Positions 1 to 52,199 of a stretch of DNA of 52,199 bases are shown piece by piece. How positions within the stretch are numbered: position 1 is the stretch's first letter; the number at the start of each line of letters is the position of its first letter. Under the pieces are notes generated by a model. That model was given only the letters and a program-made list of their open reading frames with translations. It did no database searches and had not been told where the DNA came from. Position numbers and translations under genes: made by a program. This DNA is from Treponema sp. GTDB lineage: Bacteria; Spirochaetota; Spirochaetia; Treponematales; Breznakiellaceae. The DNA lies in assembly GCA_009788065.1 (NCBI GenBank), contig WQSF01000007.1, positions 7,950 through 60,148 on the forward strand, in the 5' to 3' direction.

Positions 1-1524
1 CCTTTCACAAAATATACAGAACAGGATTTTATCGATGTTAAAAGTCTTGGCGCGGATGTAATCCGCCTGCCTGTAAGAATGCACAGTATGACAGGCGGCG
101 CTCCTGACTATAAATTTGATCCGCTCCTGTTGGAATTTCTTGACACTGCGGTAAATTGGGCGGAAAAACATGAATTGTATTTAATAATCGACAATCATTC
201 GTTTGATCCTGTTCTTGCGACAAGAGCCGATATCGATAGAATTCTTCTTCCTGTCTGGAGGCAGATCGCGCAGCGTTATAAAGAAAGAAGCGGTTACATA
301 ATTTATGAAATATTAAATGAGCCGCATGGAATTTCCGATTCGCTTTGGGGAGGAATCCAGGAGAAAGCCATCGCGGAAATACGGAAGATAGATCAAAAAC
401 ACGCGATTATCGCAGGTGGTACAGATTATAATTCCATAAATAAAATGAATCAAATTCCTAATTATCAATATGAAAATATTATTTATACATTTCATTTTTA
501 TGATCCGTACCTTTTCACGCATCAGGGCGCGACATGGGGAGGTCCGCCTCTTTTAACAAATCTTGAGAATCTTCCGTTTCCGGGAGAATTAAAAAGAATG
601 CCCAAGATACCGGCGGATTTGAGAGGCACATGGGTGGAAAATTCGCTTCAGAATACTTATCTGTACGACGCATCTTATAATGCGCTTGGAAGAACGCTGG
701 ACAAGGCTGTGGCGTTTTCTTTGGAAAGGGACGCGCCTGTTTTTTGCGGAGAGTTCGGCGTTTTAATGAAGAACAGCAAAAATGAAGACCGCGCGCGCTG
801 GTATGAATATGTTACGAAAGCTCTGGACGAAAGAAATATATCAAGAACAAGCTGGGATTACTACGGAGGTTTCGGCGTATTTAATTCAGATAACGGTGAT
901 TTTAGATATGATTTAAATGTTGAGATTACGCGCGCGATGGGTTTTAATCCTGCGCGCCAGATAAAACGCGTTTCGCAAACTTTGGAAGAAGGTTTTGTAA
1001 TATTCGACGATTTTCCCGGTAAAGCGGCGCGAAGCGCGGGCTACTGGGGAGATGATTCGGTTTTTTCAATGTATGACGCCGCTTCCGTGCAGGGAAAATA
1101 TGCGATACGTTGGGGAAATATGTCGCAGTACAACACATTCCACTTCGATTTAGACAGTTCTTTTTGGGACTTCAGTTCTCTTGTAAAAAACCGTTTCTTT
1201 CTTGAGTTTAAAGCAAGAACAGAAAGAGATGTTAAATTCGACGTACGTTTTTTAAATGAAGAGTCTTCTTCCTCAATTCCGTGGCGCGCAAGATTTACAG
1301 TAGACAGCGCATCCCTTGCGCCTGACGGGAAATGGCATGTTGTAAGGATACCTCTTGAAGAAATGAAAGTTCAGGGCGCATGGGTTAACGCGACTCAAAC
1401 ATGGCATTCGCCTGAAACTGAAAGTTTTAATTGGGAGAATACTGCGCGCCTTGAGTTTACTAGCGAACACTCAGACTTAAAAGGAATTTACATCTGGATA
1501 GACGATATAAAGATAACAAAATAA
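1..1524 (+). CDS. GH5-family endoglucanase-like glycoside hydrolase, 5' truncated by window edge
   Basis: The reading frame is open from base 1, so the true start lies outside the window; the ATG at 79 is internal, because the codons before it already encode a GH5-like strand (LGADVIRLPVRMH). The TIM-barrel motifs follow in order: the IIDNHS segment, the acid/base glutamate in NEPHG (codon 319-321), the FHFYDPY segment and the nucleophile glutamate in FCGEFG (codon 751-753). After about base 990 there is a separate C-terminal domain of about 170 residues, rich in beta-strand pattern, ending in a WIDDIKI segment; it resembles a galactose-binding-fold carbohydrate-binding module. It probably cuts beta-1,4-glucan or a related hemicellulose outside the cytoplasm, but the signal peptide cannot be seen. 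Substrate is inferred only from family and from the xylanase neighbours. Confidence 0.88.
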   Translation, partial: PFTKYTEQDFIDVKSLGADVIRLPVRMHSMTGGAPDYKFDPLLLEFLDTAVNWAEKHELYLIIDNHSFDPVLATRADIDRILLPVWRQIAQRYKERSGYIIYEILNEPHGISDSLWGGIQEKAIAEIRKIDQKHAIIAGGTDYNSINKMNQIPNYQYENIIYTFHFYDPYLFTHQGATWGGPPLLTNLENLPFPGELKRMPKIPADLRGTWVENSLQNTYLYDASYNALGRTLDKAVAFSLERDAPVFCGEFGVLMKNSKNEDRARWYEYVTKALDERNISRTSWDYYGGFGVFNSDNGDFRYDLNVEITRAMGFNPARQIKRVSQTLEEGFVIFDDFPGKAARSAGYWGDDSVFSMYDAASVQGKYAIRWGNMSQYNTFHFDLDSSFWDFSSLVKNRFFLEFKARTERDVKFDVRFLNEESSSSIPWRARFTVDSASLAPDGKWHVVRIPLEEMKVQGAWVNATQTWHSPETESFNWENTARLEFTSEHSDLKGIYIWIDDIKITK

Positions 1525-1560
1525 TTGAAAATTTTTAAGAGTCTGTGCAGAAATTAAAAA

Positions 1561-2244
1561 CTAAGATCGAATGTTTCCTTCCGGGTTATTTATCCATTCA
1601 ATAGCCTGCTGTCTAAGTTCCTGCGCCGAGTTACAGTGAAGCTTCAGTTTTATATGTTCTTTATGCGTATCAATAGTTTTAGTGCTTAAATTTAATCTTG
1701 AAGCGATCTCTATCGTGCCGTATCCTTTTCCGATAAGCGAAAACACCTGCAGTTCGCGGTTGGAAAGCGTTTGTAAAGATACAGTCCAGTCTTTTGCGCC
1801 GCGGCTTGAACCTTCCGTCATCGCTTGAAAAATTCTTTCTCTTTCGTTTTCGCTGAGATATACCTTGCCGTCCATAACTGTATTTACAGCTTCCATTACA
1901 ACATCGATGGATTCAGTTTTTAAAATATATCCGCGCGCGCCTAAACGAAGAACGCGCTCCGAATAAAAACGTTCGTCCTGCGTAGATACAACTAAAATCA
2001 CAGCTTCCGGATTAATGGATTTAAATTTTGAAATTAAATCCATGCCGTTTTCGTTACCAAGTTTTATCTCCAGAATAATAAGCCTAGGCTTTTCTTTTTC
2101 CGCTATTCTCAACGCATCCTCGCAGTTAGAAGTTGATCCGATAACGTTTAATTTATTATTTGTTTCCAGCAGAGAAGTAAGGCCTTTTATAAATATTGGG
2201 TAATTATCTACAATCAGAACTTTTGTGTTTGCGATTCTTGCCAT
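1561..2244 (-). CDS. NarL/FixJ-type response regulator with non-canonical receiver
   Basis: It has 227 residues: a receiver domain at about 7-125 and a LuxR-type helix-turn-helix at about 155-215 (LSNRELQVFSLIGKGYG, then STKTIDTH). The receiver keeps one acidic-pocket Asp (D13, followed by N14 rather than a second Asp), the Ser of the beta4 end and the Lys of LKTES. The usual phospho-acceptor Asp is replaced by Glu: the beta3 motif reads IILEIKL with E59. Glu is a known phosphomimetic at this site, so the protein may be active without a kinase, and no histidine kinase gene is adjacent. It lies between glycoside hydrolase genes and is divergent from the GH10 gene at 2404, so control of the xylan genes is a reasonable guess. 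Confidence 0.9.
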   Translation of the reverse strand: MARIANTKVLIVDNYPIFIKGLTSLLETNNKLNVIGSTSNCEDALRIAEKEKPRLIILEIKLGNENGMDLISKFKSINPEAVILVVSTQDERFYSERVLRLGARGYILKTESIDVVMEAVNTVMDGKVYLSENERERIFQAMTEGSSRGAKDWTVSLQTLSNRELQVFSLIGKGYGTIEIASRLNLSTKTIDTHKEHIKLKLHCNSAQELRQQAIEWINNPEGNIRS

Positions 2245-2258
2245 GTAAAATTACTAAC

Positions 2259-2297
2259 ATATTTCCCTTATGCTGGCTATAGTATATTTTCCCTATG
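2259..2297. promoter_or_regulatory. Imperfect direct repeat in the divergent regulator/xylanase intergenic region (candidate operator)
   Basis: Two 14-base copies, ATATTTCCCTTATG at 2259-2272 and ATATTTTCCCTATG at 2284-2297, agree at 12 of 14 bases and start 25 bases apart. They sit just upstream of the response regulator and about 110 bases before the GH10 start. Tandem direct repeats of this size fit a dimeric DNA-binding regulator. The link to the neighbouring LuxR-type protein is inference. Confidence 0.4.
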
Positions 2298-2403
2298 GTT
2301 ATTCTTTAAAATATTACGGATATTAACTAATATATACAATACGAAAGACACGCAGGAAGTTTATTATTATCTTTAACGGTATAAATACCTTTATGGAGGA
2401 AAG

Positions 2404-3492
2404 ATGAAAAAGAATTTTTATAAGCCGTTTATTTTGGTTATAATTATCGCATCTGTACTTTTATTAAGTAATTGCGATGATAATACAGATGATCCTGACT
2501 ATATTTTAAATGTCGTTTCGTTAAAGGAGCATTTTAAAGATCATTTTCTGATTGGAAATATAATGAATCCCGGCTCCGTTGCAAGCGAAAAACTTAAACA
2601 TCATTACAATGTACTTACAGCGGAAAATGACATGAAACCGGACAAAATAAACCCAAACAGAGGCTCTTATAATTTTAGAACAGCGGACAACATGGTAAAA
2701 ACGGCGATTGATTCCGGTTTTCTTGTCGTAGGTCACACATTACTTTGGCACAGCCAGATTCCTTCATGGCACAGAAGCGTTAACAGTTCGAACGCAAAAG
2801 GTTATATGGAAACGTATATAAAAGATGTTGTAGGTCATTTTAAAGGAAAAATTTATTCATGGGATGTAATAAATGAGGCGTTTCCTGACGGAGGTTATAA
2901 CGGAGACTGGAAAACATCAATGCGTAACGAGAATCCGTGGTACAGCGCGCTTGGCTCCGATTTTGTTTATTACAGTTTTCTTGCCGCGCGGCAAGCCGAT
3001 TCAGGCGCGATATTGTATTACAATGATTATAATTTAAATATGTCCAGTAAGGCGAAAATGGTTCATGATATGGTTCGCGATGTCAATATAAGATATAAAA
3101 ATGCATACCCGGGTGCAGATCGTCTTCTTATCGAAGGCATAGGAATGCAGGGGCATCACAACACAGGCGTAACTGCTGCAAGTATTAAAGCCAGTATTGA
3201 TTTGTTCAGGCAGTTAGGCGTAAGAATTTCGATCAGCGAACTTGACGTGCTTTCTCAGACATGGAGCGAATACAGCGCACAGAACGCTCTGACAGAAACG
3301 GGAAAAACGAAAGCGGCGCAGCTTTACGGCGATTATTTTAAAGTTTTTATCGCTAATTCAGACATCATCGAGAGGGTAACATTCTGGGGAGTAAACGACT
3401 CGGAAAGCTGGCGTTCAAGAGCCGCGCCGCTTATTTTCTCGGGTGATATGGCAAAAAGTTCGTATCACAAAATTATAGATTCTCTTAAATAG
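2404..3492 (+). CDS. GH10 endo-1,4-beta-xylanase, lipoprotein
   Basis: The protein has 362 residues. It starts with a lipoprotein signal peptide whose lipobox ends LLLSNC, making C24 the likely acylated residue, followed by an Asp-rich spacer. The GH10 barrel fills the rest: TAENDMKPD at 73-80, HTLLWHSQ at 111-118, acid/base E158 in WDVINEA and nucleophile E279 in ISISELDV. It would cut internal xylan bonds while tethered to a membrane. The start is set by a strong GGAGG sequence seven bases before the ATG, with a TATAAA-like -10 near 2380. Its stop codon touches the stop of the convergent GH30 gene, with no space between. A second GH10 at 5034-6167 has the same architecture. Confidence 0.95.
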   Translation: MKKNFYKPFILVIIIASVLLLSNCDDNTDDPDYILNVVSLKEHFKDHFLIGNIMNPGSVASEKLKHHYNVLTAENDMKPDKINPNRGSYNFRTADNMVKTAIDSGFLVVGHTLLWHSQIPSWHRSVNSSNAKGYMETYIKDVVGHFKGKIYSWDVINEAFPDGGYNGDWKTSMRNENPWYSALGSDFVYYSFLAARQADSGAILYYNDYNLNMSSKAKMVHDMVRDVNIRYKNAYPGADRLLIEGIGMQGHHNTGVTAASIKASIDLFRQLGVRISISELDVLSQTWSEYSAQNALTETGKTKAAQLYGDYFKVFIANSDIIERVTFWGVNDSESWRSRAAPLIFSGDMAKSSYHKIIDSLK

Positions 3493-5037
3493 CTATTTTA
3501 CCTTTCCGTAATATGTTGTAATAGACATCGGAGCGAGTTTAACTGTAGTTGAGTTCCCCGAAACTCTCTGCCTTCCGGCAGATTTAAGTTTTTCATTCTC
3601 AGATGTTCTCCATATTTCAAGCTGGGAGAATTCCGAGCCGTTAAGATCAAGATTGATTGAAGCTGGTGTAATAGTTTCGTTAATTATAACGATTGCGATT
3701 TCTTTTGAATCCGCGCTTCTATACGCGCTTAAATACATACCGGCAAGCGGAGTAAATTCGCAGTTGATCCTGCTCCAGCCGGGACGGATAAAACGCGAAT
3801 ATTGCCCCATCGCGTAAAGCCTTAGAGCCGGTTTTATTTCATCGTCTTCGACTAATATTAAAGCGCCGGGATATTCGGGCGATATTGTGTTTGTCCAGAG
3901 CCACCAGTAAAGGAACGCGTTTGTCTGCGTAAGCGTCAAATCCCAGTGGATCATTCTTGCGTATAGAAGCGCGTTCGCTATACCGACGCCCTTTGGTATG
4001 CCGCTTCCCGATCCTGAAACTTCTGTCTGCCAGAAACGTTTACCTGTCGCGATAATTTCCGGAAATTCTCTCGCGCCGGCTCTTGATGAATTATCGTTTT
4101 GCGCGTTGTACTGATGAAGGGCGATATGCGTGATTAATTTTTCCGATTCAGGATCATCGATCGAAGGTTTTATCATCTCGTTAAAATTGATGTTGAAATT
4201 TTCAAATTCGGGCATCATTATGCTGATACCGCCTTCGCCGAATTTAACGCCTTTCATCAGGAATCTTTGTCCTAATGTTTTTATAAAATCCCGAAGATCC
4301 GTTCCGTTCCAGTAACAGCATTCCCAGTCCGCTTTCCAGTTAGGTTCATTTTGAACGGAGAGGATCGATAAAGGAGCGCCCATATTTTTTTCAAAACCCG
4401 ACACATAATCCGCAAGAAGATCGGCGTAATCATTGTAGTGCGCTCTTTTTAATCTTCCCCACAATTCAGGGCGCGACCAATTCATTGAATAATTAATCCG
4501 GCTGCTGACACCTGTTATGTCTTCTTTCCATTGCGTTACGCGGTTATTAGGCGGCGACCATGGCGCGCTCATTATGACAAGCTTCTCGGGGCCGTCATCG
4601 CCTAATTCTTTTATTCGGCTGATAAGTTTTCTTGTGCTGTCCAAATCCCATGAATTCCAGTCGAGATTATAGGTTTTTGTTCCGTTCGCATTAGCAGTGT
4701 ACGAATATGTATAATCGGCGTTTCTTGTTAAAAATCCGTCAAAGTGGTTATGCGCGTCGCCGGGAACGCTCTCGCGGAACGGTACGCGGTTTCGCAAGAC
4801 AGAAAATCCCATTCCTTCAGTTCTTGAATAAAGCAGCTTAACAAGGTCAGACGCGGTTTCGGGATGCGAAGGAAGCCTTGTCCACGCGTTAGATCCGCCG
4901 AACCCGTCTATCTCCTGTCTTAAATCGTTATATAAGATTTTTATAACTCTGTCCACTGAACCGCCTGACGGACTTGAACCGCATGAAATAAATAATAATA
5001 GTAAAACAGCTAAAAATGTAAAGTATTTTATTCTCAT
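3493..5037 (-). CDS. GH30-family glycoside hydrolase (probable xylanase/glucuronoxylanase), lipoprotein
   Basis: The protein has 514 residues, with a lipoprotein signal ending LLLFISC (C19) and then a Ser/Gly-rich spacer. GH30 motifs are clear: DGFGGSNAW near 44-52, MSAPWSPP near 156-163, acid/base E231 in SVQNEPNW and nucleophile E339 in FWQTEVSGSG. The last 80 or so residues form the beta-sandwich side domain usual in this family. GH30 enzymes near GH10 genes often cut glucuronoxylan, and the uxuA gene downstream supports a uronate-bearing substrate, but the residues that define subfamily 8 were not resolved by eye. Its ATG overlaps the stop of the upstream GH10 gene by four bases (ATGA), so the two are co-transcribed and probably translationally coupled. 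Confidence 0.92.
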   Translation of the reverse strand: MRIKYFTFLAVLLLLFISCGSSPSGGSVDRVIKILYNDLRQEIDGFGGSNAWTRLPSHPETASDLVKLLYSRTEGMGFSVLRNRVPFRESVPGDAHNHFDGFLTRNADYTYSYTANANGTKTYNLDWNSWDLDSTRKLISRIKELGDDGPEKLVIMSAPWSPPNNRVTQWKEDITGVSSRINYSMNWSRPELWGRLKRAHYNDYADLLADYVSGFEKNMGAPLSILSVQNEPNWKADWECCYWNGTDLRDFIKTLGQRFLMKGVKFGEGGISIMMPEFENFNINFNEMIKPSIDDPESEKLITHIALHQYNAQNDNSSRAGAREFPEIIATGKRFWQTEVSGSGSGIPKGVGIANALLYARMIHWDLTLTQTNAFLYWWLWTNTISPEYPGALILVEDDEIKPALRLYAMGQYSRFIRPGWSRINCEFTPLAGMYLSAYRSADSKEIAIVIINETITPASINLDLNGSEFSQLEIWRTSENEKLKSAGRQRVSGNSTTVKLAPMSITTYYGKVK

Positions 5038-6167
5038 TTTATACCTAATGTTTTATCGGGGTCTGCAACAGCCCAAAATGCCTGTTTCGGATTTAAGAAA
5101 CCGTCCCAAAGGCACGGATTTCCAAGTGATTTCCAACTGAGTTCGTCGTCCATGCCCCACATGGATACGCGGGTTATGTGTTCGCCGTATTCTTTAAAGA
5201 CTTTAAAAAGTTCCGCGTATTTAATCGCCTGTGTTCTTTGATCTACGTCCAGAACCTGAGAATCTCTTCCGGTTCCGAAATTGCCGCTTCCCACGCTTCT
5301 GATTGTAACGTCAAGTTCGCTGATATCAATTCTTATGCCTATCGCTATAAATTTTTCTATGGAAGCGCGTACATTAGGAGCGCTTGTATTTGATCCGTAA
5401 TGCGCCTGCATTCCGACTCCGTCTATTAAATTGCGCGTATTTCCTTCGGCTTTATATCTGTCATTGATGTCCTTTATCATATTTGCCGTAATTGTCGCTT
5501 TTCTTGAGCTGTCAAGATTATAGTCATTGTAATAAAGAAAAATATCGGGGTCAGCCGCGCGGGCTGTTCTGAACGCAAATTCAACATAGCTCATATCGTT
5601 TGTATTCGCTCTGTTCCAGCCGCTCTCGGGGCGCAGATAGGCTCTCCAGTCCTGGGATTGTTCGCCAGGGTTAACGCGCTCTACAATCGCTTCGTTGACA
5701 ACATCCCATGCGTAAACCCTTCCTTTGAAATGATTAAGAACAGTGTTGATATGATTAGCCATATTGTTTCTGATTTCCTGAGGAGTTCCTTCAGTCATCC
5801 ATTTGTGGGTTTGATTATGCCAGACAAGGGTATGTCCGAAAACTTTTATATTATGAGCAAGTATTTCATCTACAAGCTCGTCCGCCGGTCCGAAATTGTA
5901 CTGTCCGCCTTTTTCTCTGGGAGCAAGATGATCAGGTTTCATCTGGTTTTCCGCGGTTACAACATTGAAGTGTGTTTTAAGAAGACCGAAATAATGGTTA
6001 TCCAAATATCTGCGGGTTATAATGTTTCCGATAAGGAAATAATTTTCGTAAACGGTTTTTAAAGCCGGTAATTTATTCTGCGTTTTTCCAGCGCCTGTCG
6101 AAGCGCAGTTCGAGAAATTGATTGAAAACAGTATGAAAAATAAAATTGATATTGCTTTTAACTTCAT
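5034..6167 (-). CDS. GH10 endo-1,4-beta-xylanase, lipoprotein (second copy)
   Basis: The protein has 377 residues with a lipoprotein signal ending INFSNC (C21). GH10 motifs are present in order: TAENQMKPD at 71-79, HTLVWHNQ at 112-119, acid/base E159 in WDVVNEA and nucleophile E284 in IDISELDV. It resembles the GH10 at 2404-3492 in length, lipobox and the FLIGNI segment after the signal, but differs in loops, including a longer insert after the acid/base strand. It is the first gene of a two-gene operon with GH30 and has an AGAGG ribosome binding site. The promoter on this strand reads TTGATT, 17 bases, TATCAT at 6225-6197. Confidence 0.95.
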   Translation of the reverse strand: MKLKAISILFFILFSINFSNCASTGAGKTQNKLPALKTVYENYFLIGNIITRRYLDNHYFGLLKTHFNVVTAENQMKPDHLAPREKGGQYNFGPADELVDEILAHNIKVFGHTLVWHNQTHKWMTEGTPQEIRNNMANHINTVLNHFKGRVYAWDVVNEAIVERVNPGEQSQDWRAYLRPESGWNRANTNDMSYVEFAFRTARAADPDIFLYYNDYNLDSSRKATITANMIKDINDRYKAEGNTRNLIDGVGMQAHYGSNTSAPNVRASIEKFIAIGIRIDISELDVTIRSVGSGNFGTGRDSQVLDVDQRTQAIKYAELFKVFKEYGEHITRVSMWGMDDELSWKSLGNPCLWDGFLNPKQAFWAVADPDKTLGIK

Positions 6168-6196
6168 TACGGTACCTCTTAATTAATTGATTAATC

Positions 6197-6225
6197 ATGA
6201 TACAATGAAATCGTTTATAAATCAA
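6197..6225 (-). promoter_or_regulatory. Sigma70-type promoter of the GH10-GH30 operon
   Basis: On the minus strand TTGATT (6225-6220) and TATCAT (6202-6197) are separated by exactly 17 bases and lie about 30 bases before the ATG of the GH10 gene, which leaves room for its AGAGG ribosome binding site. Confidence 0.55.
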
Positions 6226-6289
6226 TATTGACAGTATTTTATCTGTACAATGAATATATCAGGCTATCTGTAGAATAAATTAAAATTTA

Positions 6290-6298
6290 TGATATAAT
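6290..6298 (+). promoter_or_regulatory. Extended -10 promoter of the GH2-uxuA unit
   Basis: TGATATAAT is a perfect extended -10 element. It ends six bases before the GH2 ATG, so transcription should start at or next to the start codon. No Shine-Dalgarno sequence is present, and the -35 match is poor, as is common with extended -10 promoters. Confidence 0.6.
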
Positions 6299-6304
6299 AA
6301 TTAA

Positions 6305-8641
6305 ATGACGCTTCTAAATAAAGGCTGGAAATTCTGTTCTGGTAAAATTAAAAATGCTCAAAACGCCGATTTTGACGACAGTGCGTGGAAAAACATAGAT
6401 CTACCGCATGACTGGGTAATTTCTCAGCCGTTTGACAGAGGAAAACCGGAAGGCTGGACGCATCAGAATATGCAGGGTTTTTTTTCATGGGAAGGTGTTT
6501 GCTGGTATCGTAAGGTTTTTACGCTTTCAAAGATCGAAGCGAAAGAAATTTATATTTATTTCGCAGGCGCGTACCGCAACAGTGTTGTTTATATAAACGG
6601 CAGGGAAGCGGGAGGGCGCGCGAACGGTTATTCCAGCTTCGAAATCGACATAACCGAATTTGCGCAGGAAGGAAATAATGTTATCGCCGTTTACCTTGAT
6701 AACGGCTGCGAGCCTCCCGACCGCTGGTATTCGGGAAGCGGCATTTACCGCGACGTATGGCTAAAGATTCTTCCCTCAACGCACATAAAAACATGGGGCG
6801 TGCAGATAAAAACAGAATTGTCAAAAAATAATAAACAGGCGGATATCAGCGTATTAACAACAATCGTAAATAAAAAACAAAAAACCGAAAAAAACGATCA
6901 CAAAGTAAAAGGTATTGTATGGGTAAAACTGCTAGGACCTAACGGAAAATATGTAGCCGAAATTACAGGTCCATTTGAATGTCCGGGAGGAGAAGAGACA
7001 GTCGCGCGCCTGCAGGCTAAAATTTTAAATCCGGTCTTATGGTCTGCGGAAAATCCTTCCCTTTACCGGGCTTTTATCAACCTGGAAATAAACGGAAAGA
7101 CGGACGAGCCTTTGGAGTTTAACATAGGAATTCGCTCGATAGAGATTGAATATAAAAAAGGAATGAAAGTTAACGGAGAAAAGGTAAAATTAAAAGGCGT
7201 TTGCCTTCACCATGACGCCGGGATTACAGGCAGCGCGTATTATGAATCTGTATGGCGGCGCAGATTAAATATTTTAAAATCTATAGGATGTAACGCGATA
7301 AGAACAAGCCACAATCCGCCTGCTGAAGAATTTTTAAATCTTTGCGATGAAACGGGGTTCTATGTAATTGACGAATGTTTTGACAAATGGGTAAGCGGAT
7401 ATTATTCATCACATTACGAAAAAGATTCAAAGCGCGACCTTACCGATTTTATATTACGCGACAGAAATCACCCGTCTGTTTTTATGTGGAGTATCGGAAA
7501 CGAAGTTGAAAATCAAGGGACTGACGGCATGATCGCAATTCAGAAAAGACTTGTCGATATTGTAAAAGAACTTGATTCCCGTCCTGTAACGTGCGCTCTT
7601 GCGCCTCACGCGAATCCAAGAACCCTTGTCGGATCTCCGCCCGAAGAACTTGTAAAACTTACAAAAAAACTTGCAAAGGACGTTGACGTATTGGGACTTA
7701 ATTACCACGAGCCTCTTTATCAGCATTATACTAAAGGAATTGACAAGCCGATTATCGGAACCGAATGTTATGAATATTATTCAAGCGTCGGAACAAATTT
7801 TGAAGATGTGTGCGATAAAAATCCGTGGCAGTTTGTACTTGAAAACGACAATGTAATAGGGCAGTTTATCTGGGCAGGAATAGATTACCTTGGCGAAGCT
7901 CCGTGGCCTTGCAAGGGCTGGACAGGCTCTATTCTGGATATATGCGGTTTTATGAAACCTAACGCGTATTTTAGAAAAAGTATTTGGTCGAATGAACCGT
8001 TTGTATACCTGGCTTTTTATGATCAGTACATGAAAAGAGATTACGCGCGCGGACGCTGGTCTTTTCCGCAGATGTCATCAAACCTTAACCAGGAATATTT
8101 TGAGCGAAGAACGGTTACAGCATGCGTATTTACAAATTGCGAGGAAGCTGAACTGTGGATAAACGGGAAAAAGAGGGGGTTAAGGAGAAGAGAAGATTTT
8201 AAAAACGGAATAATTGAATGGACAATTGAATATACGACAGATGACATCGAAGTAAAAGGAATTACAGATGGCAGGCAAGAGTGCTCATATGCGCTGAAGA
8301 AAGCCGGCGAATCAAAAAAAATTAAATTGATTGCCGATAAATCCGAAATTGACGCGGGAGACATCGCTCATATTGAGGTTAATATTACGGACAAGAACGG
8401 AATTTTATGCGCTTATAATAATGAATCGCTTGTAGAATTTTCATTAACGGGAGACGCAGTGTTTTTGGGAGCCTGTTCAGGAGATTTAACCCAGAACATG
8501 GGATTTACCCTGCCAAAGGCAGTTATATCAGGCGGAAAGGCGCTTGCAATGATTAGGATAGGCGATACTCCAGGAATTGTTGAATTATGCGCAATTTCAG
8601 AAAGACTTGATAAAGCTCAAATTAAATTTAAGGTTAAATAA
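6305..8641 (+). CDS. Glycoside hydrolase family 2 (beta-galactosidase/beta-glucuronidase-like), cytoplasmic
   Basis: The protein has 778 residues and no signal peptide, so it should act in the cytoplasm on imported oligosaccharides. The order is an N-terminal sugar-binding sandwich (LPHDWV near 31), an immunoglobulin-like domain, a TIM barrel and a C-terminal beta domain. In the barrel, SHNPP and the acid/base E400 in WSIGNEVE are followed by the nucleophile E487 in IIGTECYE. The barrel ends in the WAGIDYLGEAPWP segment seen in LacZ-like GH2 enzymes. The exact sugar removed cannot be told: galactoside, glucuronide and xyloside are all possible. uxuA starts five bases after its stop, which favours a uronate-related role. 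The start follows an extended -10 by six bases. Confidence 0.9.
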   Translation: MTLLNKGWKFCSGKIKNAQNADFDDSAWKNIDLPHDWVISQPFDRGKPEGWTHQNMQGFFSWEGVCWYRKVFTLSKIEAKEIYIYFAGAYRNSVVYINGREAGGRANGYSSFEIDITEFAQEGNNVIAVYLDNGCEPPDRWYSGSGIYRDVWLKILPSTHIKTWGVQIKTELSKNNKQADISVLTTIVNKKQKTEKNDHKVKGIVWVKLLGPNGKYVAEITGPFECPGGEETVARLQAKILNPVLWSAENPSLYRAFINLEINGKTDEPLEFNIGIRSIEIEYKKGMKVNGEKVKLKGVCLHHDAGITGSAYYESVWRRRLNILKSIGCNAIRTSHNPPAEEFLNLCDETGFYVIDECFDKWVSGYYSSHYEKDSKRDLTDFILRDRNHPSVFMWSIGNEVENQGTDGMIAIQKRLVDIVKELDSRPVTCALAPHANPRTLVGSPPEELVKLTKKLAKDVDVLGLNYHEPLYQHYTKGIDKPIIGTECYEYYSSVGTNFEDVCDKNPWQFVLENDNVIGQFIWAGIDYLGEAPWPCKGWTGSILDICGFMKPNAYFRKSIWSNEPFVYLAFYDQYMKRDYARGRWSFPQMSSNLNQEYFERRTVTACVFTNCEEAELWINGKKRGLRRREDFKNGIIEWTIEYTTDDIEVKGITDGRQECSYALKKAGESKKIKLIADKSEIDAGDIAHIEVNITDKNGILCAYNNESLVEFSLTGDAVFLGACSGDLTQNMGFTLPKAVISGGKALAMIRIGDTPGIVELCAISERLDKAQIKFKVK

Positions 8642-8646
8642 TTAAT

Positions 8647-9720
8647 ATGAAAATGACAATGAGATGGTTTGGACCGGGGTTTGATCCTGTTACATTGGAC
8701 AAGATTAGACAGGTTCCCGGTATCAATGGAATAATCACTACGCTGTACGGTAAATTACCCGGCGATGATTGGGAGGCAGGAGAGCTTCGCGCTCTAATTA
8801 AATCGGCGGAAGACTCGGGGCTTTCCGTAGAAGGGATCGAAAGCGTAAATGTTCACGACGATATTAAAACAGGCGGGAAGGAACGCGATAAATATATCGA
8901 AAAATATATTAATACATTAGAGGTTATCGGAAAAGAAGGTATTCATCTTGTGTGTTACAATTTTATGGCGGTCTTTGACTGGACAAGAACTGATTTGGCG
9001 AAAAAAAGACCGGACGGCGCGACAGTAATGTCGTATGAACAAAGCGTTATAGACAGCATTAATCCCGCCAACATGTTTGATATTATGAATTCAAAAGCTC
9101 AAGGGCATCAGCTTCCGGGATGGGAGCCGCACAGAATGGCAAAAATTAAAGAGCTGTTTGAAATCTATAAAAACATTGACGAAGATACGCTTTTTAAAAA
9201 CCTTGTATATTTTTTAAAAGCGATTATGCCTGTCTGCGAACAATACGGCATAAACATGGCGATTCATCCTGATGATCCGGGATGGTCTGTTTTCGGTCTT
9301 CCGCGCATCATGAAAAACAAAGACGATATTTTGCGCCTAATGAAAGCGGAGGATAATCCGCATAACGGCGTTACTCTCTGTTCAGGAAGTCTGGGTACAA
9401 ATCAAAAGAACGATATTCCGGATATTATCCGTTCGCTTAAAGGACGAATTCATTTCGCGCATATCCGCAATGTTAAACATAACTGTCCCGGCAGTTTTGA
9501 AGAGTCCGCTCATCTTTCAGGTGACGGCTCCCTTGATATGTACGAGATTATAAAAGCGCTGCATGACATCGGCTTCGAAGGTCCGATACGCCCTGATCAC
9601 GGAAGAAATATATGGAACGAAGAATCAATGCCGGGTTACGGTTTGTTCGACAGAGCGATAGGTCTTAGTTATCTCTGCGGTCTTTGGGAGGCGGTTAACC
9701 GGGCTTCCGCTAAAAAATAA
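8647..9720 (+). CDS. uxuA: Mannonate dehydratase
   Basis: The protein has 357 residues, the length usual for the shorter UxuA forms. It opens with MRWFGPGFDPVTLDKIRQV and later has the NMAIHPDDPGW metal-site region, the FAHIRN segment and RPDHGR near the end, all characteristic of D-mannonate dehydratase, a TIM-barrel metalloenzyme that turns D-mannonate into 2-keto-3-deoxygluconate in the glucuronate pathway. It starts five bases after the GH2 stop with no clear ribosome binding site, so it is probably in the same transcript. With the upstream xylanases it suggests that glucuronic acid from glucuronoxylan is catabolised. The other pathway genes (isomerase, reductase, KDG kinase) are not in the window. 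Confidence 0.95.
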   Translation: MKMTMRWFGPGFDPVTLDKIRQVPGINGIITTLYGKLPGDDWEAGELRALIKSAEDSGLSVEGIESVNVHDDIKTGGKERDKYIEKYINTLEVIGKEGIHLVCYNFMAVFDWTRTDLAKKRPDGATVMSYEQSVIDSINPANMFDIMNSKAQGHQLPGWEPHRMAKIKELFEIYKNIDEDTLFKNLVYFLKAIMPVCEQYGINMAIHPDDPGWSVFGLPRIMKNKDDILRLMKAEDNPHNGVTLCSGSLGTNQKNDIPDIIRSLKGRIHFAHIRNVKHNCPGSFEESAHLSGDGSLDMYEIIKALHDIGFEGPIRPDHGRNIWNEESMPGYGLFDRAIGLSYLCGLWEAVNRASAKK

Positions 9721-9783
9721 CTCATAGTTTTTTTAATAAAACCTAAAAAATATCTGATTTTTATATACTTTTTTATTGTTCAT

Positions 9784-9792
9784 TGGTATAAT
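9784..9792 (+). promoter_or_regulatory. Extended -10 promoter of the lipid kinase operon
   Basis: TGGTATAAT is an extended -10 element ending six bases before the ATG at 9799, implying a leaderless transcript. No Shine-Dalgarno sequence separates the two, and the -35 region is AT-rich without a good match. Confidence 0.6.
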
Positions 9793-9798
9793 TTCAGA

Positions 9799-10722
9799 AT
9801 GTCGCAGTTTGGAAAATTTTGGATAATCTTAAACCCCGCGGCGGGTAAAGGGAAAGCGGCAAAGCAATTCCCAAAAATAGATCATTTTTTTCGCGCTAAC
9901 TGGAAAAATTTTGAGATTATTACTACGAAGGGGCCGGGCGACGCTTTAAACATGGCGCGGGATTTACCGATCGGCGAAAATGATATAGTGGTCGCCGCGG
10001 GAGGAGACGGCACCTGTAACGAAGTAATTAACGGTTTACTGCTTAGAAAACTGCCGTCCCCCCCGGTATTCGGGATACTTCCTATCGGCAGAGGAAACGA
10101 TTTTTCATATACGCCGGGAATCCCGCAGGATATTGATAAAGCTCTTCAATTACTGTTAGAAGTAAAAACAAAACCGCTTGACGCGGGATTTGTTAAAGGC
10201 GGATTTTTTACCGAAGGCAGATATTTTATTAACGGAATCGGTATCGGATTTGATACCAAAGTCGGATTTGAAGCCGCCAAATTAAAAATTAAAAGCGGAA
10301 TTACTTATGTTGTCGGCGCCTTAAAAATGATTATCCGTTACGAGCCTTCCCCGGTGCTTCAGATTAAATTTGACGATAAAGAAGTAACTTTACCCGCAGT
10401 GCTTGTTTCCATTGTAAACGGCAGGCGTATGGGCGGAAGTTTTTATATGGGTCCTGAAGCGGAACTCGACGACGGACTTCTGGATATATGTTATGTTGAA
10501 CACCAGAAATCAAGGATCGATCTTCTTAAAATATTATCGCACTATACAAAAGGAACACAGAAACAATGTAAAGGGGTAACGTTTAACCGCGCTTTAAAAT
10601 TTCATCTTAACGCGAAAGAAGGATCAATGGCGGCGCACTGCGACGGTGAAACAATCTGCTACGAAGGCAAGGAGCTGGAAATTACATGTATCCCGGGCGC
10701 GTTAAGGCTTATCGGGGCATAG
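9799..10722 (+). CDS. Diacylglycerol/lipid kinase family protein (YegS/DgkB-like)
   Basis: The protein has 307 residues, the normal length. The N-terminal kinase catalytic domain carries ILNPAAGKGKA at 11-21, the nucleotide-binding AAGGDGTCNEV near 72-82 and GILPIGRGNDF near 97-107. The C-terminal half has the family beta-sandwich, with GIGFD, GRRMGGSF and a DDGLLDI segment. Members phosphorylate diacylglycerol or related lipids at the inner membrane. It heads a tight cluster with an acyltransferase one base downstream and an HAD phosphatase, so a role in phospholipid recycling or synthesis is likely. The exact lipid substrate is unknown. Confidence 0.92.
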   Translation: MSQFGKFWIILNPAAGKGKAAKQFPKIDHFFRANWKNFEIITTKGPGDALNMARDLPIGENDIVVAAGGDGTCNEVINGLLLRKLPSPPVFGILPIGRGNDFSYTPGIPQDIDKALQLLLEVKTKPLDAGFVKGGFFTEGRYFINGIGIGFDTKVGFEAAKLKIKSGITYVVGALKMIIRYEPSPVLQIKFDDKEVTLPAVLVSIVNGRRMGGSFYMGPEAELDDGLLDICYVEHQKSRIDLLKILSHYTKGTQKQCKGVTFNRALKFHLNAKEGSMAAHCDGETICYEGKELEITCIPGALRLIGA

Positions 10723-10723
10723 C

Positions 10724-11395
10724 ATGAGGTTCAGAAGATTTGTCGTCAGTCATTTTATGAAAGGGATATTAAATGTTATCTGCAAGATTGACTGCCGCGA
10801 ATTTGTGCAAGCCTTGAAGAATAACGAGCCTCTGCTTATTATTTTTAACCATATAAATTTTTTAGAAGTGCCGATTCTTGTAACTCACAGTTATCCTTTG
10901 CATGTTTCAGGGCTTGTAAAATCTGAAACATGGAATAATCCTGTTTTTTCATTTATTTTTAATACTTATAAGGCGGTTCCAATCGACAGGAAAGGCGCGT
11001 TTTCCGAAAGTTTTAAGAAAGTATGCAAAAAAATAGAAAGCGGTTTTTATATGTGCGTTGCGCCCGAGGGAACGCGAAGCAAAGACGGCGTTCTTGGTAA
11101 AGGCAAACCGGGAATTATTCAACTTGCAATCGAAGCAAACGTGCCGATTCTGCCTGTTGCGCATCACGGCGGCGAGAATGTCTGGAAAAATATTAAAAAA
11201 CTTAAACGCACTCCGTTTTGTTTTAAGGCAGGAAAGCCGTTTCGCATTAAATGCGATACAATGCCGGGAAAAGAGGAGCGCGAGATTATTATGACTGAAG
11301 TTATGGCGCAAATAGCGAAACTTTTACCTGAAGAAATGCGCGGCGTATATTCCGCGCAAGCGCAGAATGACTGCAAATATCTGGATTTTATATGA
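10724..11395 (+). CDS. 1-acyl-glycerol-3-phosphate acyltransferase family protein (PlsC-like) with HX4E variant
   Basis: The protein has 223 residues. The acyltransferase motifs are NHINFLE at 42-48, VPIDRKG near 85-91, the glycerophosphate-binding APEGTRS at 113-119 and PILPVA near 144. The catalytic HX4D motif is changed to HX4E (H43, E48), which is uncommon and may affect the charge relay. The usual job is to add a second acyl chain to lysophosphatidic acid at the inner membrane. It begins one base after the lipid kinase and overlaps the next gene by four bases (ATGA), so it is the middle gene of an operon. It may be a divergent acyltransferase rather than the main PlsC. Confidence 0.85.
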   Translation: MRFRRFVVSHFMKGILNVICKIDCREFVQALKNNEPLLIIFNHINFLEVPILVTHSYPLHVSGLVKSETWNNPVFSFIFNTYKAVPIDRKGAFSESFKKVCKKIESGFYMCVAPEGTRSKDGVLGKGKPGIIQLAIEANVPILPVAHHGGENVWKNIKKLKRTPFCFKAGKPFRIKCDTMPGKEEREIIMTEVMAQIAKLLPEEMRGVYSAQAQNDCKYLDFI

Positions 11396-12057
11396 TACAT
11401 ATATTCGATGTTGACCATACAATTGTAAGAAAAACAAGCACGGAATATTTTTTAAATATGGCAATGAAAGAAAAATTGATCCGTTTCTCGCAGATAAAAC
11501 GCCTTCCGTTTGACTGGCTGAAATACAAACTCGCGTTTCCAGACGTTGATTTTATCGAGAATACCGTAAAAAGTCTTTGCGGAATAAAAAAAACGGATTT
11601 GGAAAGATTATCTGAAACTTGTTTTAACGAAAGAATAAAACCGAACATCTACACAGGAGCAGCCGGTCTAATAAACGAAGCGTTAGAAAAAGGAGAAAAG
11701 GTAATTTTCGCGACATCTTCGTTTGATTTTATTATAAAACCGCTTGAGCGATATTTCGGGATAAATGAATCTCTAGCATGCAGGATGGAATACAATGACG
11801 GAGTGACAACCGGAAACCTGATAGGATACAGCTTTTTCGGTCCAAAGAAAAAAACAGCCGCCTGCGACTGGATGGAACGCAATAATGTAAAAAAGGAAGA
11901 TACAAGTTTTTATTCTGATTCATACACGGATCTGCCGCTTTTGGAATACTGTCAAAATCCTATCGCGGTAAATCCTGACGGTATTCTTAAAAGGCGCGCG
12001 AAAAAAAACAACTGGAAAATACTGCGCTTTAAAGAAGTTCTGGGATCTACCAGTTAA
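11392..12057 (+). CDS. HAD-superfamily IB phosphatase (SerB/PgpC-like)
   Basis: The protein has 221 residues. Motif I is FDVDHTI (DXDXT; D6 nucleophile, D8), motif II is FATSSF, and the motif IV segment is YSDSYTDLPLLE, with the conserved Lys in PKKKTA. This pattern fits HAD subfamily IB, which includes phosphoserine phosphatases and phosphatidylglycerophosphatase C. Its place at the end of a lipid kinase-acyltransferase operon, with an ATGA overlap, favours a lipid phosphate substrate over phosphoserine, but that is inference. Its last 11 bases overlap the end of the convergent lipoprotein gene. Confidence 0.85.
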   Translation: MIHIFDVDHTIVRKTSTEYFLNMAMKEKLIRFSQIKRLPFDWLKYKLAFPDVDFIENTVKSLCGIKKTDLERLSETCFNERIKPNIYTGAAGLINEALEKGEKVIFATSSFDFIIKPLERYFGINESLACRMEYNDGVTTGNLIGYSFFGPKKKTAACDWMERNNVKKEDTSFYSDSYTDLPLLEYCQNPIAVNPDGILKRRAKKNNWKILRFKEVLGSTS

Positions 12058-12709
12058 AAATTAACTTTAATCCGTTTTTCAATTCTAAAATATCTAATGT
12101 ATCGATTGAAAAGGATACTTTCTTGCCGGATTGAACAATTTTTGCGCTTTGCATGGGAGTAAGCGAATTTCCGTTTGCGTCGTTTAAAATTAACCCCGGT
12201 TTTAACGGCGCGCTTAAACTGACAGAAAATTTATAATCTGCGGATAAAATGGAAATTAAATCCATCATGTTTTTGTCGTAAGAAGGAGCGCTGTCAAGAA
12301 CGAGAAGATCGAGCCTGCCTTTTTTTCCTTCATTGGTTAATAAAACAGTATCTGACAGCGGACTTAAAAATTGAAGCAGAGCTTTTTCGTTATCAAAATC
12401 TAAAATAATTTTATATACGGTGTCTCTTGTTTCATCTTTGGAAGCGAATGAAACAAGTTTTAAACCGGGAATCCTGTCTACGGTTTTTTTCCAATCGGTT
12501 TGGCCGACCGGAATTGACGGTAATGATACGTTGCCGTCAAGTTTACCGAGATTATCAAGCATTTTGGACATCCGGTATTCAAGAGTTAATTTCCCGGAGC
12601 CGTCTCTGTTCATCTGTATATCCATGGAAATACCTATGCATGAGTTAAATAAAACAAGCGTTGTAAGCATGGTAAAAAAAACAGCATATTGCCGAAATTT
12701 ATTTTTCAT
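12047..12709 (-). CDS. Hypothetical lipoprotein with LppM-like pattern
   Basis: The protein has 220 residues with a signal peptide and a lipobox ending VLFNSC (C24). After it comes IGISMDIQMNRDGSGKLTLEYRMS, a beta-rich opening in which a lipid-anchored domain counts a charged DGSG turn, as in LppM/DUF3153-type lipoproteins. No catalytic motif was recognised. It overlaps the DUF503 stop by one base (TAATG), so the two are translationally coupled, and its 3' end overlaps the HAD gene by 11 bases. Function is unknown; a cell-envelope location is likely. Confidence 0.75.
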   Translation of the reverse strand: MKNKFRQYAVFFTMLTTLVLFNSCIGISMDIQMNRDGSGKLTLEYRMSKMLDNLGKLDGNVSLPSIPVGQTDWKKTVDRIPGLKLVSFASKDETRDTVYKIILDFDNEKALLQFLSPLSDTVLLTNEGKKGRLDLLVLDSAPSYDKNMMDLISILSADYKFSVSLSAPLKPGLILNDANGNSLTPMQSAKIVQSGKKVSFSIDTLDILELKNGLKLIFNW

Positions 12710-12996
12710 TAAAATTCCTCCGAATGAATTTTCATATCCTGAATGCGTATCGCGTTTTCTTTTTCGATCATGTTAAAAGCCTTTTGAAGCACTGTTTCTC
12801 CGAATACGCGCGAATTGGAAACAATCGCTCCTCCGATCTGGCAGAATGAAAGAGAATCCTGAAGGTCAACCTCTGCTGCGCTTAATTTATAGCGTTTGCG
12901 CATTTTGTCCATTATAGACTTGATAACCCGCCGTTTTTCCTTGATGTTGCCGATATCGGGAATCTCGAAAATTATTTGCATCATTGAAACAATCAT
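12709..12996 (-). CDS. DUF503 family protein (YlxP-like)
   Basis: This small protein of 95 residues has the DUF503 pattern: an opening beta-strand ending in IP, then IKEKRRVIKSIMDKMRKRY, the AEVDLQD segment and a VVSN-type strand (IVSNSR). The family is small, cytosolic and of poorly known function; it often sits near ribosome maturation genes. Two ATG codons at 12984 and 12981 give a shorter alternative start (MMQIIFEIP) that fits the family start better than 12996. The ATG at 12996 lies 11 bases after a TATAAT on this strand, part of a bidirectional promoter shared with the giant outer-membrane gene. Confidence 0.82.
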   Translation of the reverse strand: MIVSMMQIIFEIPDIGNIKEKRRVIKSIMDKMRKRYKLSAAEVDLQDSLSFCQIGGAIVSNSRVFGETVLQKAFNMIEKENAIRIQDMKIHSEEF

Positions 12997-13013
12997 GTTT
13001 CGTGATATTATAA
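12984..13013. promoter_or_regulatory. Overlapping divergent promoters with interlocked -10 elements
   Basis: On the plus strand TTGAAA (12984-12989), 16 bases and an extended -10 TGATATTAT (13003-13011) drive the gene at 13020. On the minus strand TATAAT (13013-13008) overlaps the same bases and faces the DUF503 gene. The shared AT block means the two promoters cannot both hold polymerase at once. Confidence 0.6.
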
Positions 13014-13019
13014 CTTAAA

Positions 13020-16000
13020 ATGACTTTTTTGCGAAGGGCTATATTAATCATTCTCGTTTTAACGCCGGTCTTAAGTTTTACGCAGGAACTTCAGCAAAAT
13101 CAAATATCTCAAACAGAAGATATAGAAGATTCTCCCGGTAGTGAGAACCCAGCGACAGAGTTGAATATGGATGAACTCAGATTAAGGATTTTAGGCGAAT
13201 CGCCCAATGAGATAATGCGCTACTTGATTGGAGACGCTTCCGTTTCGCTTTTTATGACAGGCTCATGGAAGGGCGAGCTGCAGGGGAATGCAGGTTTTTC
13301 AATATCTCCAATAGGAACTCAGTTTGCGGCTCCCGAGTCGCCAATTTTATTCAGGCAGGAAGTCGATTTAACCATGTCGCTTTGGATAAACAGCCGCTGG
13401 TTTGTTGAAGCGAACTTCCTTGATGATTCAGCGTTAAACACCTACCGCGCCGGCTACAAGGGCTCTCTCGGAGAATTTGTCAAATATGCCGGAATAGGAA
13501 ACGCCGAGCTTGATTTTCCTGTTTTTCCGTATATTGATCTGGGCGGAGATTCGCCGTCTTCTTTTGGTTTTTACAGCCGGTTCGGAACTCAGGATTTTAA
13601 CATACACGCGCTTTTTCGTTATGACGCGGCTTCACGTGAGGAGCGTGTTTTCTCTGGAGGAAGGGAGAGGACTTACAGCGACGTACAGGCGCATGATTCT
13701 GTCAGGGGAGTTTCATTTGTACTGCCTGATACTGATATAGACGCAAATCCTGCGGTCTACATAGAAGATGATAAAGGAACTATTTCCGATCAAAAAGGCA
13801 GAAGATGGCGTTTGGCGGCTCAAAGCGAATATGCGGTATCAATGTCGCAGGGGCTTTTGGAATTAAGTATAAGACCTCAAGGAATAGTCGCTGTCGTTTA
13901 TTCAAAGAACGGCGAGCGCCCGTGGAATTATTCATTGGGAAGTTATGACGGATCTGCGCAGGGATATTTAACCGAAGTTCAAAACTGGTTTGATCCGTCT
14001 TTGCTGAGAGATAAAATAAAACTTGAAGAATACATCCAGTGCGGAAGCGATCCTTCTTTTCCTGGAAGACCCGGCGAAGTGATTTTTGGAACGCAGAGCG
14101 CACTTGTGATTTTCCAGAACGGAGCATTTTCTCCGTTTGAAAGGCGCAGCCGTTACAACGCGCCGTCAAGTTCAACAGAAAGAGCCGCTCTTGTAGACAG
14201 TTCGACAGGCAAAGAAATAAAAGGAATTGATTTTATTCAGCTTGACAGCGAACCTGTAACAGATGCGTTTACTTTTTCTTCGATTATAACATACAGGGAT
14301 GTTTATGAACTTGTTCGTTCAGGCAGTTCCGGTAAACGGACTCCAGCCGCCCTTTGGCCGTTAGCCCAAACTTTTGACAATTATCAGGGCGAACCTGAAA
14401 TATACCTCCCGGGAAGAAATAATACTCAGGGTGATGTACTTATCCGTTTTACAAACTATAACAGTATAAGCGGTTTTTTTATCGGGACTGACGCGATACC
14501 GGGTTCTATACAGGTATACAGAAGCGGCATTCAGGATACAAATTTTAATTTTAATTCATCTTCGGGCGAGGTTGTGATTAAAGGCTCTGTCGGGCAGAAT
14601 GAAATAATTCGCATAACATATTTAAAAAAAGGCGAAGGAATACGGCTTGGAAGCATTGCCGCAGGATTGGGCGCGATTTACCGGGGCAGGGGAGGGGAAA
14701 GCCCGTTTTCTGCGCAAGCCGCTGTTGGAGTCCGCTGGAACCTGACAAACGATACCTTTACAGAAGCTGATCTTTCAAATACGGGAACCGTCGGCATAAG
14801 CGCGAAGACGGCGCTGGATTATGACAATCTTAACGCGCGAATAACAGCCGGTTTCGCGTTTGTTCAGACTGACACGACAGGGCTTTACAGAGCCGCCGGA
14901 ATGGAAGGCAATGAAATTATATTGTATATGCCGCCGGAGCTGTCATTTATTTCTAATCCTCCTTCTTCGCTTTTTGCTCCCGGATTAATTGCGTCTAACC
15001 GTTCGGATTTAATTTTCAGGAATTACAATAATACGAATGTTCTTGGAAATAATCTGATGAATATTGATTGGACGGCGCCTGTTATAACAGGCGTTAACAG
15101 ACCCTATCCAGCTAAAGACACCAATCTGGGTAACGCGCAAACGCTTGTTATGGAATTTAATTTGCATGGCGGCGAATGGACAGGATTTCAGGCGCCTATG
15201 GATCATAACTACGGGATTTTATCTCAGGCTCAGGAAATAGAGATTCCTTTCAGGTTCTATGATTTTAATAAAACACCTCCTTCCAAATTTAAACTGGTCA
15301 TACAGATTGGATCGCTTTCCAATAGAGATTTTGCGTTTACGGAAAATATCGATCTTATTTGGGAAAAGGTACTTTACTCTGATGAATGGGAAATAAATCC
15401 GCCGTCTGATACCGACGCTTTTTATACAAGCGCTATATTTGATTATACGGCAAGAATAGCTCGTTTTATTTTAAGCGATAAAGACAGACAAAAACTGTCC
15501 GACGCAAGGCATCTTCGCGTTATCGCGGTTTATGAAGATAATGACCCTTCAGGCGATCCTTTAAACGGCAGGGTTTTAATCGCTTCTCCCATTATCAGAG
15601 GAGCGTCGTTCAGGCCAATAACGATTGCGTCTAACGGAGAAATTAATCCCGCAAATGATTTTTCCATAAACCCGTCCAATAAGGTAACGGCTGTTGAAAT
15701 TAAAGAAATCGGTAACGCTCTTCTATTGGCATACGGCGATACAATTAAAAAACTGCATCCCGAATCAAATACACAAAGAGTACTAAAAATTGAATGGGAG
15801 AACATGGATAGTGATATTTCCGCCGGTATTGACGGAAGGGTATCTGAACTTCCTCTTAGTGATTACAGGGAATTATCGTTTTTTATCAAAGGACCGCCTG
15901 AGACAACTGAAGGCGCTTTAAATTTTATTATTGCTCAAGGACCGCAAAATATATCTAACCGTCTGTTTGATGTTAGAATACCGCTTTACGCGTTTACTGA

Positions 16001-17936
16001 AGGAAAGTGGTCGAAGGTTAGCATAAAATATCAGGGTGATAAAAAAGCGGTAACTGTAGACGGGAATGAAGTAAACGGCTCTTTTTTTGCATATAATCCT
16101 TTAACGCAGATTTATGATTCATACGCTAACAGATTAAGTTATATGGCGATGTTTATTTCACCCGATCCCGCGGCGGCGCTCGCAGACGGAATAATGTATA
16201 TAGACGAAATAATTTTAGAAGACCCTGTATTATTTTACAGATTGAATGTTGGAACAGGAGTAGAGTATTCAAAGCCGGGAGTTATTTTAAAGGCAGGTAA
16301 GGTAGAAGTGTTATCTGATTTTTCGATAAATACCGCTTTGGAATCTGAGATGAGATTTGAAAATGAATCAGAAAATTCTAATTTTTCAGGAAGCGTGGTA
16401 AATCGTTCAGGTTTGGGAATTTCTTTATTCGGAATAAAAATTAAAGGGAACTTTGCGTTTACAGCGGCTGAAGATACATTCTTATGGAACGCGGATCACA
16501 GTATTTCAAAATCAATCGGCCCTTTTTCAATAAGCGAGGCGTTCTACGCCTCCCCTAAAGATAATTTTGCGCAGCACAGCGTTAATTTGGCTTTAAATAC
16601 CGATTTTAGCGCGAGATTCAACGCGGACGCTCTTTATGATTATTCAAAATTAAGGCAAAAATGGATCATAGGATTAGGATATAAAAATAAGAATGTATTT
16701 ATTCCAACTGTGACGATTAACAGCGAAGCGGCATGGACAAGCGGCGCGGAGATTGAAAACGGCGAAAATTACGGAAAATTATGGGCAAATTCATGGGAGC
16801 CTTTAATACCGGATTCAGGAAGCGGAGCTGAATCCAGAAAAACAAAAACGCAGTTTATATTGGCGGAAAAAACGAAACCGGTGGGAGCTGCGATCACTCT
16901 TGAAGGAAATACAAATTATACTGCGGTAAACAGCGTTACACGATCAGAAAATAACATTTTCCTTGATATTCCTGTTACGCTTGAAAAAACCAGTCTTAAT
17001 TTCAGATCGGGGCGAAGTTTTAAAAAACACCTTTACTATTCATCAGTCGACTCTCTTGACGACGGAAGAATGTTTTTTGAAAGCGTAGGAGATTCTTCTC
17101 CTCTTTGGAAAAAATTTCCGTTTTACTCGCTTTTTACTCCAGAATTAAACGCGGCGATGGACGAAAGTTTATCTAATTCGCCTTCGAAAGATAATGCGTT
17201 TTATACATTTTTTAGCGATTATTTTAACGCAAGAGCAACATTACCGAATTTATATAATATATCGTCTTTATTTTTGCCTTCAAGGATTATATTTATTATT
17301 GACAGAGTTCTTGAGCAAAAAATGGACACAAGGGTTGATAAACTGAACATAGGAACGGGTTTAACATTCTCAGCGATAAATATCTTCGGCGCGATGAGTT
17401 CTACTCCCATATTTAAATTTTACCAAACAGATGAATTTTCGCATACATTTGAAACCGCTTTTGTCATTCCAAGAGAGGAAGATATGTCATGGAGGATAAA
17501 TACTGTTCTTAGCGCAGGTTTTAGGGGATTTCAGGGAGGAATATTAAATTTTGTTAATAATTTTAATTATCGAAGCGAAGGATACTGGACTGAAAATTTT
17601 ACGGCTCTCTGGGAAGCGCCTGTGAAAAAAAGTTATTTAAGCAGATTCTATGAATGGGTTTCTAAAGGGATCGCGAAAAGAAATTCATGGACAGGATTGT
17701 CCAATGTTTTAAGTACAGATTATGAAAAACTAAGAAAGGAAAGCGTCGAATTAATTTTTGACAATTCAAAGGATTACCTTAAGTGGAGTTTGATTTTGGG
17801 ACATGAGGATATTATAAGAGTAATTGGAAGATTTAATTTGTCAACATTTTTTAAAATAAGATTCAGCGAAGAGAAGGAATATGAAAAATTTATATTTGAC
17901 GCGATGCTTGGAATTACATTAAGATTCAGTTTCTAG
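13020..17936 (+). CDS. Giant outer-membrane beta-barrel protein with SprA-like features
   Basis: The protein has 1638 residues with an N-terminal signal peptide (about 1-22, ending near SFTQE). Several stretches resemble the Bacteroidota translocon protein SprA by eye: an NTYRAGYKG...IGNAEL segment near 139-165; an IPGSIQVYRSG...GEVVI stretch near 490-525; LSDYRELSFFIKG near 943-955 with DVRIPLYAF about 30 residues later; and GIMYIDEIILED near 1055. The last 550 residues alternate polar and hydrophobic residues and end LRFSF, the C-terminal aromatic signature of outer-membrane barrels. Role could be export or adhesion. SprA normally has over 2000 residues, so this is shorter. The ATG lies eight bases after an extended -10. 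Its end overlaps the convergent TPR gene by four bases. Confidence 0.7.
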   Translation: MTFLRRAILIILVLTPVLSFTQELQQNQISQTEDIEDSPGSENPATELNMDELRLRILGESPNEIMRYLIGDASVSLFMTGSWKGELQGNAGFSISPIGTQFAAPESPILFRQEVDLTMSLWINSRWFVEANFLDDSALNTYRAGYKGSLGEFVKYAGIGNAELDFPVFPYIDLGGDSPSSFGFYSRFGTQDFNIHALFRYDAASREERVFSGGRERTYSDVQAHDSVRGVSFVLPDTDIDANPAVYIEDDKGTISDQKGRRWRLAAQSEYAVSMSQGLLELSIRPQGIVAVVYSKNGERPWNYSLGSYDGSAQGYLTEVQNWFDPSLLRDKIKLEEYIQCGSDPSFPGRPGEVIFGTQSALVIFQNGAFSPFERRSRYNAPSSSTERAALVDSSTGKEIKGIDFIQLDSEPVTDAFTFSSIITYRDVYELVRSGSSGKRTPAALWPLAQTFDNYQGEPEIYLPGRNNTQGDVLIRFTNYNSISGFFIGTDAIPGSIQVYRSGIQDTNFNFNSSSGEVVIKGSVGQNEIIRITYLKKGEGIRLGSIAAGLGAIYRGRGGESPFSAQAAVGVRWNLTNDTFTEADLSNTGTVGISAKTALDYDNLNARITAGFAFVQTDTTGLYRAAGMEGNEIILYMPPELSFISNPPSSLFAPGLIASNRSDLIFRNYNNTNVLGNNLMNIDWTAPVITGVNRPYPAKDTNLGNAQTLVMEFNLHGGEWTGFQAPMDHNYGILSQAQEIEIPFRFYDFNKTPPSKFKLVIQIGSLSNRDFAFTENIDLIWEKVLYSDEWEINPPSDTDAFYTSAIFDYTARIARFILSDKDRQKLSDARHLRVIAVYEDNDPSGDPLNGRVLIASPIIRGASFRPITIASNGEINPANDFSINPSNKVTAVEIKEIGNALLLAYGDTIKKLHPESNTQRVLKIEWENMDSDISAGIDGRVSELPLSDYRELSFFIKGPPETTEGALNFIIAQGPQNISNRLFDVRIPLYAFTEGKWSKVSIKYQGDKKAVTVDGNEVNGSFFAYNPLTQIYDSYANRLSYMAMFISPDPAAALADGIMYIDEIILEDPVLFYRLNVGTGVEYSKPGVILKAGKVEVLSDFSINTALESEMRFENESENSNFSGSVVNRSGLGISLFGIKIKGNFAFTAAEDTFLWNADHSISKSIGPFSISEAFYASPKDNFAQHSVNLALNTDFSARFNADALYDYSKLRQKWIIGLGYKNKNVFIPTVTINSEAAWTSGAEIENGENYGKLWANSWEPLIPDSGSGAESRKTKTQFILAEKTKPVGAAITLEGNTNYTAVNSVTRSENNIFLDIPVTLEKTSLNFRSGRSFKKHLYYSSVDSLDDGRMFFESVGDSSPLWKKFPFYSLFTPELNAAMDESLSNSPSKDNAFYTFFSDYFNARATLPNLYNISSLFLPSRIIFIIDRVLEQKMDTRVDKLNIGTGLTFSAINIFGAMSSTPIFKFYQTDEFSHTFETAFVIPREEDMSWRINTVLSAGFRGFQGGILNFVNNFNYRSEGYWTENFTALWEAPVKKSYLSRFYEWVSKGIAKRNSWTGLSNVLSTDYEKLRKESVELIFDNSKDYLKWSLILGHEDIIRVIGRFNLSTFFKIRFSEEKEYEKFIFDAMLGITLRFSF

Positions 17937-18922
17937 TTTTGTTCGTTCTCAACAGATTCAGAGACGGTTTCTGCGGCGAGCCGTTCCTGTTCCTGTTTCT
18001 CTTTTTCGGCGGCGGACATACGCATGGCGTTTATTGTGTTTTGAATACTGTTTTTATTGGAGGTGCTGACTCCTTTTATGGCAAGAAGTCCTTCCACAGA
18101 TGGTATGTTATCAAAGCCTTCTAAAACGGCTTTTTCAAGTTCCGCCGCGCCTTCGGCGTTTTCACCGTCAGCGGTTAAAAGAACTTTTGCTATTGCAAAA
18201 CGTACATCGCTTTTCTTCGGATTTACCGATGTATCGGCGATTCCTGTGTGCGCAAGGCGGTATTCTTCAAGCGCTCTCGCGTAAAGTTCATGGTACTCAA
18301 GCGTTTGCGCGTATTCATAACGCACCTTTGCATCCGAATTAACGCTGAGCCAATCGGCGAATCTGTCGATCGCTTCCAGTTTTTTTAGAGCCGCCTGACA
18401 GCGGGCGAACAGAAGCATCGTATCCTTGTTTTCCTGAAGCGCGACAGGATATTTTAAAAGCACTTCTTCCGCCGCGCTGTAGCGTTCAAGCGTGTATAAA
18501 ACAAGCGCGTGGTTGTATCCGTCGTCCGCGCTTTCAGGAACAATGTCAAGAAGCCTGTAATAATGTTTTTCCGCAATTTCTATCTCAGTTGTTTTTATTC
18601 TTGAATAAGCCGCCGCTTTTAGAGCAAGTACATTATCGGGATCCTTTTTTAAAATTGATTCAAAATATTTGGCGGCTTCTTCATATCTTTCCCTTTCAAA
18701 AGCGAGCCGTCCGAGATTGTACGTCGAGGCAACCAATGTTCTATCTGAAAGCCTCGCGCGGCTCAGCCATTTTTCAGCCTCTTCATATTTTCCAAGTTCA
18801 AAATAAGCCATCCCGATAGAATAATATTCCTGCGCAGAAACAGGGCCTCCCGCGCATCCCGAAAAAATGATTATAAGAAAAAGAGAAATAATAAAAAATA
18901 AATAAAAAGTTTTTTTTATCAT
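17933..18922 (-). CDS. TPR-repeat lipoprotein
   Basis: The protein has 329 residues, with a lipoprotein signal whose lipobox ends IIFSGC (about C23). At least three TPR units follow, starting at YYSIGMAYFELGKYEEAEKWL, STYNLGRLAFERERYEEAAKYF and DNVLALKAAAYSRIKTTEIEIAEKHY, with weaker copies downstream. The last 40 residues are charged and low in complexity (EKEKQEQERLAAE). It probably works as a periplasmic or outer-membrane scaffold. It lies between UPRTase (nine bases away) and the convergent giant barrel gene, whose stop it overlaps by four bases; this proximity is suggestive but not proof of partnership. Confidence 0.85.
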   Translation of the reverse strand: MIKKTFYLFFIISLFLIIIFSGCAGGPVSAQEYYSIGMAYFELGKYEEAEKWLSRARLSDRTLVASTYNLGRLAFERERYEEAAKYFESILKKDPDNVLALKAAAYSRIKTTEIEIAEKHYYRLLDIVPESADDGYNHALVLYTLERYSAAEEVLLKYPVALQENKDTMLLFARCQAALKKLEAIDRFADWLSVNSDAKVRYEYAQTLEYHELYARALEEYRLAHTGIADTSVNPKKSDVRFAIAKVLLTADGENAEGAAELEKAVLEGFDNIPSVEGLLAIKGVSTSNKNSIQNTINAMRMSAAEKEKQEQERLAAETVSESVENEQN

Positions 18923-18931
18923 TTAATCCTT

Positions 18932-19987
18932 TTATTTAACAAGGCCAAGAACGGTTTTTTCTATTTCCCTAAACTGCGAACGGTACAGGTTTGACATTCC
19001 GGCGCCGTAATCCGCGAGCAGTTGAATAATGTTTCTTGAATTGCCGCAGTTGTCGCTTCCGTTAATACGATCTCCCGCGTCTCCAAGACCCGGCATTATA
19101 TACGCGTCGTCATTCAAAACTCCGTCCATCCAGAGTGTGTAAACATCGCAGTTATCAAGCGCTCTTACAACACGAAGGGCGCCTTTTAAGGCGGCAATAA
19201 CATTTAAAAAAATAATTGATTTTGGCTTTATTCCAATACTGCTGAGATAATTAACAACGGTTACAAGACTGCCGCCTGTCGCGTTCATCGGGTCGGCGAA
19301 AACCAGATCTTTGCCTTCCAGATCGGAAGGATTAATAAATGATTTATTAAGATCAAGAATGTATTCCATGTCGCTTTCACGCTTTGATTCATTGCGGTAA
19401 ATTCTGAAAAGGGCAAACGGCGTTACATAGCCTGTAGATGAATATTCTTCGATCTCCTTACTCATGATCATCGAAGGAAGAAGGGCGCCTCTGAGCATTA
19501 CGCACATAACGGTATTGGAAATTCTGCTGTCAACATTGTTTATTTTATGAACCGCGTAATTTTGAGCGGGGCTTGTAACTGGAGTTTTAACAATCAGATA
19601 ATTTTTCTGGTTGCCGGGAGCAGACGTCCACGCAAGTTTAAAAAGCATTTCATAGGCGCGCTGGATATAATAAATAAATTCATTGTTGTCTGTATTTACA
19701 TCTCTTAACTTTGCTATTAAGCGCGAAGCCTCGGAATGATCTTCCTGCGGAGACACAAATGAGTAAACGCGTATCCTCGGATTTTTTAAACAAATATCTT
19801 TCATTAATTCGCCCATTTCGTTGTAGAGCGCGATAAGGCTGTTTTTTGCGTCATTGTTTCCGGTTTCTACCTCCGGGAAAACAGAGAGAGCTTTGACAAA
19901 TAAGCTGTCCATTGTTTTAATACTTTGCTTGTCCTGTTCGGTTAAAAAGCCGTCTAATTCGCTGGCGTTTAATATTACTTTATTCAT
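18932..19987 (-). CDS. Uracil phosphoribosyltransferase-like protein with long N-terminal extension
   Basis: The protein has 351 residues from the preferred start at 19987 ([12 protein letters not shown]). The C-terminal 200 residues are UPRTase: [12 protein letters not shown], the PRPP loop [13 protein letters not shown], and [15 protein letters not shown], which binds uracil. UPRTases are normally about 208 residues, so an extra 140 or so residues precede the domain, with no clear match. The enzyme makes UMP from uracil and PRPP. A longer open frame to 20023 exists, but its first 12 codons run through the promoter and an intergenic repeat; TATACT ends six bases before the ATG at 19987, so the shorter start is preferred. 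Confidence 0.88.
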
Positions 19988-19993
19988 ACAGAC

Positions 19994-19999
19994 AGTATA
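19994..19999 (-). promoter_or_regulatory. -10 element of the UPRTase gene
   Basis: TATACT on the minus strand lies six bases before the ATG at 19987, again implying a leaderless mRNA. A TGACTG within the nearby repeat lies 17 bases upstream and could serve as a weak -35. Confidence 0.5.
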
Positions 20000-20011
20000 C
20001 AGTAAAAACAG

Positions 20012-20036
20012 GGTGTCAGTCACCTATGCTGACACC
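20012..20036. repeat. Intergenic repeat GGTGTCAGTCACC with inverted copy (stem-loop)
   Basis: GGTGTCAGTCACC (20012-20024) is followed by CTGACACC (20029-20036). GGTGTCAG and CTGACACC form a perfect 8-base stem with a 9-base loop. The same 13-base unit occurs twice at 44771-44805. It lies between the divergent UPRTase and NHL lipoprotein genes, upstream of the UPRTase -10. Confidence 0.75.
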
Positions 20037-20074
20037 ATTGACAAATAAATGAAAAAGATGGATTTTGAAAGAAT

Positions 20075-21286
20075 ATGAAGTATACTCGCGTTCCTGTGAA
20101 AATTGCGGCTGTTATATTTGTTTTTATCTTTATAACTGCCTGTCATAAAAACGAAATCGGCTCTGTAGGAAGGGAAGACCTTTTTTCTCTTGAAATCGGC
20201 CCGATGGAGGATCAGATAGCTCTTTATAAACTGGACGGAAACAGGGGTATAAGGCGAACCGGTTTTACCATGCGCGACGGGCTTTTTTACATTGCGGACG
20301 GAAACTCCGGTAAAATTGTCCGTTATAACTCATACGGCGACCTTTTATTCATGATTTACAACGAGGAAACAAATCCCGCGCCCATCACTTTAAAAACAAA
20401 TATTTCTGAAGAAGAACAGGCAACCCGCTGGGCGTATTCATATCCGCTTGAAGAACCAGGATGGATCGCGGTCGATTCGCGCAAGCATATTTTTGTCGAG
20501 GACAGACTGCCGAGACAAGAGCACAGAAACGACTCTGAAACAAAGGCGTTACTGGACGGCATCATTCTTCATTTTGATCAGGACGGCCGTTTTATTAATT
20601 ATCTTGGAAGCGACGGAATAGGCGGAAAGCCGTTTCCGCGTATTATCGGATTGACGGCGACCTTAAGAGATGAACTTGCGGTCGTCTGCCGTCTTCCAGA
20701 CGGGTGGAATATTTATTGGTTCAATTCATCGGGAATGCTTTTATATCTTGTAAAAATTTCCGCAAACGAAATCCCCGCTCTTTCAGACTGGCCGGAAGCT
20801 CATTCGTTTATAGACAGCATTACTCCTCTTCCAGATTCAAGAAAGCTTTTAATCAAGGTTGATTATTCCAGCGATACGTTTGATCAGTCTACAAATACAA
20901 GGACGGGAAGCGTGCCTGTCAGCTCCTGCATATGGATATTAAACGTAGAGGACGGCTCTTATACTGGTTTTACAGAACTTCCTCTTTATGAAATTGTCGA
21001 AGGCGGACAGCCTACCAATGTCGAAATCTCCTATTCAATGCTTGGCGCCTCAAAAGACGGCAAAGTGCTGATGTACTTCCCAGTAGAAACCGGCTATTCG
21101 CTCTTGTTCATTAATATCAATACGCGCGAACAGCGCAGGGGATATATCCAGTTTTCAATAGACGAACTTCAGTACAATGATTTTTTTCTTTCTAACGAAG
21201 GAATTCTTTCAGCCATGCTTGCCGACAATTATAACGTAAAGTTTGTATGGTGGCGGACGGACAGGTTTATGGGTGAATCATTGTAG
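20075..21286 (+). CDS. NHL/beta-propeller-like lipoprotein
   Basis: The protein has 403 residues with a lipoprotein signal ending IFITAC (C23). The mature part has repeated blade-like strands: RDGLFYIADGNSGKIVRYNSYGDLLF near 68-93, PGWIAVDSRKHIFVED near 128-143 and ILHFDQDGRFINYLG near 167-181, typical of NHL-type beta-propellers. It should be membrane anchored on the periplasmic or outer-membrane side and act in binding rather than catalysis. A TTGACA at 20038-20043 lies upstream, but the -10 is poor. The next gene starts 15 bases after its stop, so the pair is probably co-transcribed. Confidence 0.75.
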   Translation: MKYTRVPVKIAAVIFVFIFITACHKNEIGSVGREDLFSLEIGPMEDQIALYKLDGNRGIRRTGFTMRDGLFYIADGNSGKIVRYNSYGDLLFMIYNEETNPAPITLKTNISEEEQATRWAYSYPLEEPGWIAVDSRKHIFVEDRLPRQEHRNDSETKALLDGIILHFDQDGRFINYLGSDGIGGKPFPRIIGLTATLRDELAVVCRLPDGWNIYWFNSSGMLLYLVKISANEIPALSDWPEAHSFIDSITPLPDSRKLLIKVDYSSDTFDQSTNTRTGSVPVSSCIWILNVEDGSYTGFTELPLYEIVEGGQPTNVEISYSMLGASKDGKVLMYFPVETGYSLLFININTREQRRGYIQFSIDELQYNDFFLSNEGILSAMLADNYNVKFVWWRTDRFMGESL

Positions 21287-21301
21287 GGGAGATAAGGTTC
21301 A

Positions 21302-21904
21302 ATGAGCGATAATGACAAAGATCAAAAAGACGCAGAAAATGAAAAAAAAGAAAATCAAAGGCCGAATCAAAAATATAATCTGAGCAGGAATTCAGGCGAA
21401 GTACCGCCTGAAGGGCTTACGTTTTACTACAACCGCGAACGCAGGCTTGCCAATGCGCCTGAATCGGTAAGAGATATGTACAAAGAGCAGAAGAAAACCC
21501 GCTTCGGGCTTTTTTCGGTTCTTGTCGCCGACAAACCAAGAACGTTTCTTTTTGCGATGATCGTTTTACTTTGCGTCGCAATACTGGTGCTTTCATTAAC
21601 AGGTTATCTTGATACCTCCACATTTGACGGAAACAGGCTTGATATAACAGGCACTCATTTTGAAGGCGCGACAATTATATTAATAAAAAAAAGCGCCAGA
21701 AATAATAACGCTTATTCAGGCGCCGTTGAAATCGCTGTCTCTGTTCCTCAGGAGGACGATTTTCCCGTTTTTTATCACCGGATTTTTTTTAGTATGGAAA
21801 AAGAAGAGATGTACCGTTTCGCGGTTCCTTTCGATTCTGCGGAACTTTTGATGGTTCTGCAATCTGAAAAAAACACGCTCCAATTAAAATTAATACCCAA
21901 ATAA
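21302..21904 (+). CDS. Hypothetical single-pass membrane protein
   Basis: The protein has 200 residues. The first 80 are charged and low in complexity (Lys, Glu, Asn, Gln rich), followed by one transmembrane helix near 81-101 (FLFAMIVLLCVAILVLSLTGYL) and a C-terminal domain of about 95 beta-rich residues. The arrangement implies a cytoplasmic N-terminus and a periplasmic C-terminal domain. No family was recognised. A GGGGAGATAAGG ribosome binding site lies just before the ATG, in the gap after the NHL lipoprotein gene, so the two are probably one operon. Confidence 0.75.
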   Translation: MSDNDKDQKDAENEKKENQRPNQKYNLSRNSGEVPPEGLTFYYNRERRLANAPESVRDMYKEQKKTRFGLFSVLVADKPRTFLFAMIVLLCVAILVLSLTGYLDTSTFDGNRLDITGTHFEGATIILIKKSARNNNAYSGAVEIAVSVPQEDDFPVFYHRIFFSMEKEEMYRFAVPFDSAELLMVLQSEKNTLQLKLIPK

Positions 21905-21925
21905 ATAAAATATCATGATAACGGA

Positions 21926-21954
21926 TTGACTTAACAACTTTTTTGTGTTATCTA
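21926..21954 (+). promoter_or_regulatory. Possible promoter of the small membrane protein gene
   Basis: TTGACT (21926-21931), 17 bases and TATCTA (21949-21954), the latter preceded by an extended TG. The -10 is a weak match but ends six bases before the preferred ATG at 21961, as at several other genes here. Confidence 0.4.
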
Positions 21955-21960
21955 TTAATT

Positions 21961-22374
21961 ATGATACAGTTGTATGTTTTATCAATTCTGTGCTGCGGCA
22001 TTTCAGGTTTCATTCTTTTTACCGGGAATGACGAGGGAAACGATCTGCCGTCCCCTGTTAATACGCCTACTTCCCACCTTGTTCTCGGCATCATAAGCGC
22101 CGTCACCGGAATTTTAAAACTTCTTTCTCCTTTACCTTCCAGCATGAACGCCGCGCGCGGAATAATTATACTCGGCGATCTTATACCGTGCGCCGCGGGA
22201 ATTGTCGCGGGTCTTATTTTAATTTTCGGGCTTTATAGAAGGGATATTTCCGCCAAAGACGGCGAACTCGATCGTATAGGAACAAAGCTTCTGGTTTTCA
22301 GAAAACCGATAGGAATCGCGCTAATGTGCGCCGCCCTTGTGCATTTTATTTTCGGAGAACTGCTTTTCTTGTAG
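21961..22374 (+). CDS. Hypothetical four-helix membrane protein
   Basis: The protein has 137 residues from the ATG at 21961 and contains about four hydrophobic helices: near 2-21, 42-57, 68-92 and 115-137, with a short loop of charged residues between the third and fourth. No family was recognised. A GTG at 21943 would add six residues, but that start lies within the promoter, so the ATG is preferred. The gene stands alone and its end is 13 bases from the stop of the convergent omptin-like gene. Confidence 0.65.
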   Translation: MIQLYVLSILCCGISGFILFTGNDEGNDLPSPVNTPTSHLVLGIISAVTGILKLLSPLPSSMNAARGIIILGDLIPCAAGIVAGLILIFGLYRRDISAKDGELDRIGTKLLVFRKPIGIALMCAALVHFIFGELLFL

Positions 22375-22387
22375 TCTCTGTAACATC

Positions 22388-23356
22388 CTAAAAAATCACT
22401 TTAATAATTATCCGTATGTCGATCAGCGAAAGCGCAGCTCCCGCCTGATTCATGCTTAGATAAAAATCAGCGCCATTATCGTTTATATATGAATTTCCTC
22501 TTGTTCTTCCGATTCTGCGGTATGCCATTTCTAAAGTTAAATCCGCTTTTTTAAAATTAAAAGACAGACTGCCCGCAGGTTCAATAAAATGCCCCCAGCC
22601 TGAGTAATCGCGGTAAATTATCTTTTTGGTTTCTGATTTATGGTGATCTTCTGCGATACAGAATGTAAACGGGGTGTATTTAAATGAAATTTCCAAATGT
22701 AATATACTGCCGATATTCACGCCTAAAGAAACACCGGGACTTAAAAGCAGCCAGTTTTGCTTGTATGTTATAACTTCGCCGAAAAACGGATGAAATTGCC
22801 AATTTTCAAACGCGTATGTTCCGTAACCGTCTTGTGCTGAAAAATAAAAATGCATCCATGAGAAGGCAAGTAAGGGTTTGATATAAAACAACTTTACAAC
22901 CGGTATGGAAGCTCCGGCGGAAAAATCCAGGCTTAAAAACCGGGTTGTTTTATTCGTATGTTTGGAGTAATGGGTTAGTTCATTAGGCGCGGGAGAAATC
23001 CAGTCGCGGTCTTGCATATTGCCGGAATCGGACGGAAAACCCGCTTTAAACTTAAGAGAAGCAAAGAGCCCGGTGCCGTCCATAAGATTGGAACGGTTAA
23101 AATCCGTCTGTAAACCCACATAAAAGACGGGTTTCATGTCCCAGACAAGTTCGCTTAACAATTGTGATGGCTCATAAAATTTGTATACATATTCAAAGGA
23201 CTGGCCGTAAGCAAAACCTGCCAAAGGACCGAATGAAAACGAGTATTTTCTTGTACTTAGATTTTCTTCCCTGTTTTCTTCCTGACAATATAATGAGTTT
23301 ATTGCCGAGAATAAAAGCATGATGACTAAAACCGGCAAAACGGATATATTTTTCAT
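22388..23356 (-). CDS. Omptin-family outer-membrane aspartyl protease-like protein
   Basis: The protein has 322 residues from the ATG at 23356: a signal peptide at about 1-24, then a beta-barrel ending in IKVIF. It matches omptins such as OmpT in the catalytic positions. The segment GNMQDRDW holds D116 and D118, equivalent to OmpT D83 and D85 in its GNMVDQDW. The segment EDHH holds D237 and H239, matching the D210-x-H212 dyad, with a spacing of 119 residues between the pairs against 125 in OmpT. The C-terminal region also has the GNSYINDNGADFY loop pattern. Omptins cut proteins at basic residues at the cell surface. The family is best known from Gammaproteobacteria and needs LPS for activity. 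The upstream ATG at 23377 is less likely. Confidence 0.75.
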   Translation of the reverse strand: MKNISVLPVLVIMLLFSAINSLYCQEENREENLSTRKYSFSFGPLAGFAYGQSFEYVYKFYEPSQLLSELVWDMKPVFYVGLQTDFNRSNLMDGTGLFASLKFKAGFPSDSGNMQDRDWISPAPNELTHYSKHTNKTTRFLSLDFSAGASIPVVKLFYIKPLLAFSWMHFYFSAQDGYGTYAFENWQFHPFFGEVITYKQNWLLLSPGVSLGVNIGSILHLEISFKYTPFTFCIAEDHHKSETKKIIYRDYSGWGHFIEPAGSLSFNFKKADLTLEMAYRRIGRTRGNSYINDNGADFYLSMNQAGAALSLIDIRIIIKVIF

Positions 23357-23393
23357 TAATATGAGGATACTAGGCAAATACCGGCTTGGTCAA
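23322..23393. promoter_or_regulatory. Mutually embedded divergent promoters
   Basis: The ATGs of the omptin-like gene (23356, minus) and the SH3-like lipoprotein gene (23361, plus) are separated by four bases. Minus-strand TTGACC (23393-23388), 18 bases and TATCCT (23369-23364) fall inside the lipoprotein coding region. Plus-strand ATGACT (23322-23327), 17 bases and TATATT (23345-23350) fall inside the omptin-like coding region. Confidence 0.45.
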
Positions 23394-23780
23394 TTGTCGA
23401 AATTTATTTCTCTTTTCCTTCTTGCGCTTTGCCTGCTTTTTTTATCCGGCTGCAGCGGCAAAAAAGAAGAATTGCCTGTTGTTCCGCCTGTAACATCGCC
23501 TTTAACGAAAGATTACATAGGTTTTGGAGTTATAAAAAATTCATTTACCCATATGTCCGCCGACCCGATAGAAGACAGCGCTTCGCTCGGTTATCTCAGG
23601 CGCGGCTCTCTTGTAAAAGTGGTAAGGCGGCAAATTGTAAAAACCGAAGCCGGTTTTGTTTCATGGGTGCTGACAGACGGCGGAACAGCGTCCGTTCAGG
23701 GTTGGCTGAAAGAAGAGGTAATGGATATCTACAGCAATGAAAGCCAGGCGAAAACCGCTTCGGAGTCTTTGTCAAAATGA
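23361..23780 (+). CDS. Lipoprotein with SH3-like domain
   Basis: The protein has 139 residues from the ATG at 23361. A hydrophobic signal ends at lipobox LLFLSGC (about C30), and a domain of about 80 residues follows with GYLRRGSLVKVVRR and VQGWLKEEV, the pattern of bacterial SH3 (SH3b) domains that often bind peptidoglycan. It probably works as an envelope anchor or sensor. Its last four bases overlap the start of the DUF445 gene, so the two are translationally coupled. A TTG at 23394 is an alternative start that would give an even shorter signal peptide. Only four bases separate its ATG from that of the divergent omptin-like gene. Confidence 0.7.
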   Translation: MRILGKYRLGQLSKFISLFLLALCLLFLSGCSGKKEELPVVPPVTSPLTKDYIGFGVIKNSFTHMSADPIEDSASLGYLRRGSLVKVVRRQIVKTEAGFVSWVLTDGGTASVQGWLKEEVMDIYSNESQAKTASESLSK

Positions 23781-24487
23781 ACACCGAAGTCCTTCTGTTT
23801 GTTGTCCCTCCGATAGCAGGCGCCATTATAGCTTACATTACCAATGTAATCGCCATCAGAATGCTTTTCAGACCGTTAAAAGAAATTCGTGTATTTGGTA
23901 TGCGGGTGCCTTTTACACCGGGAGTTCTTCCCCGGCAGAGGGAAAAACTCGCGCAAAGTATAGGCGCGATGGTAGAAAGAGAATTAATAACCGCAGAGGT
24001 GTTAAGAAACCGTTTGTCCAATATTGATATTAACGGTTTTTCCGATCTTATTACTGATTTTTTGCGCAGGGACGACATTAAAAAAGAACTTGAATCAAAA
24101 GGGCGAATTCTTCTTCGCGATGTCTTTTTTAAACTGAATTCTTTACAGCGGCTTTTTCTTTCGGCAGGGCAGTACGATCAAACGCTGGATGAAAAAATGC
24201 CTGAAATTATCAATGAATTAATCGCTTCTGTAGAGAAGCTCCTGAAAGAAGACAGAGTGAAAAGAAAACTGCTGATGACTGTTGACGGTCAGATCGAAAA
24301 CATATTGGCTTCGATCGACGTAAAAAAACTTGTGTCGGACAGAATAAATTCGCTGGATATGCTGCGCGTAGAAAGAATAATTCTGGATGTAATGACAGAT
24401 CAGTTTAAATGGATTTATTTTTTCGGCGGAGCGCTCGGTTTTTTAATCGGCTTGTTTCAGGCGACGTTTACTTTTTTGCTTCGCTGA
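23777..24487 (+). CDS. DUF445 family membrane protein
   Basis: The protein has 236 residues. The N-terminus holds the DUF445 signature: PPIAGAIIAYITNVIAIRMLFRP at about 9-30, then FTPGVLPRQREKLAQSIG with the conserved Gly-Pro-Arg-Arg pattern. Helices follow, and a C-terminal transmembrane segment near 213-236 (WIYFFGGALGFLIGLFQATFTFLL) ends the protein. The two ends would lie in the membrane with a soluble coiled middle. Its function is unknown. It overlaps the lipoprotein stop by four bases (ATGA), and its own 3' end overlaps the convergent rlmN gene by 20 bases. Confidence 0.87.
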   Translation: MNTEVLLFVVPPIAGAIIAYITNVIAIRMLFRPLKEIRVFGMRVPFTPGVLPRQREKLAQSIGAMVERELITAEVLRNRLSNIDINGFSDLITDFLRRDDIKKELESKGRILLRDVFFKLNSLQRLFLSAGQYDQTLDEKMPEIINELIASVEKLLKEDRVKRKLLMTVDGQIENILASIDVKKLVSDRINSLDMLRVERIILDVMTDQFKWIYFFGGALGFLIGLFQATFTFLLR

Positions 24488-25535
24488 CAACGCCAAGCTG
24501 TCCGCATGCGCCTGAGATTTTTTTTCCCTTATGAAGACGCACGGTAACTTTTAATTTATGGCTTTCAAGCGCTTTAATAAAATTCTCTGTTTCTTTCCTG
24601 TCAGGTTCGCATAAATCTTTATTTTCATATTTTAAGCCCTCTACAGGATTCCACGGAATAATGTTAATAACTGTATCAAGCTCTTTTGCAAAATCCGCGA
24701 TACAGGAAGCGTCTTTTACGCTTGTGTTTATCCCTCCCGTTTCCTTTACGGCAAGCAGAGGAATTTCCAGTGTAATTCTTCCTCCGCCGTTCTTCTGATA
24801 CAGCAAAAGAGATTTTTTTACTTCGTTTAACGGATTACTGTTTGTTACCGGCATAAGCGTGCGGCGCAAATTTTCATCGGCTGTAACAAGCGATAAAGCG
24901 AGTTTAAAAAAAGGTCCGTTTTTTGCAATATCAAGAATTCCATCGTAGATTCCGCAGGTAGAAACAGTTATTCTTCTAAGCGATAAATTTAAACCTTTTT
25001 TGTCACATAATATTTCAACCGCTTTTCTTAAATTGGAAATATTTAAAAGAGGCTCTCCCATTCCCATGATAACAATGTTGTCTATAATATGTCCGTCTTT
25101 TTTACCTGAACCTGCTGTATTTCTTAAGTGTAAAAACTGCTCGATTATCTCTGCACTTTCAAGGTTTCTTTTAAAACCAAGAGACCCGGTTTTACAGAAG
25201 ACGCACATGGCGGGGCATCCCGCCTGAGTGGAAAGGCAGGCTGTAAGGCGTTTTTTACCGTCGCTCAGCAAGACAGCCTCGATTACCGCCTTATCATGAA
25301 GCTGTAACGCAATTTTAACTGTATCTGCTTCATCAAGGCGGTTTATTACCGAACTTGAAAATACATTAAAATTTTGAGACAGCTCTTTTTGAAGCGCTGA
25401 CGGGATGTTTGACATGTCTTCAAAACGGTTTTTACCCTTTAAAATCCAGCCGTAAATCTGGCTGATACGGTATCTTGGAAGATCAGGTAAAAGTTCCTGT
25501 AACTGCAGAATATCCAATCCGGCGAGAGTTTTCAT
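24468..25535 (-). CDS. rlmN: 23S rRNA (adenine2503-C2)-methyltransferase (RlmN)
   Basis: The protein has 355 residues, as usual. It is a radical-SAM enzyme that methylates A2503 of 23S rRNA and A37 of some tRNAs. The [4Fe-4S] motif CPAMCVFC is preceded by STQAG, and GMGEPLLN follows. The methyl-carrier cysteine is in GACGQLG near the C-terminus, and the region near residue 110 has the second conserved Cys. The gene is the last of a minus-strand run after a TPR protein (three bases apart) and overlaps the convergent DUF445 gene by 20 bases at its 3' end. Confidence 0.96.
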   Translation of the reverse strand: MKTLAGLDILQLQELLPDLPRYRISQIYGWILKGKNRFEDMSNIPSALQKELSQNFNVFSSSVINRLDEADTVKIALQLHDKAVIEAVLLSDGKKRLTACLSTQAGCPAMCVFCKTGSLGFKRNLESAEIIEQFLHLRNTAGSGKKDGHIIDNIVIMGMGEPLLNISNLRKAVEILCDKKGLNLSLRRITVSTCGIYDGILDIAKNGPFFKLALSLVTADENLRRTLMPVTNSNPLNEVKKSLLLYQKNGGGRITLEIPLLAVKETGGINTSVKDASCIADFAKELDTVINIIPWNPVEGLKYENKDLCEPDRKETENFIKALESHKLKVTVRLHKGKKISGACGQLGVVSEAKK

Positions 25536-25538
25536 TTA

Positions 25539-26675
25539 TTATTTAATGTTATCAAGCATTTCTGTGATTTTAACGCATTTTATCCCAAGTCGCTGGAAAT
25601 CTTCCAGAGCTTCCGCCGCGCCCCGTTTATTGTTCATTTTTAAATAGCAGTCGGCAAGTTCAATATACAATCTGTAGTTTTTATTATCCTGCTGGATTAA
25701 TCGTTTAAAGGATGTTAGAGCGTCTTCGTATTTACCCTGTTCTTTCGCGATAAGCGCGAGCCCCATAACCGCGTAGGTGTCGAATTCCACGTTAAGCGCT
25801 TTTTCGTAATAGACTTTCGCGTTTTCATAGTCTTTTAAATTACGGTATGCGTCTCCGGCGCGCGTAAGGATCATTTTATTGCGCGGATCATGTTCAAGGA
25901 TACGCGTCCAGTATTCAAGCGATTTGGTTATCTGATTCATTCCCCTGTAACAGTCGGCAAGCCCGAAGAGCGCGTAAAAATTACTGCTTTCCCTTTTTAA
26001 GGCAGTTTCAAAATACGGAATGCCTTCGCTGAAAGTTTTTAATTTTCTGTGGCAGTTTCCAATCGAGGTAAGTACGCGGATATCGACATCGGAACTGCCC
26101 TGTTTCATCATTTTTTCCCAATAGTAAAGAGCTTCCGAATATTCTTTAAAATCATAGTGCAGATGCCCGAGTCCGATAATGGCATACGGGTTAGAATCTT
26201 CCATTTCCATTACTTTCATGTAGGTGTTTTTTGAATTCGTAAAATCGCGCACTTTTCTGTAAGCGTCGGCAATTCTTGTAAGAACGGTGATATTTTTATT
26301 ATCATGAACCAAATACTGTTCCCATATCTCAATTGCTTTCTGATACTGGTTCATCGCCTTGTAACAATCGGCAAGCCCGAAGAGCGCGTAATTGTTACCG
26401 GGATGATGGACAAGGCACCTTTGATAATATTTTACGGCTTCGCGGATTGAACCCTGTTTGCGCGTGGCGTCTCCCATACCTACAAGCGCGTAGTTGTTGT
26501 TTTCGTCCATCATTAAAATTTTTGTAAAACAATCTATCGCGTCGCTTACTCTATTTTCTTTTAAAAGATGGTATCCTGTTTTTGAAATATCAGATATTTT
26601 TTGCGATTCACAAACCATCTGCGGATCAGGCATTACTTCATGGGGAGCGCCGTCGGAATTATAAATATCACTCAT
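25539..26675 (-). CDS. TPR-repeat protein
   Basis: The protein has 378 residues from the preferred ATG at 26675 (MSDIYNSDGAPHEV) and no signal peptide. It has about nine TPR units, each ending in Tyr/Phe-x-x-Ala-Ile patterns, such as KYYQRCLVHHPGNNYALFGLADCYK, YEKALNVEFDTYAVMGLALIAKEQGKYE and a final ADCYLKMNNKRGAAEALEDF. Such arrays are protein-binding scaffolds. The frame is open further to 26777, but the shorter start overlaps the previous gene by eight bases and is the normal pattern for coupled genes. rlmN follows three bases later. Confidence 0.9.
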   Translation of the reverse strand: MSDIYNSDGAPHEVMPDPQMVCESQKISDISKTGYHLLKENRVSDAIDCFTKILMMDENNNYALVGMGDATRKQGSIREAVKYYQRCLVHHPGNNYALFGLADCYKAMNQYQKAIEIWEQYLVHDNKNITVLTRIADAYRKVRDFTNSKNTYMKVMEMEDSNPYAIIGLGHLHYDFKEYSEALYYWEKMMKQGSSDVDIRVLTSIGNCHRKLKTFSEGIPYFETALKRESSNFYALFGLADCYRGMNQITKSLEYWTRILEHDPRNKMILTRAGDAYRNLKDYENAKVYYEKALNVEFDTYAVMGLALIAKEQGKYEDALTSFKRLIQQDNKNYRLYIELADCYLKMNNKRGAAEALEDFQRLGIKCVKITEMLDNIK

Positions 26676-27030
26676 TGTCCGCATCCTGCGCTTGCGAGGC
26701 TGTTTCATCTCCATGGAGCATGTCCTGCAAAGCAAAAGCAAGGTTTTCAAGTAATGGCCCCGCTTTATTTTTATCATGAGCCATCCAGAACATTCTTAAA
26801 GCTTCAAGAGGTCTGTCTTTTGATTTATAAAAATCGCCGACTCTTGAAAGCCCGTCTGAATATCCTGTGGTCATAAATATCCTTCTGGCTCCCTCGATAT
26901 CTCCTTCGTTAAATATTTGATTACCTTTTCGGTTTAAAGCAACTTTATCGGAGCCTTCAACGGGTGAAGGCGAAGACACTTTTATAAATGCGTTTTTGTC
27001 ATCAAATTTTTCTAATATTTTTTTATCCAT
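26668..27030 (-). CDS. Hypothetical 120-residue protein, first gene of TPR-rlmN operon
   Basis: The protein has 120 residues, starting MDKKILEKFDD. It has a short predicted helical repeat pair (GNQIFNEGDIEGARRIF, then DGLSRVGDFYKSKDRPLEALRMFWMA), resembling degenerate TPR units, and a tail of acidic residues. No family was recognised. A TATAAT on this strand (27048-27043) lies 12 bases before the ATG, so the message begins here with a very short leader. It overlaps the next gene by eight bases, suggesting a functional unit with the TPR protein and rlmN. Confidence 0.75.
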   Translation of the reverse strand: MDKKILEKFDDKNAFIKVSSPSPVEGSDKVALNRKGNQIFNEGDIEGARRIFMTTGYSDGLSRVGDFYKSKDRPLEALRMFWMAHDKNKAGPLLENLAFALQDMLHGDETASQAQDADNE

Positions 27031-27104
27031 GCTTTTGAAAGGATTATACCTTTATTATATTATCAGCCTTTTTTGTGAAAAATACAAGAGAAATTATTTT
27101 ACAG

Positions 27105-27641
27105 TTATTGATAAACAAAAAAATCGACTACAGATCTTCCGTATTCGCGGGAGTCCGTTTTATGCAAATTAATTATATCCTGCTTTAAATAGTCAGGGCG
27201 CGGACGGTGGATCAGGATGCGCGTCTGCGGTAATACAAGGTTTGAACAGGCGATTTTCGAGACAAGTTCCCATTTGTACCGGTACGGGAACGGAGGATCA
27301 AGAAAGATGATGTTAAAAGCCGTTTTTGCGCGTTTAACATAGAGTTCGGCAGGCATAAAACGGCAGTTAATACGGCGCGGAGAAATTGAAACATTTTCAA
27401 GCAGTATTTTTCTCTTTAACTTGTCCTGTTCAACGGCTTCTATAACGGAAGCGCCGCGGGAAGCGGCTTCAACGGCTATTATTCCTGAGCCTGTGAAAAT
27501 ATCTAAAAATGAAAGATTGGTTAAATCTCCAAGACTCGCGAAAACAGATTCGCGCATCTTGTCCATACTGGGTCTTATATCCTGAATGCCTTGGGGGACA
27601 GAAATTTGCCTGCCTTTTAAAATGCCGCCTGTGATTCTCAT
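27105..27641 (-). CDS. rsmD: 16S rRNA (guanine966-N2)-methyltransferase (RsmD)
   Basis: The protein has 178 residues, as usual. It begins MRITGGILKGRQI, the family start, followed by RPSMDKMRESVFASL, the SAM-binding FLDIFTGSGIIAVEAASRG and the active-site LDPPFPYRY motif. It methylates G966 (E. coli numbering) in 16S rRNA after 30S assembly. The 148-residue hypothetical gene upstream stops 15 bases before the rsmD ATG, so the pair may share a transcript. There is no link to the TPR operon downstream other than order: a separate TATAAT promoter starts that unit. Confidence 0.94.
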   Translation of the reverse strand: MRITGGILKGRQISVPQGIQDIRPSMDKMRESVFASLGDLTNLSFLDIFTGSGIIAVEAASRGASVIEAVEQDKLKRKILLENVSISPRRINCRFMPAELYVKRAKTAFNIIFLDPPFPYRYKWELVSKIACSNLVLPQTRILIHRPRPDYLKQDIINLHKTDSREYGRSVVDFFVYQ

Positions 27642-27656
27642 GCGCGCTGTTTTTAA

Positions 27657-28103
27657 CTATGCGCTGCTGCCAAGAAGCCCGTTTAATTCTTCGTTGGTTA
27701 CAACCTGTTCTGTAACGATGCTTTCCGCAGGCACATACGAATCGTCGATTAATTTTTTACGTTTTACACTGTCTGTTTTTAATTTGGAAACAACAATCGG
27801 AGTTTCAGGAAATAAAGAAGGCGCAAACGGGCTTGTATTGTTCGAGATTTCATTTAAGAGCTGGCTGAACTGCCATTCAGCGTCAAAGATATTATCCGCT
27901 TCAACTTCGCGATCTAGAATTTTCAGGTTTTCCAAAAATCTAGCTGTCAGCATATCAAGAATTGCGCTGATAAATTCGAGATCGCTCATCGTCTGGTTAT
28001 AAAAAAGCCCCGAATCCGTGTCCAGACGCATGAGATCGCGGATCATTCTTATTCGGACATTCAAGATAAAAAGGGTATCTTCAAAATTTATTCGCTTATT
28101 CAT
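27657..28103 (-). CDS. Hypothetical helical protein
   Basis: The protein has 148 residues from the preferred ATG at 28103 (MNKRINFEDTLFIL). The first 90 residues are strongly helical (DTLFILNVRIRMIRDLMRLD, MTARFLENLKILDRE), and the tail is loose and polar with Ser/Thr. No domain was recognised. The frame extends to 28145, but a GATAAT-like box lies in that stretch, so the shorter start is preferred. It precedes rsmD by 15 bases. Function unknown; the protein may be specific to spirochetes. Confidence 0.65.
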   Translation of the reverse strand: MNKRINFEDTLFILNVRIRMIRDLMRLDTDSGLFYNQTMSDLEFISAILDMLTARFLENLKILDREVEADNIFDAEWQFSQLLNEISNNTSPFAPSLFPETPIVVSKLKTDSVKRKKLIDDSYVPAESIVTEQVVTNEELNGLLGSSA

Positions 28104-28180
28104 AGTATTGCTTTTATTATCGGTTAATATATAAGGAAAACACAAGTATTTTAATGCCGGTTTTGCCGTCTACAGGAAGG

Positions 28181-28210
28181 TTGACAATATGTCGATATAA
28201 TTTCTATAAT
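28181..28210 (+). promoter_or_regulatory. Consensus promoter of the cNMP-binding protein gene
   Basis: TTGACA (28181-28186), 18 bases and TATAAT (28205-28210), both perfect hexamers. The ATG at 28236 is preceded by a strong GGGGGGAG ribosome binding site, so this gene is translated in the usual way from a leader of about 20 bases. Confidence 0.8.
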
Positions 28211-28235
28211 ACTATTTAAGTAAAAGAGGGGGGAG

Positions 28236-29465
28236 ATGTCCGCGCCGCTCCAGCTAACATTTGTAAATTTCGCTGCAAAATCATATATTATTGTTGAGGG
28301 TAAGAAAAATGCGGATAGATTTTTCATAATCCGTACCGGAAAGGTAAGGCTTTCTAAAGAAGTTCAGGTTGTCGCTGAAGAATCAGGCGATACCTTAGGG
28401 CCCGGCGACTTTTTCGGCGTTGTTTCTACAATGTCGGGACACAGCCATATCGAAACCGCGCAAGCTCTTACAGATGTCACCCTTATTTCAGTTCAAAAAG
28501 AACAGTTCAGCCAGCTCATCCAGAATAACGCTCCTGTAGCGATGAAGATTATCATGCAGTTCTCAAAGAGAATGAGGTATCTTGACGAAGCTCTTACACG
28601 CCTTACCTTAAAAGACAACGCCACGGACGGCTCAAGCCATCTCTACAACATTGGCGAATATTACGCAAAACATAATCAGTTAAATCAGGCTTTTTACGCG
28701 TATCAAAAATATATTAGATGCTGTCCTACAGGCGAAAATATAAATAATGTCAAGGAAAAATTGAAAAAAATCGCCCCTTATATTAAAGACCCCCAGCAGC
28801 CGCCCAAACCAGGCGAAATGATACGCTCGTTTAAAAAGGATTCAATTGTTTTTTGCGAAGGCGAGCCGGGAGACGAGCTTTTTATAATCCAGAAAGGTTC
28901 TGTCAAGATTATTAAAATAACTGAAAGTAACGAAATTCTCTTAGCGGTATTAAAATCCGGGGATATTTTCGGCGAAATGGCGCTTTTAGAATCAAAGCCG
29001 CGCGCGGCAGGCGCCGTCGCCTACGAAGACTGCCAGCTCATGGCGGTGAACAGGGAAAATTTCGGTCAGATGATTAAGACACAGCCTCAACTTATCGCGC
29101 GTCTTACAACGCTGCTGTCAGAGAGGATATGGATTGTATACAGACAACTGGCAAACACACAGTTAAACAATAACCTTGCGAAATTGTACGATATGCTTCA
29201 AATCCAGCTCGATAAAAAAAGGATTGACGTTGACACTTTTACAAATTACTCCTTTGACTTCGGACTTAAAGAACTTATCAACATGGTAGGTTTAAGTCAG
29301 GGGGACGGGGTAACCTTCGGTAAGAAATTCATGGAAAATAAAACTTTCCAGATAATGAACGACAAACTGTTTGTTAAAGATATTAAAGAAATAGCCAAAC
29401 AAAACGCGTACTACCGCAAGATGCAGCAGTTGGAAAAAACCCGTCTGGGCAATAAACCTGCTTGA
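28236..29465 (+). CDS. Protein with two cyclic-nucleotide-binding domains and a TPR-like linker
   Basis: The protein has 409 residues. Domain one (about 10-125) has the cNMP beta-roll with YIIVEGKKNADRFFIIRTGKV and PGDFFGVVSTM. A TPR-like helix pair follows (HLYNIGEYYAKHNQLNQAFYAYQKY). Domain two (about 195-310) has VFCEGEPGDELFIIQKGSVKI and the phosphate-binding cassette FGEMALLESKPRAAGAV, which matches the classic FGE(L/M)ALL..PR.A consensus; domain one lacks this. The last 100 residues could be a degenerate winged helix but no clear DNA-binding pattern was seen. So it may sense cAMP or cyclic dinucleotides in domain two only. Its promoter and ribosome binding site are both strong. Confidence 0.87.
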   Translation: MSAPLQLTFVNFAAKSYIIVEGKKNADRFFIIRTGKVRLSKEVQVVAEESGDTLGPGDFFGVVSTMSGHSHIETAQALTDVTLISVQKEQFSQLIQNNAPVAMKIIMQFSKRMRYLDEALTRLTLKDNATDGSSHLYNIGEYYAKHNQLNQAFYAYQKYIRCCPTGENINNVKEKLKKIAPYIKDPQQPPKPGEMIRSFKKDSIVFCEGEPGDELFIIQKGSVKIIKITESNEILLAVLKSGDIFGEMALLESKPRAAGAVAYEDCQLMAVNRENFGQMIKTQPQLIARLTTLLSERIWIVYRQLANTQLNNNLAKLYDMLQIQLDKKRIDVDTFTNYSFDFGLKELINMVGLSQGDGVTFGKKFMENKTFQIMNDKLFVKDIKEIAKQNAYYRKMQQLEKTRLGNKPA

Positions 29466-29507
29466 TTAATCTGTACCATAAACCGAAAATGACCGATAAT
29501 TAAAGCA

Positions 29508-30071
29508 ATGAACCATAAATCGACGTTTTTCGCGGTAATTCTCTCTCTTGTAATTTCTCCTGTATTTTTATTTACTCAGCAGGCAGAACCTGCTGGGGAA
29601 GAAGAATCAGGTTTACCAAGGCAGTTCAGGGAATTGTCATTGGGTATGAGCCTTGACGATCTTAAAGCCGCTCTTTTAAAAGACGATTATTTTATTTTCC
29701 GCGGCGACAGGGATGTTTCATTCCTTCCCGCGAGGGAACAGAGTCTCGTGGAAACAACAGGTTCCATGTTTATAAAACGCGCGTTTTTTCAACTTCGCGA
29801 CGCGCAGGTTTTTATAATGTCATTCACGCTTAATACGGACATAATCGATCATTATTCTGTCTTTACCCAATTAACGGAAAAATACGGAAAGCCGTCATAC
29901 CTTGATCCTGCAATGGCGGTATGGGAGACCGAAGAAACAAGGGTGGCAATCGAACGCCCCTTAACAATTAAGTACATAGACAGAGTAGTCTTTAACGATA
30001 TTATAAATGAATCCGGTATGATTGAATCAGGTCAGGTGCGCTTGCGCCAGGACTTCTTAAATGAATTCTAG
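29508..30071 (+). CDS. Hypothetical exported protein
   Basis: The protein has 187 residues with a signal peptide (about 1-25, VILSLVISPVFLFTQQ) and no lipobox. After it comes GLPRQFRELSLGMSLDDLKAALLKD, a common start in periplasmic proteins of this group, and a beta-rich remainder. No family was recognised. GATAAT (29495-29500) ends seven bases before the ATG and no Shine-Dalgarno sequence is seen, another possible leaderless start. It overlaps the DUF192 lipoprotein by 11 bases and both would be in the periplasm. Confidence 0.7.
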   Translation: MNHKSTFFAVILSLVISPVFLFTQQAEPAGEEESGLPRQFRELSLGMSLDDLKAALLKDDYFIFRGDRDVSFLPAREQSLVETTGSMFIKRAFFQLRDAQVFIMSFTLNTDIIDHYSVFTQLTEKYGKPSYLDPAMAVWETEETRVAIERPLTIKYIDRVVFNDIINESGMIESGQVRLRQDFLNEF

Positions 30072-30507
30072 GCGTTTAGCAGTTGTCTTATTTATAATTT
30101 TAAGTTTTACTTCTTGTAATTCGCAGAAACTGCCTGTGCGGGAAATTTCGATTGAGAGGGAAGGGCAAACGATCGCTTCAGTAAAAGCGGAAGTTGCGAG
30201 AACTCAGGCGCAGCGAAGCGAAGGGTTAATGTTCAGGGAAAAGCTGTCTGACGGATACGGGATGATTTTTATTTTTGAAACGGATCAGATTTTATCTTTC
30301 TGGATGAAGAACACCCTTATTCCGTTGTCCATCGCTTTTATTGCCGCAGACGGCAGAATTATCGATATTAAAAGTATGTATCCTAAAGATGAGAATACGG
30401 TTAATTCCAGCCGCTCTTGCAGATACGCTTTGGAAGTTCCCCTGGGCTGGTTCAGCCGCACCGGGGTGAAGGAAGGAGACATTGTAAAAATCGAAAATCT
30501 TCTTTAA
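30061..30507 (+). CDS. DUF192 family lipoprotein
   Basis: The protein has 148 residues: a lipoprotein signal ending SFTSC (C19), then a DUF192 domain. Signature pieces are AQRSEGLMFREKL, GYGMIFIFE, FWMKNTLIPLSIAFI, IIDIKSM and ALEVPLGWF with the family order. DUF192 proteins are small beta-rich proteins of unclear role, in many bacteria exported. It overlaps the previous gene by 11 bases and precedes clpC, which has its own promoter. Confidence 0.9.
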   Translation: MNSRRLAVVLFIILSFTSCNSQKLPVREISIEREGQTIASVKAEVARTQAQRSEGLMFREKLSDGYGMIFIFETDQILSFWMKNTLIPLSIAFIAADGRIIDIKSMYPKDENTVNSSRSCRYALEVPLGWFSRTGVKEGDIVKIENLL

Positions 30508-30537
30508 GGTTTCCGATGTCGGTTCAGTTCAGGTTCG

Positions 30538-30566
30538 TTGAAAAAACAGCCGTTTTCGGCTATAAT
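30538..30566 (+). promoter_or_regulatory. Consensus promoter of clpC
   Basis: TTGAAA (30538-30543), exactly 17 bases, and TATAAT (30561-30566). The start lies 28 bases further on, with an ACGGAG ribosome binding site, so this is a standard housekeeping-type promoter. Confidence 0.8.
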
Positions 30567-30593
30567 TTAAAATAGGTTTTACGGAGTGAATTT

Positions 30594-33179
30594 GTGTTTA
30601 AAGGACTAACAAACAGGGTGCAGCGGCTTCTTTCCGCTAACGCGCAGGAAGAAGCTAAAAGATTCAACTCGGATCAGCTTCTGCCGGAACATATCATTAT
30701 TGCCATGCTTAAAGAAGGCGGAGGAACCGCCTGCAAAGCTTTATTATTTTTAAGAATAGATATTCCCGAGTTCAGGCACGTGCTTGAAAGCTCCATACCG
30801 CGCATTCCAGGTTTAATAATTCGCGGAGAAGTTCCTCCTTCGCGGCGCACTAAAAATATGCTTGATATAGCGACAGAAGAAGCGCGGGCAATGGGAAGCG
30901 ATTTTCTGGGAACCGAACATCTTCTTTTCGCCGCGATGCGCGAACAAGATTCAAGCGTGCAGGTTTATTTAAACCAGCGCGCTGTAGACACAGACATGAT
31001 GAGAGTGATAATCCAGACAACATTCAGCCAGCCGACAACAAGAAATGAAGATTATGTATCAGGGAGTTACGCTAATACAGCAACGCGGGAAACGCCTGCG
31101 GACAGGTACCAGCCGTATTATATGCACAGGGAAAGATCAGGCGTTCACAGCAAATCCGCGGTTGAATCCGAACGCCATACAAAAATAAAGCCGGCATCGT
31201 ATCCCGTTCTTACTCCCACACTTGATAATTTTTCGCGGGACCTTACGGTGATAGCGAAAAGCGGAAAAATGGACCCAGTTGTGGGCAGAAAATCAGAAAT
31301 TAACCGCGCTGTCCGTATACTGGCGCGAAGGACAAAAAATAACCCTATTCTTGTAGGCGAGCCCGGAGTGGGAAAGACGGCGATTGTAGAAGGTCTTGCG
31401 CAGCTTCTTGCTAGCGAATCTGTTCCCGACGCGCTTGCGGGGAAGCGTATCCTCAGCCTTGACATGGGGCTTATTGTAGCAGGGACAAAATACCGGGGCG
31501 AGTTTGAAGACCGTATAAAAAAGATTCTTCGCGAAGTAACGCAGGCAGGAAATATTATACTTTTTATAGACGAGATACATTCGATAATCGGAGCCGGCGG
31601 AGCTGAAGGCACTTTGGACGCATCAAATATGCTAAAGCCGGGATTGTCGAGGGGAGAGATTCGCTGTATCGGAGCGACAACCCTTGGCGAATACAGAAAA
31701 CATTTTGAAAAAGACGCCGCCCTGGAAAGACGTTTCCAGCCTGTGATTGTAAACGAACCTTCATTTGATGAAACAATAGAAATATTAAGCGGAATTCAAA
31801 AAAAGTACGAAGAGCATCATCAGGTAAGATATTCCGAGACATCCATAAAACTTGCCGCGAAACTTGCGCAGCGCTACATTACAGGAAGGTTCATGCCGGA
31901 TAAGGCAATCGATATTTTGGACGAAGCCGCGGCAATGCGAAAACTTGAAAACCGCGATCAGCCACCTGAAATCACAGGTCTTGAAGAAGAAATTTCCAAA
32001 CTTTGCGAAGAAAAAAACAGCTATGTGAGCATGCAGGACTATGAACACGCGGCTGAAATCCGAGACAAAGTCAGGGCGTTAAAATCGCGTTTAGAAGATA
32101 TTCATATCGCGTGGGAACGCGCTTCCAGAAACGAATGGCCGGTTGTAACAGACGATGATGTGCGCTGTGTTGTAACGGAAGCGACAGGAATCCCCGTCAT
32201 GCATTTGGAAGATCATGAATCAAAACGTTTACTGCAGATTGAAGATGAACTGCATAAAAGCGTAATAGGACAAGACGACGCTATTAAACGAATTGCGGCG
32301 GCGGTAAGACGTTCGAGGGCAGGAGTTTCATCTCCGCGCCGTCCGATGGGTTCGTTCATTTTCCTTGGTCCTACGGGAGTTGGTAAAACTCTTCTTGCAA
32401 GGAAACTGGCGCAGTATTTATTCGCTGACGAAGACGCTCTTGTCTGTATAGATATGTCTGATTTTATGGAAAAACACAATGCGTCACGTCTTGTCGGAGC
32501 GCCTCCGGGATATGTCGGTTACGAAGAAGGCGGAATGTTAACTGAAAAGATAAGGCGAAATCCTTACAGGGTAATTCTGTTCGACGAAATTGAAAAAGCG
32601 CATCACGATATTTTTAATATACTTTTACAGGTTTTGGAAAACGGTGAACTTCGCGATTCACTGGGACATACTGTGAATTTCCGCAATACGGTTATAATCA
32701 TGACAAGTAACGCAGGTGTAAGGGATATTACCAATGACTCGCGTCTTGGATTTACATCAAGCAAGGGGCTTATGGACGCGAAAGATATCGAATCCGCCGC
32801 AATGTCCGAAATGCGCCGTATTTTCAATCCTGAGTTTATAAACAGGGTGGACGAAATCGTTGTGTTCAATCCCTTAAACCGGAAACAAATAGACGCAATT
32901 TTTAATATCGAGCTGAGCGAACTTTCAAGCCGTCTTGCCGAGCAGGATTACAACTTAAAAATAACACAATCCGCAAGAAACATTCTTGTAGAAAAAGGAT
33001 GGGATCCAAAGTTCGGCGGAAGGCCTCTGCGAAGGACTATTCAAAAAGAACTTGAATCTCCGATTTCTGAATTAATTCTTGAAGGATGTTGGGAGCCGGG
33101 AACGGTATTCACCGCCGACGGACGCAACGGAAAAATAAAGATTAAAGCAAAGACATGGGAAACAGTCACCGCTAATTAA
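30594..33179 (+). CDS. clpC: ATP-dependent Clp protease ATP-binding subunit ClpC
   Basis: The protein has 861 residues and starts at a GTG seven bases after ACGGAG. Domains: two Clp N repeats (about 1-150), AAA+ domain one with Walker A GEPGVGKT near 255 and Walker B LFIDEIH, a UvrB/C-type middle motif (MQDYEHAAEIRDKV) typical of ClpC, then AAA+ domain two with Walker A GPTGVGKT near 592 and Walker B LFDEIEKAH. The RLGFTSS loop is the hydrophobic LGF motif that docks ClpP. It unfolds proteins for degradation by ClpP or disaggregates them; clpP is not in the window. It has its own TTGAAA-17-TATAAT promoter. Confidence 0.95.
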   Translation: MFKGLTNRVQRLLSANAQEEAKRFNSDQLLPEHIIIAMLKEGGGTACKALLFLRIDIPEFRHVLESSIPRIPGLIIRGEVPPSRRTKNMLDIATEEARAMGSDFLGTEHLLFAAMREQDSSVQVYLNQRAVDTDMMRVIIQTTFSQPTTRNEDYVSGSYANTATRETPADRYQPYYMHRERSGVHSKSAVESERHTKIKPASYPVLTPTLDNFSRDLTVIAKSGKMDPVVGRKSEINRAVRILARRTKNNPILVGEPGVGKTAIVEGLAQLLASESVPDALAGKRILSLDMGLIVAGTKYRGEFEDRIKKILREVTQAGNIILFIDEIHSIIGAGGAEGTLDASNMLKPGLSRGEIRCIGATTLGEYRKHFEKDAALERRFQPVIVNEPSFDETIEILSGIQKKYEEHHQVRYSETSIKLAAKLAQRYITGRFMPDKAIDILDEAAAMRKLENRDQPPEITGLEEEISKLCEEKNSYVSMQDYEHAAEIRDKVRALKSRLEDIHIAWERASRNEWPVVTDDDVRCVVTEATGIPVMHLEDHESKRLLQIEDELHKSVIGQDDAIKRIAAAVRRSRAGVSSPRRPMGSFIFLGPTGVGKTLLARKLAQYLFADEDALVCIDMSDFMEKHNASRLVGAPPGYVGYEEGGMLTEKIRRNPYRVILFDEIEKAHHDIFNILLQVLENGELRDSLGHTVNFRNTVIIMTSNAGVRDITNDSRLGFTSSKGLMDAKDIESAAMSEMRRIFNPEFINRVDEIVVFNPLNRKQIDAIFNIELSELSSRLAEQDYNLKITQSARNILVEKGWDPKFGGRPLRRTIQKELESPISELILEGCWEPGTVFTADGRNGKIKIKAKTWETVTAN

Positions 33180-33193
33180 TTTGGAATACATTA

Positions 33194-33262
33194 ACCGCGG
33201 ATTAGTGCGGATTTAACGGATTAGCACGGATAGGAGAAGCTACACCCGGAGTAATCCGCGGT
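33194..33262. repeat. CGGATT tandem units and long-armed inverted repeat between convergent clpC and glgC
   Basis: CGGATT-type units begin at 33198, 33208, 33217 and 33227, nine to ten bases apart, and the 11-base arm ACCGCGGATTA (33194-33204) recurs inverted as TAATCCGCGGT (33252-33262) with a 47-base spacer. No run of T follows, so it is not a typical terminator. The four copies at about one helical turn suggest either a binding site array or a mobile intergenic repeat. Confidence 0.7.
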
Positions 33263-33278
33263 ACCTGTATTAGAAGTA

Positions 33279-34550
33279 TTAAATCACAGTTCCCGGATAT
33301 AAGATCGTATTTTTAGGTATGACAATGATTCCGTCCACGATGTAGTAGTGCCCGTAATTGCCGTCTATGCGTTTAATATCGTCCACGCCGATGCGGCAGC
33401 CTTCGCCTACGCATACGTTTTTATCGATAATGGCGCCTTTGATGATCGCCCCCCTGCCTATTCCGACATTCGGGATTCTCGCTTCAACGTTTTGGTTTTT
33501 CTGCTGTTCAGTCTCGTAATAGTCGGCGCCCATACATACAACGCCGTTAAGGCTTGAGCCGGTTTCGATGAGAGTGCGGATGCCGACAATGGAATTTGTA
33601 ATATTCGCGTTTGTGATAATACATCCTTCCGCCGCGATTGACTGGTTCATGTTGGAAAAGTTCATTTTAGACGGCGGAAGATTGCGCATGTGCGTGTAAA
33701 TCGGTCTGTGTTCGTCGTAAAAGTCAAAGGTCGGTTTTAACGCCGTTAGCTGAAGATTTGTATCGTAGAAATTTTTTATCGTACCTATGTCTTCCCAGTA
33801 ACCGTCAAATAAATAGGCGTTAACTTTGAGCTTGCTGATTGCCATGGGAATTACTTCTTTTCCGAAATCGGTTAATTCATTGGCAAGGCAGTCTTCCATC
33901 GCCTTTGCGTTAAATACGTATATGCCCATAGACGCAAGGAAACAGTCGTCCTTATTTTTTTCTTTTACAAGTTCTTGAGGCGCCCGGAAATCGGAAATAT
34001 CTTTGCTCGGCCCCGGTTTTTCAAGAAATTCCGTTATTTGGTTTGTCTTATCTACTTTTAGGATTCCAAGGTCGCTTGCGTTTTCCCTTGTAACGCCGGT
34101 GCAGGCTATTGTAATCGCCGCTTTTGAATCAATATGACACTTTAACAGTTCTTGTAAATCCATTCTGTAAAGCTGATCGCCTGAAAGAATGATATAATAT
34201 GACGGATTCTGAGTTCTGAGGTGCGGAAAGTTCTTTCTGACCGCGTCAGCCGTGCCTTCGTACCATCCCGAATGCTCCAAAGTCTGTTCTGCGGCAAGAA
34301 GTTCGACAAATCCCTTGGAAAAAGAGTCAAAAATGTAGGTTTGACCTATATGAAGGTGTAAAGAAGCCGAATTAAACTGGGTTACGAGGTAAATTTGACG
34401 TAAATTCGCGTTAATACAGTTGGAAATCGGTATATCGACAAGACGATATTTGCCGCCGAACGGAACTGCAGGCTTTGAACGGAATTGTGTTAGGGGAAAA
34501 AGGCGAGTACCCTTACCGCCGCCTAAGATTACGGACAAAACATCTGACAT
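33279..34550 (-). CDS. glgC: Glucose-1-phosphate adenylyltransferase (GlgC)
   Basis: The protein has 423 residues from the preferred ATG at 34550 (MSDVLSVILGGGKG), which has an AGGAGG ribosome binding site. The nucleotidyl-transferase motif GGGKGTRLFPLTQFRSKPAVPFGG is at 10-33, followed by VDIPISNCIN and YLVTQFNS; the left-handed beta-helix C-terminus begins near 290 (SIVGIRT, GRGAIIKGAIIDKNV). It makes ADP-glucose for glycogen. The frame is open to 34604, but that start has no ribosome binding site. No other glycogen gene is adjacent. It converges with clpC. Confidence 0.95.
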   Translation of the reverse strand: MSDVLSVILGGGKGTRLFPLTQFRSKPAVPFGGKYRLVDIPISNCINANLRQIYLVTQFNSASLHLHIGQTYIFDSFSKGFVELLAAEQTLEHSGWYEGTADAVRKNFPHLRTQNPSYYIILSGDQLYRMDLQELLKCHIDSKAAITIACTGVTRENASDLGILKVDKTNQITEFLEKPGPSKDISDFRAPQELVKEKNKDDCFLASMGIYVFNAKAMEDCLANELTDFGKEVIPMAISKLKVNAYLFDGYWEDIGTIKNFYDTNLQLTALKPTFDFYDEHRPIYTHMRNLPPSKMNFSNMNQSIAAEGCIITNANITNSIVGIRTLIETGSSLNGVVCMGADYYETEQQKNQNVEARIPNVGIGRGAIIKGAIIDKNVCVGEGCRIGVDDIKRIDGNYGHYYIVDGIIVIPKNTILYPGTVI

Positions 34551-34670
34551 AAATTTTCCTCCTCGGCTTTTTTTCATTGTAAGCATTTTTTTTAACTTTG
34601 TCAAATACTCGTTGAAAATATTAAAAAAATGTATTTATTGTTTTTAAAATTTATAGTAAAATATGGCGGT

Positions 34671-36980
34671 ATGAATACAAAAGATAAGTTAAATGCGCTG
34701 CTTTCCAGCCCTGAGTTTGCTCCAAATATTGTTATAAACCGCTTAATTCCGGCGCAAGAAGGAATTTATGTCGATTTTCCAACAGACTTGGACGAGCGAA
34801 TCATCAATATTTTAAAGAAAAGAGGTGTAGACAAGCTTTACAGCCATCAGGTTGATGTTTGGAACACTGTAAAAGAAGGTAAAAATGCGGTTGTAGTGAC
34901 TCCGACAGCGTCAGGAAAGACGCTTTGTTATAATTTACCCTGTTTACATACACTTTTAAACGATGAAAGCGCTCGTTGTCTGTACCTTTTTCCGACAAAA
35001 GCTCTTTCACAAGACCAACAAGCCGAATTAAATGAAATTTCAGGTTGTGAAAACGGATTAAATTTAAAAATCGCAACTTATGACGGCGATACGCCTGACA
35101 GCCTAAGAATTTCGGCAAGAGACTCGGGAAGAATCGTAATTTCCAATCCCGATATGCTTCATGCCGGAATTTTGCCTAATCATCCCAAGTGGATAAGGTT
35201 TTTTTCAAACTTAAAATACATAGTTATCGACGAAGCTCACGCTTACAGGGGCGTAATGGGCAGTCATGTGGCAAATGTTATCCGCAGATTACGAAGAGTC
35301 GCCGCATTTTACGGCTCAAAACCTCAATTTATCCTGTGTTCGGCTACAATTGCCAACCCAAAACAGCTCGCAAGCGCTCTAATCGGGCAGGAAGTTGAAT
35401 TAGTCGATAAAAACGGCGCTCCGAGGGGAGAAAAGCATATTATTCTTTATAATCCGCCGATGGACGATAAAGTTCAGGAAAAACGCCTCTCTGTGGAGAC
35501 TGAAAGCCGCCGCTGGATGCTGGCTCTCTTAAAAATCGGTATAAAAACGATACTTTTTGCCCATTCGCGCATCAGAACGGAAGTAGTCGCTTCTTACGTA
35601 AACGAAGACATCAAAAACATTTTTACAGATAATTCGGGAATCAAGGTTGAGGCGTACCGTGGAGGTTTTCTTCCTAACGAACGCCGCCAGATTGAAAAAG
35701 GGCTTCGCGAAGGCAGTATTCAAGGAGTAGTTTCAACAAATGCTCTTGAGCTGGGAATAGACATCGGAGGATTGGACGCGTCTGTCGTGGCTGGTTTTCC
35801 AGGTTCATTTAACAGTTTCTGGCAGCAATCAGGCAGAGCCGGAAGAAGAGGCGGAACGTCAATTTCTGTTTTTATCGCCAATATGTCGCCTGTAGACCAA
35901 TACATCGTAAATTACCCCGACTGGTTTTTTCGTAAAACTTCAGAAGAAGCGCATATTGATCCGGACAATGTGTATATTCTGACGGATCATGTAAAATGCG
36001 CGTGTTTTGAACTTCATTTTACCGACGAAGAATTATCGGAAGGAAACAGCGGTTTGGACGTTTACGGCGGAAATGCAAAGGACGTGCTTGAATATCTGGA
36101 AGAAGCGGGTATCGTTCGGCATACCGGTCAAAAATGGCATTGGGCGGACAGATCTTACCCTGCCGAGGGTATAAGCCTTAGGAGCGCCGGAGCTGACAAC
36201 ATAGTTATAATCGACGTGACTCACGGCAGAAATATTGTTATCGGCGAAATGGATCGTCCAAGCGCCAAGGAGATGATTTTCCTTAACGCGGTTTATATCC
36301 ATCGCGGCAGGCAGTACATGGTTGAGTTATTGGACATTGAAAATAAAAAGTGCCATGTGCGCGAGGCTGACGTAAATTACTACACGGACGGCGTTACAAA
36401 AACGGACATTCAGGTTTTAGCGGAAGATGAAAGGACTGTTTACGCCGGAGGCGAGGGTGAAATTTGTGATGTTCTTGTGCGTACGCAGGTGACTAAATTT
36501 AAAAAAATCAAATTCGGTGATGAGCAGAATATCGGATACGGCGATATTAACCTTCCCGAAGAAGAAATCCAAACGCGCAGTTTTGTTATGCTTTTTCCGC
36601 CGCATACAAACGGCGGCAGTGTTTTTTTGCAAATGGACGAACACAGCATAGGAGCCGCGCTTTCAGGCGCCGGCACTCTTATCAGAAACATCGCGCCTTT
36701 ATTCCTTCTCTGCGATCCGCGCGATCTTGGAATTTCTGAGCGCGTACGGGACGGGCACTTTGGAGTTCCGGCTCTTTATGTTTACGACAAATATCCCGGC
36801 GGCACCGGATTAACGGAAAATCTTGCGCAAAGAATCGAACCTCTTTTAGGCGCAATACTTGAAGCGATTGAATCATGTCCGTGCAAAAACGGCTGTCCTT
36901 CATGCGTCGGAATACGGGGAAGTAAAGACGCTTCCTTAAAGTTTATAAAAGCGCTTAATGCGCAGGCGCTGAATCATTGA
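34671..36980 (+). CDS. mrfA: DEAD/DEAH-box helicase with DUF1998 zinc domain (MrfA/YprA-like)
   Basis: The protein has 769 residues from the preferred ATG at 34671 (MNTKDKLNALLSS). Motifs: Walker A PTASGKT near 85, DEAH box IDEAHAY near 186, SATIANP near 225 and the GRAGRRGG motif VI near 385. The C-terminal DUF1998 region carries a Cys cluster CPCKNGCPSC that would bind zinc. In Bacillus subtilis the homologue MrfA repairs mitomycin C damage with the exonuclease MrfB, and a YprB-like exonuclease lies at 38537-39520. A TAAAAT (34657-34662) lies eight bases before the ATG, so the message may have no leader. The upstream ATG at 34629 is unlikely. Confidence 0.9.
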   Translation: MNTKDKLNALLSSPEFAPNIVINRLIPAQEGIYVDFPTDLDERIINILKKRGVDKLYSHQVDVWNTVKEGKNAVVVTPTASGKTLCYNLPCLHTLLNDESARCLYLFPTKALSQDQQAELNEISGCENGLNLKIATYDGDTPDSLRISARDSGRIVISNPDMLHAGILPNHPKWIRFFSNLKYIVIDEAHAYRGVMGSHVANVIRRLRRVAAFYGSKPQFILCSATIANPKQLASALIGQEVELVDKNGAPRGEKHIILYNPPMDDKVQEKRLSVETESRRWMLALLKIGIKTILFAHSRIRTEVVASYVNEDIKNIFTDNSGIKVEAYRGGFLPNERRQIEKGLREGSIQGVVSTNALELGIDIGGLDASVVAGFPGSFNSFWQQSGRAGRRGGTSISVFIANMSPVDQYIVNYPDWFFRKTSEEAHIDPDNVYILTDHVKCACFELHFTDEELSEGNSGLDVYGGNAKDVLEYLEEAGIVRHTGQKWHWADRSYPAEGISLRSAGADNIVIIDVTHGRNIVIGEMDRPSAKEMIFLNAVYIHRGRQYMVELLDIENKKCHVREADVNYYTDGVTKTDIQVLAEDERTVYAGGEGEICDVLVRTQVTKFKKIKFGDEQNIGYGDINLPEEEIQTRSFVMLFPPHTNGGSVFLQMDEHSIGAALSGAGTLIRNIAPLFLLCDPRDLGISERVRDGHFGVPALYVYDKYPGGTGLTENLAQRIEPLLGAILEAIESCPCKNGCPSCVGIRGSKDASLKFIKALNAQALNH

Positions 36981-37005
36981 CAATACAAGGTAATTCAAGT
37001 AGAAT
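36977..37005 (+). promoter_or_regulatory. Consensus promoter of the Q-rich exported protein gene
   Basis: TTGACA (36977-36982), 17 bases and TAGAAT (37000-37005). The TTGACA overlaps the stop codon of the helicase gene, and the ATG at 37040 is preceded by a GGGGGAG ribosome binding site. The longer open frame from a TTG at 36977 is thus promoter, not coding. Confidence 0.75.
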
Positions 37006-37039
37006 TTACGGTATTATTGCCTTCTTGGGGGAGATATTT

Positions 37040-38530
37040 ATGAAAAGGACGGCGTTTTTCATTGTTTCTTTTATGTTTGTCTCCGTGTTTAGCGTTTTTG
37101 GTCAGGAATCGGATTTTTCTTTTGATATATTTAACGAGTCAGACGGACCGGAAGACAGCGCGGCTTATCATGATGAATCTTACAATGATCCGTTCGATAT
37201 TTTATATAATGATCCGCTGATTGAACAGACAGCGCAGAACGAACCGGAAACGAATGAACTTCCCGCTTATGATTATTCAACCGCAGTTTACGAAGAAAAC
37301 GAAAATAATTTCCAATTTGAACAGCCGGTACAGGAACAGCCCAAGCAGGAAGCGCAGTCCGTTCAATCGGTTCAGACTATTCAACCTGCGCAAACAGCGC
37401 AACCTGCCGCTGCTATACAACCGTCGCAACAAACGCAGACTGTGCAAACTCAACATGTTCAATCTACTCAATCTGCGCAGCAAACGCAAACCGCGCAAAC
37501 TCAACCTGTTCAGACTCAACCAGTTCAAACTCAGACCGTTAAAACCACGCAATCGTCCGCAGGTTTGCAGGGTATTGTTCCTTTAACATGGGAGCTTGTC
37601 AATCTGATACAAAGCGCTGGTATAAGCCTTATGGATCTGAATTACTATCTTTCAAGATCGTTTACCATGGTCATAAGCGAACAATACGACAATCCCAAAA
37701 TAGAGATTAAAAACGGCGCTCTTGTTGTAAACGATCAGCAAAAGGCGTCACAGCTTGTGTTTATAAATAACCAGGCTGGAAGACTTCACGGATTTCCCGT
37801 ATCGGGAAGCATAGATGTTTTTGAAGTTATTTTTAAATCCGCGAATAAAGATATTGCGATGAGATTCAGAAAGACCCAAACCAATATTTTTGAATTGTAC
37901 TCCGCGGTTATTGATACAAGACCGTATACCCTGCATTCAGACGAAGCCATGCCGCAGCTTTCAATTAACTCGAACATGAACAGGGGAGATTCAGAGGTGC
38001 AGGCGTTTCCCGGCGCTCAGACTAAGCTGAGATCCAGAAATGTAGAAGGCTCGGGATCACTTAATAAAAACGGCGTTGTTGAATATATAAAAACGCAAAA
38101 GCCGCCTTTAAGCGGCAGCGAGATTGAAAAGATTGTTCAAATATATTTTGACGAATCCGCTTTTGAAAATATTAACCATGATATTGCAATCGCGCAAATG
38201 CTCCACGCCAGTAATTTTTTTAAAAATAATCAGCGCGTCTCCGGTTTTAATTACTCTGGTTTAATTGAACTGCCGAATTGGGATGGTACATTTTCCGACA
38301 TGACCGAAGGCGTGCGCGCTCATATCCAGCATATTAAAGGATACGCTAGTAAAACGTTAAACAGGCAAAAAATTGTCGATCCAAGATATTATCTTCTTGT
38401 TAATTTAAAATATCAGGGGACTGTAAAAACCTTCGACCAGTTATACGAAAGATGGACGGCAAGTTCCGCGAGTTATAAACAAAATATAGAGAAAATTCTT
38501 AACGGTCTATATCAATACAGCCCGCGATAA
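37040..38530 (+). CDS. Exported Q/T/P-rich protein with glucosaminidase-like domain
   Basis: The protein has 496 residues from the ATG at 37040, with a signal peptide ending near SVFGQE. An acidic low-complexity stretch is followed by a linker of about 80 residues made of Gln, Thr, Pro, Val and Ala repeats (roughly 95-172), then a beta-rich domain and a C-terminal 130-residue domain with NHDIAIAQMLHASNF, NYSGLIELPNWDG, MTEGVRAHIQHIKGYAS. That pattern is common in bacterial glucosaminidase-type cell-wall hydrolase domains, with the catalytic Glu not clearly visible by eye. So peptidoglycan binding or cleavage in the envelope is likely. It sits between the MrfA-like helicase and its exonuclease partner. 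A strong promoter and ribosome binding site fix the start. Confidence 0.8.
   Translation: MKRTAFFIVSFMFVSVFSVFGQESDFSFDIFNESDGPEDSAAYHDESYNDPFDILYNDPLIEQTAQNEPETNELPAYDYSTAVYEENENNFQFEQPVQEQPKQEAQSVQSVQTIQPAQTAQPAAAIQPSQQTQTVQTQHVQSTQSAQQTQTAQTQPVQTQPVQTQTVKTTQSSAGLQGIVPLTWELVNLIQSAGISLMDLNYYLSRSFTMVISEQYDNPKIEIKNGALVVNDQQKASQLVFINNQAGRLHGFPVSGSIDVFEVIFKSANKDIAMRFRKTQTNIFELYSAVIDTRPYTLHSDEAMPQLSINSNMNRGDSEVQAFPGAQTKLRSRNVEGSGSLNKNGVVEYIKTQKPPLSGSEIEKIVQIYFDESAFENINHDIAIAQMLHASNFFKNNQRVSGFNYSGLIELPNWDGTFSDMTEGVRAHIQHIKGYASKTLNRQKIVDPRYYLLVNLKYQGTVKTFDQLYERWTASSASYKQNIEKILNGLYQYSPR
37321..37557 (+). repeat. Low-complexity Gln-rich coding repeat
   Basis: Degenerate repeats of CAAACTCAACCTGTT-like units code for a run of Gln/Thr/Pro/Val such as PVQTQ and TQTAQ within the exported protein. 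Repeats of this kind can expand or contract by slippage, so length variation between strains is possible. Confidence 0.75.
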
Positions 38531-38536
38531 AATTTA

Positions 38537-39520
38537 ATGGCATTAAATTTACGTGACCGGCTAAAGCGAATACATGAATATAACTCTGCGCCGTCCGCGC
38601 CGCTGCGTTCCTGCGCAAAAGAAAATGATTTGATTGGACTTGGCTGGAAGCAATGCGGGTTTAATGTAATGGAAAGAGAAGTTGTTCTTCCTTTGCCGTT
38701 TCAACCTGAGGAAAGCCTGCCCGATTATATTTCCATTTTAATTAAGGATTTAAGGCTCAGACTTCCCGAAATGAAAGACTTGCTTTTTTTTGATCTTGAA
38801 ACAACAGGGCTTTCTACAGGCGCTGGTACAACCGCGTTTCTCGCGGCTTTTGGAATGATTAAAGAAAGTAAACTTTTTATAACACAGTACCTTTTACTTG
38901 ACTATCCCGGTGAAAATGATTTTCTTGAAAATGTTCTTGCAAAACTAAATGCAGAAAATTCCGTAATCGTAAGTTACAACGGCAAATGTTATGATTCGCA
39001 GATAATCAGATCAAGGTGTCTAATAAACAGAATGAAGCCGCCTGTTTTTTTACACGTCGATTTGCTTCATCCTGCGCGCAGACTTTGGAAGAAAATTATA
39101 CATGACTGCTCGCAAAGTTCTGTCGAGACAAAAATTTTAGGACTTTCAAGAGACGGCGATATTCCGGGCGCTCTTGCGCCTGTTATCTGGTTTGATTTTT
39201 TAAATACAGGCAATACGGAAAAATTGACAGGTATATGCGATCATAATATATCTGATATTTTTGGACTTTCTGTTATGTTTTCTGCCATAATTTCCATTGC
39301 ATCAGATCTTTTTAATACGGATAAATATTTATATGATACGGAACGTCTCGCGCGTTCGGTTTACGACTTTGCATACCGGCAGATGGTAACAGGTAATTAC
39401 GATATACCTCTTGAACTTATAAATAAGGCAATCAAGGTTACAGAGCCCGGTACGCTCTGGTATAGCAAATTAAAGCGCAGAAAGGTAAGATTAGAAAAAT
39501 TGATAGAGAAGGAGAAATAA
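38537..39520 (+). CDS. mrfB: DEDD-type 3'-5' exonuclease (MrfB/YprB-like)
   Basis: The protein has 327 residues. The RNase H-fold exonuclease motif starts with FFDLETTGLSTG near 82-93 (D and E of DEDD). The third acidic residue is in YNGKCYD near 154, and a DHNISDIFGL segment near 236 supplies the last Asp; the preceding His would make it a DEDDh-like enzyme. After about 265 a helical tail follows. The length and motif order match the YprB family, which in Bacillus subtilis acts with the helicase MrfA in mitomycin C damage repair. Here the helicase gene is 1.5 kb upstream, separated by an exported protein gene. No ribosome binding site is visible; the ATG lies six bases after the previous stop. 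argS begins directly after its stop. Confidence 0.85.
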   Translation: MALNLRDRLKRIHEYNSAPSAPLRSCAKENDLIGLGWKQCGFNVMEREVVLPLPFQPEESLPDYISILIKDLRLRLPEMKDLLFFDLETTGLSTGAGTTAFLAAFGMIKESKLFITQYLLLDYPGENDFLENVLAKLNAENSVIVSYNGKCYDSQIIRSRCLINRMKPPVFLHVDLLHPARRLWKKIIHDCSQSSVETKILGLSRDGDIPGALAPVIWFDFLNTGNTEKLTGICDHNISDIFGLSVMFSAIISIASDLFNTDKYLYDTERLARSVYDFAYRQMVTGNYDIPLELINKAIKVTEPGTLWYSKLKRRKVRLEKLIEKEK

Positions 39521-41323
39521 GTGTTCGATTATAAAGAAACATGGAAAAAAATAATCGCAGGCGCAGTTAATAAATTATTAAATGAAGCCGGAATTAACGA
39601 AACAATAGATGATGATAAAATAATCGCGGAAAATCCTCCCGATCCCGGAATGGGCGACATCGGATTTCCGATGTTCAGTTTTTCAAAAATCCTTCGCAAA
39701 GGGCCGCCCCAGATTGCGAAAGTGGTCGCAGAGTCAATAAAGGATGTATCAGGAACCGTGGAAGCTCAAGGTCCGTATATCAATGTAAGACTGGATCGCT
39801 CTAAAACTTCCAAAGTAATTCTGGAAGAAATCTTTAAAAATAAAACCGCTGATAATTTTGCTTTCGCGCGTCCCGGTACAAAAACAGGGCGGAAAGTAAT
39901 GGTCGAATTTTCAAGCCCCAATACAAATAAGCCGCTTCACCTTGGGCATTTAAGAAATAACGTACTCGGCGAAAGCGTTTCAAGAATATTAAAAGCGGGC
40001 GGGGCGGAAGTTAGAAAAGTCTGCATTATAAACGACCGGGGGATTCATATTTGTAAATCGATGCTTGCGTACAAGGAGCAGGGGCAGGGAAAAACGCCTG
40101 AATCGGAAAATATTAAAAGCGACCGCTTTGTAGGGGATTTTTATGTGCTTTTCAGCAGGGATGTAAAAAAAGAAGCGGAACAGTTAATTGCCCATGGAAT
40201 AGAAAAAGAAGGCGCGGAGGCGAAAACTCAATCGATGCAGAAAGCGCAGGAACTTTTACGCGCGTGGGAAGCGGGAGACAGCGAAACTGTAGAACTCTGG
40301 AAGAAAATGAACAAGTGGTCGATAGACGGAATGAAAAAAACATACGAGCGAACGGGCATTTCGTTTGACAAATATTACTACGAGAGCGAAACATACATGC
40401 TTGGAAAGGACGAAGTCCTAAAAGGTTTGGAAAAAGGGATATTTTACAAACAGGAAGACGGAGCCGTCGCTGTAGATTTAAGCGAAGAAAAACTCGATAA
40501 AAAGATACTGCTCAGAAGCGACGGTACATCGATTTATATAACGCAGGATTTCGGCACTGCGATTAACCGCCACGAAGACTGGCAATTTGATCAGATGATC
40601 TATGTTGTCGGCTCCGAGCAGCAATATCATTTTAAAGTGCTTTTTATTTTACTGGAAAAACTTGGCTACTCGTGGGCGAAGAGCCTTCATCACCTCTCAT
40701 ACGGAATGGTTTACCTACCCGAAGGAACGATGAAAAGCCGGGAAGGCACTGTAGTAGACGCAGACGATTTAATCGATTCACTTCGCGATCTTGCGTTAGC
40801 GGAAATTAAAGAAAAGGGCAGGGAAGAGGATGTAGGCGATCCTGACGAAGTGGCGGAAAAAGTCGCCTTAGGCGCGCTCCACTATTATCTGCTTCAGACA
40901 AGCCCTGTCAAAGATATGTTGTTCGATCCGAAGGAATCACTTTCTTTCACCGGAAACACAGGACCGTATTTACAGTACATGGGAGCGCGCATCTCTTCGA
41001 TGATCAGAAAAAGTAAAGAACAGGATTGCGCAAACGCGGATTTTTCACTGCTTACGACGGATTCGGAATGGGAACTTGTTAAAATATTAGCGGAATATCC
41101 TTTTACCGTAAGCGATGCCGCGCAGTATCTTGATCCGTCGCGAATCGCAGGTTATCTTTACGAGTTATCTAAAGCGTTCAGCAGGTTCTATCACGAGTGT
41201 CCGATTATAACCTGCGAAGATAAATCACTTTCAAAAGCAAGACTGGAACTTTCCCGTGCCGTGATGTTCGTGCTTAAAGACGCGTTTTATCTTGCGTGCA
41301 TACCGTTTTTGGAAGTGATGTGA
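39521..41323 (+). CDS. argS: Arginyl-tRNA synthetase
   Basis: The protein has 600 residues, a class I synthetase. The start is a GTG directly after the previous stop codon, preceded by GGAG. The HIGH signature appears as PLHLGHLRN near 140, followed by the KMSKS-like MKSREGT near 405. The Arg N-terminal domain (about 1-110) and the C-terminal anticodon-binding DALR domain (about 475-600) are both present. It loads arginine onto its tRNA. Being coupled to the mrfB-like gene, it may rely on read-through from that transcript. Confidence 0.96.
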   Translation: MFDYKETWKKIIAGAVNKLLNEAGINETIDDDKIIAENPPDPGMGDIGFPMFSFSKILRKGPPQIAKVVAESIKDVSGTVEAQGPYINVRLDRSKTSKVILEEIFKNKTADNFAFARPGTKTGRKVMVEFSSPNTNKPLHLGHLRNNVLGESVSRILKAGGAEVRKVCIINDRGIHICKSMLAYKEQGQGKTPESENIKSDRFVGDFYVLFSRDVKKEAEQLIAHGIEKEGAEAKTQSMQKAQELLRAWEAGDSETVELWKKMNKWSIDGMKKTYERTGISFDKYYYESETYMLGKDEVLKGLEKGIFYKQEDGAVAVDLSEEKLDKKILLRSDGTSIYITQDFGTAINRHEDWQFDQMIYVVGSEQQYHFKVLFILLEKLGYSWAKSLHHLSYGMVYLPEGTMKSREGTVVDADDLIDSLRDLALAEIKEKGREEDVGDPDEVAEKVALGALHYYLLQTSPVKDMLFDPKESLSFTGNTGPYLQYMGARISSMIRKSKEQDCANADFSLLTTDSEWELVKILAEYPFTVSDAAQYLDPSRIAGYLYELSKAFSRFYHECPIITCEDKSLSKARLELSRAVMFVLKDAFYLACIPFLEVM

Positions 41324-41373
41324 AAATTACTAACAAACTATAAATATTTAAAGGAGTGTTTTAAAAAATTATT

Positions 41374-41727
41374 ATGGCAATAAAAAACTTAAAATTTGAA
41401 GACGGCAGTACGTACAAGGGCGATTGGGTTGATGATAAACCTCACGGTATAGGCAAATACATGGAACCGGATGGAACAGGTTACGAGGGCGAATGGGTAA
41501 ACGGCTTGCCGCATGGCAGAGGGCAAATTTTGTTTAATGACGGCGGTTATCAGGAAAATATATTTAAGGACGGCAGACCTCAGGGGATAGGCAGAATTGT
41601 TTTTCCAAACGGTGATATTTACGAAGGAGAGTCTATAAACGGTAAATTCCACGGCAAAGGAAAACTTAGATTTGCAGACGGCACAATTGAAGAAGGCGAA
41701 TGGAAAAACGGAGAATTTATCAGTTAA
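41374..41727 (+). CDS. MORN-repeat protein
   Basis: The protein has 117 residues made almost entirely of about five MORN repeats of the form YxGxWxxGxxHGxGxxxxxDG, for example YKGDWVDDKPHGIGKYMEPDG, YEGEWVNGLPHGRGQILFNDG and YEGESINGKFHGKGKLRFADG. There is no signal peptide. MORN proteins bind membranes or partner proteins; in bacteria their role is not well defined. An AAGGAG lies about 18 bases before the ATG, which is a longer gap than usual, so ribosome binding may differ from the norm. Confidence 0.92.
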   Translation: MAIKNLKFEDGSTYKGDWVDDKPHGIGKYMEPDGTGYEGEWVNGLPHGRGQILFNDGGYQENIFKDGRPQGIGRIVFPNGDIYEGESINGKFHGKGKLRFADGTIEEGEWKNGEFIS

Positions 41728-41776
41728 TGTAGATATACGATAAAAGCCGGAAAAAAATTATTACTGTGTTTCTGTG

Positions 41777-42781
41777 TTACGGATTTATAAGCGCGAGCGA
41801 AACCGAACCCTGATTAAAATATAAAGTGTTATCACCGGTTTTTAATATACAGCGGCCTACAGGATCAATTCCCTGGAATATGCCTCGCGCCAGAATTTTA
41901 CCGGTTTTTCTTAACGAATAGTCGTCTTCGGCGGCGGCAGGTTCAAAAACAGCGGCTTTTGCGCCCATACAGTCTGACATTGAATTCCATTCTGCGGCTA
42001 GAGCGCGGTTTCCCTGCGAGTAGGCGGCGTTAGACTCGAATGTTTTTTTTACGTCTGCAATATCATCCAGTATTTTAATTAATACGTCCCTTCGCGAAAT
42101 ATTGCGTCCCAATATTTCGGCGCAATTTACCGCTTTGCCTGAAGGAACAGGATTATTAACATTTACGCCGATTCCGCAGGTAAGCCAGGAAATTAAATCG
42201 CCTTCTCCGGCAATTTCGCTGACAATGCCTGAAATTTTCCGTTTGCCTATGTAAATGTCATTCGGCCAGCGAAGATACGCTTTTTTACCGCAGATAGAAG
42301 AGATACTGCGAGCTATCGCTATTTGAATGATAAGCGAAAGAAGGGAATAATCCGCAATAGATAGACGCGGCTTTTCAAGGAGGGTAAAGAAAAGGCCGCC
42401 TTGCCGCGACACCCATGTTCTGCCGTTCCTGCCTTTTCCGGCGCTTTGTTTTTCCGCTGTAAAGACACTGCCGCTTTCGGCTCCGTGAAGCGCTTTCTCT
42501 CTTGCCCTGTCCATTGTGCTTCCTGTATTTTTGTAATGAAAAAATACATTTTCTTTTTCGCCGAATTCCCATGTATAAAGAAAATCTTTCTCTTTCTTTG
42601 GATCTAGAAGATAACCGGCATCGCTTGTCTCGATGGAATACCCGGCTTCTAAAAGAGATTGAACGGTTTTCCATACCGCTACACGCGAAACGCCGATTTC
42701 CTTCGCAAGAACCTGACCGCTGACAGGCGCTCCTTGTTTTTCTCTTAATAAAATTAAAACCTTCGCTTTACTTGTTAACAT
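41777..42781 (-). CDS. birA: Biotin-[acetyl-CoA-carboxylase] ligase and biotin repressor (BirA)
   Basis: The protein has 334 residues. The first 65 are a winged helix (VSGQVLAKEIGVSRVAVWKTVQSL), so it can bind DNA. The ligase part has QSAGKGRNGRTW near 113-124 (biotinyl-5'-AMP loop; GRGR becomes GKGR), LRWPNDIYIGKRKISGI and CGIGVNVNN. The C-terminal SH3-like domain follows. It attaches biotin to carboxylases and represses when biotin is enough. It is last in the bioY-bioM-bioN-birA operon, its ATG overlapping the bioN stop by seven bases. A BirA-box-like palindrome over the operon promoter suggests self-control of biotin uptake. Confidence 0.93.
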   Translation of the reverse strand: MLTSKAKVLILLREKQGAPVSGQVLAKEIGVSRVAVWKTVQSLLEAGYSIETSDAGYLLDPKKEKDFLYTWEFGEKENVFFHYKNTGSTMDRAREKALHGAESGSVFTAEKQSAGKGRNGRTWVSRQGGLFFTLLEKPRLSIADYSLLSLIIQIAIARSISSICGKKAYLRWPNDIYIGKRKISGIVSEIAGEGDLISWLTCGIGVNVNNPVPSGKAVNCAEILGRNISRRDVLIKILDDIADVKKTFESNAAYSQGNRALAAEWNSMSDCMGAKAAVFEPAAAEDDYSLRKTGKILARGIFQGIDPVGRCILKTGDNTLYFNQGSVSLALINP

Positions 42782-43401
42782 TTAATCCTCCTTGCTTCTA
42801 ATGCTTTTGCTTTAACCGCGGCTTTTTCAAAACTTAGCGAAATTAAAACAAATAAAAGTGTCTGTAACTTAACAAACCCGCGTTTTCCTCCGCGCGCTTT
42901 CCATGCAAAATTTACGCTTGTCCATGTTTTAAAAATTTCAGGAATAAAACACAGGAAAAGTGATAATATGTCAAGGCGTACAACTTCGCGTATTTCAAGA
43001 GAGCTTGTTGTTCTAAATAAAAGCGCTGATAGTTGCACAATTAATGTGAGCCGCAGTACTGTTTGTAAAAATACGGTATTTGGCATGAGTGAATTTGTAA
43101 TTATAAAATCCAATGATATATTATTCCGGTTATCATAAAGATTTGAAAAAACAGAAAGGAAGAACATAAGAGCCGTATATAATAATGTAGGTTTAAAATC
43201 GGTCAACTGCTCTTTTGCTGTTATACCGCATAAAAACGCAAAAATAATAACAATCGCTATTCCGGCGCTGAGCCAGAGAGGAGGCAGATATGCGCAAAAA
43301 ATGGAAAGCGGTAAAAATAAAACAAGTTTAAAAAAAGCCGGAATTTTATGTAAAGGACCTTTAACGGTTTTATATTTAAATATTGATTGTACTTCTACCA
43401 T
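42775..43401 (-). CDS. bioN: Biotin ECF transporter transmembrane component (BioN/EcfT)
   Basis: The protein has 208 residues and about five to six hydrophobic helices, with the coupling signature near the end: AWKARGGKRG and then AKALEARRIK, equivalent to the two short Ala-x-Arg-Gly helices that dock the ATPase. It is the transmembrane component of an energy-coupling factor transporter. It overlaps bioM by seven bases and birA by seven bases. The single ATPase and a dedicated BioY next door fit the BioMNY type rather than a shared EcfAA'T module. Confidence 0.9.
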   Translation of the reverse strand: MVEVQSIFKYKTVKGPLHKIPAFFKLVLFLPLSIFCAYLPPLWLSAGIAIVIIFAFLCGITAKEQLTDFKPTLLYTALMFFLSVFSNLYDNRNNISLDFIITNSLMPNTVFLQTVLRLTLIVQLSALLFRTTSSLEIREVVRLDILSLFLCFIPEIFKTWTSVNFAWKARGGKRGFVKLQTLLFVLISLSFEKAAVKAKALEARRIKC

Positions 43402-44144
43402 AAAAGACTCTCAATTTTATTAGAATTATTTTTTAACGGATGATGAATCCCCCAGTATTCGAGATCGCTTTCAAGAGCAAGGGAGGCGGCGCCGTCAAAA
43501 ACTTTTTTCCCTTTGTAAAGGATGATAAAACGTTTTGCAAGCGCAAGGCATTTTTCAAGTTCGTGGGTAAGAATGATAACGGTTTTTCCGTCCGCTATTA
43601 ATTTTTGAAAGAGTTTATTAACCTGAACAACCCCGGGATAATCCATGTTGGCATAGGGTTCGTCAAAAATAATAATCCGTGCATCCATCGCAAGAACACC
43701 GGCGGTGGCAAGCCGTCTTTTTTCGCCTCCCGAAAGCGATCGGGCAGGGAAGTCCGCTCTTTGTTCAAGACCTGTTTGTATAAGCGCGTTATTAACACGT
43801 TCTGTTATTTCGTTTCTTTTAAGTTTCATATTTCGAGGTCCGAATGCAATATCCTCTCTTGGAGTTTCTCCAAGTATTTGCGCGTCCGGTTCCTGAAACA
43901 CAAGCCCAACTTTATCCTTAATATTAACCTTGCCGCTTGTAGGTTCTTCAAGCCCTGCGATTATCGACATTAATAAACTTTTCCCGGAACCGTTCGCTCC
44001 CGCAATTATTGTACATTCGCCTTCCGTTATGGATAAAGAAATATCCTCAAGCGCGTAAAAATACCCATTGCGGACCTGTTCGTTATTTATTAAATTTTCA
44101 TCGACAATGGGGAAACGTTTTGTTACATTTTGAAGATTAATCAT
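43395..44144 (-). CDS. bioM: Biotin ECF transporter ATPase (BioM/EcfA)
   Basis: The protein has 249 residues. Walker A GANGSGKS is near 49-56, the Q-loop VFQEPDAQILGETPRED near 84-100, the signature LSGGEKRR near 137 and Walker B IIIFDEPYANMD near 157. The H-loop is ILTHELEKC. It powers uptake of biotin with BioN and BioY, presumably as a homodimer because only one ATPase gene is present here. It overlaps bioY by eight bases and bioN by seven. Confidence 0.92.
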   Translation of the reverse strand: MINLQNVTKRFPIVDENLINNEQVRNGYFYALEDISLSITEGECTIIAGANGSGKSLLMSIIAGLEEPTSGKVNIKDKVGLVFQEPDAQILGETPREDIAFGPRNMKLKRNEITERVNNALIQTGLEQRADFPARSLSGGEKRRLATAGVLAMDARIIIFDEPYANMDYPGVVQVNKLFQKLIADGKTVIILTHELEKCLALAKRFIILYKGKKVFDGAASLALESDLEYWGIHHPLKNNSNKIESLLW

Positions 44145-44709
44145 TATTTAAGTATCTCGCCGCTATCGGGCGTAATTTAAGCGACAGAGGAATACATATC
44201 GCAAGTTTAATTAAATCGCCTATGACGTAGGGTATAACACCGGCAATCAAAGCCGCGCCAAAAGACATTGAATTTAAAAACATTAAATAAACGGAGCCTG
44301 ATAATAATATAATCGCAAATCCTGCAATGGAAGCAATGCTTAAACGTATTACCAAAAAAGGTTTTACTTTTTTTTCTTCGATTCTTGGTATTCCGCATAT
44401 TAAACCTGAAACCAGCACCGCTAAAAAATAACCGATTACATATCCTCCAAGAGGAGTGTTAAAAACACCGATTCCCGGAACCACAAATACAGGCGCTCCA
44501 AGCACACCTGCCGCGATAAAAATTAAAAGAGAAGCGCCGCCGTAAAAGCCGCCAAGCGCTGTTCCCGCTAGTACGACAAAAAGATTCTTTAGCACCAACG
44601 GAACTCCGCCCGGCAGCGGAATAATAATAAAACCTGAAACCGCGATTAAAGCGGCAAAAACAGCCGCAAACACAAACCGATTCCTAATTGTTATTTTGGA
44701 CACACCCAT
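44137..44709 (-). CDS. bioY: Biotin-binding S component (BioY)
   Basis: The protein has 190 residues from the ATG at 44709 (MGVSKITIRNRFV). It has six hydrophobic helices and the BioY signatures PLPGGVPLVLKNLFVVLAG near 30-48, GGFYGGAS near 52-59, and the glycine-rich GGYVIGYFLA near 85-95. It binds biotin in the membrane and hands it to the ECF module. A longer start at 44754 lies upstream of the promoter itself, so it is rejected. TAAAAT ends ten bases before the ATG, leaving a leader of only three or four bases and no ribosome binding site. Confidence 0.9.
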   Translation of the reverse strand: MGVSKITIRNRFVFAAVFAALIAVSGFIIIPLPGGVPLVLKNLFVVLAGTALGGFYGGASLLIFIAAGVLGAPVFVVPGIGVFNTPLGGYVIGYFLAVLVSGLICGIPRIEEKKVKPFLVIRLSIASIAGFAIILLSGSVYLMFLNSMSFGAALIAGVIPYVIGDLIKLAICIPLSLKLRPIAARYLNND

Positions 44710-44738
44710 GTTAACCAACATTTTACAACGGTTAACGT
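44708..44738. promoter_or_regulatory. Candidate BirA box (biotin operator)
   Basis: ATGTTAACC (44708-44716) and GGTTAACGT (44730-44738) are an inverted repeat with a 13-base spacer: both arms contain GTTAACC. Known BirA boxes read TTGTAAACC or TTGTTAACC, 14-16 bases, then the inverse arm. The match is 7 of 9 bases in each arm, with a slightly short spacer. The site covers the -10 and start codon of bioY, and birA with a helix-turn-helix is in the same operon. Confidence 0.75.
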
Positions 44739-44748
44739 AATATGTCAA
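44720..44748 (-). promoter_or_regulatory. Promoter of the biotin operon
   Basis: On the minus strand TTGACA (44748-44743), exactly 17 bases and TAAAAT (44725-44720). These overlap the palindrome at 44708-44738, so a repressor bound there would block RNA polymerase. Confidence 0.75.
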
Positions 44749-44759
44749 CAACAAAAAAC

Positions 44760-44805
44760 GGTGTCAAAACGGTGTCAGTCACCAGTCATAATGGTGTCAG
44801 TCACC
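44760..44805. repeat. GGTGTCAGTCACC repeat array
   Basis: Two full direct copies of GGTGTCAGTCACC at 44771-44783 and 44793-44805, plus a partial GGTGTCA at 44760-44766. The same 13-base unit is at 20012-20024. It lies between the iorA stop and the bioY promoter. No transposase is close by. Confidence 0.8.
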
Positions 44806-44867
44806 AATGAAAATAGTCCAAAATATTAAAAAAAGGTGAAAAAAATAAAAAATTACACTTTAATAAT

Positions 44868-46487
44868 TTACTTTTTATTCTTGCGTATCGCTTCCAGACA
44901 TTCACGTTTAAAGACAACAACAGAAAGTCCTTTGTGTTCAATCTCGATTTTAAGTTTAGCCGCGTTATCTTCTACCAGATTGGGTCTGGCTTCAAGTTCA
45001 AGCAGACGCTCAGGTTTTACTCCGCAGCCGAGGATTAAACTTTTAAGTTTGTCAGAAGGTACAATCGTGGGCTGACAGCCTGTCATCGCGACGCTTGAGT
45101 TATCCAAAATGATAAGAGTCATCGGAACATCGGCTTCTACAGCGTCGATTAAAGGAGTGATACCGGAATGAATAAATGTCGAATCGCCGATAACGGCAAG
45201 CGAATATTTAAGACCAGCGTCAGACGCGCCTTTTGCCATACCGACACACGCGCCCATGCAGATAATAGTTTCGATTGCGGATAGAGGCGGCGTAGCGCCG
45301 AGAGAATAGCATCCTATATCAGAATTGATGCCGACATCGGGGTGTCCCGGTCTTGAGTCAAGAAAGGCGACCGCTTTATTAATTGTGTTGTAGCTGTCGG
45401 TGTGAGGGCATCCCTGACAGAGAACAGGGGGTCTAGGCGGCAATCTGTCTGCGTCTATTTTTGATTTAATTGTTTTTCTCGACGGAAGACCTAGAATTTT
45501 TCTTACGTTGTCAGGATCGAGTTCTCCAGCCCGGATAACAGGTTTTAATTCTGCGCCTGTAAGACCGAAAATTTTCTTTGCAATGAAGGGCTGTCCTTCT
45601 TCGATAATGATTATTTCTTCGGCTTCATCGCAGAGTTTGCGTATCTTTTTTTCAGGAAGCGGATAGGCTCCGATATGCAGATGCGAAGGGATACTCTTGC
45701 CCTGTTTCTTGCGTAATTCTATAAAATCATTCAGGTTTTCTTCATAGTAGTTGCCGCCCAAGCCGGATGTGATAATCGCAAGATCGCTTTTTGCGCTGTT
45801 CATTTTATTCGCCGGATGCTGATATGACCATTCAGCAAGAACGTTTTGCTTGTCTAAAAGCGCGTTGTAATTTTTTCTGGCGAAAGCCGGAAGAAGCATC
45901 CATGAATTTTTCTCCTGTGTTTTGGAGAGTTTGTTTTGGTTTTTTCCCTGCTTTGGAACTACCGCGGCTCTTGCGTGCGCGAGGCGCGTTACAAGCCGAA
46001 GAACTACAGGTACGTTGAAACGTTCGGAAACTTCAAACGCTTCGCGCGCCATGTCGTAAGCTTCCTGCTGGCTGCGCGGTTCAAGACACGGAACAAGCGC
46101 AAAGTCCGCGTAAAAACGTGAATCCTGCTCGTTCTGGGAGCTGTGCATACCGGGATCATCGGCTACTGCGATGACAAGACCGCCTTTAATTTTTAATAAA
46201 GCCGAATTAATAAATGGGTCTGCGGCGACGTTTAAGCCGACATGCTTCATCGTAACGATTGCGCGCCTTCCCGCGAAGGACACTCCCATAGCGGCTTCCA
46301 TCGCGGTTTTTTCGTTTGAACACCAGCGCGCGACAGGCGCTCCGTCAGTCTTTTTAAAATTATTAATCAGATACTGCAGAATTTCTGTGGACGGTGTCCC
46401 CGGATATCCGTAAGCGGCGCTTATTCCTCCGTGGAGCGCTCCGAGCGCGACAGCTTCATCTCCCAATAACGCAAGTCTTTCGCTCAT
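44868..46487 (-). CDS. iorA: Indolepyruvate ferredoxin oxidoreductase alpha subunit (IorA), lacking the ferredoxin domain
   Basis: The protein has 539 residues. The pyruvate-binding domain begins GYPGTPSTEI near 29-38, and the TPP-binding half has CQGCPHTDSYN near 355 and GDSTFIHSG...NSSVAMTG near 430-460. IorA converts aryl pyruvates from aromatic amino acids to aryl-acetyl-CoA with reduced ferredoxin. Normal IorA is about 600-650 residues, with a C-terminal segment holding eight Cys for two [4Fe-4S] clusters; here the sequence ends at RECLEAIRKNKK with no such Cys cluster. No iorB is beside it. It overlaps the efp stop by four bases (ATGA), so the two are co-transcribed. Confidence 0.9.
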   Translation of the reverse strand: MSERLALLGDEAVALGALHGGISAAYGYPGTPSTEILQYLINNFKKTDGAPVARWCSNEKTAMEAAMGVSFAGRRAIVTMKHVGLNVAADPFINSALLKIKGGLVIAVADDPGMHSSQNEQDSRFYADFALVPCLEPRSQQEAYDMAREAFEVSERFNVPVVLRLVTRLAHARAAVVPKQGKNQNKLSKTQEKNSWMLLPAFARKNYNALLDKQNVLAEWSYQHPANKMNSAKSDLAIITSGLGGNYYEENLNDFIELRKKQGKSIPSHLHIGAYPLPEKKIRKLCDEAEEIIIIEEGQPFIAKKIFGLTGAELKPVIRAGELDPDNVRKILGLPSRKTIKSKIDADRLPPRPPVLCQGCPHTDSYNTINKAVAFLDSRPGHPDVGINSDIGCYSLGATPPLSAIETIICMGACVGMAKGASDAGLKYSLAVIGDSTFIHSGITPLIDAVEADVPMTLIILDNSSVAMTGCQPTIVPSDKLKSLILGCGVKPERLLELEARPNLVEDNAAKLKIEIEHKGLSVVVFKRECLEAIRKNKK

Positions 46488-47047
46488 GAATTAACCCGCT
46501 CAAGATATTCGTTTGTTTCTGTATTAACAAGAATTCTTTCATCCTGTTTAATAAAAAGAGGCACTCGTACCGTTAAACCTGTTTCGGTTTTTATCGGTTT
46601 TGTCGCGCCTGTAGCGGTATCGCCTTTTATATAATTTTCGCTTTCGGCAACCGTAAAAACAACCTTGTAAGGAATTTGAATATCGATAACCTTTCCGTCG
46701 AAAATTGTAATCTGATAAGAGTTTCCTTCCTGGAGATACAGTTTTTTATCGGGATTTTCGTTTATACCAACTTCGTATTGATCAAAAGATTCGTTGTCCA
46801 TGAAGTGATAATTGTCTTGATCGCTGTATTGATACTGGCAGGCGCGAATATCGACCTGCGCGTCTTCAACTTCCTGCTGAGTGGGAATTGTAAGGCTTAA
46901 AACAGAGCCGTCTTTAATGCTCTTCATTTTTATGCGCGCGATAGCTGTCCCTTTGCCCGGAGTGTGAAATTCCCTTTCAACAACCAAATACGGCTGTCCC
47001 TTCTGTAATAAACAAGTTCCTTTTGTTATATCTCCGCATCGAATCAT
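46484..47047 (-). CDS. efp: Elongation factor P
   Basis: The protein has 187 residues, as usual, in three OB-type domains. The loop that reaches the peptidyl-transferase centre reads FHTPGKGTA, with K32 at the position modified by beta-lysyl or 5-aminopentanol groups in other bacteria. It helps ribosomes through polyproline stretches. The start has an AGAGGAATAAT leader, and its stop overlaps iorA. Why efp should be joined to iorA is not obvious; it may be only positional. Confidence 0.95.
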   Translation of the reverse strand: MIRCGDITKGTCLLQKGQPYLVVEREFHTPGKGTAIARIKMKSIKDGSVLSLTIPTQQEVEDAQVDIRACQYQYSDQDNYHFMDNESFDQYEVGINENPDKKLYLQEGNSYQITIFDGKVIDIQIPYKVVFTVAESENYIKGDTATGATKPIKTETGLTVRVPLFIKQDERILVNTETNEYLERVNS

Positions 47048-47137
47048 ATTATTCCTCTTAACTTCTTATTGATGATAAAATTGTACTAAAAATAGATGTT
47101 TTTGGGAAGGGGGAGCGGATAACGGTAAATTTTACTA

Positions 47138-47166
47138 TTGATCTATAGGTACAATGACCGCATAAT
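47138..47166 (+). promoter_or_regulatory. Promoter of first hemerythrin gene
   Basis: TTGATC (47138-47143), 17 bases and CATAAT (47161-47166), followed by a 30-base leader with a GAGGAGCG ribosome binding site at 47187-47194. Confidence 0.5.
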
Positions 47167-47196
47167 TAGACAATGAAATAAAAAAGAGGAGCGTTT

Positions 47197-47598
47197 ATGG
47201 CTTACTTATGGAATAAAACCCTTGAAACAGGCTACGATGAGATAGACGAACAGCACAAACAGTTATTTATCACATTGAACGATTTTATAGACGCATGCCG
47301 GCATAATCAGGGAGCGGAAAATACATTAAAGACAATCGAATTTCTGACAAAATATACGATTATGCATTTTACTACAGAAGAAGTGCTTATGAAAAACTGC
47401 AATTATCCTGAATATATTTATCACAAGCAGTGTCATGATACATTCAAAGAAACAGTAGGCGATTTTACAAAGCGCTTGGAAAGCGAAGGCCCGAACGAGG
47501 ACCTTATTGTTGCAATTACAACGACAATCGGCGAATGGCTGATAACCCATATAAGAGTTGACGATACAAAAATGGCTAAATTTGTTAAAAACAACTAA
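47197..47598 (+). CDS. Bacteriohemerythrin 1
   Basis: The protein has 133 residues, a four-helix hemerythrin. All seven di-iron ligands are in place: H20, H57, E61, H76, H80, H118 and D123. It should bind oxygen reversibly and act as a carrier, sensor or scavenger in an anaerobe. A GAGGAG ribosome binding site is well placed before the ATG. It is the first gene of a four-gene same-strand cassette with two zinc-ribbon lipoproteins and a second hemerythrin. Confidence 0.95.
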   Translation: MAYLWNKTLETGYDEIDEQHKQLFITLNDFIDACRHNQGAENTLKTIEFLTKYTIMHFTTEEVLMKNCNYPEYIYHKQCHDTFKETVGDFTKRLESEGPNEDLIVAITTTIGEWLITHIRVDDTKMAKFVKNN

Positions 47599-47630
47599 GT
47601 TTTGCAAGCGGCACATTGAAAATATAAAAA

Positions 47631-47659
47631 TTGTTTTTTCATCGGACAGGGTATATAAT
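47631..47659 (+). promoter_or_regulatory. Promoter of the zinc-ribbon lipoprotein pair
   Basis: TTGTTT (47631-47636), 17 bases and TATAAT (47654-47659). AGGAGG then lies before the ATG at 47678. It means the lipoprotein pair can be made independently of the first hemerythrin. Confidence 0.65.
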
Positions 47660-47677
47660 GTTATTTAGGAGGATATT

Positions 47678-47917
47678 ATGAATAATAAAAAAATTGCCGT
47701 TGCCATGAAAGCGGGTCTTGCTCTGTTTGTTATACTTGCAGGATTAATCATTTTCTCCTGCGCGAGAGAATCTGTAACCTACTGCCCGTTCTGCAGATCA
47801 ATGGGCGTAAAGGAGATTTCCGTATATAACACGACCACCGGTATAACGGAAATTCATTATGAATGTACAAATACCGATTGCGGTAAAACGTTCGGCGCGG
47901 GTAAAATTAATATATAA
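47678..47917 (+). CDS. Small zinc-ribbon lipoprotein 1
   Basis: The protein has only 79 residues. A hydrophobic signal (11-27) ends in IIFSC, so C28 should be lipidated. After it come C36-x2-C39 (YCPFC) and C63-x4-C68 (ECTNTDC), a four-Cys zinc-ribbon-like layout, and the ending GKTFGAGKINI. So nearly all of the mature protein is a metal or redox site tethered to a membrane. Twelve bases separate it from its paralogue. It has its own promoter and AGGAGG ribosome binding site. No family was recognised. Confidence 0.85.
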   Translation: MNNKKIAVAMKAGLALFVILAGLIIFSCARESVTYCPFCRSMGVKEISVYNTTTGITEIHYECTNTDCGKTFGAGKINI

Positions 47918-47929
47918 AGGAGTGGCAGA

Positions 47930-48124
47930 ATGAAAAAATTATTAATTATTTTATTAATTGCGGTTATCGTCTTTACTGTCGCAAGCTGTGAATGGGATTC
48001 CATTCATTATTGCCCATATTGTTCTTCCAGTAATATTACGCAAAATGACGACGGCACTTATAAATGCAACAGAGACAGTTGCGGCGTTACATTCGGCGCT
48101 AAACAACTGCCAAGCGCGAAGTAA
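47930..48124 (+). CDS. Small zinc-ribbon lipoprotein 2 (paralogue)
   Basis: The protein has only 64 residues. A signal ending TVASC gives C20 as lipidated residue; then C28-x2-C31 (YCPYC) and C46-x4-C51 (KCNRDSC). The order C-P-aromatic-C, a Cys pair about 15 residues later with the spacing x4, and the GVTFGAK ending match its neighbour, so the two arose by duplication. An AAAGGAG ribosome binding site precedes the ATG. A hemerythrin gene follows 65 bases later with its own promoter. Function unknown; metal or redox sensing in the periplasm is a guess. Confidence 0.85.
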   Translation: MKKLLIILLIAVIVFTVASCEWDSIHYCPYCSSSNITQNDDGTYKCNRDSCGVTFGAKQLPSAK

Positions 48125-48154
48125 AACAGGACTGTCCGTAATACATTAAATCAT

Positions 48155-48183
48155 TTGCAATATTTTAAGATTCATGGTACAAT
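48155..48183 (+). promoter_or_regulatory. Promoter of second hemerythrin gene, leaderless
   Basis: TTGCAA (48155-48160), 17 bases and TACAAT (48178-48183), with an extended TG. The -10 ends six bases before the ATG, so translation must begin without a leader. In contrast the first hemerythrin has a normal leader and ribosome binding site. Confidence 0.75.
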
Positions 48184-48189
48184 GGTCTC

Positions 48190-48657
48190 ATGAGTAATGA
48201 AATAATCAAGTGGGATAAAAAATATGCGACAGGTATAGATCTCATAGATGAGCAGCACAAGGAACTTATCGTTCTTACAAATAAACTTTACGCCGCCTGT
48301 TTTACCGCTGACGGCGAGCTGGAAACCAAGTTTAAAGACGCTATGAGTAAAATGGTCAAATATGTCCAATACCACTTTGACGCTGAATTAAAACTCCTTG
48401 CTGCTATTGATTATCCAAAATACGAAGAACATAAAAGGATGCATGTCTCGCTAATAAAAAAAATTCTGGATTCCGCAAAGAGCCACGACGAAGGCAAAAA
48501 GTTTGTCCCGAACAATTTTGTCCGCACTCTTGTAGATTGGGTTTTCGGACATATCGCTGTTTACGACAAACAATACAGCGCGTTTGCCGAAGGGCAGTTA
48601 AAGAACGGTAAATTGTCGATGGAAAAGTTAAAACAAATAGAAAAAGCTTCCGCTTAA
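48190..48657 (+). CDS. Bacteriohemerythrin 2
   Basis: The protein has 155 residues. All seven ligands of the di-iron site are present: H23, H62, E66, H81, H85, H121 and D126. It is longer than the first copy through an insert between helices three and four and an extra 20-residue tail. The two differ enough in sequence to be old duplicates or separate acquisitions. The extended -10 lies six bases before the ATG, so the mRNA is predicted to be leaderless. Confidence 0.95.
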   Translation: MSNEIIKWDKKYATGIDLIDEQHKELIVLTNKLYAACFTADGELETKFKDAMSKMVKYVQYHFDAELKLLAAIDYPKYEEHKRMHVSLIKKILDSAKSHDEGKKFVPNNFVRTLVDWVFGHIAVYDKQYSAFAEGQLKNGKLSMEKLKQIEKASA

Positions 48658-48675
48658 CGCGCGGCTTTAATGATC

Positions 48676-48704
48676 AAGACAAAAATACTGTATTTTGATA
48701 CATT
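48676..48704 (+). promoter_or_regulatory. Candidate leaderless promoter of the PAP2-like gene
   Basis: AAGACA (48676-48681), 17 bases and an extended -10 TGATACATT whose hexamer covers 48699-48704, ending five bases before the ATG at 48710. The -35 matches four of six bases. Confidence 0.45.
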
Positions 48705-48709
48705 GAATC

Positions 48710-49624
48710 ATGAATAAAAGTGACAGCGTTTACACCCAAAACTGGCTTTATGCGCTTTTTAATTCGATTCTTTTTCCCGCTCTGCGCCCGGCTTTTTTAA
48801 AAACAGTTCCAAGGATTATTTATAATTTCTTTCTTAGGCAGTATCATGCCGCTTTTTTTTCAGGCAGGATTCCTGTAACAAGCGTAGATCATAAGCTCGA
48901 TGAAAAAGTGCCGTTTGCGCCTGCATGGGTTACTATATACCTTGATTTTGTTCACTTCTGGATTCGTTTAATTACTTTCTTTCTTAAAAGATATAAAAGA
49001 AAAGCGCATATTCCTGTAAGAGATTTTATTTATTCGATGGGTGATTTATACGTTTTCGCGGCGGAAATATACAAGCGCAATATGTCCACAACAAAGAGGC
49101 CGTTCTACATCGCGCGTCCAAGGTTTTTTGTAATACATTTACTTGACCCGCATCTTATGTGCATTCCAAGCCTTCATGTTATGGTAGTTGTTCATACATA
49201 TCTGCAATTTTCAGAAATTGCAAAGAAAATAGGTGAATCGGATAAATTAAAAGATCAGGCGCTTGAATTAAAGCAGGGCGCTTTGGCGATATGTCAGGCG
49301 ATTCTGTTTGTAAAGCAGCACAGCGTAAACTGTATACCCGCGGCGCTTTACGCAATGACATGCTTTTGCTCTGAACTTTTTCCCTGCGAAGAGGCGGAAA
49401 AATTCACCAGTCTGCTTTTTTCTCCGGCACCGTGCGCGGTTAATGAAGAAATTAAAAAAATTAAAGTCCACCCTGCGGCAGCGCCCAGGACAAATATTAA
49501 CGCCGAAGATCAAGCGCGAATAAAGGATCATATACTGTCGCTTTATTACCGTTTTCTTGAAGAAAAAAAGACATCCCAAAACTGGTATGATCCGCTTATC
49601 AATTTTCTTAAAACATATTCATGA
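48710..49624 (+). CDS. PAP2-like membrane protein with degenerate third motif
   Basis: The protein has 304 residues and a few moderately hydrophobic helices. It has the PAP2 phosphatase motif C1 as K129-x6-R136-P137, and C2 as CIPSLH at 151-156, which resembles the PSLH form of inositol-phosphotransferase-type PAP2 proteins. The third motif should be SR-x5-H-x3-D; here H204 of KQHSVNC is present but the SR pair and the Asp (C208) are not. So the fold is likely and phosphatase activity is uncertain. It may act on lipid phosphates or head groups. The C-terminal 75 residues are soluble. The next gene overlaps by four bases (ATGA). Confidence 0.6.
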   Translation: MNKSDSVYTQNWLYALFNSILFPALRPAFLKTVPRIIYNFFLRQYHAAFFSGRIPVTSVDHKLDEKVPFAPAWVTIYLDFVHFWIRLITFFLKRYKRKAHIPVRDFIYSMGDLYVFAAEIYKRNMSTTKRPFYIARPRFFVIHLLDPHLMCIPSLHVMVVVHTYLQFSEIAKKIGESDKLKDQALELKQGALAICQAILFVKQHSVNCIPAALYAMTCFCSELFPCEEAEKFTSLLFSPAPCAVNEEIKKIKVHPAAAPRTNINAEDQARIKDHILSLYYRFLEEKKTSQNWYDPLINFLKTYS

Positions 49625-50325
49625 TTATGGAAAGAATACTTTACCAAAGTAATAATTGCGTTGTTATTAATAAATTAAAAGGCGAAGCCGTAGAAGGCGC
49701 TAAAAATGAGATTGTTGATTTACAAAAAGAGCTTAAGGCATTTTTAAAGGCTGATTTTGTCGAGGCGGTTAACAGGCTGGATGTCCCTGTAACAGGATGC
49801 GCTCTTTTCGCGTTGAACGGCACTGCTCTTGAATATCTAAACTCTGTTTTCGCGGGAAGGGGTGAAATTAAAACCGATAAACGTTATTGGGCAATCGTTG
49901 AAAAACCTTCTTTTAAAATTGCTGAAACATCCGAACTTACGCACTGGATAGAAATTAATTCGCGTAATAATAAATCATTCGCCCATGACAAAGAAAAGCA
50001 AAACTGTAAAAAATCATCCCTTCGTTACAGTGTAATAGGGGAGGGGACAAATTATTTGTTTTTGGAGATTGAACTGCTTTCGGGAAGGCATCATCAAATA
50101 CGGGCGCAACTGGCGGCTGTCGGATTGCATATAAAAGGAGATTTAAAATACGGATCAAAGCGGAGCGAAAAGAACGGCGGTATACGTCTGCACGCAAGAT
50201 CATTGTCGTTCCCGAATCCTGAAAACAAGGACGAATTTATTAATGTAACAGCAGATCCGCTTGTGATGGACAATCTCTGGCTTGATTTTATTCAAGCAGT
50301 CCCATCTTCAGCTTCTCGTAAATAA
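49621..50325 (+). CDS. RluA-family pseudouridine synthase
   Basis: The protein has 234 residues. The catalytic Asp lies in VNRLDVPVTG near 50-59 (usual form HRLD; here His becomes Asn), followed by YWAIVE, the LLSGRHHQIRAQLA region near 153-166 with the Arg/His pair, and the short LHARSLSFPNP segment near 198. It is shorter than RluA with no S4 domain. It converts a uridine in rRNA or tRNA to pseudouridine; the site cannot be told. It overlaps the PAP2-like stop by four bases, and its 3' end overlaps the convergent GH3 gene by 38 bases. Confidence 0.92.
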   Translation: MIMERILYQSNNCVVINKLKGEAVEGAKNEIVDLQKELKAFLKADFVEAVNRLDVPVTGCALFALNGTALEYLNSVFAGRGEIKTDKRYWAIVEKPSFKIAETSELTHWIEINSRNNKSFAHDKEKQNCKKSSLRYSVIGEGTNYLFLEIELLSGRHHQIRAQLAAVGLHIKGDLKYGSKRSEKNGGIRLHARSLSFPNPENKDEFINVTADPLVMDNLWLDFIQAVPSSASRK

Positions 50326-51451
50326 TCCTCTGCGCCGACTCGGCTAGTCTGTCACGTGTAAGAGAGCCGTCTTCAAGCGCTTTAATAAATTCGGCATGTG
50401 TATCTTTTAAATGCGAAGGCCATACCAGGATCATATCGGAACCTGCCACGACAGAACGAACTGCGGCTTCTTCTACTTTAATACTGCCGGCGGCTGCCAT
50501 TGTAAAATCATCGCTTACAATAATGCCGTTAAAACCCAATTCGCCTCTAAGCCAGTCATTCATCACTGCGGAGGATAAGCTTGCAATTTCATCGTCAATT
50601 AAAGGAATCTTTGTGTGAGCTGCCATCACACCCCTTGCGCCGTCTTTAATGAGAGACGCGAAAGGCATAACAAGCCGATCGACAGATTCTCTGTCAAAGT
50701 CCAAAACCGAAGCTGAAAAATGAGGGTCTTTTCCCGCGCTTCCTGGAAAATGTTTAGCAACGCATAAAACCCCTGAGCGTTCCATACCCTTAATAAACGC
50801 GGACGCGCCAAGCATCGTAAAATAGGGATCAGCGCCGTAAGAGCGTTTTTCAAGAAAAACGCGGTTCTCATCGATAAGGTATTCGGCGACCGGGGCAAAA
50901 TTTAAATTTATGCCTAAACCTGCAATTTCACATCCTGCGTTAAAACTGTCGGTTTCAATCTGCGCAAGCGTATTTAATATTCCGATTTTTGATGACAGTT
51001 CCCAATAAGACGAAGCCGCAGGAAGAGTAGCGATACCGCTTCTGAAACGGTTAACAACGCCTCCTTCGTGGTCAACGGTTATAAAAGGAGGGACACCTGT
51101 TTCGTCCGCAATAAACTGCGCCGCTTCAGATATAAGAGATCGAATCGAGTCATTATCCGTGTTTAAATTATATCTGAAAAGGATTATGCCTCCTGCCGGG
51201 ATTTCTGAAAACATCTCCCGGTTTCCGGGACTCAAGGAGCTGTTTCCGTCGATCCCGCTTATCATGAGCTGGGCTGTAAGCAGGCTGTCGCTCATTGAGG
51301 ATACGATCTCCGCGGCGCGAATACGGTGTATGTCTATAACAGGCGCAGGCTCGTCAATTTGAATCTCTATATTGCGAATTTCCCTGTTACAGGCGGATAA
51401 AAGGAGAGCGATTAATGCCAAATTTAAAAAAATTAACCTTTTTACTGACAT
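50288..51451 (-). CDS. GH3-family beta-N-acetylhexosaminidase-like lipoprotein (NagZ-like)
   Basis: The protein has 387 residues from the ATG at 51451 (MSVKRLIFLNLAL), with a signal ending LLLSAC (about C21). The GH3 barrel holds VDHEGGVVNRF near 130-140, KHFPGSAGKDPHFS near 225-238 with the NagZ-type His in a flexible loop, and the nucleophile Asp in IIVSDDFTMAA near 310. NagZ normally removes GlcNAc from peptidoglycan in the cytoplasm; here the lipobox puts it in the periplasm or on the outer membrane. It may act in cell-wall recycling or on dietary glycans. An upstream ATG at 51472 is possible: it lies nine bases after TAGAAT. Confidence 0.9.
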   Translation of the reverse strand: MSVKRLIFLNLALIALLLSACNREIRNIEIQIDEPAPVIDIHRIRAAEIVSSMSDSLLTAQLMISGIDGNSSLSPGNREMFSEIPAGGIILFRYNLNTDNDSIRSLISEAAQFIADETGVPPFITVDHEGGVVNRFRSGIATLPAASSYWELSSKIGILNTLAQIETDSFNAGCEIAGLGINLNFAPVAEYLIDENRVFLEKRSYGADPYFTMLGASAFIKGMERSGVLCVAKHFPGSAGKDPHFSASVLDFDRESVDRLVMPFASLIKDGARGVMAAHTKIPLIDDEIASLSSAVMNDWLRGELGFNGIIVSDDFTMAAAGSIKVEEAAVRSVVAGSDMILVWPSHLKDTHAEFIKALEDGSLTRDRLAESAQRIIYEKLKMGLLE

Positions 51452-51525
51452 AAAAAAGAATGAATTACCCATATATTGACTATTCTACACTATCAATGTT
51501 AAATTTATAATATCCAGGAGGATAA

Positions 51526-52170
51526 ATGGAAGATAGGACATATAGTGTATCGCTGGCGAAAAATCCCTTAATAGCCGTAAATATTACCCCGGGTCATTTT
51601 ACAACAAATAATGTTCATACAAATAACTACCTCGATGTAAGCGAATTAAAGAGCAATACCGATATAGCCAGAGATGTCGCGAGGGAAATGGCAATCCCTT
51701 ATTTATCAAGCACTCTCGTAGATACGATTGTGTGTATGGAAAGAATGGAAGTTGTCGGCGCTTATCTTGCGCAGGAACTTAATCAGGACGGAACATCTGT
51801 AATGAATACCGGACGCAATATTCATGTTGTGTCTCCCATGACGAACGCGTACGGAAAATTGATTTTTGCCGACAGCGCGGTAAAATGGATTAACGGAAAA
51901 AATATTCTGCTTGTAATTTCTACGGTATCGTCAGGGCGTGTATTAAATATCACGATCGAATGTATTAATTACTACGGCGGAAAACTCGCTGGCGTATCCG
52001 CTTTATACCGCGCGTCAGAAATAAAAATCGGACAGCAGGTTAATTGTTTGTTTACAGCGGAAGATATTCCCGGATACAAACTTTACGATACAAACACTTG
52101 CGAACTTTGCAAGGGAGGCCAGAAACTTGACGCGATAATTTCAAGCGAAGGCTACACAAAACTGGAATAG
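51526..52170 (+). CDS. Phosphoribosyltransferase-like protein with altered PRPP loop
   Basis: The protein has 214 residues with a type I PRTase (orotate PRTase-like) pattern: IVCMERMEVVGAYLAQEL near 68-85, a beta-strand ILLVISTVSSGRVLN near 127-141 at the PRPP-loop position, ECINYYGGKLAGVSALY near 145-161, and a CELCKGGQKLD segment near 191-201 that recalls zinc-like Cys pairs in related proteins. The usual acidic pair and TTG core of the loop are missing (ISTVSSGR), so PRPP binding is doubtful. An AGGAGG ribosome binding site lies before the ATG, with TTGACT-17-TTAAAT or TATAAT upstream. A GGAG precedes the next gene just past the window. Confidence 0.7.
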   Translation: MEDRTYSVSLAKNPLIAVNITPGHFTTNNVHTNNYLDVSELKSNTDIARDVAREMAIPYLSSTLVDTIVCMERMEVVGAYLAQELNQDGTSVMNTGRNIHVVSPMTNAYGKLIFADSAVKWINGKNILLVISTVSSGRVLNITIECINYYGGKLAGVSALYRASEIKIGQQVNCLFTAEDIPGYKLYDTNTCELCKGGQKLDAIISSEGYTKLE

Positions 52171-52199
52171 AAAATTTAATTAACATAAAAAGGAGAAGT
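52171..52199 (+). other. Upstream region of next gene, cut by window edge
   Basis: The last 29 bases hold no coding sequence but contain AAAAAGGAGAAGT, a Shine-Dalgarno sequence pointing to a gene that starts just beyond the window and follows the PRTase-like gene closely. Confidence 0.5.

Follow-up and report, generated by a model that had tools for sequence, protein, structure and literature searches.

A cassette of four genes, in the order hemerythrin, ribbon, ribbon, hemerythrin, lies in a 52,199-nt stretch of Treponema sp. DNA (the whole of the stretch analysed, hereafter the window), and it raises the question of whether oxygen-binding proteins and small cysteine-rich lipoproteins form a system here or have merely come to lie side by side. 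The features discussed below are as follows.

46484..47047, - strand: elongation factor P (EFP), left flank, also in relatives without the cassette
47112..48690, no strand: insertion relative to the empty site, approximate extent, ends by eye
47138..47166, + strand: candidate Hr1 promoter, consensus match only
47197..47598, + strand: Hr1, single-domain bacteriohemerythrin, 133 aa, all seven diiron ligands
47631..47659, + strand: candidate Rib1-Rib2 promoter, TTGTTT-17-TATAAT, by eye, absent from the scan list
47678..47917, + strand: Rib1, predicted lipoprotein, 79 aa, lipobox IFSC with Cys28, Ogr/Delta-type C-x2-C / C-x4-C ribbon
47930..48124, + strand: Rib2, Rib1 paralogue, 64 aa, lipobox VASC with Cys20
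48154..48183, + strand: candidate Hr2 promoter, -10 box ending 6 nt before the ATG
48190..48657, + strand: Hr2, single-domain bacteriohemerythrin, 155 aa, all seven diiron ligands, hemerythrin lineage other than that of Hr1
48710..49624, + strand: 304-aa protein, right flank, directly opposite EFP in 7 other loci

The four cassette genes are intact frames on the same strand in the ORF list, separated by 79, 12 and 65 nt, so that the gene order and coordinates in the sequence-only reading of this DNA are confirmed. The 304-aa protein matched neither Pfam nor NCBIfam families at E≤1.

Hr1 and Hr2 matched the Pfam Hemerythrin family (E-values 2e-12 and 1.7e-10) and scored 112.3 and 110.5 bits, respectively, with the NCBIfam model bact_hemeryth (NF033749), both above its cut-off of 84. 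Alignment with the hemerythrin domain of DcrH (2avk) showed the diiron site to be complete in each, with five His, one Glu and one Asp; the accessible part of PMC9388753 gives the ligand motif as H-HxxxE-HxxxH-HxxxxD. Since the family match is accompanied by retention of all seven ligands, both proteins are likely to bind O2, and their earlier description as two complete hemerythrins stands. Several Treponema species have 2–3 single-domain O2-binding hemerythrins each, according to the accessible part of PMC4919030, and multiple copies are accordingly normal; we found hemerythrin matches in all 39 same-genus genomes, with 1 to 9 per genome. Hemerythrin domains were also seen within open frames of 556–1475 aa in G027, G022, G028, G024 and G029, perhaps representing sensor fusions. 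In G022, G028 and G027, two such domains lie about 2 kb apart, and since the frames are equal in length, both domains probably belong to one protein. In a tree of 47 rows, Hr1 and Hr2 fell into separate starred clades, the members of each sitting apart in other genomes. These separate clades rule out a tandem duplication and indicate that the cassette was built from two hemerythrin lineages plus a ribbon pair, not duplicated in place.

The site of the cassette was examined through EFP, for which 31 matches were found in 29 of the 39 genus genomes and 30 loci were read. Two are filled (the window and contig C94 of G021), seven are empty, with EFP directly opposite the 304-aa gene (L078, L081, L082, L084, L085, L094 and L105), and the remaining 21 lie next to other genes or at contig ends. 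The empty sites indicate that the cassette was inserted locally, as about 1.6 kb of DNA, where EFP and the 304-aa gene adjoin in these relatives. Repeats around the cassette look like chance and no integrase was recognised on reading the window's ORF list, so mobile-element ends were discarded as an explanation. The four-gene order was thus found on the window's contig and on the small contig G021:C94, in both opposite EFP, i.e. two cases of one site. Since G021 holds both states of the site, filled on C94 (L046, EFP 96% identical to that of the window) and empty on C9 (L105, EFP 85%), the 3.8-kb contig C94 probably belongs to a species sister to the window's and was misbinned into G021. G008 likewise has two EFP matches. 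At the end of C94, the Hr2 segment (L046 3582–3821 against window 48190–48429) gave a pS of 0.23, compared with 0.53–0.72 for five neighbouring genes, with 49, 54, 58 and 57 of 60 nt identical; this high similarity suggests either that recombination took place or that the assembly broke where sequence is shared.

Relatives of the two hemerythrins are mostly found elsewhere. Among 30 Hr2 homolog loci, cassette partners were present only at the window's own, and among 30 loci from the Hr1 search only at the window's own and G021:C94. Ribbon neighbours were absent from 57 of these 60 loci (flanks of about 1.5 kb; a few loci overlap), the other three being G021:C94 and the window's locus, which counts in both sets. 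The neighbourhood check proposed in the sequence-only reading, in which conserved linkage with hemerythrin was to support a system, therefore gives no support to a conserved hemerythrin-ribbon system, the full order having been seen at one site.

A consensus scan of 2.6 kb returned 13 promoter-like sites, compared with 9.0 (sd 3.2) in shuffled sequences. Of the three cassette promoters proposed earlier, those before Hr1 and Hr2 were in the scan list and that of Rib1, recognised by eye, has a similar counterpart in G021; all three are retained as candidates, but are weak in view of the shuffled counts. Rib1 and Rib2 are probably one operon, with a 12-nt gap and its own ribosome site. The -10 box of Hr2 ends 6 nt 5' of the ATG and there is no Shine-Dalgarno sequence, and from the position of the box the mRNA is predicted to be probably leaderless. 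A -10 box 5–8 nt before the start was found in 17 of 29 Hr2 homologs (L011–L039) and in 15 of the 16 best-scoring ones, as against 1 of 14 Hr1, 0 of 29 EFP and 1 of 7 304-aa homologs, with several candidate starts allowed per gene in all sets alike. Translation in the Hr2 lineage thus seems to start from leaderless mRNA, and Hr2 would have kept its own promoter layout, which favours three transcription units; the cassette looks like three such units. Four more window genes (starts at 6305, 9799, 13020 and 29508) have a -10-like box 5–8 nt upstream and no Shine-Dalgarno sequence. With Hr2, this makes 5 of 45 window genes, compared with 43 of 1490 for any ATG (counted without the Shine-Dalgarno condition), so that leaderless genes may be common in the window's genome.

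These observations bear on the most likely of the alternatives, that the intergenic space between EFP and the 304-aa gene is permissive and collected unrelated genes, their neighbourhood having no functional meaning. The empty site in seven loci, the presence of Hr1 and Hr2 relatives at other, unlinked places and the separate leaderless layout of Hr2 all fit this explanation, whereas the arrival of two hemerythrins of separate lineages at one site, and the recurrence of a hemerythrin near the ribbon pair in G031 (see below), do not. We regard it as a real possibility, though short of probable.

Rib1 and Rib2 have a common plan, namely a basic N-terminus, a hydrophobic stretch and a Cys after Ser/Gly, followed by YCPxC ... 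C-x4-C-G-x2-F-G-A (C36-x2-C39 ... C63-x4-C68 in Rib1 numbering, with a GKTFGA or GVTFGA stretch near the C-terminal end). The six ribbon sequences come from three genomes and agree without exception in the four Cys of the ribbon, the Cys of the lipobox and the residues Y, P, G, F, G and A; the residue before the lipobox Cys is S or G in all six. The lipoprotein features were judged by sequence alone, without a signal-peptide program, and the Rib1 lipobox has F at -2, which is atypical. With a lipobox and the C-x2-C / C-x4-C pattern in both, the earlier view of them as paralogous four-Cys mini-lipoproteins of 79 and 64 residues is kept as a prediction. The Rib1-Rib2 order and open frames are preserved in all three genomes with the pair, and whole-gene dN/dS (NG86) was 0.17–0.34 in five of six comparisons, the sixth being saturated and synonymous sites being near saturation; these data indicate that Rib1 and Rib2 are real genes.

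Rib1 of the window shares 54% identity with Rib1 of G021:C94 and about 49–52% with that of G031, but 32, 34 and 43% with the three Rib2 proteins; Rib2 shares 52% between the window and G021:C94. Since Rib1 is nearer to other Rib1 proteins than to Rib2, the duplication appears to predate the separation of the three genomes, with both copies retained. Between the window and G021:C94, EFP is 96% and IorA 87% identical, so the ribbon genes are constrained yet evolve far faster than EFP or IorA. That Rib1 is about equally distant from G021:C94 and G031, although EFP of the window shares only 84% identity with that of G031, would reflect either this fast evolution or separate acquisition. The two AlphaFold ribbon models had mean pLDDT values of 62.9 and 59.7, their sole feature being a hairpin between the Cys pairs at moderate confidence. 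Foldseek with the low-confidence ribbon model gave no match at E≤0.001, and a profile search of solved structures gave only weak ribosomal zinc-ribbon matches (best E 0.032).

The ribbon pair is rare. A Rib1 protein search found it in 3 of 98 genomes, the window's own included, and a six-row ribbon profile in 3 of the 39 genus genomes. Profile searches were extended to overlapping sets of 195 genomes of the family, 390 of the order and 392 of the phylum (G021 and G031 not being listed in the last), in which at most 30, 17 and 15 candidates per genome, respectively, were scored, so that distant ribbons may be missed. Strong matches in the genus, family, order and phylum searches were confined to G000, G021 and G031, and these searches lend no support to conservation of the cassette across spirochetes. 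Additional matches, in 22 genomes of the family, 16 of the order and 4 of the phylum, were weak. The reading of weak matches covers those with an assigned locus: none of the 28 loci from the family and phylum searches (L048–L075) showed a lipoprotein ribbon at the match. Most resembled IS1-type transposase fingers; among the remainder were a frame like Nudix (L063), one like topoisomerase (L074) and some that lacked the Cys pattern. The frames with CPFCGS-like fingers resemble the N-terminal zinc finger of IS1-type transposases. Cys-motif frames of the same kinds were obtained from 10 of the 15 order-search loci (L153–L167); of the other five, L156, L160, L161 and L166 are the places read as L053, L058, L059 and L065, and L163 (G662) was left out. 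A scan of 84,980 species genomes with one peptide pattern yielded two relatives, both on contigs of 'Treponema sp.' MAGs: WQSW01000094.1, the content of which matches G021:C94, and JAIRUQ010000076.1, which matches G031:C60. The MAGs carrying ribbon relatives presumably come from termite guts. Many of the sampled genomes are incomplete MAGs, and the window's own is 70% complete.

The family affinities of the ribbons lead to a second alternative, that the pair is a domesticated phage (Ogr/Delta) or IS1-type transposase finger set behind a lipoprotein leader, and that its role has nothing to do with oxygen. The best family matches are Ogr_Delta (Pfam:PF04606), found for five of the six ribbon members at E≤0.1 (lowest 1.4e-6), and phrog_603, a phage regulator, found for three of six (lowest 3.2e-4), and the weak family-search matches were mostly IS1-transposase-like fingers. 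Rib1 reached 24.1 bits with PF04606, under the curated gathering cut-off of 26.3, PF04606 was not among the Pfam matches of Rib2 at E≤1, and NCBIfam IS1_IS1595_Zn matched Rib2 below its cut-off (E 0.027). Against domestication, short zinc ribbons converge easily, the similarity spans only about 38 residues, and no phage or transposon gene was recognised adjoining the cassette. In phage sequences, tblastn of Rib1 reached, at E 0.2, just two ogr/Delta proteins of Acidovorax phages; with zero matches in plasmids and no confirmed relative in an IMG/VR scan, a phage or plasmid origin was rejected. Ogr/Delta proteins are phage late-transcription activators, and the lipobox, invariant in all six members, would argue against a cytoplasmic role of this kind for the ribbons. 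We consider the domestication somewhat doubtful; the best reading is that the pair belongs to a rare, fast-evolving family of predicted lipoproteins with an Ogr/Delta-type finger.

In G031, the ribbon pair (L047 7995–8412) has no adjacent hemerythrin. Divergent from it are a chemotaxis receptor (5408–7603) and then a hemerythrin (4852–5313), 2.7 kb from the pair on the opposite strand and with seven ligands by eye. This hemerythrin is divergent in sequence and sits on a long branch, its place in the tree being unsure. G031 has 6 hemerythrin matches in 3.1 Mb (this hemerythrin may or may not be among the six), and by rough, after-the-fact arithmetic the chance of a hemerythrin so near the pair is about 1%. 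The proximity mildly favours a real ribbon-hemerythrin link and is the only independent hint of one. The four closest genus relatives of the G031 hemerythrin (53–62% identity) lie elsewhere, with neither receptor nor ribbons in their 1.5-kb flanks, and it had no match at E≤1e-15 in G000 or G021. The sequence-only reading held that ribbon genes scattered without hemerythrin in relatives would tell against a system; this is half the case, in one of three genomes, and there the nearest hemerythrin is 2.7 kb off. Linkage thus amounts to two contigs at one site plus one genome loosely linked. Upstream of the G031 pair, a perfect palindrome around GAACATTTGTTC (L047 7952–7963) resembles a repressor site; 18 of 200 shuffles contained at least one palindrome, and as the pattern is absent from the window it was discarded as a shared operator.

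A third alternative, a dedicated oxygen or oxidative-stress module, would have the ribbons act together with the hemerythrins, as a metal or redox site in the envelope, in electron supply, iron handling or sensing. It draws on the four-gene order being kept in the window and G021:C94 despite the low identity of Rib1 and Rib2, and on the G031 hemerythrin behind the chemotaxis receptor. However, the full order is known from one genomic site, 36 of the 39 genus genomes have hemerythrins with no ribbon found, the hemerythrins lack an export signal whereas the ribbons are predicted to be outside, and the G031 hemerythrin is divergent and of unsure place. The oxygen-response system proposed earlier thus keeps its functional-looking hemerythrins and lipobox-bearing ribbons, but its status as a system is possible yet unproven; a functional link between ribbons and hemerythrins seems to us rather unlikely, and the dedicated module unlikely. 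In the literature searched, of which full texts were partly covered, a linkage of hemerythrin with ribbon lipoproteins is undescribed, in agreement with the earlier remark that no described system was recognised. We consider it improbable that an Ogr/Delta-type finger was moved outside the cell as a lipid-anchored pair which, by sensing or handling metal or redox state, cooperates with cytosolic hemerythrins in the oxygen adaptation of gut spirochetes.

The reading that we favour, as the fairly probable one, is a cluster put together at this site and made up of three transcription units, in which ordinary hemerythrins stand beside a co-transcribed pair of ribbon lipoproteins that would hold metal at the membrane. 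Hr1 and Hr2 would be ordinary cytosolic bacteriohemerythrins carrying O2 at the diiron site and, by analogy with HerA of Campylobacter jejuni, would most likely buffer O2 around oxygen-labile enzymes. Rib1 and Rib2 would leave the cytoplasm, receive a lipid on the conserved Cys and stay anchored at the membrane, where the four ribbon Cys of each would coordinate a single metal ion, zinc in a structural role being the likeliest; the paralogues probably function jointly. Should the ribbons share the hemerythrin response, hemerythrin would have a partner in the envelope that has not been described. Should they be unrelated to it, they would still represent a rare family of minimal zinc ribbons that are probably exported, with the Hr2 lineage still a candidate for conserved leaderless translation.

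Compared with known systems, i) the ribbons share with the Ogr/Delta zinc finger (PF04606) the C-x2-C ... C-x4-C pattern, invariant in all six members, but follow a lipoprotein signal, are predicted to lie outside the cytoplasm and have no phage context, ii) they share the CPFCGS ... C-x4/5-C stretch with IS1-type transposase fingers, the frames of which, unlike Rib1 and Rib2, have no lipobox, and iii) they resemble rubredoxin in having four Cys with one CPxC half. The second half of rubredoxin has C-x2-C spacing, whereas that of the ribbons is C-x4-C, and rubredoxin was absent among the Pfam matches of Rib1 and Rib2 at E≤1. Hr1 and Hr2 are like HerA and HerB of C. jejuni and the hemerythrin domain of DcrH in family, size and all seven ligands; HerA shields Por and Oor from oxygen, according to the accessible part of PMC4257069. 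They differ from these proteins in that they adjoin ribbon lipoproteins and that Hr2 is probably leaderless.
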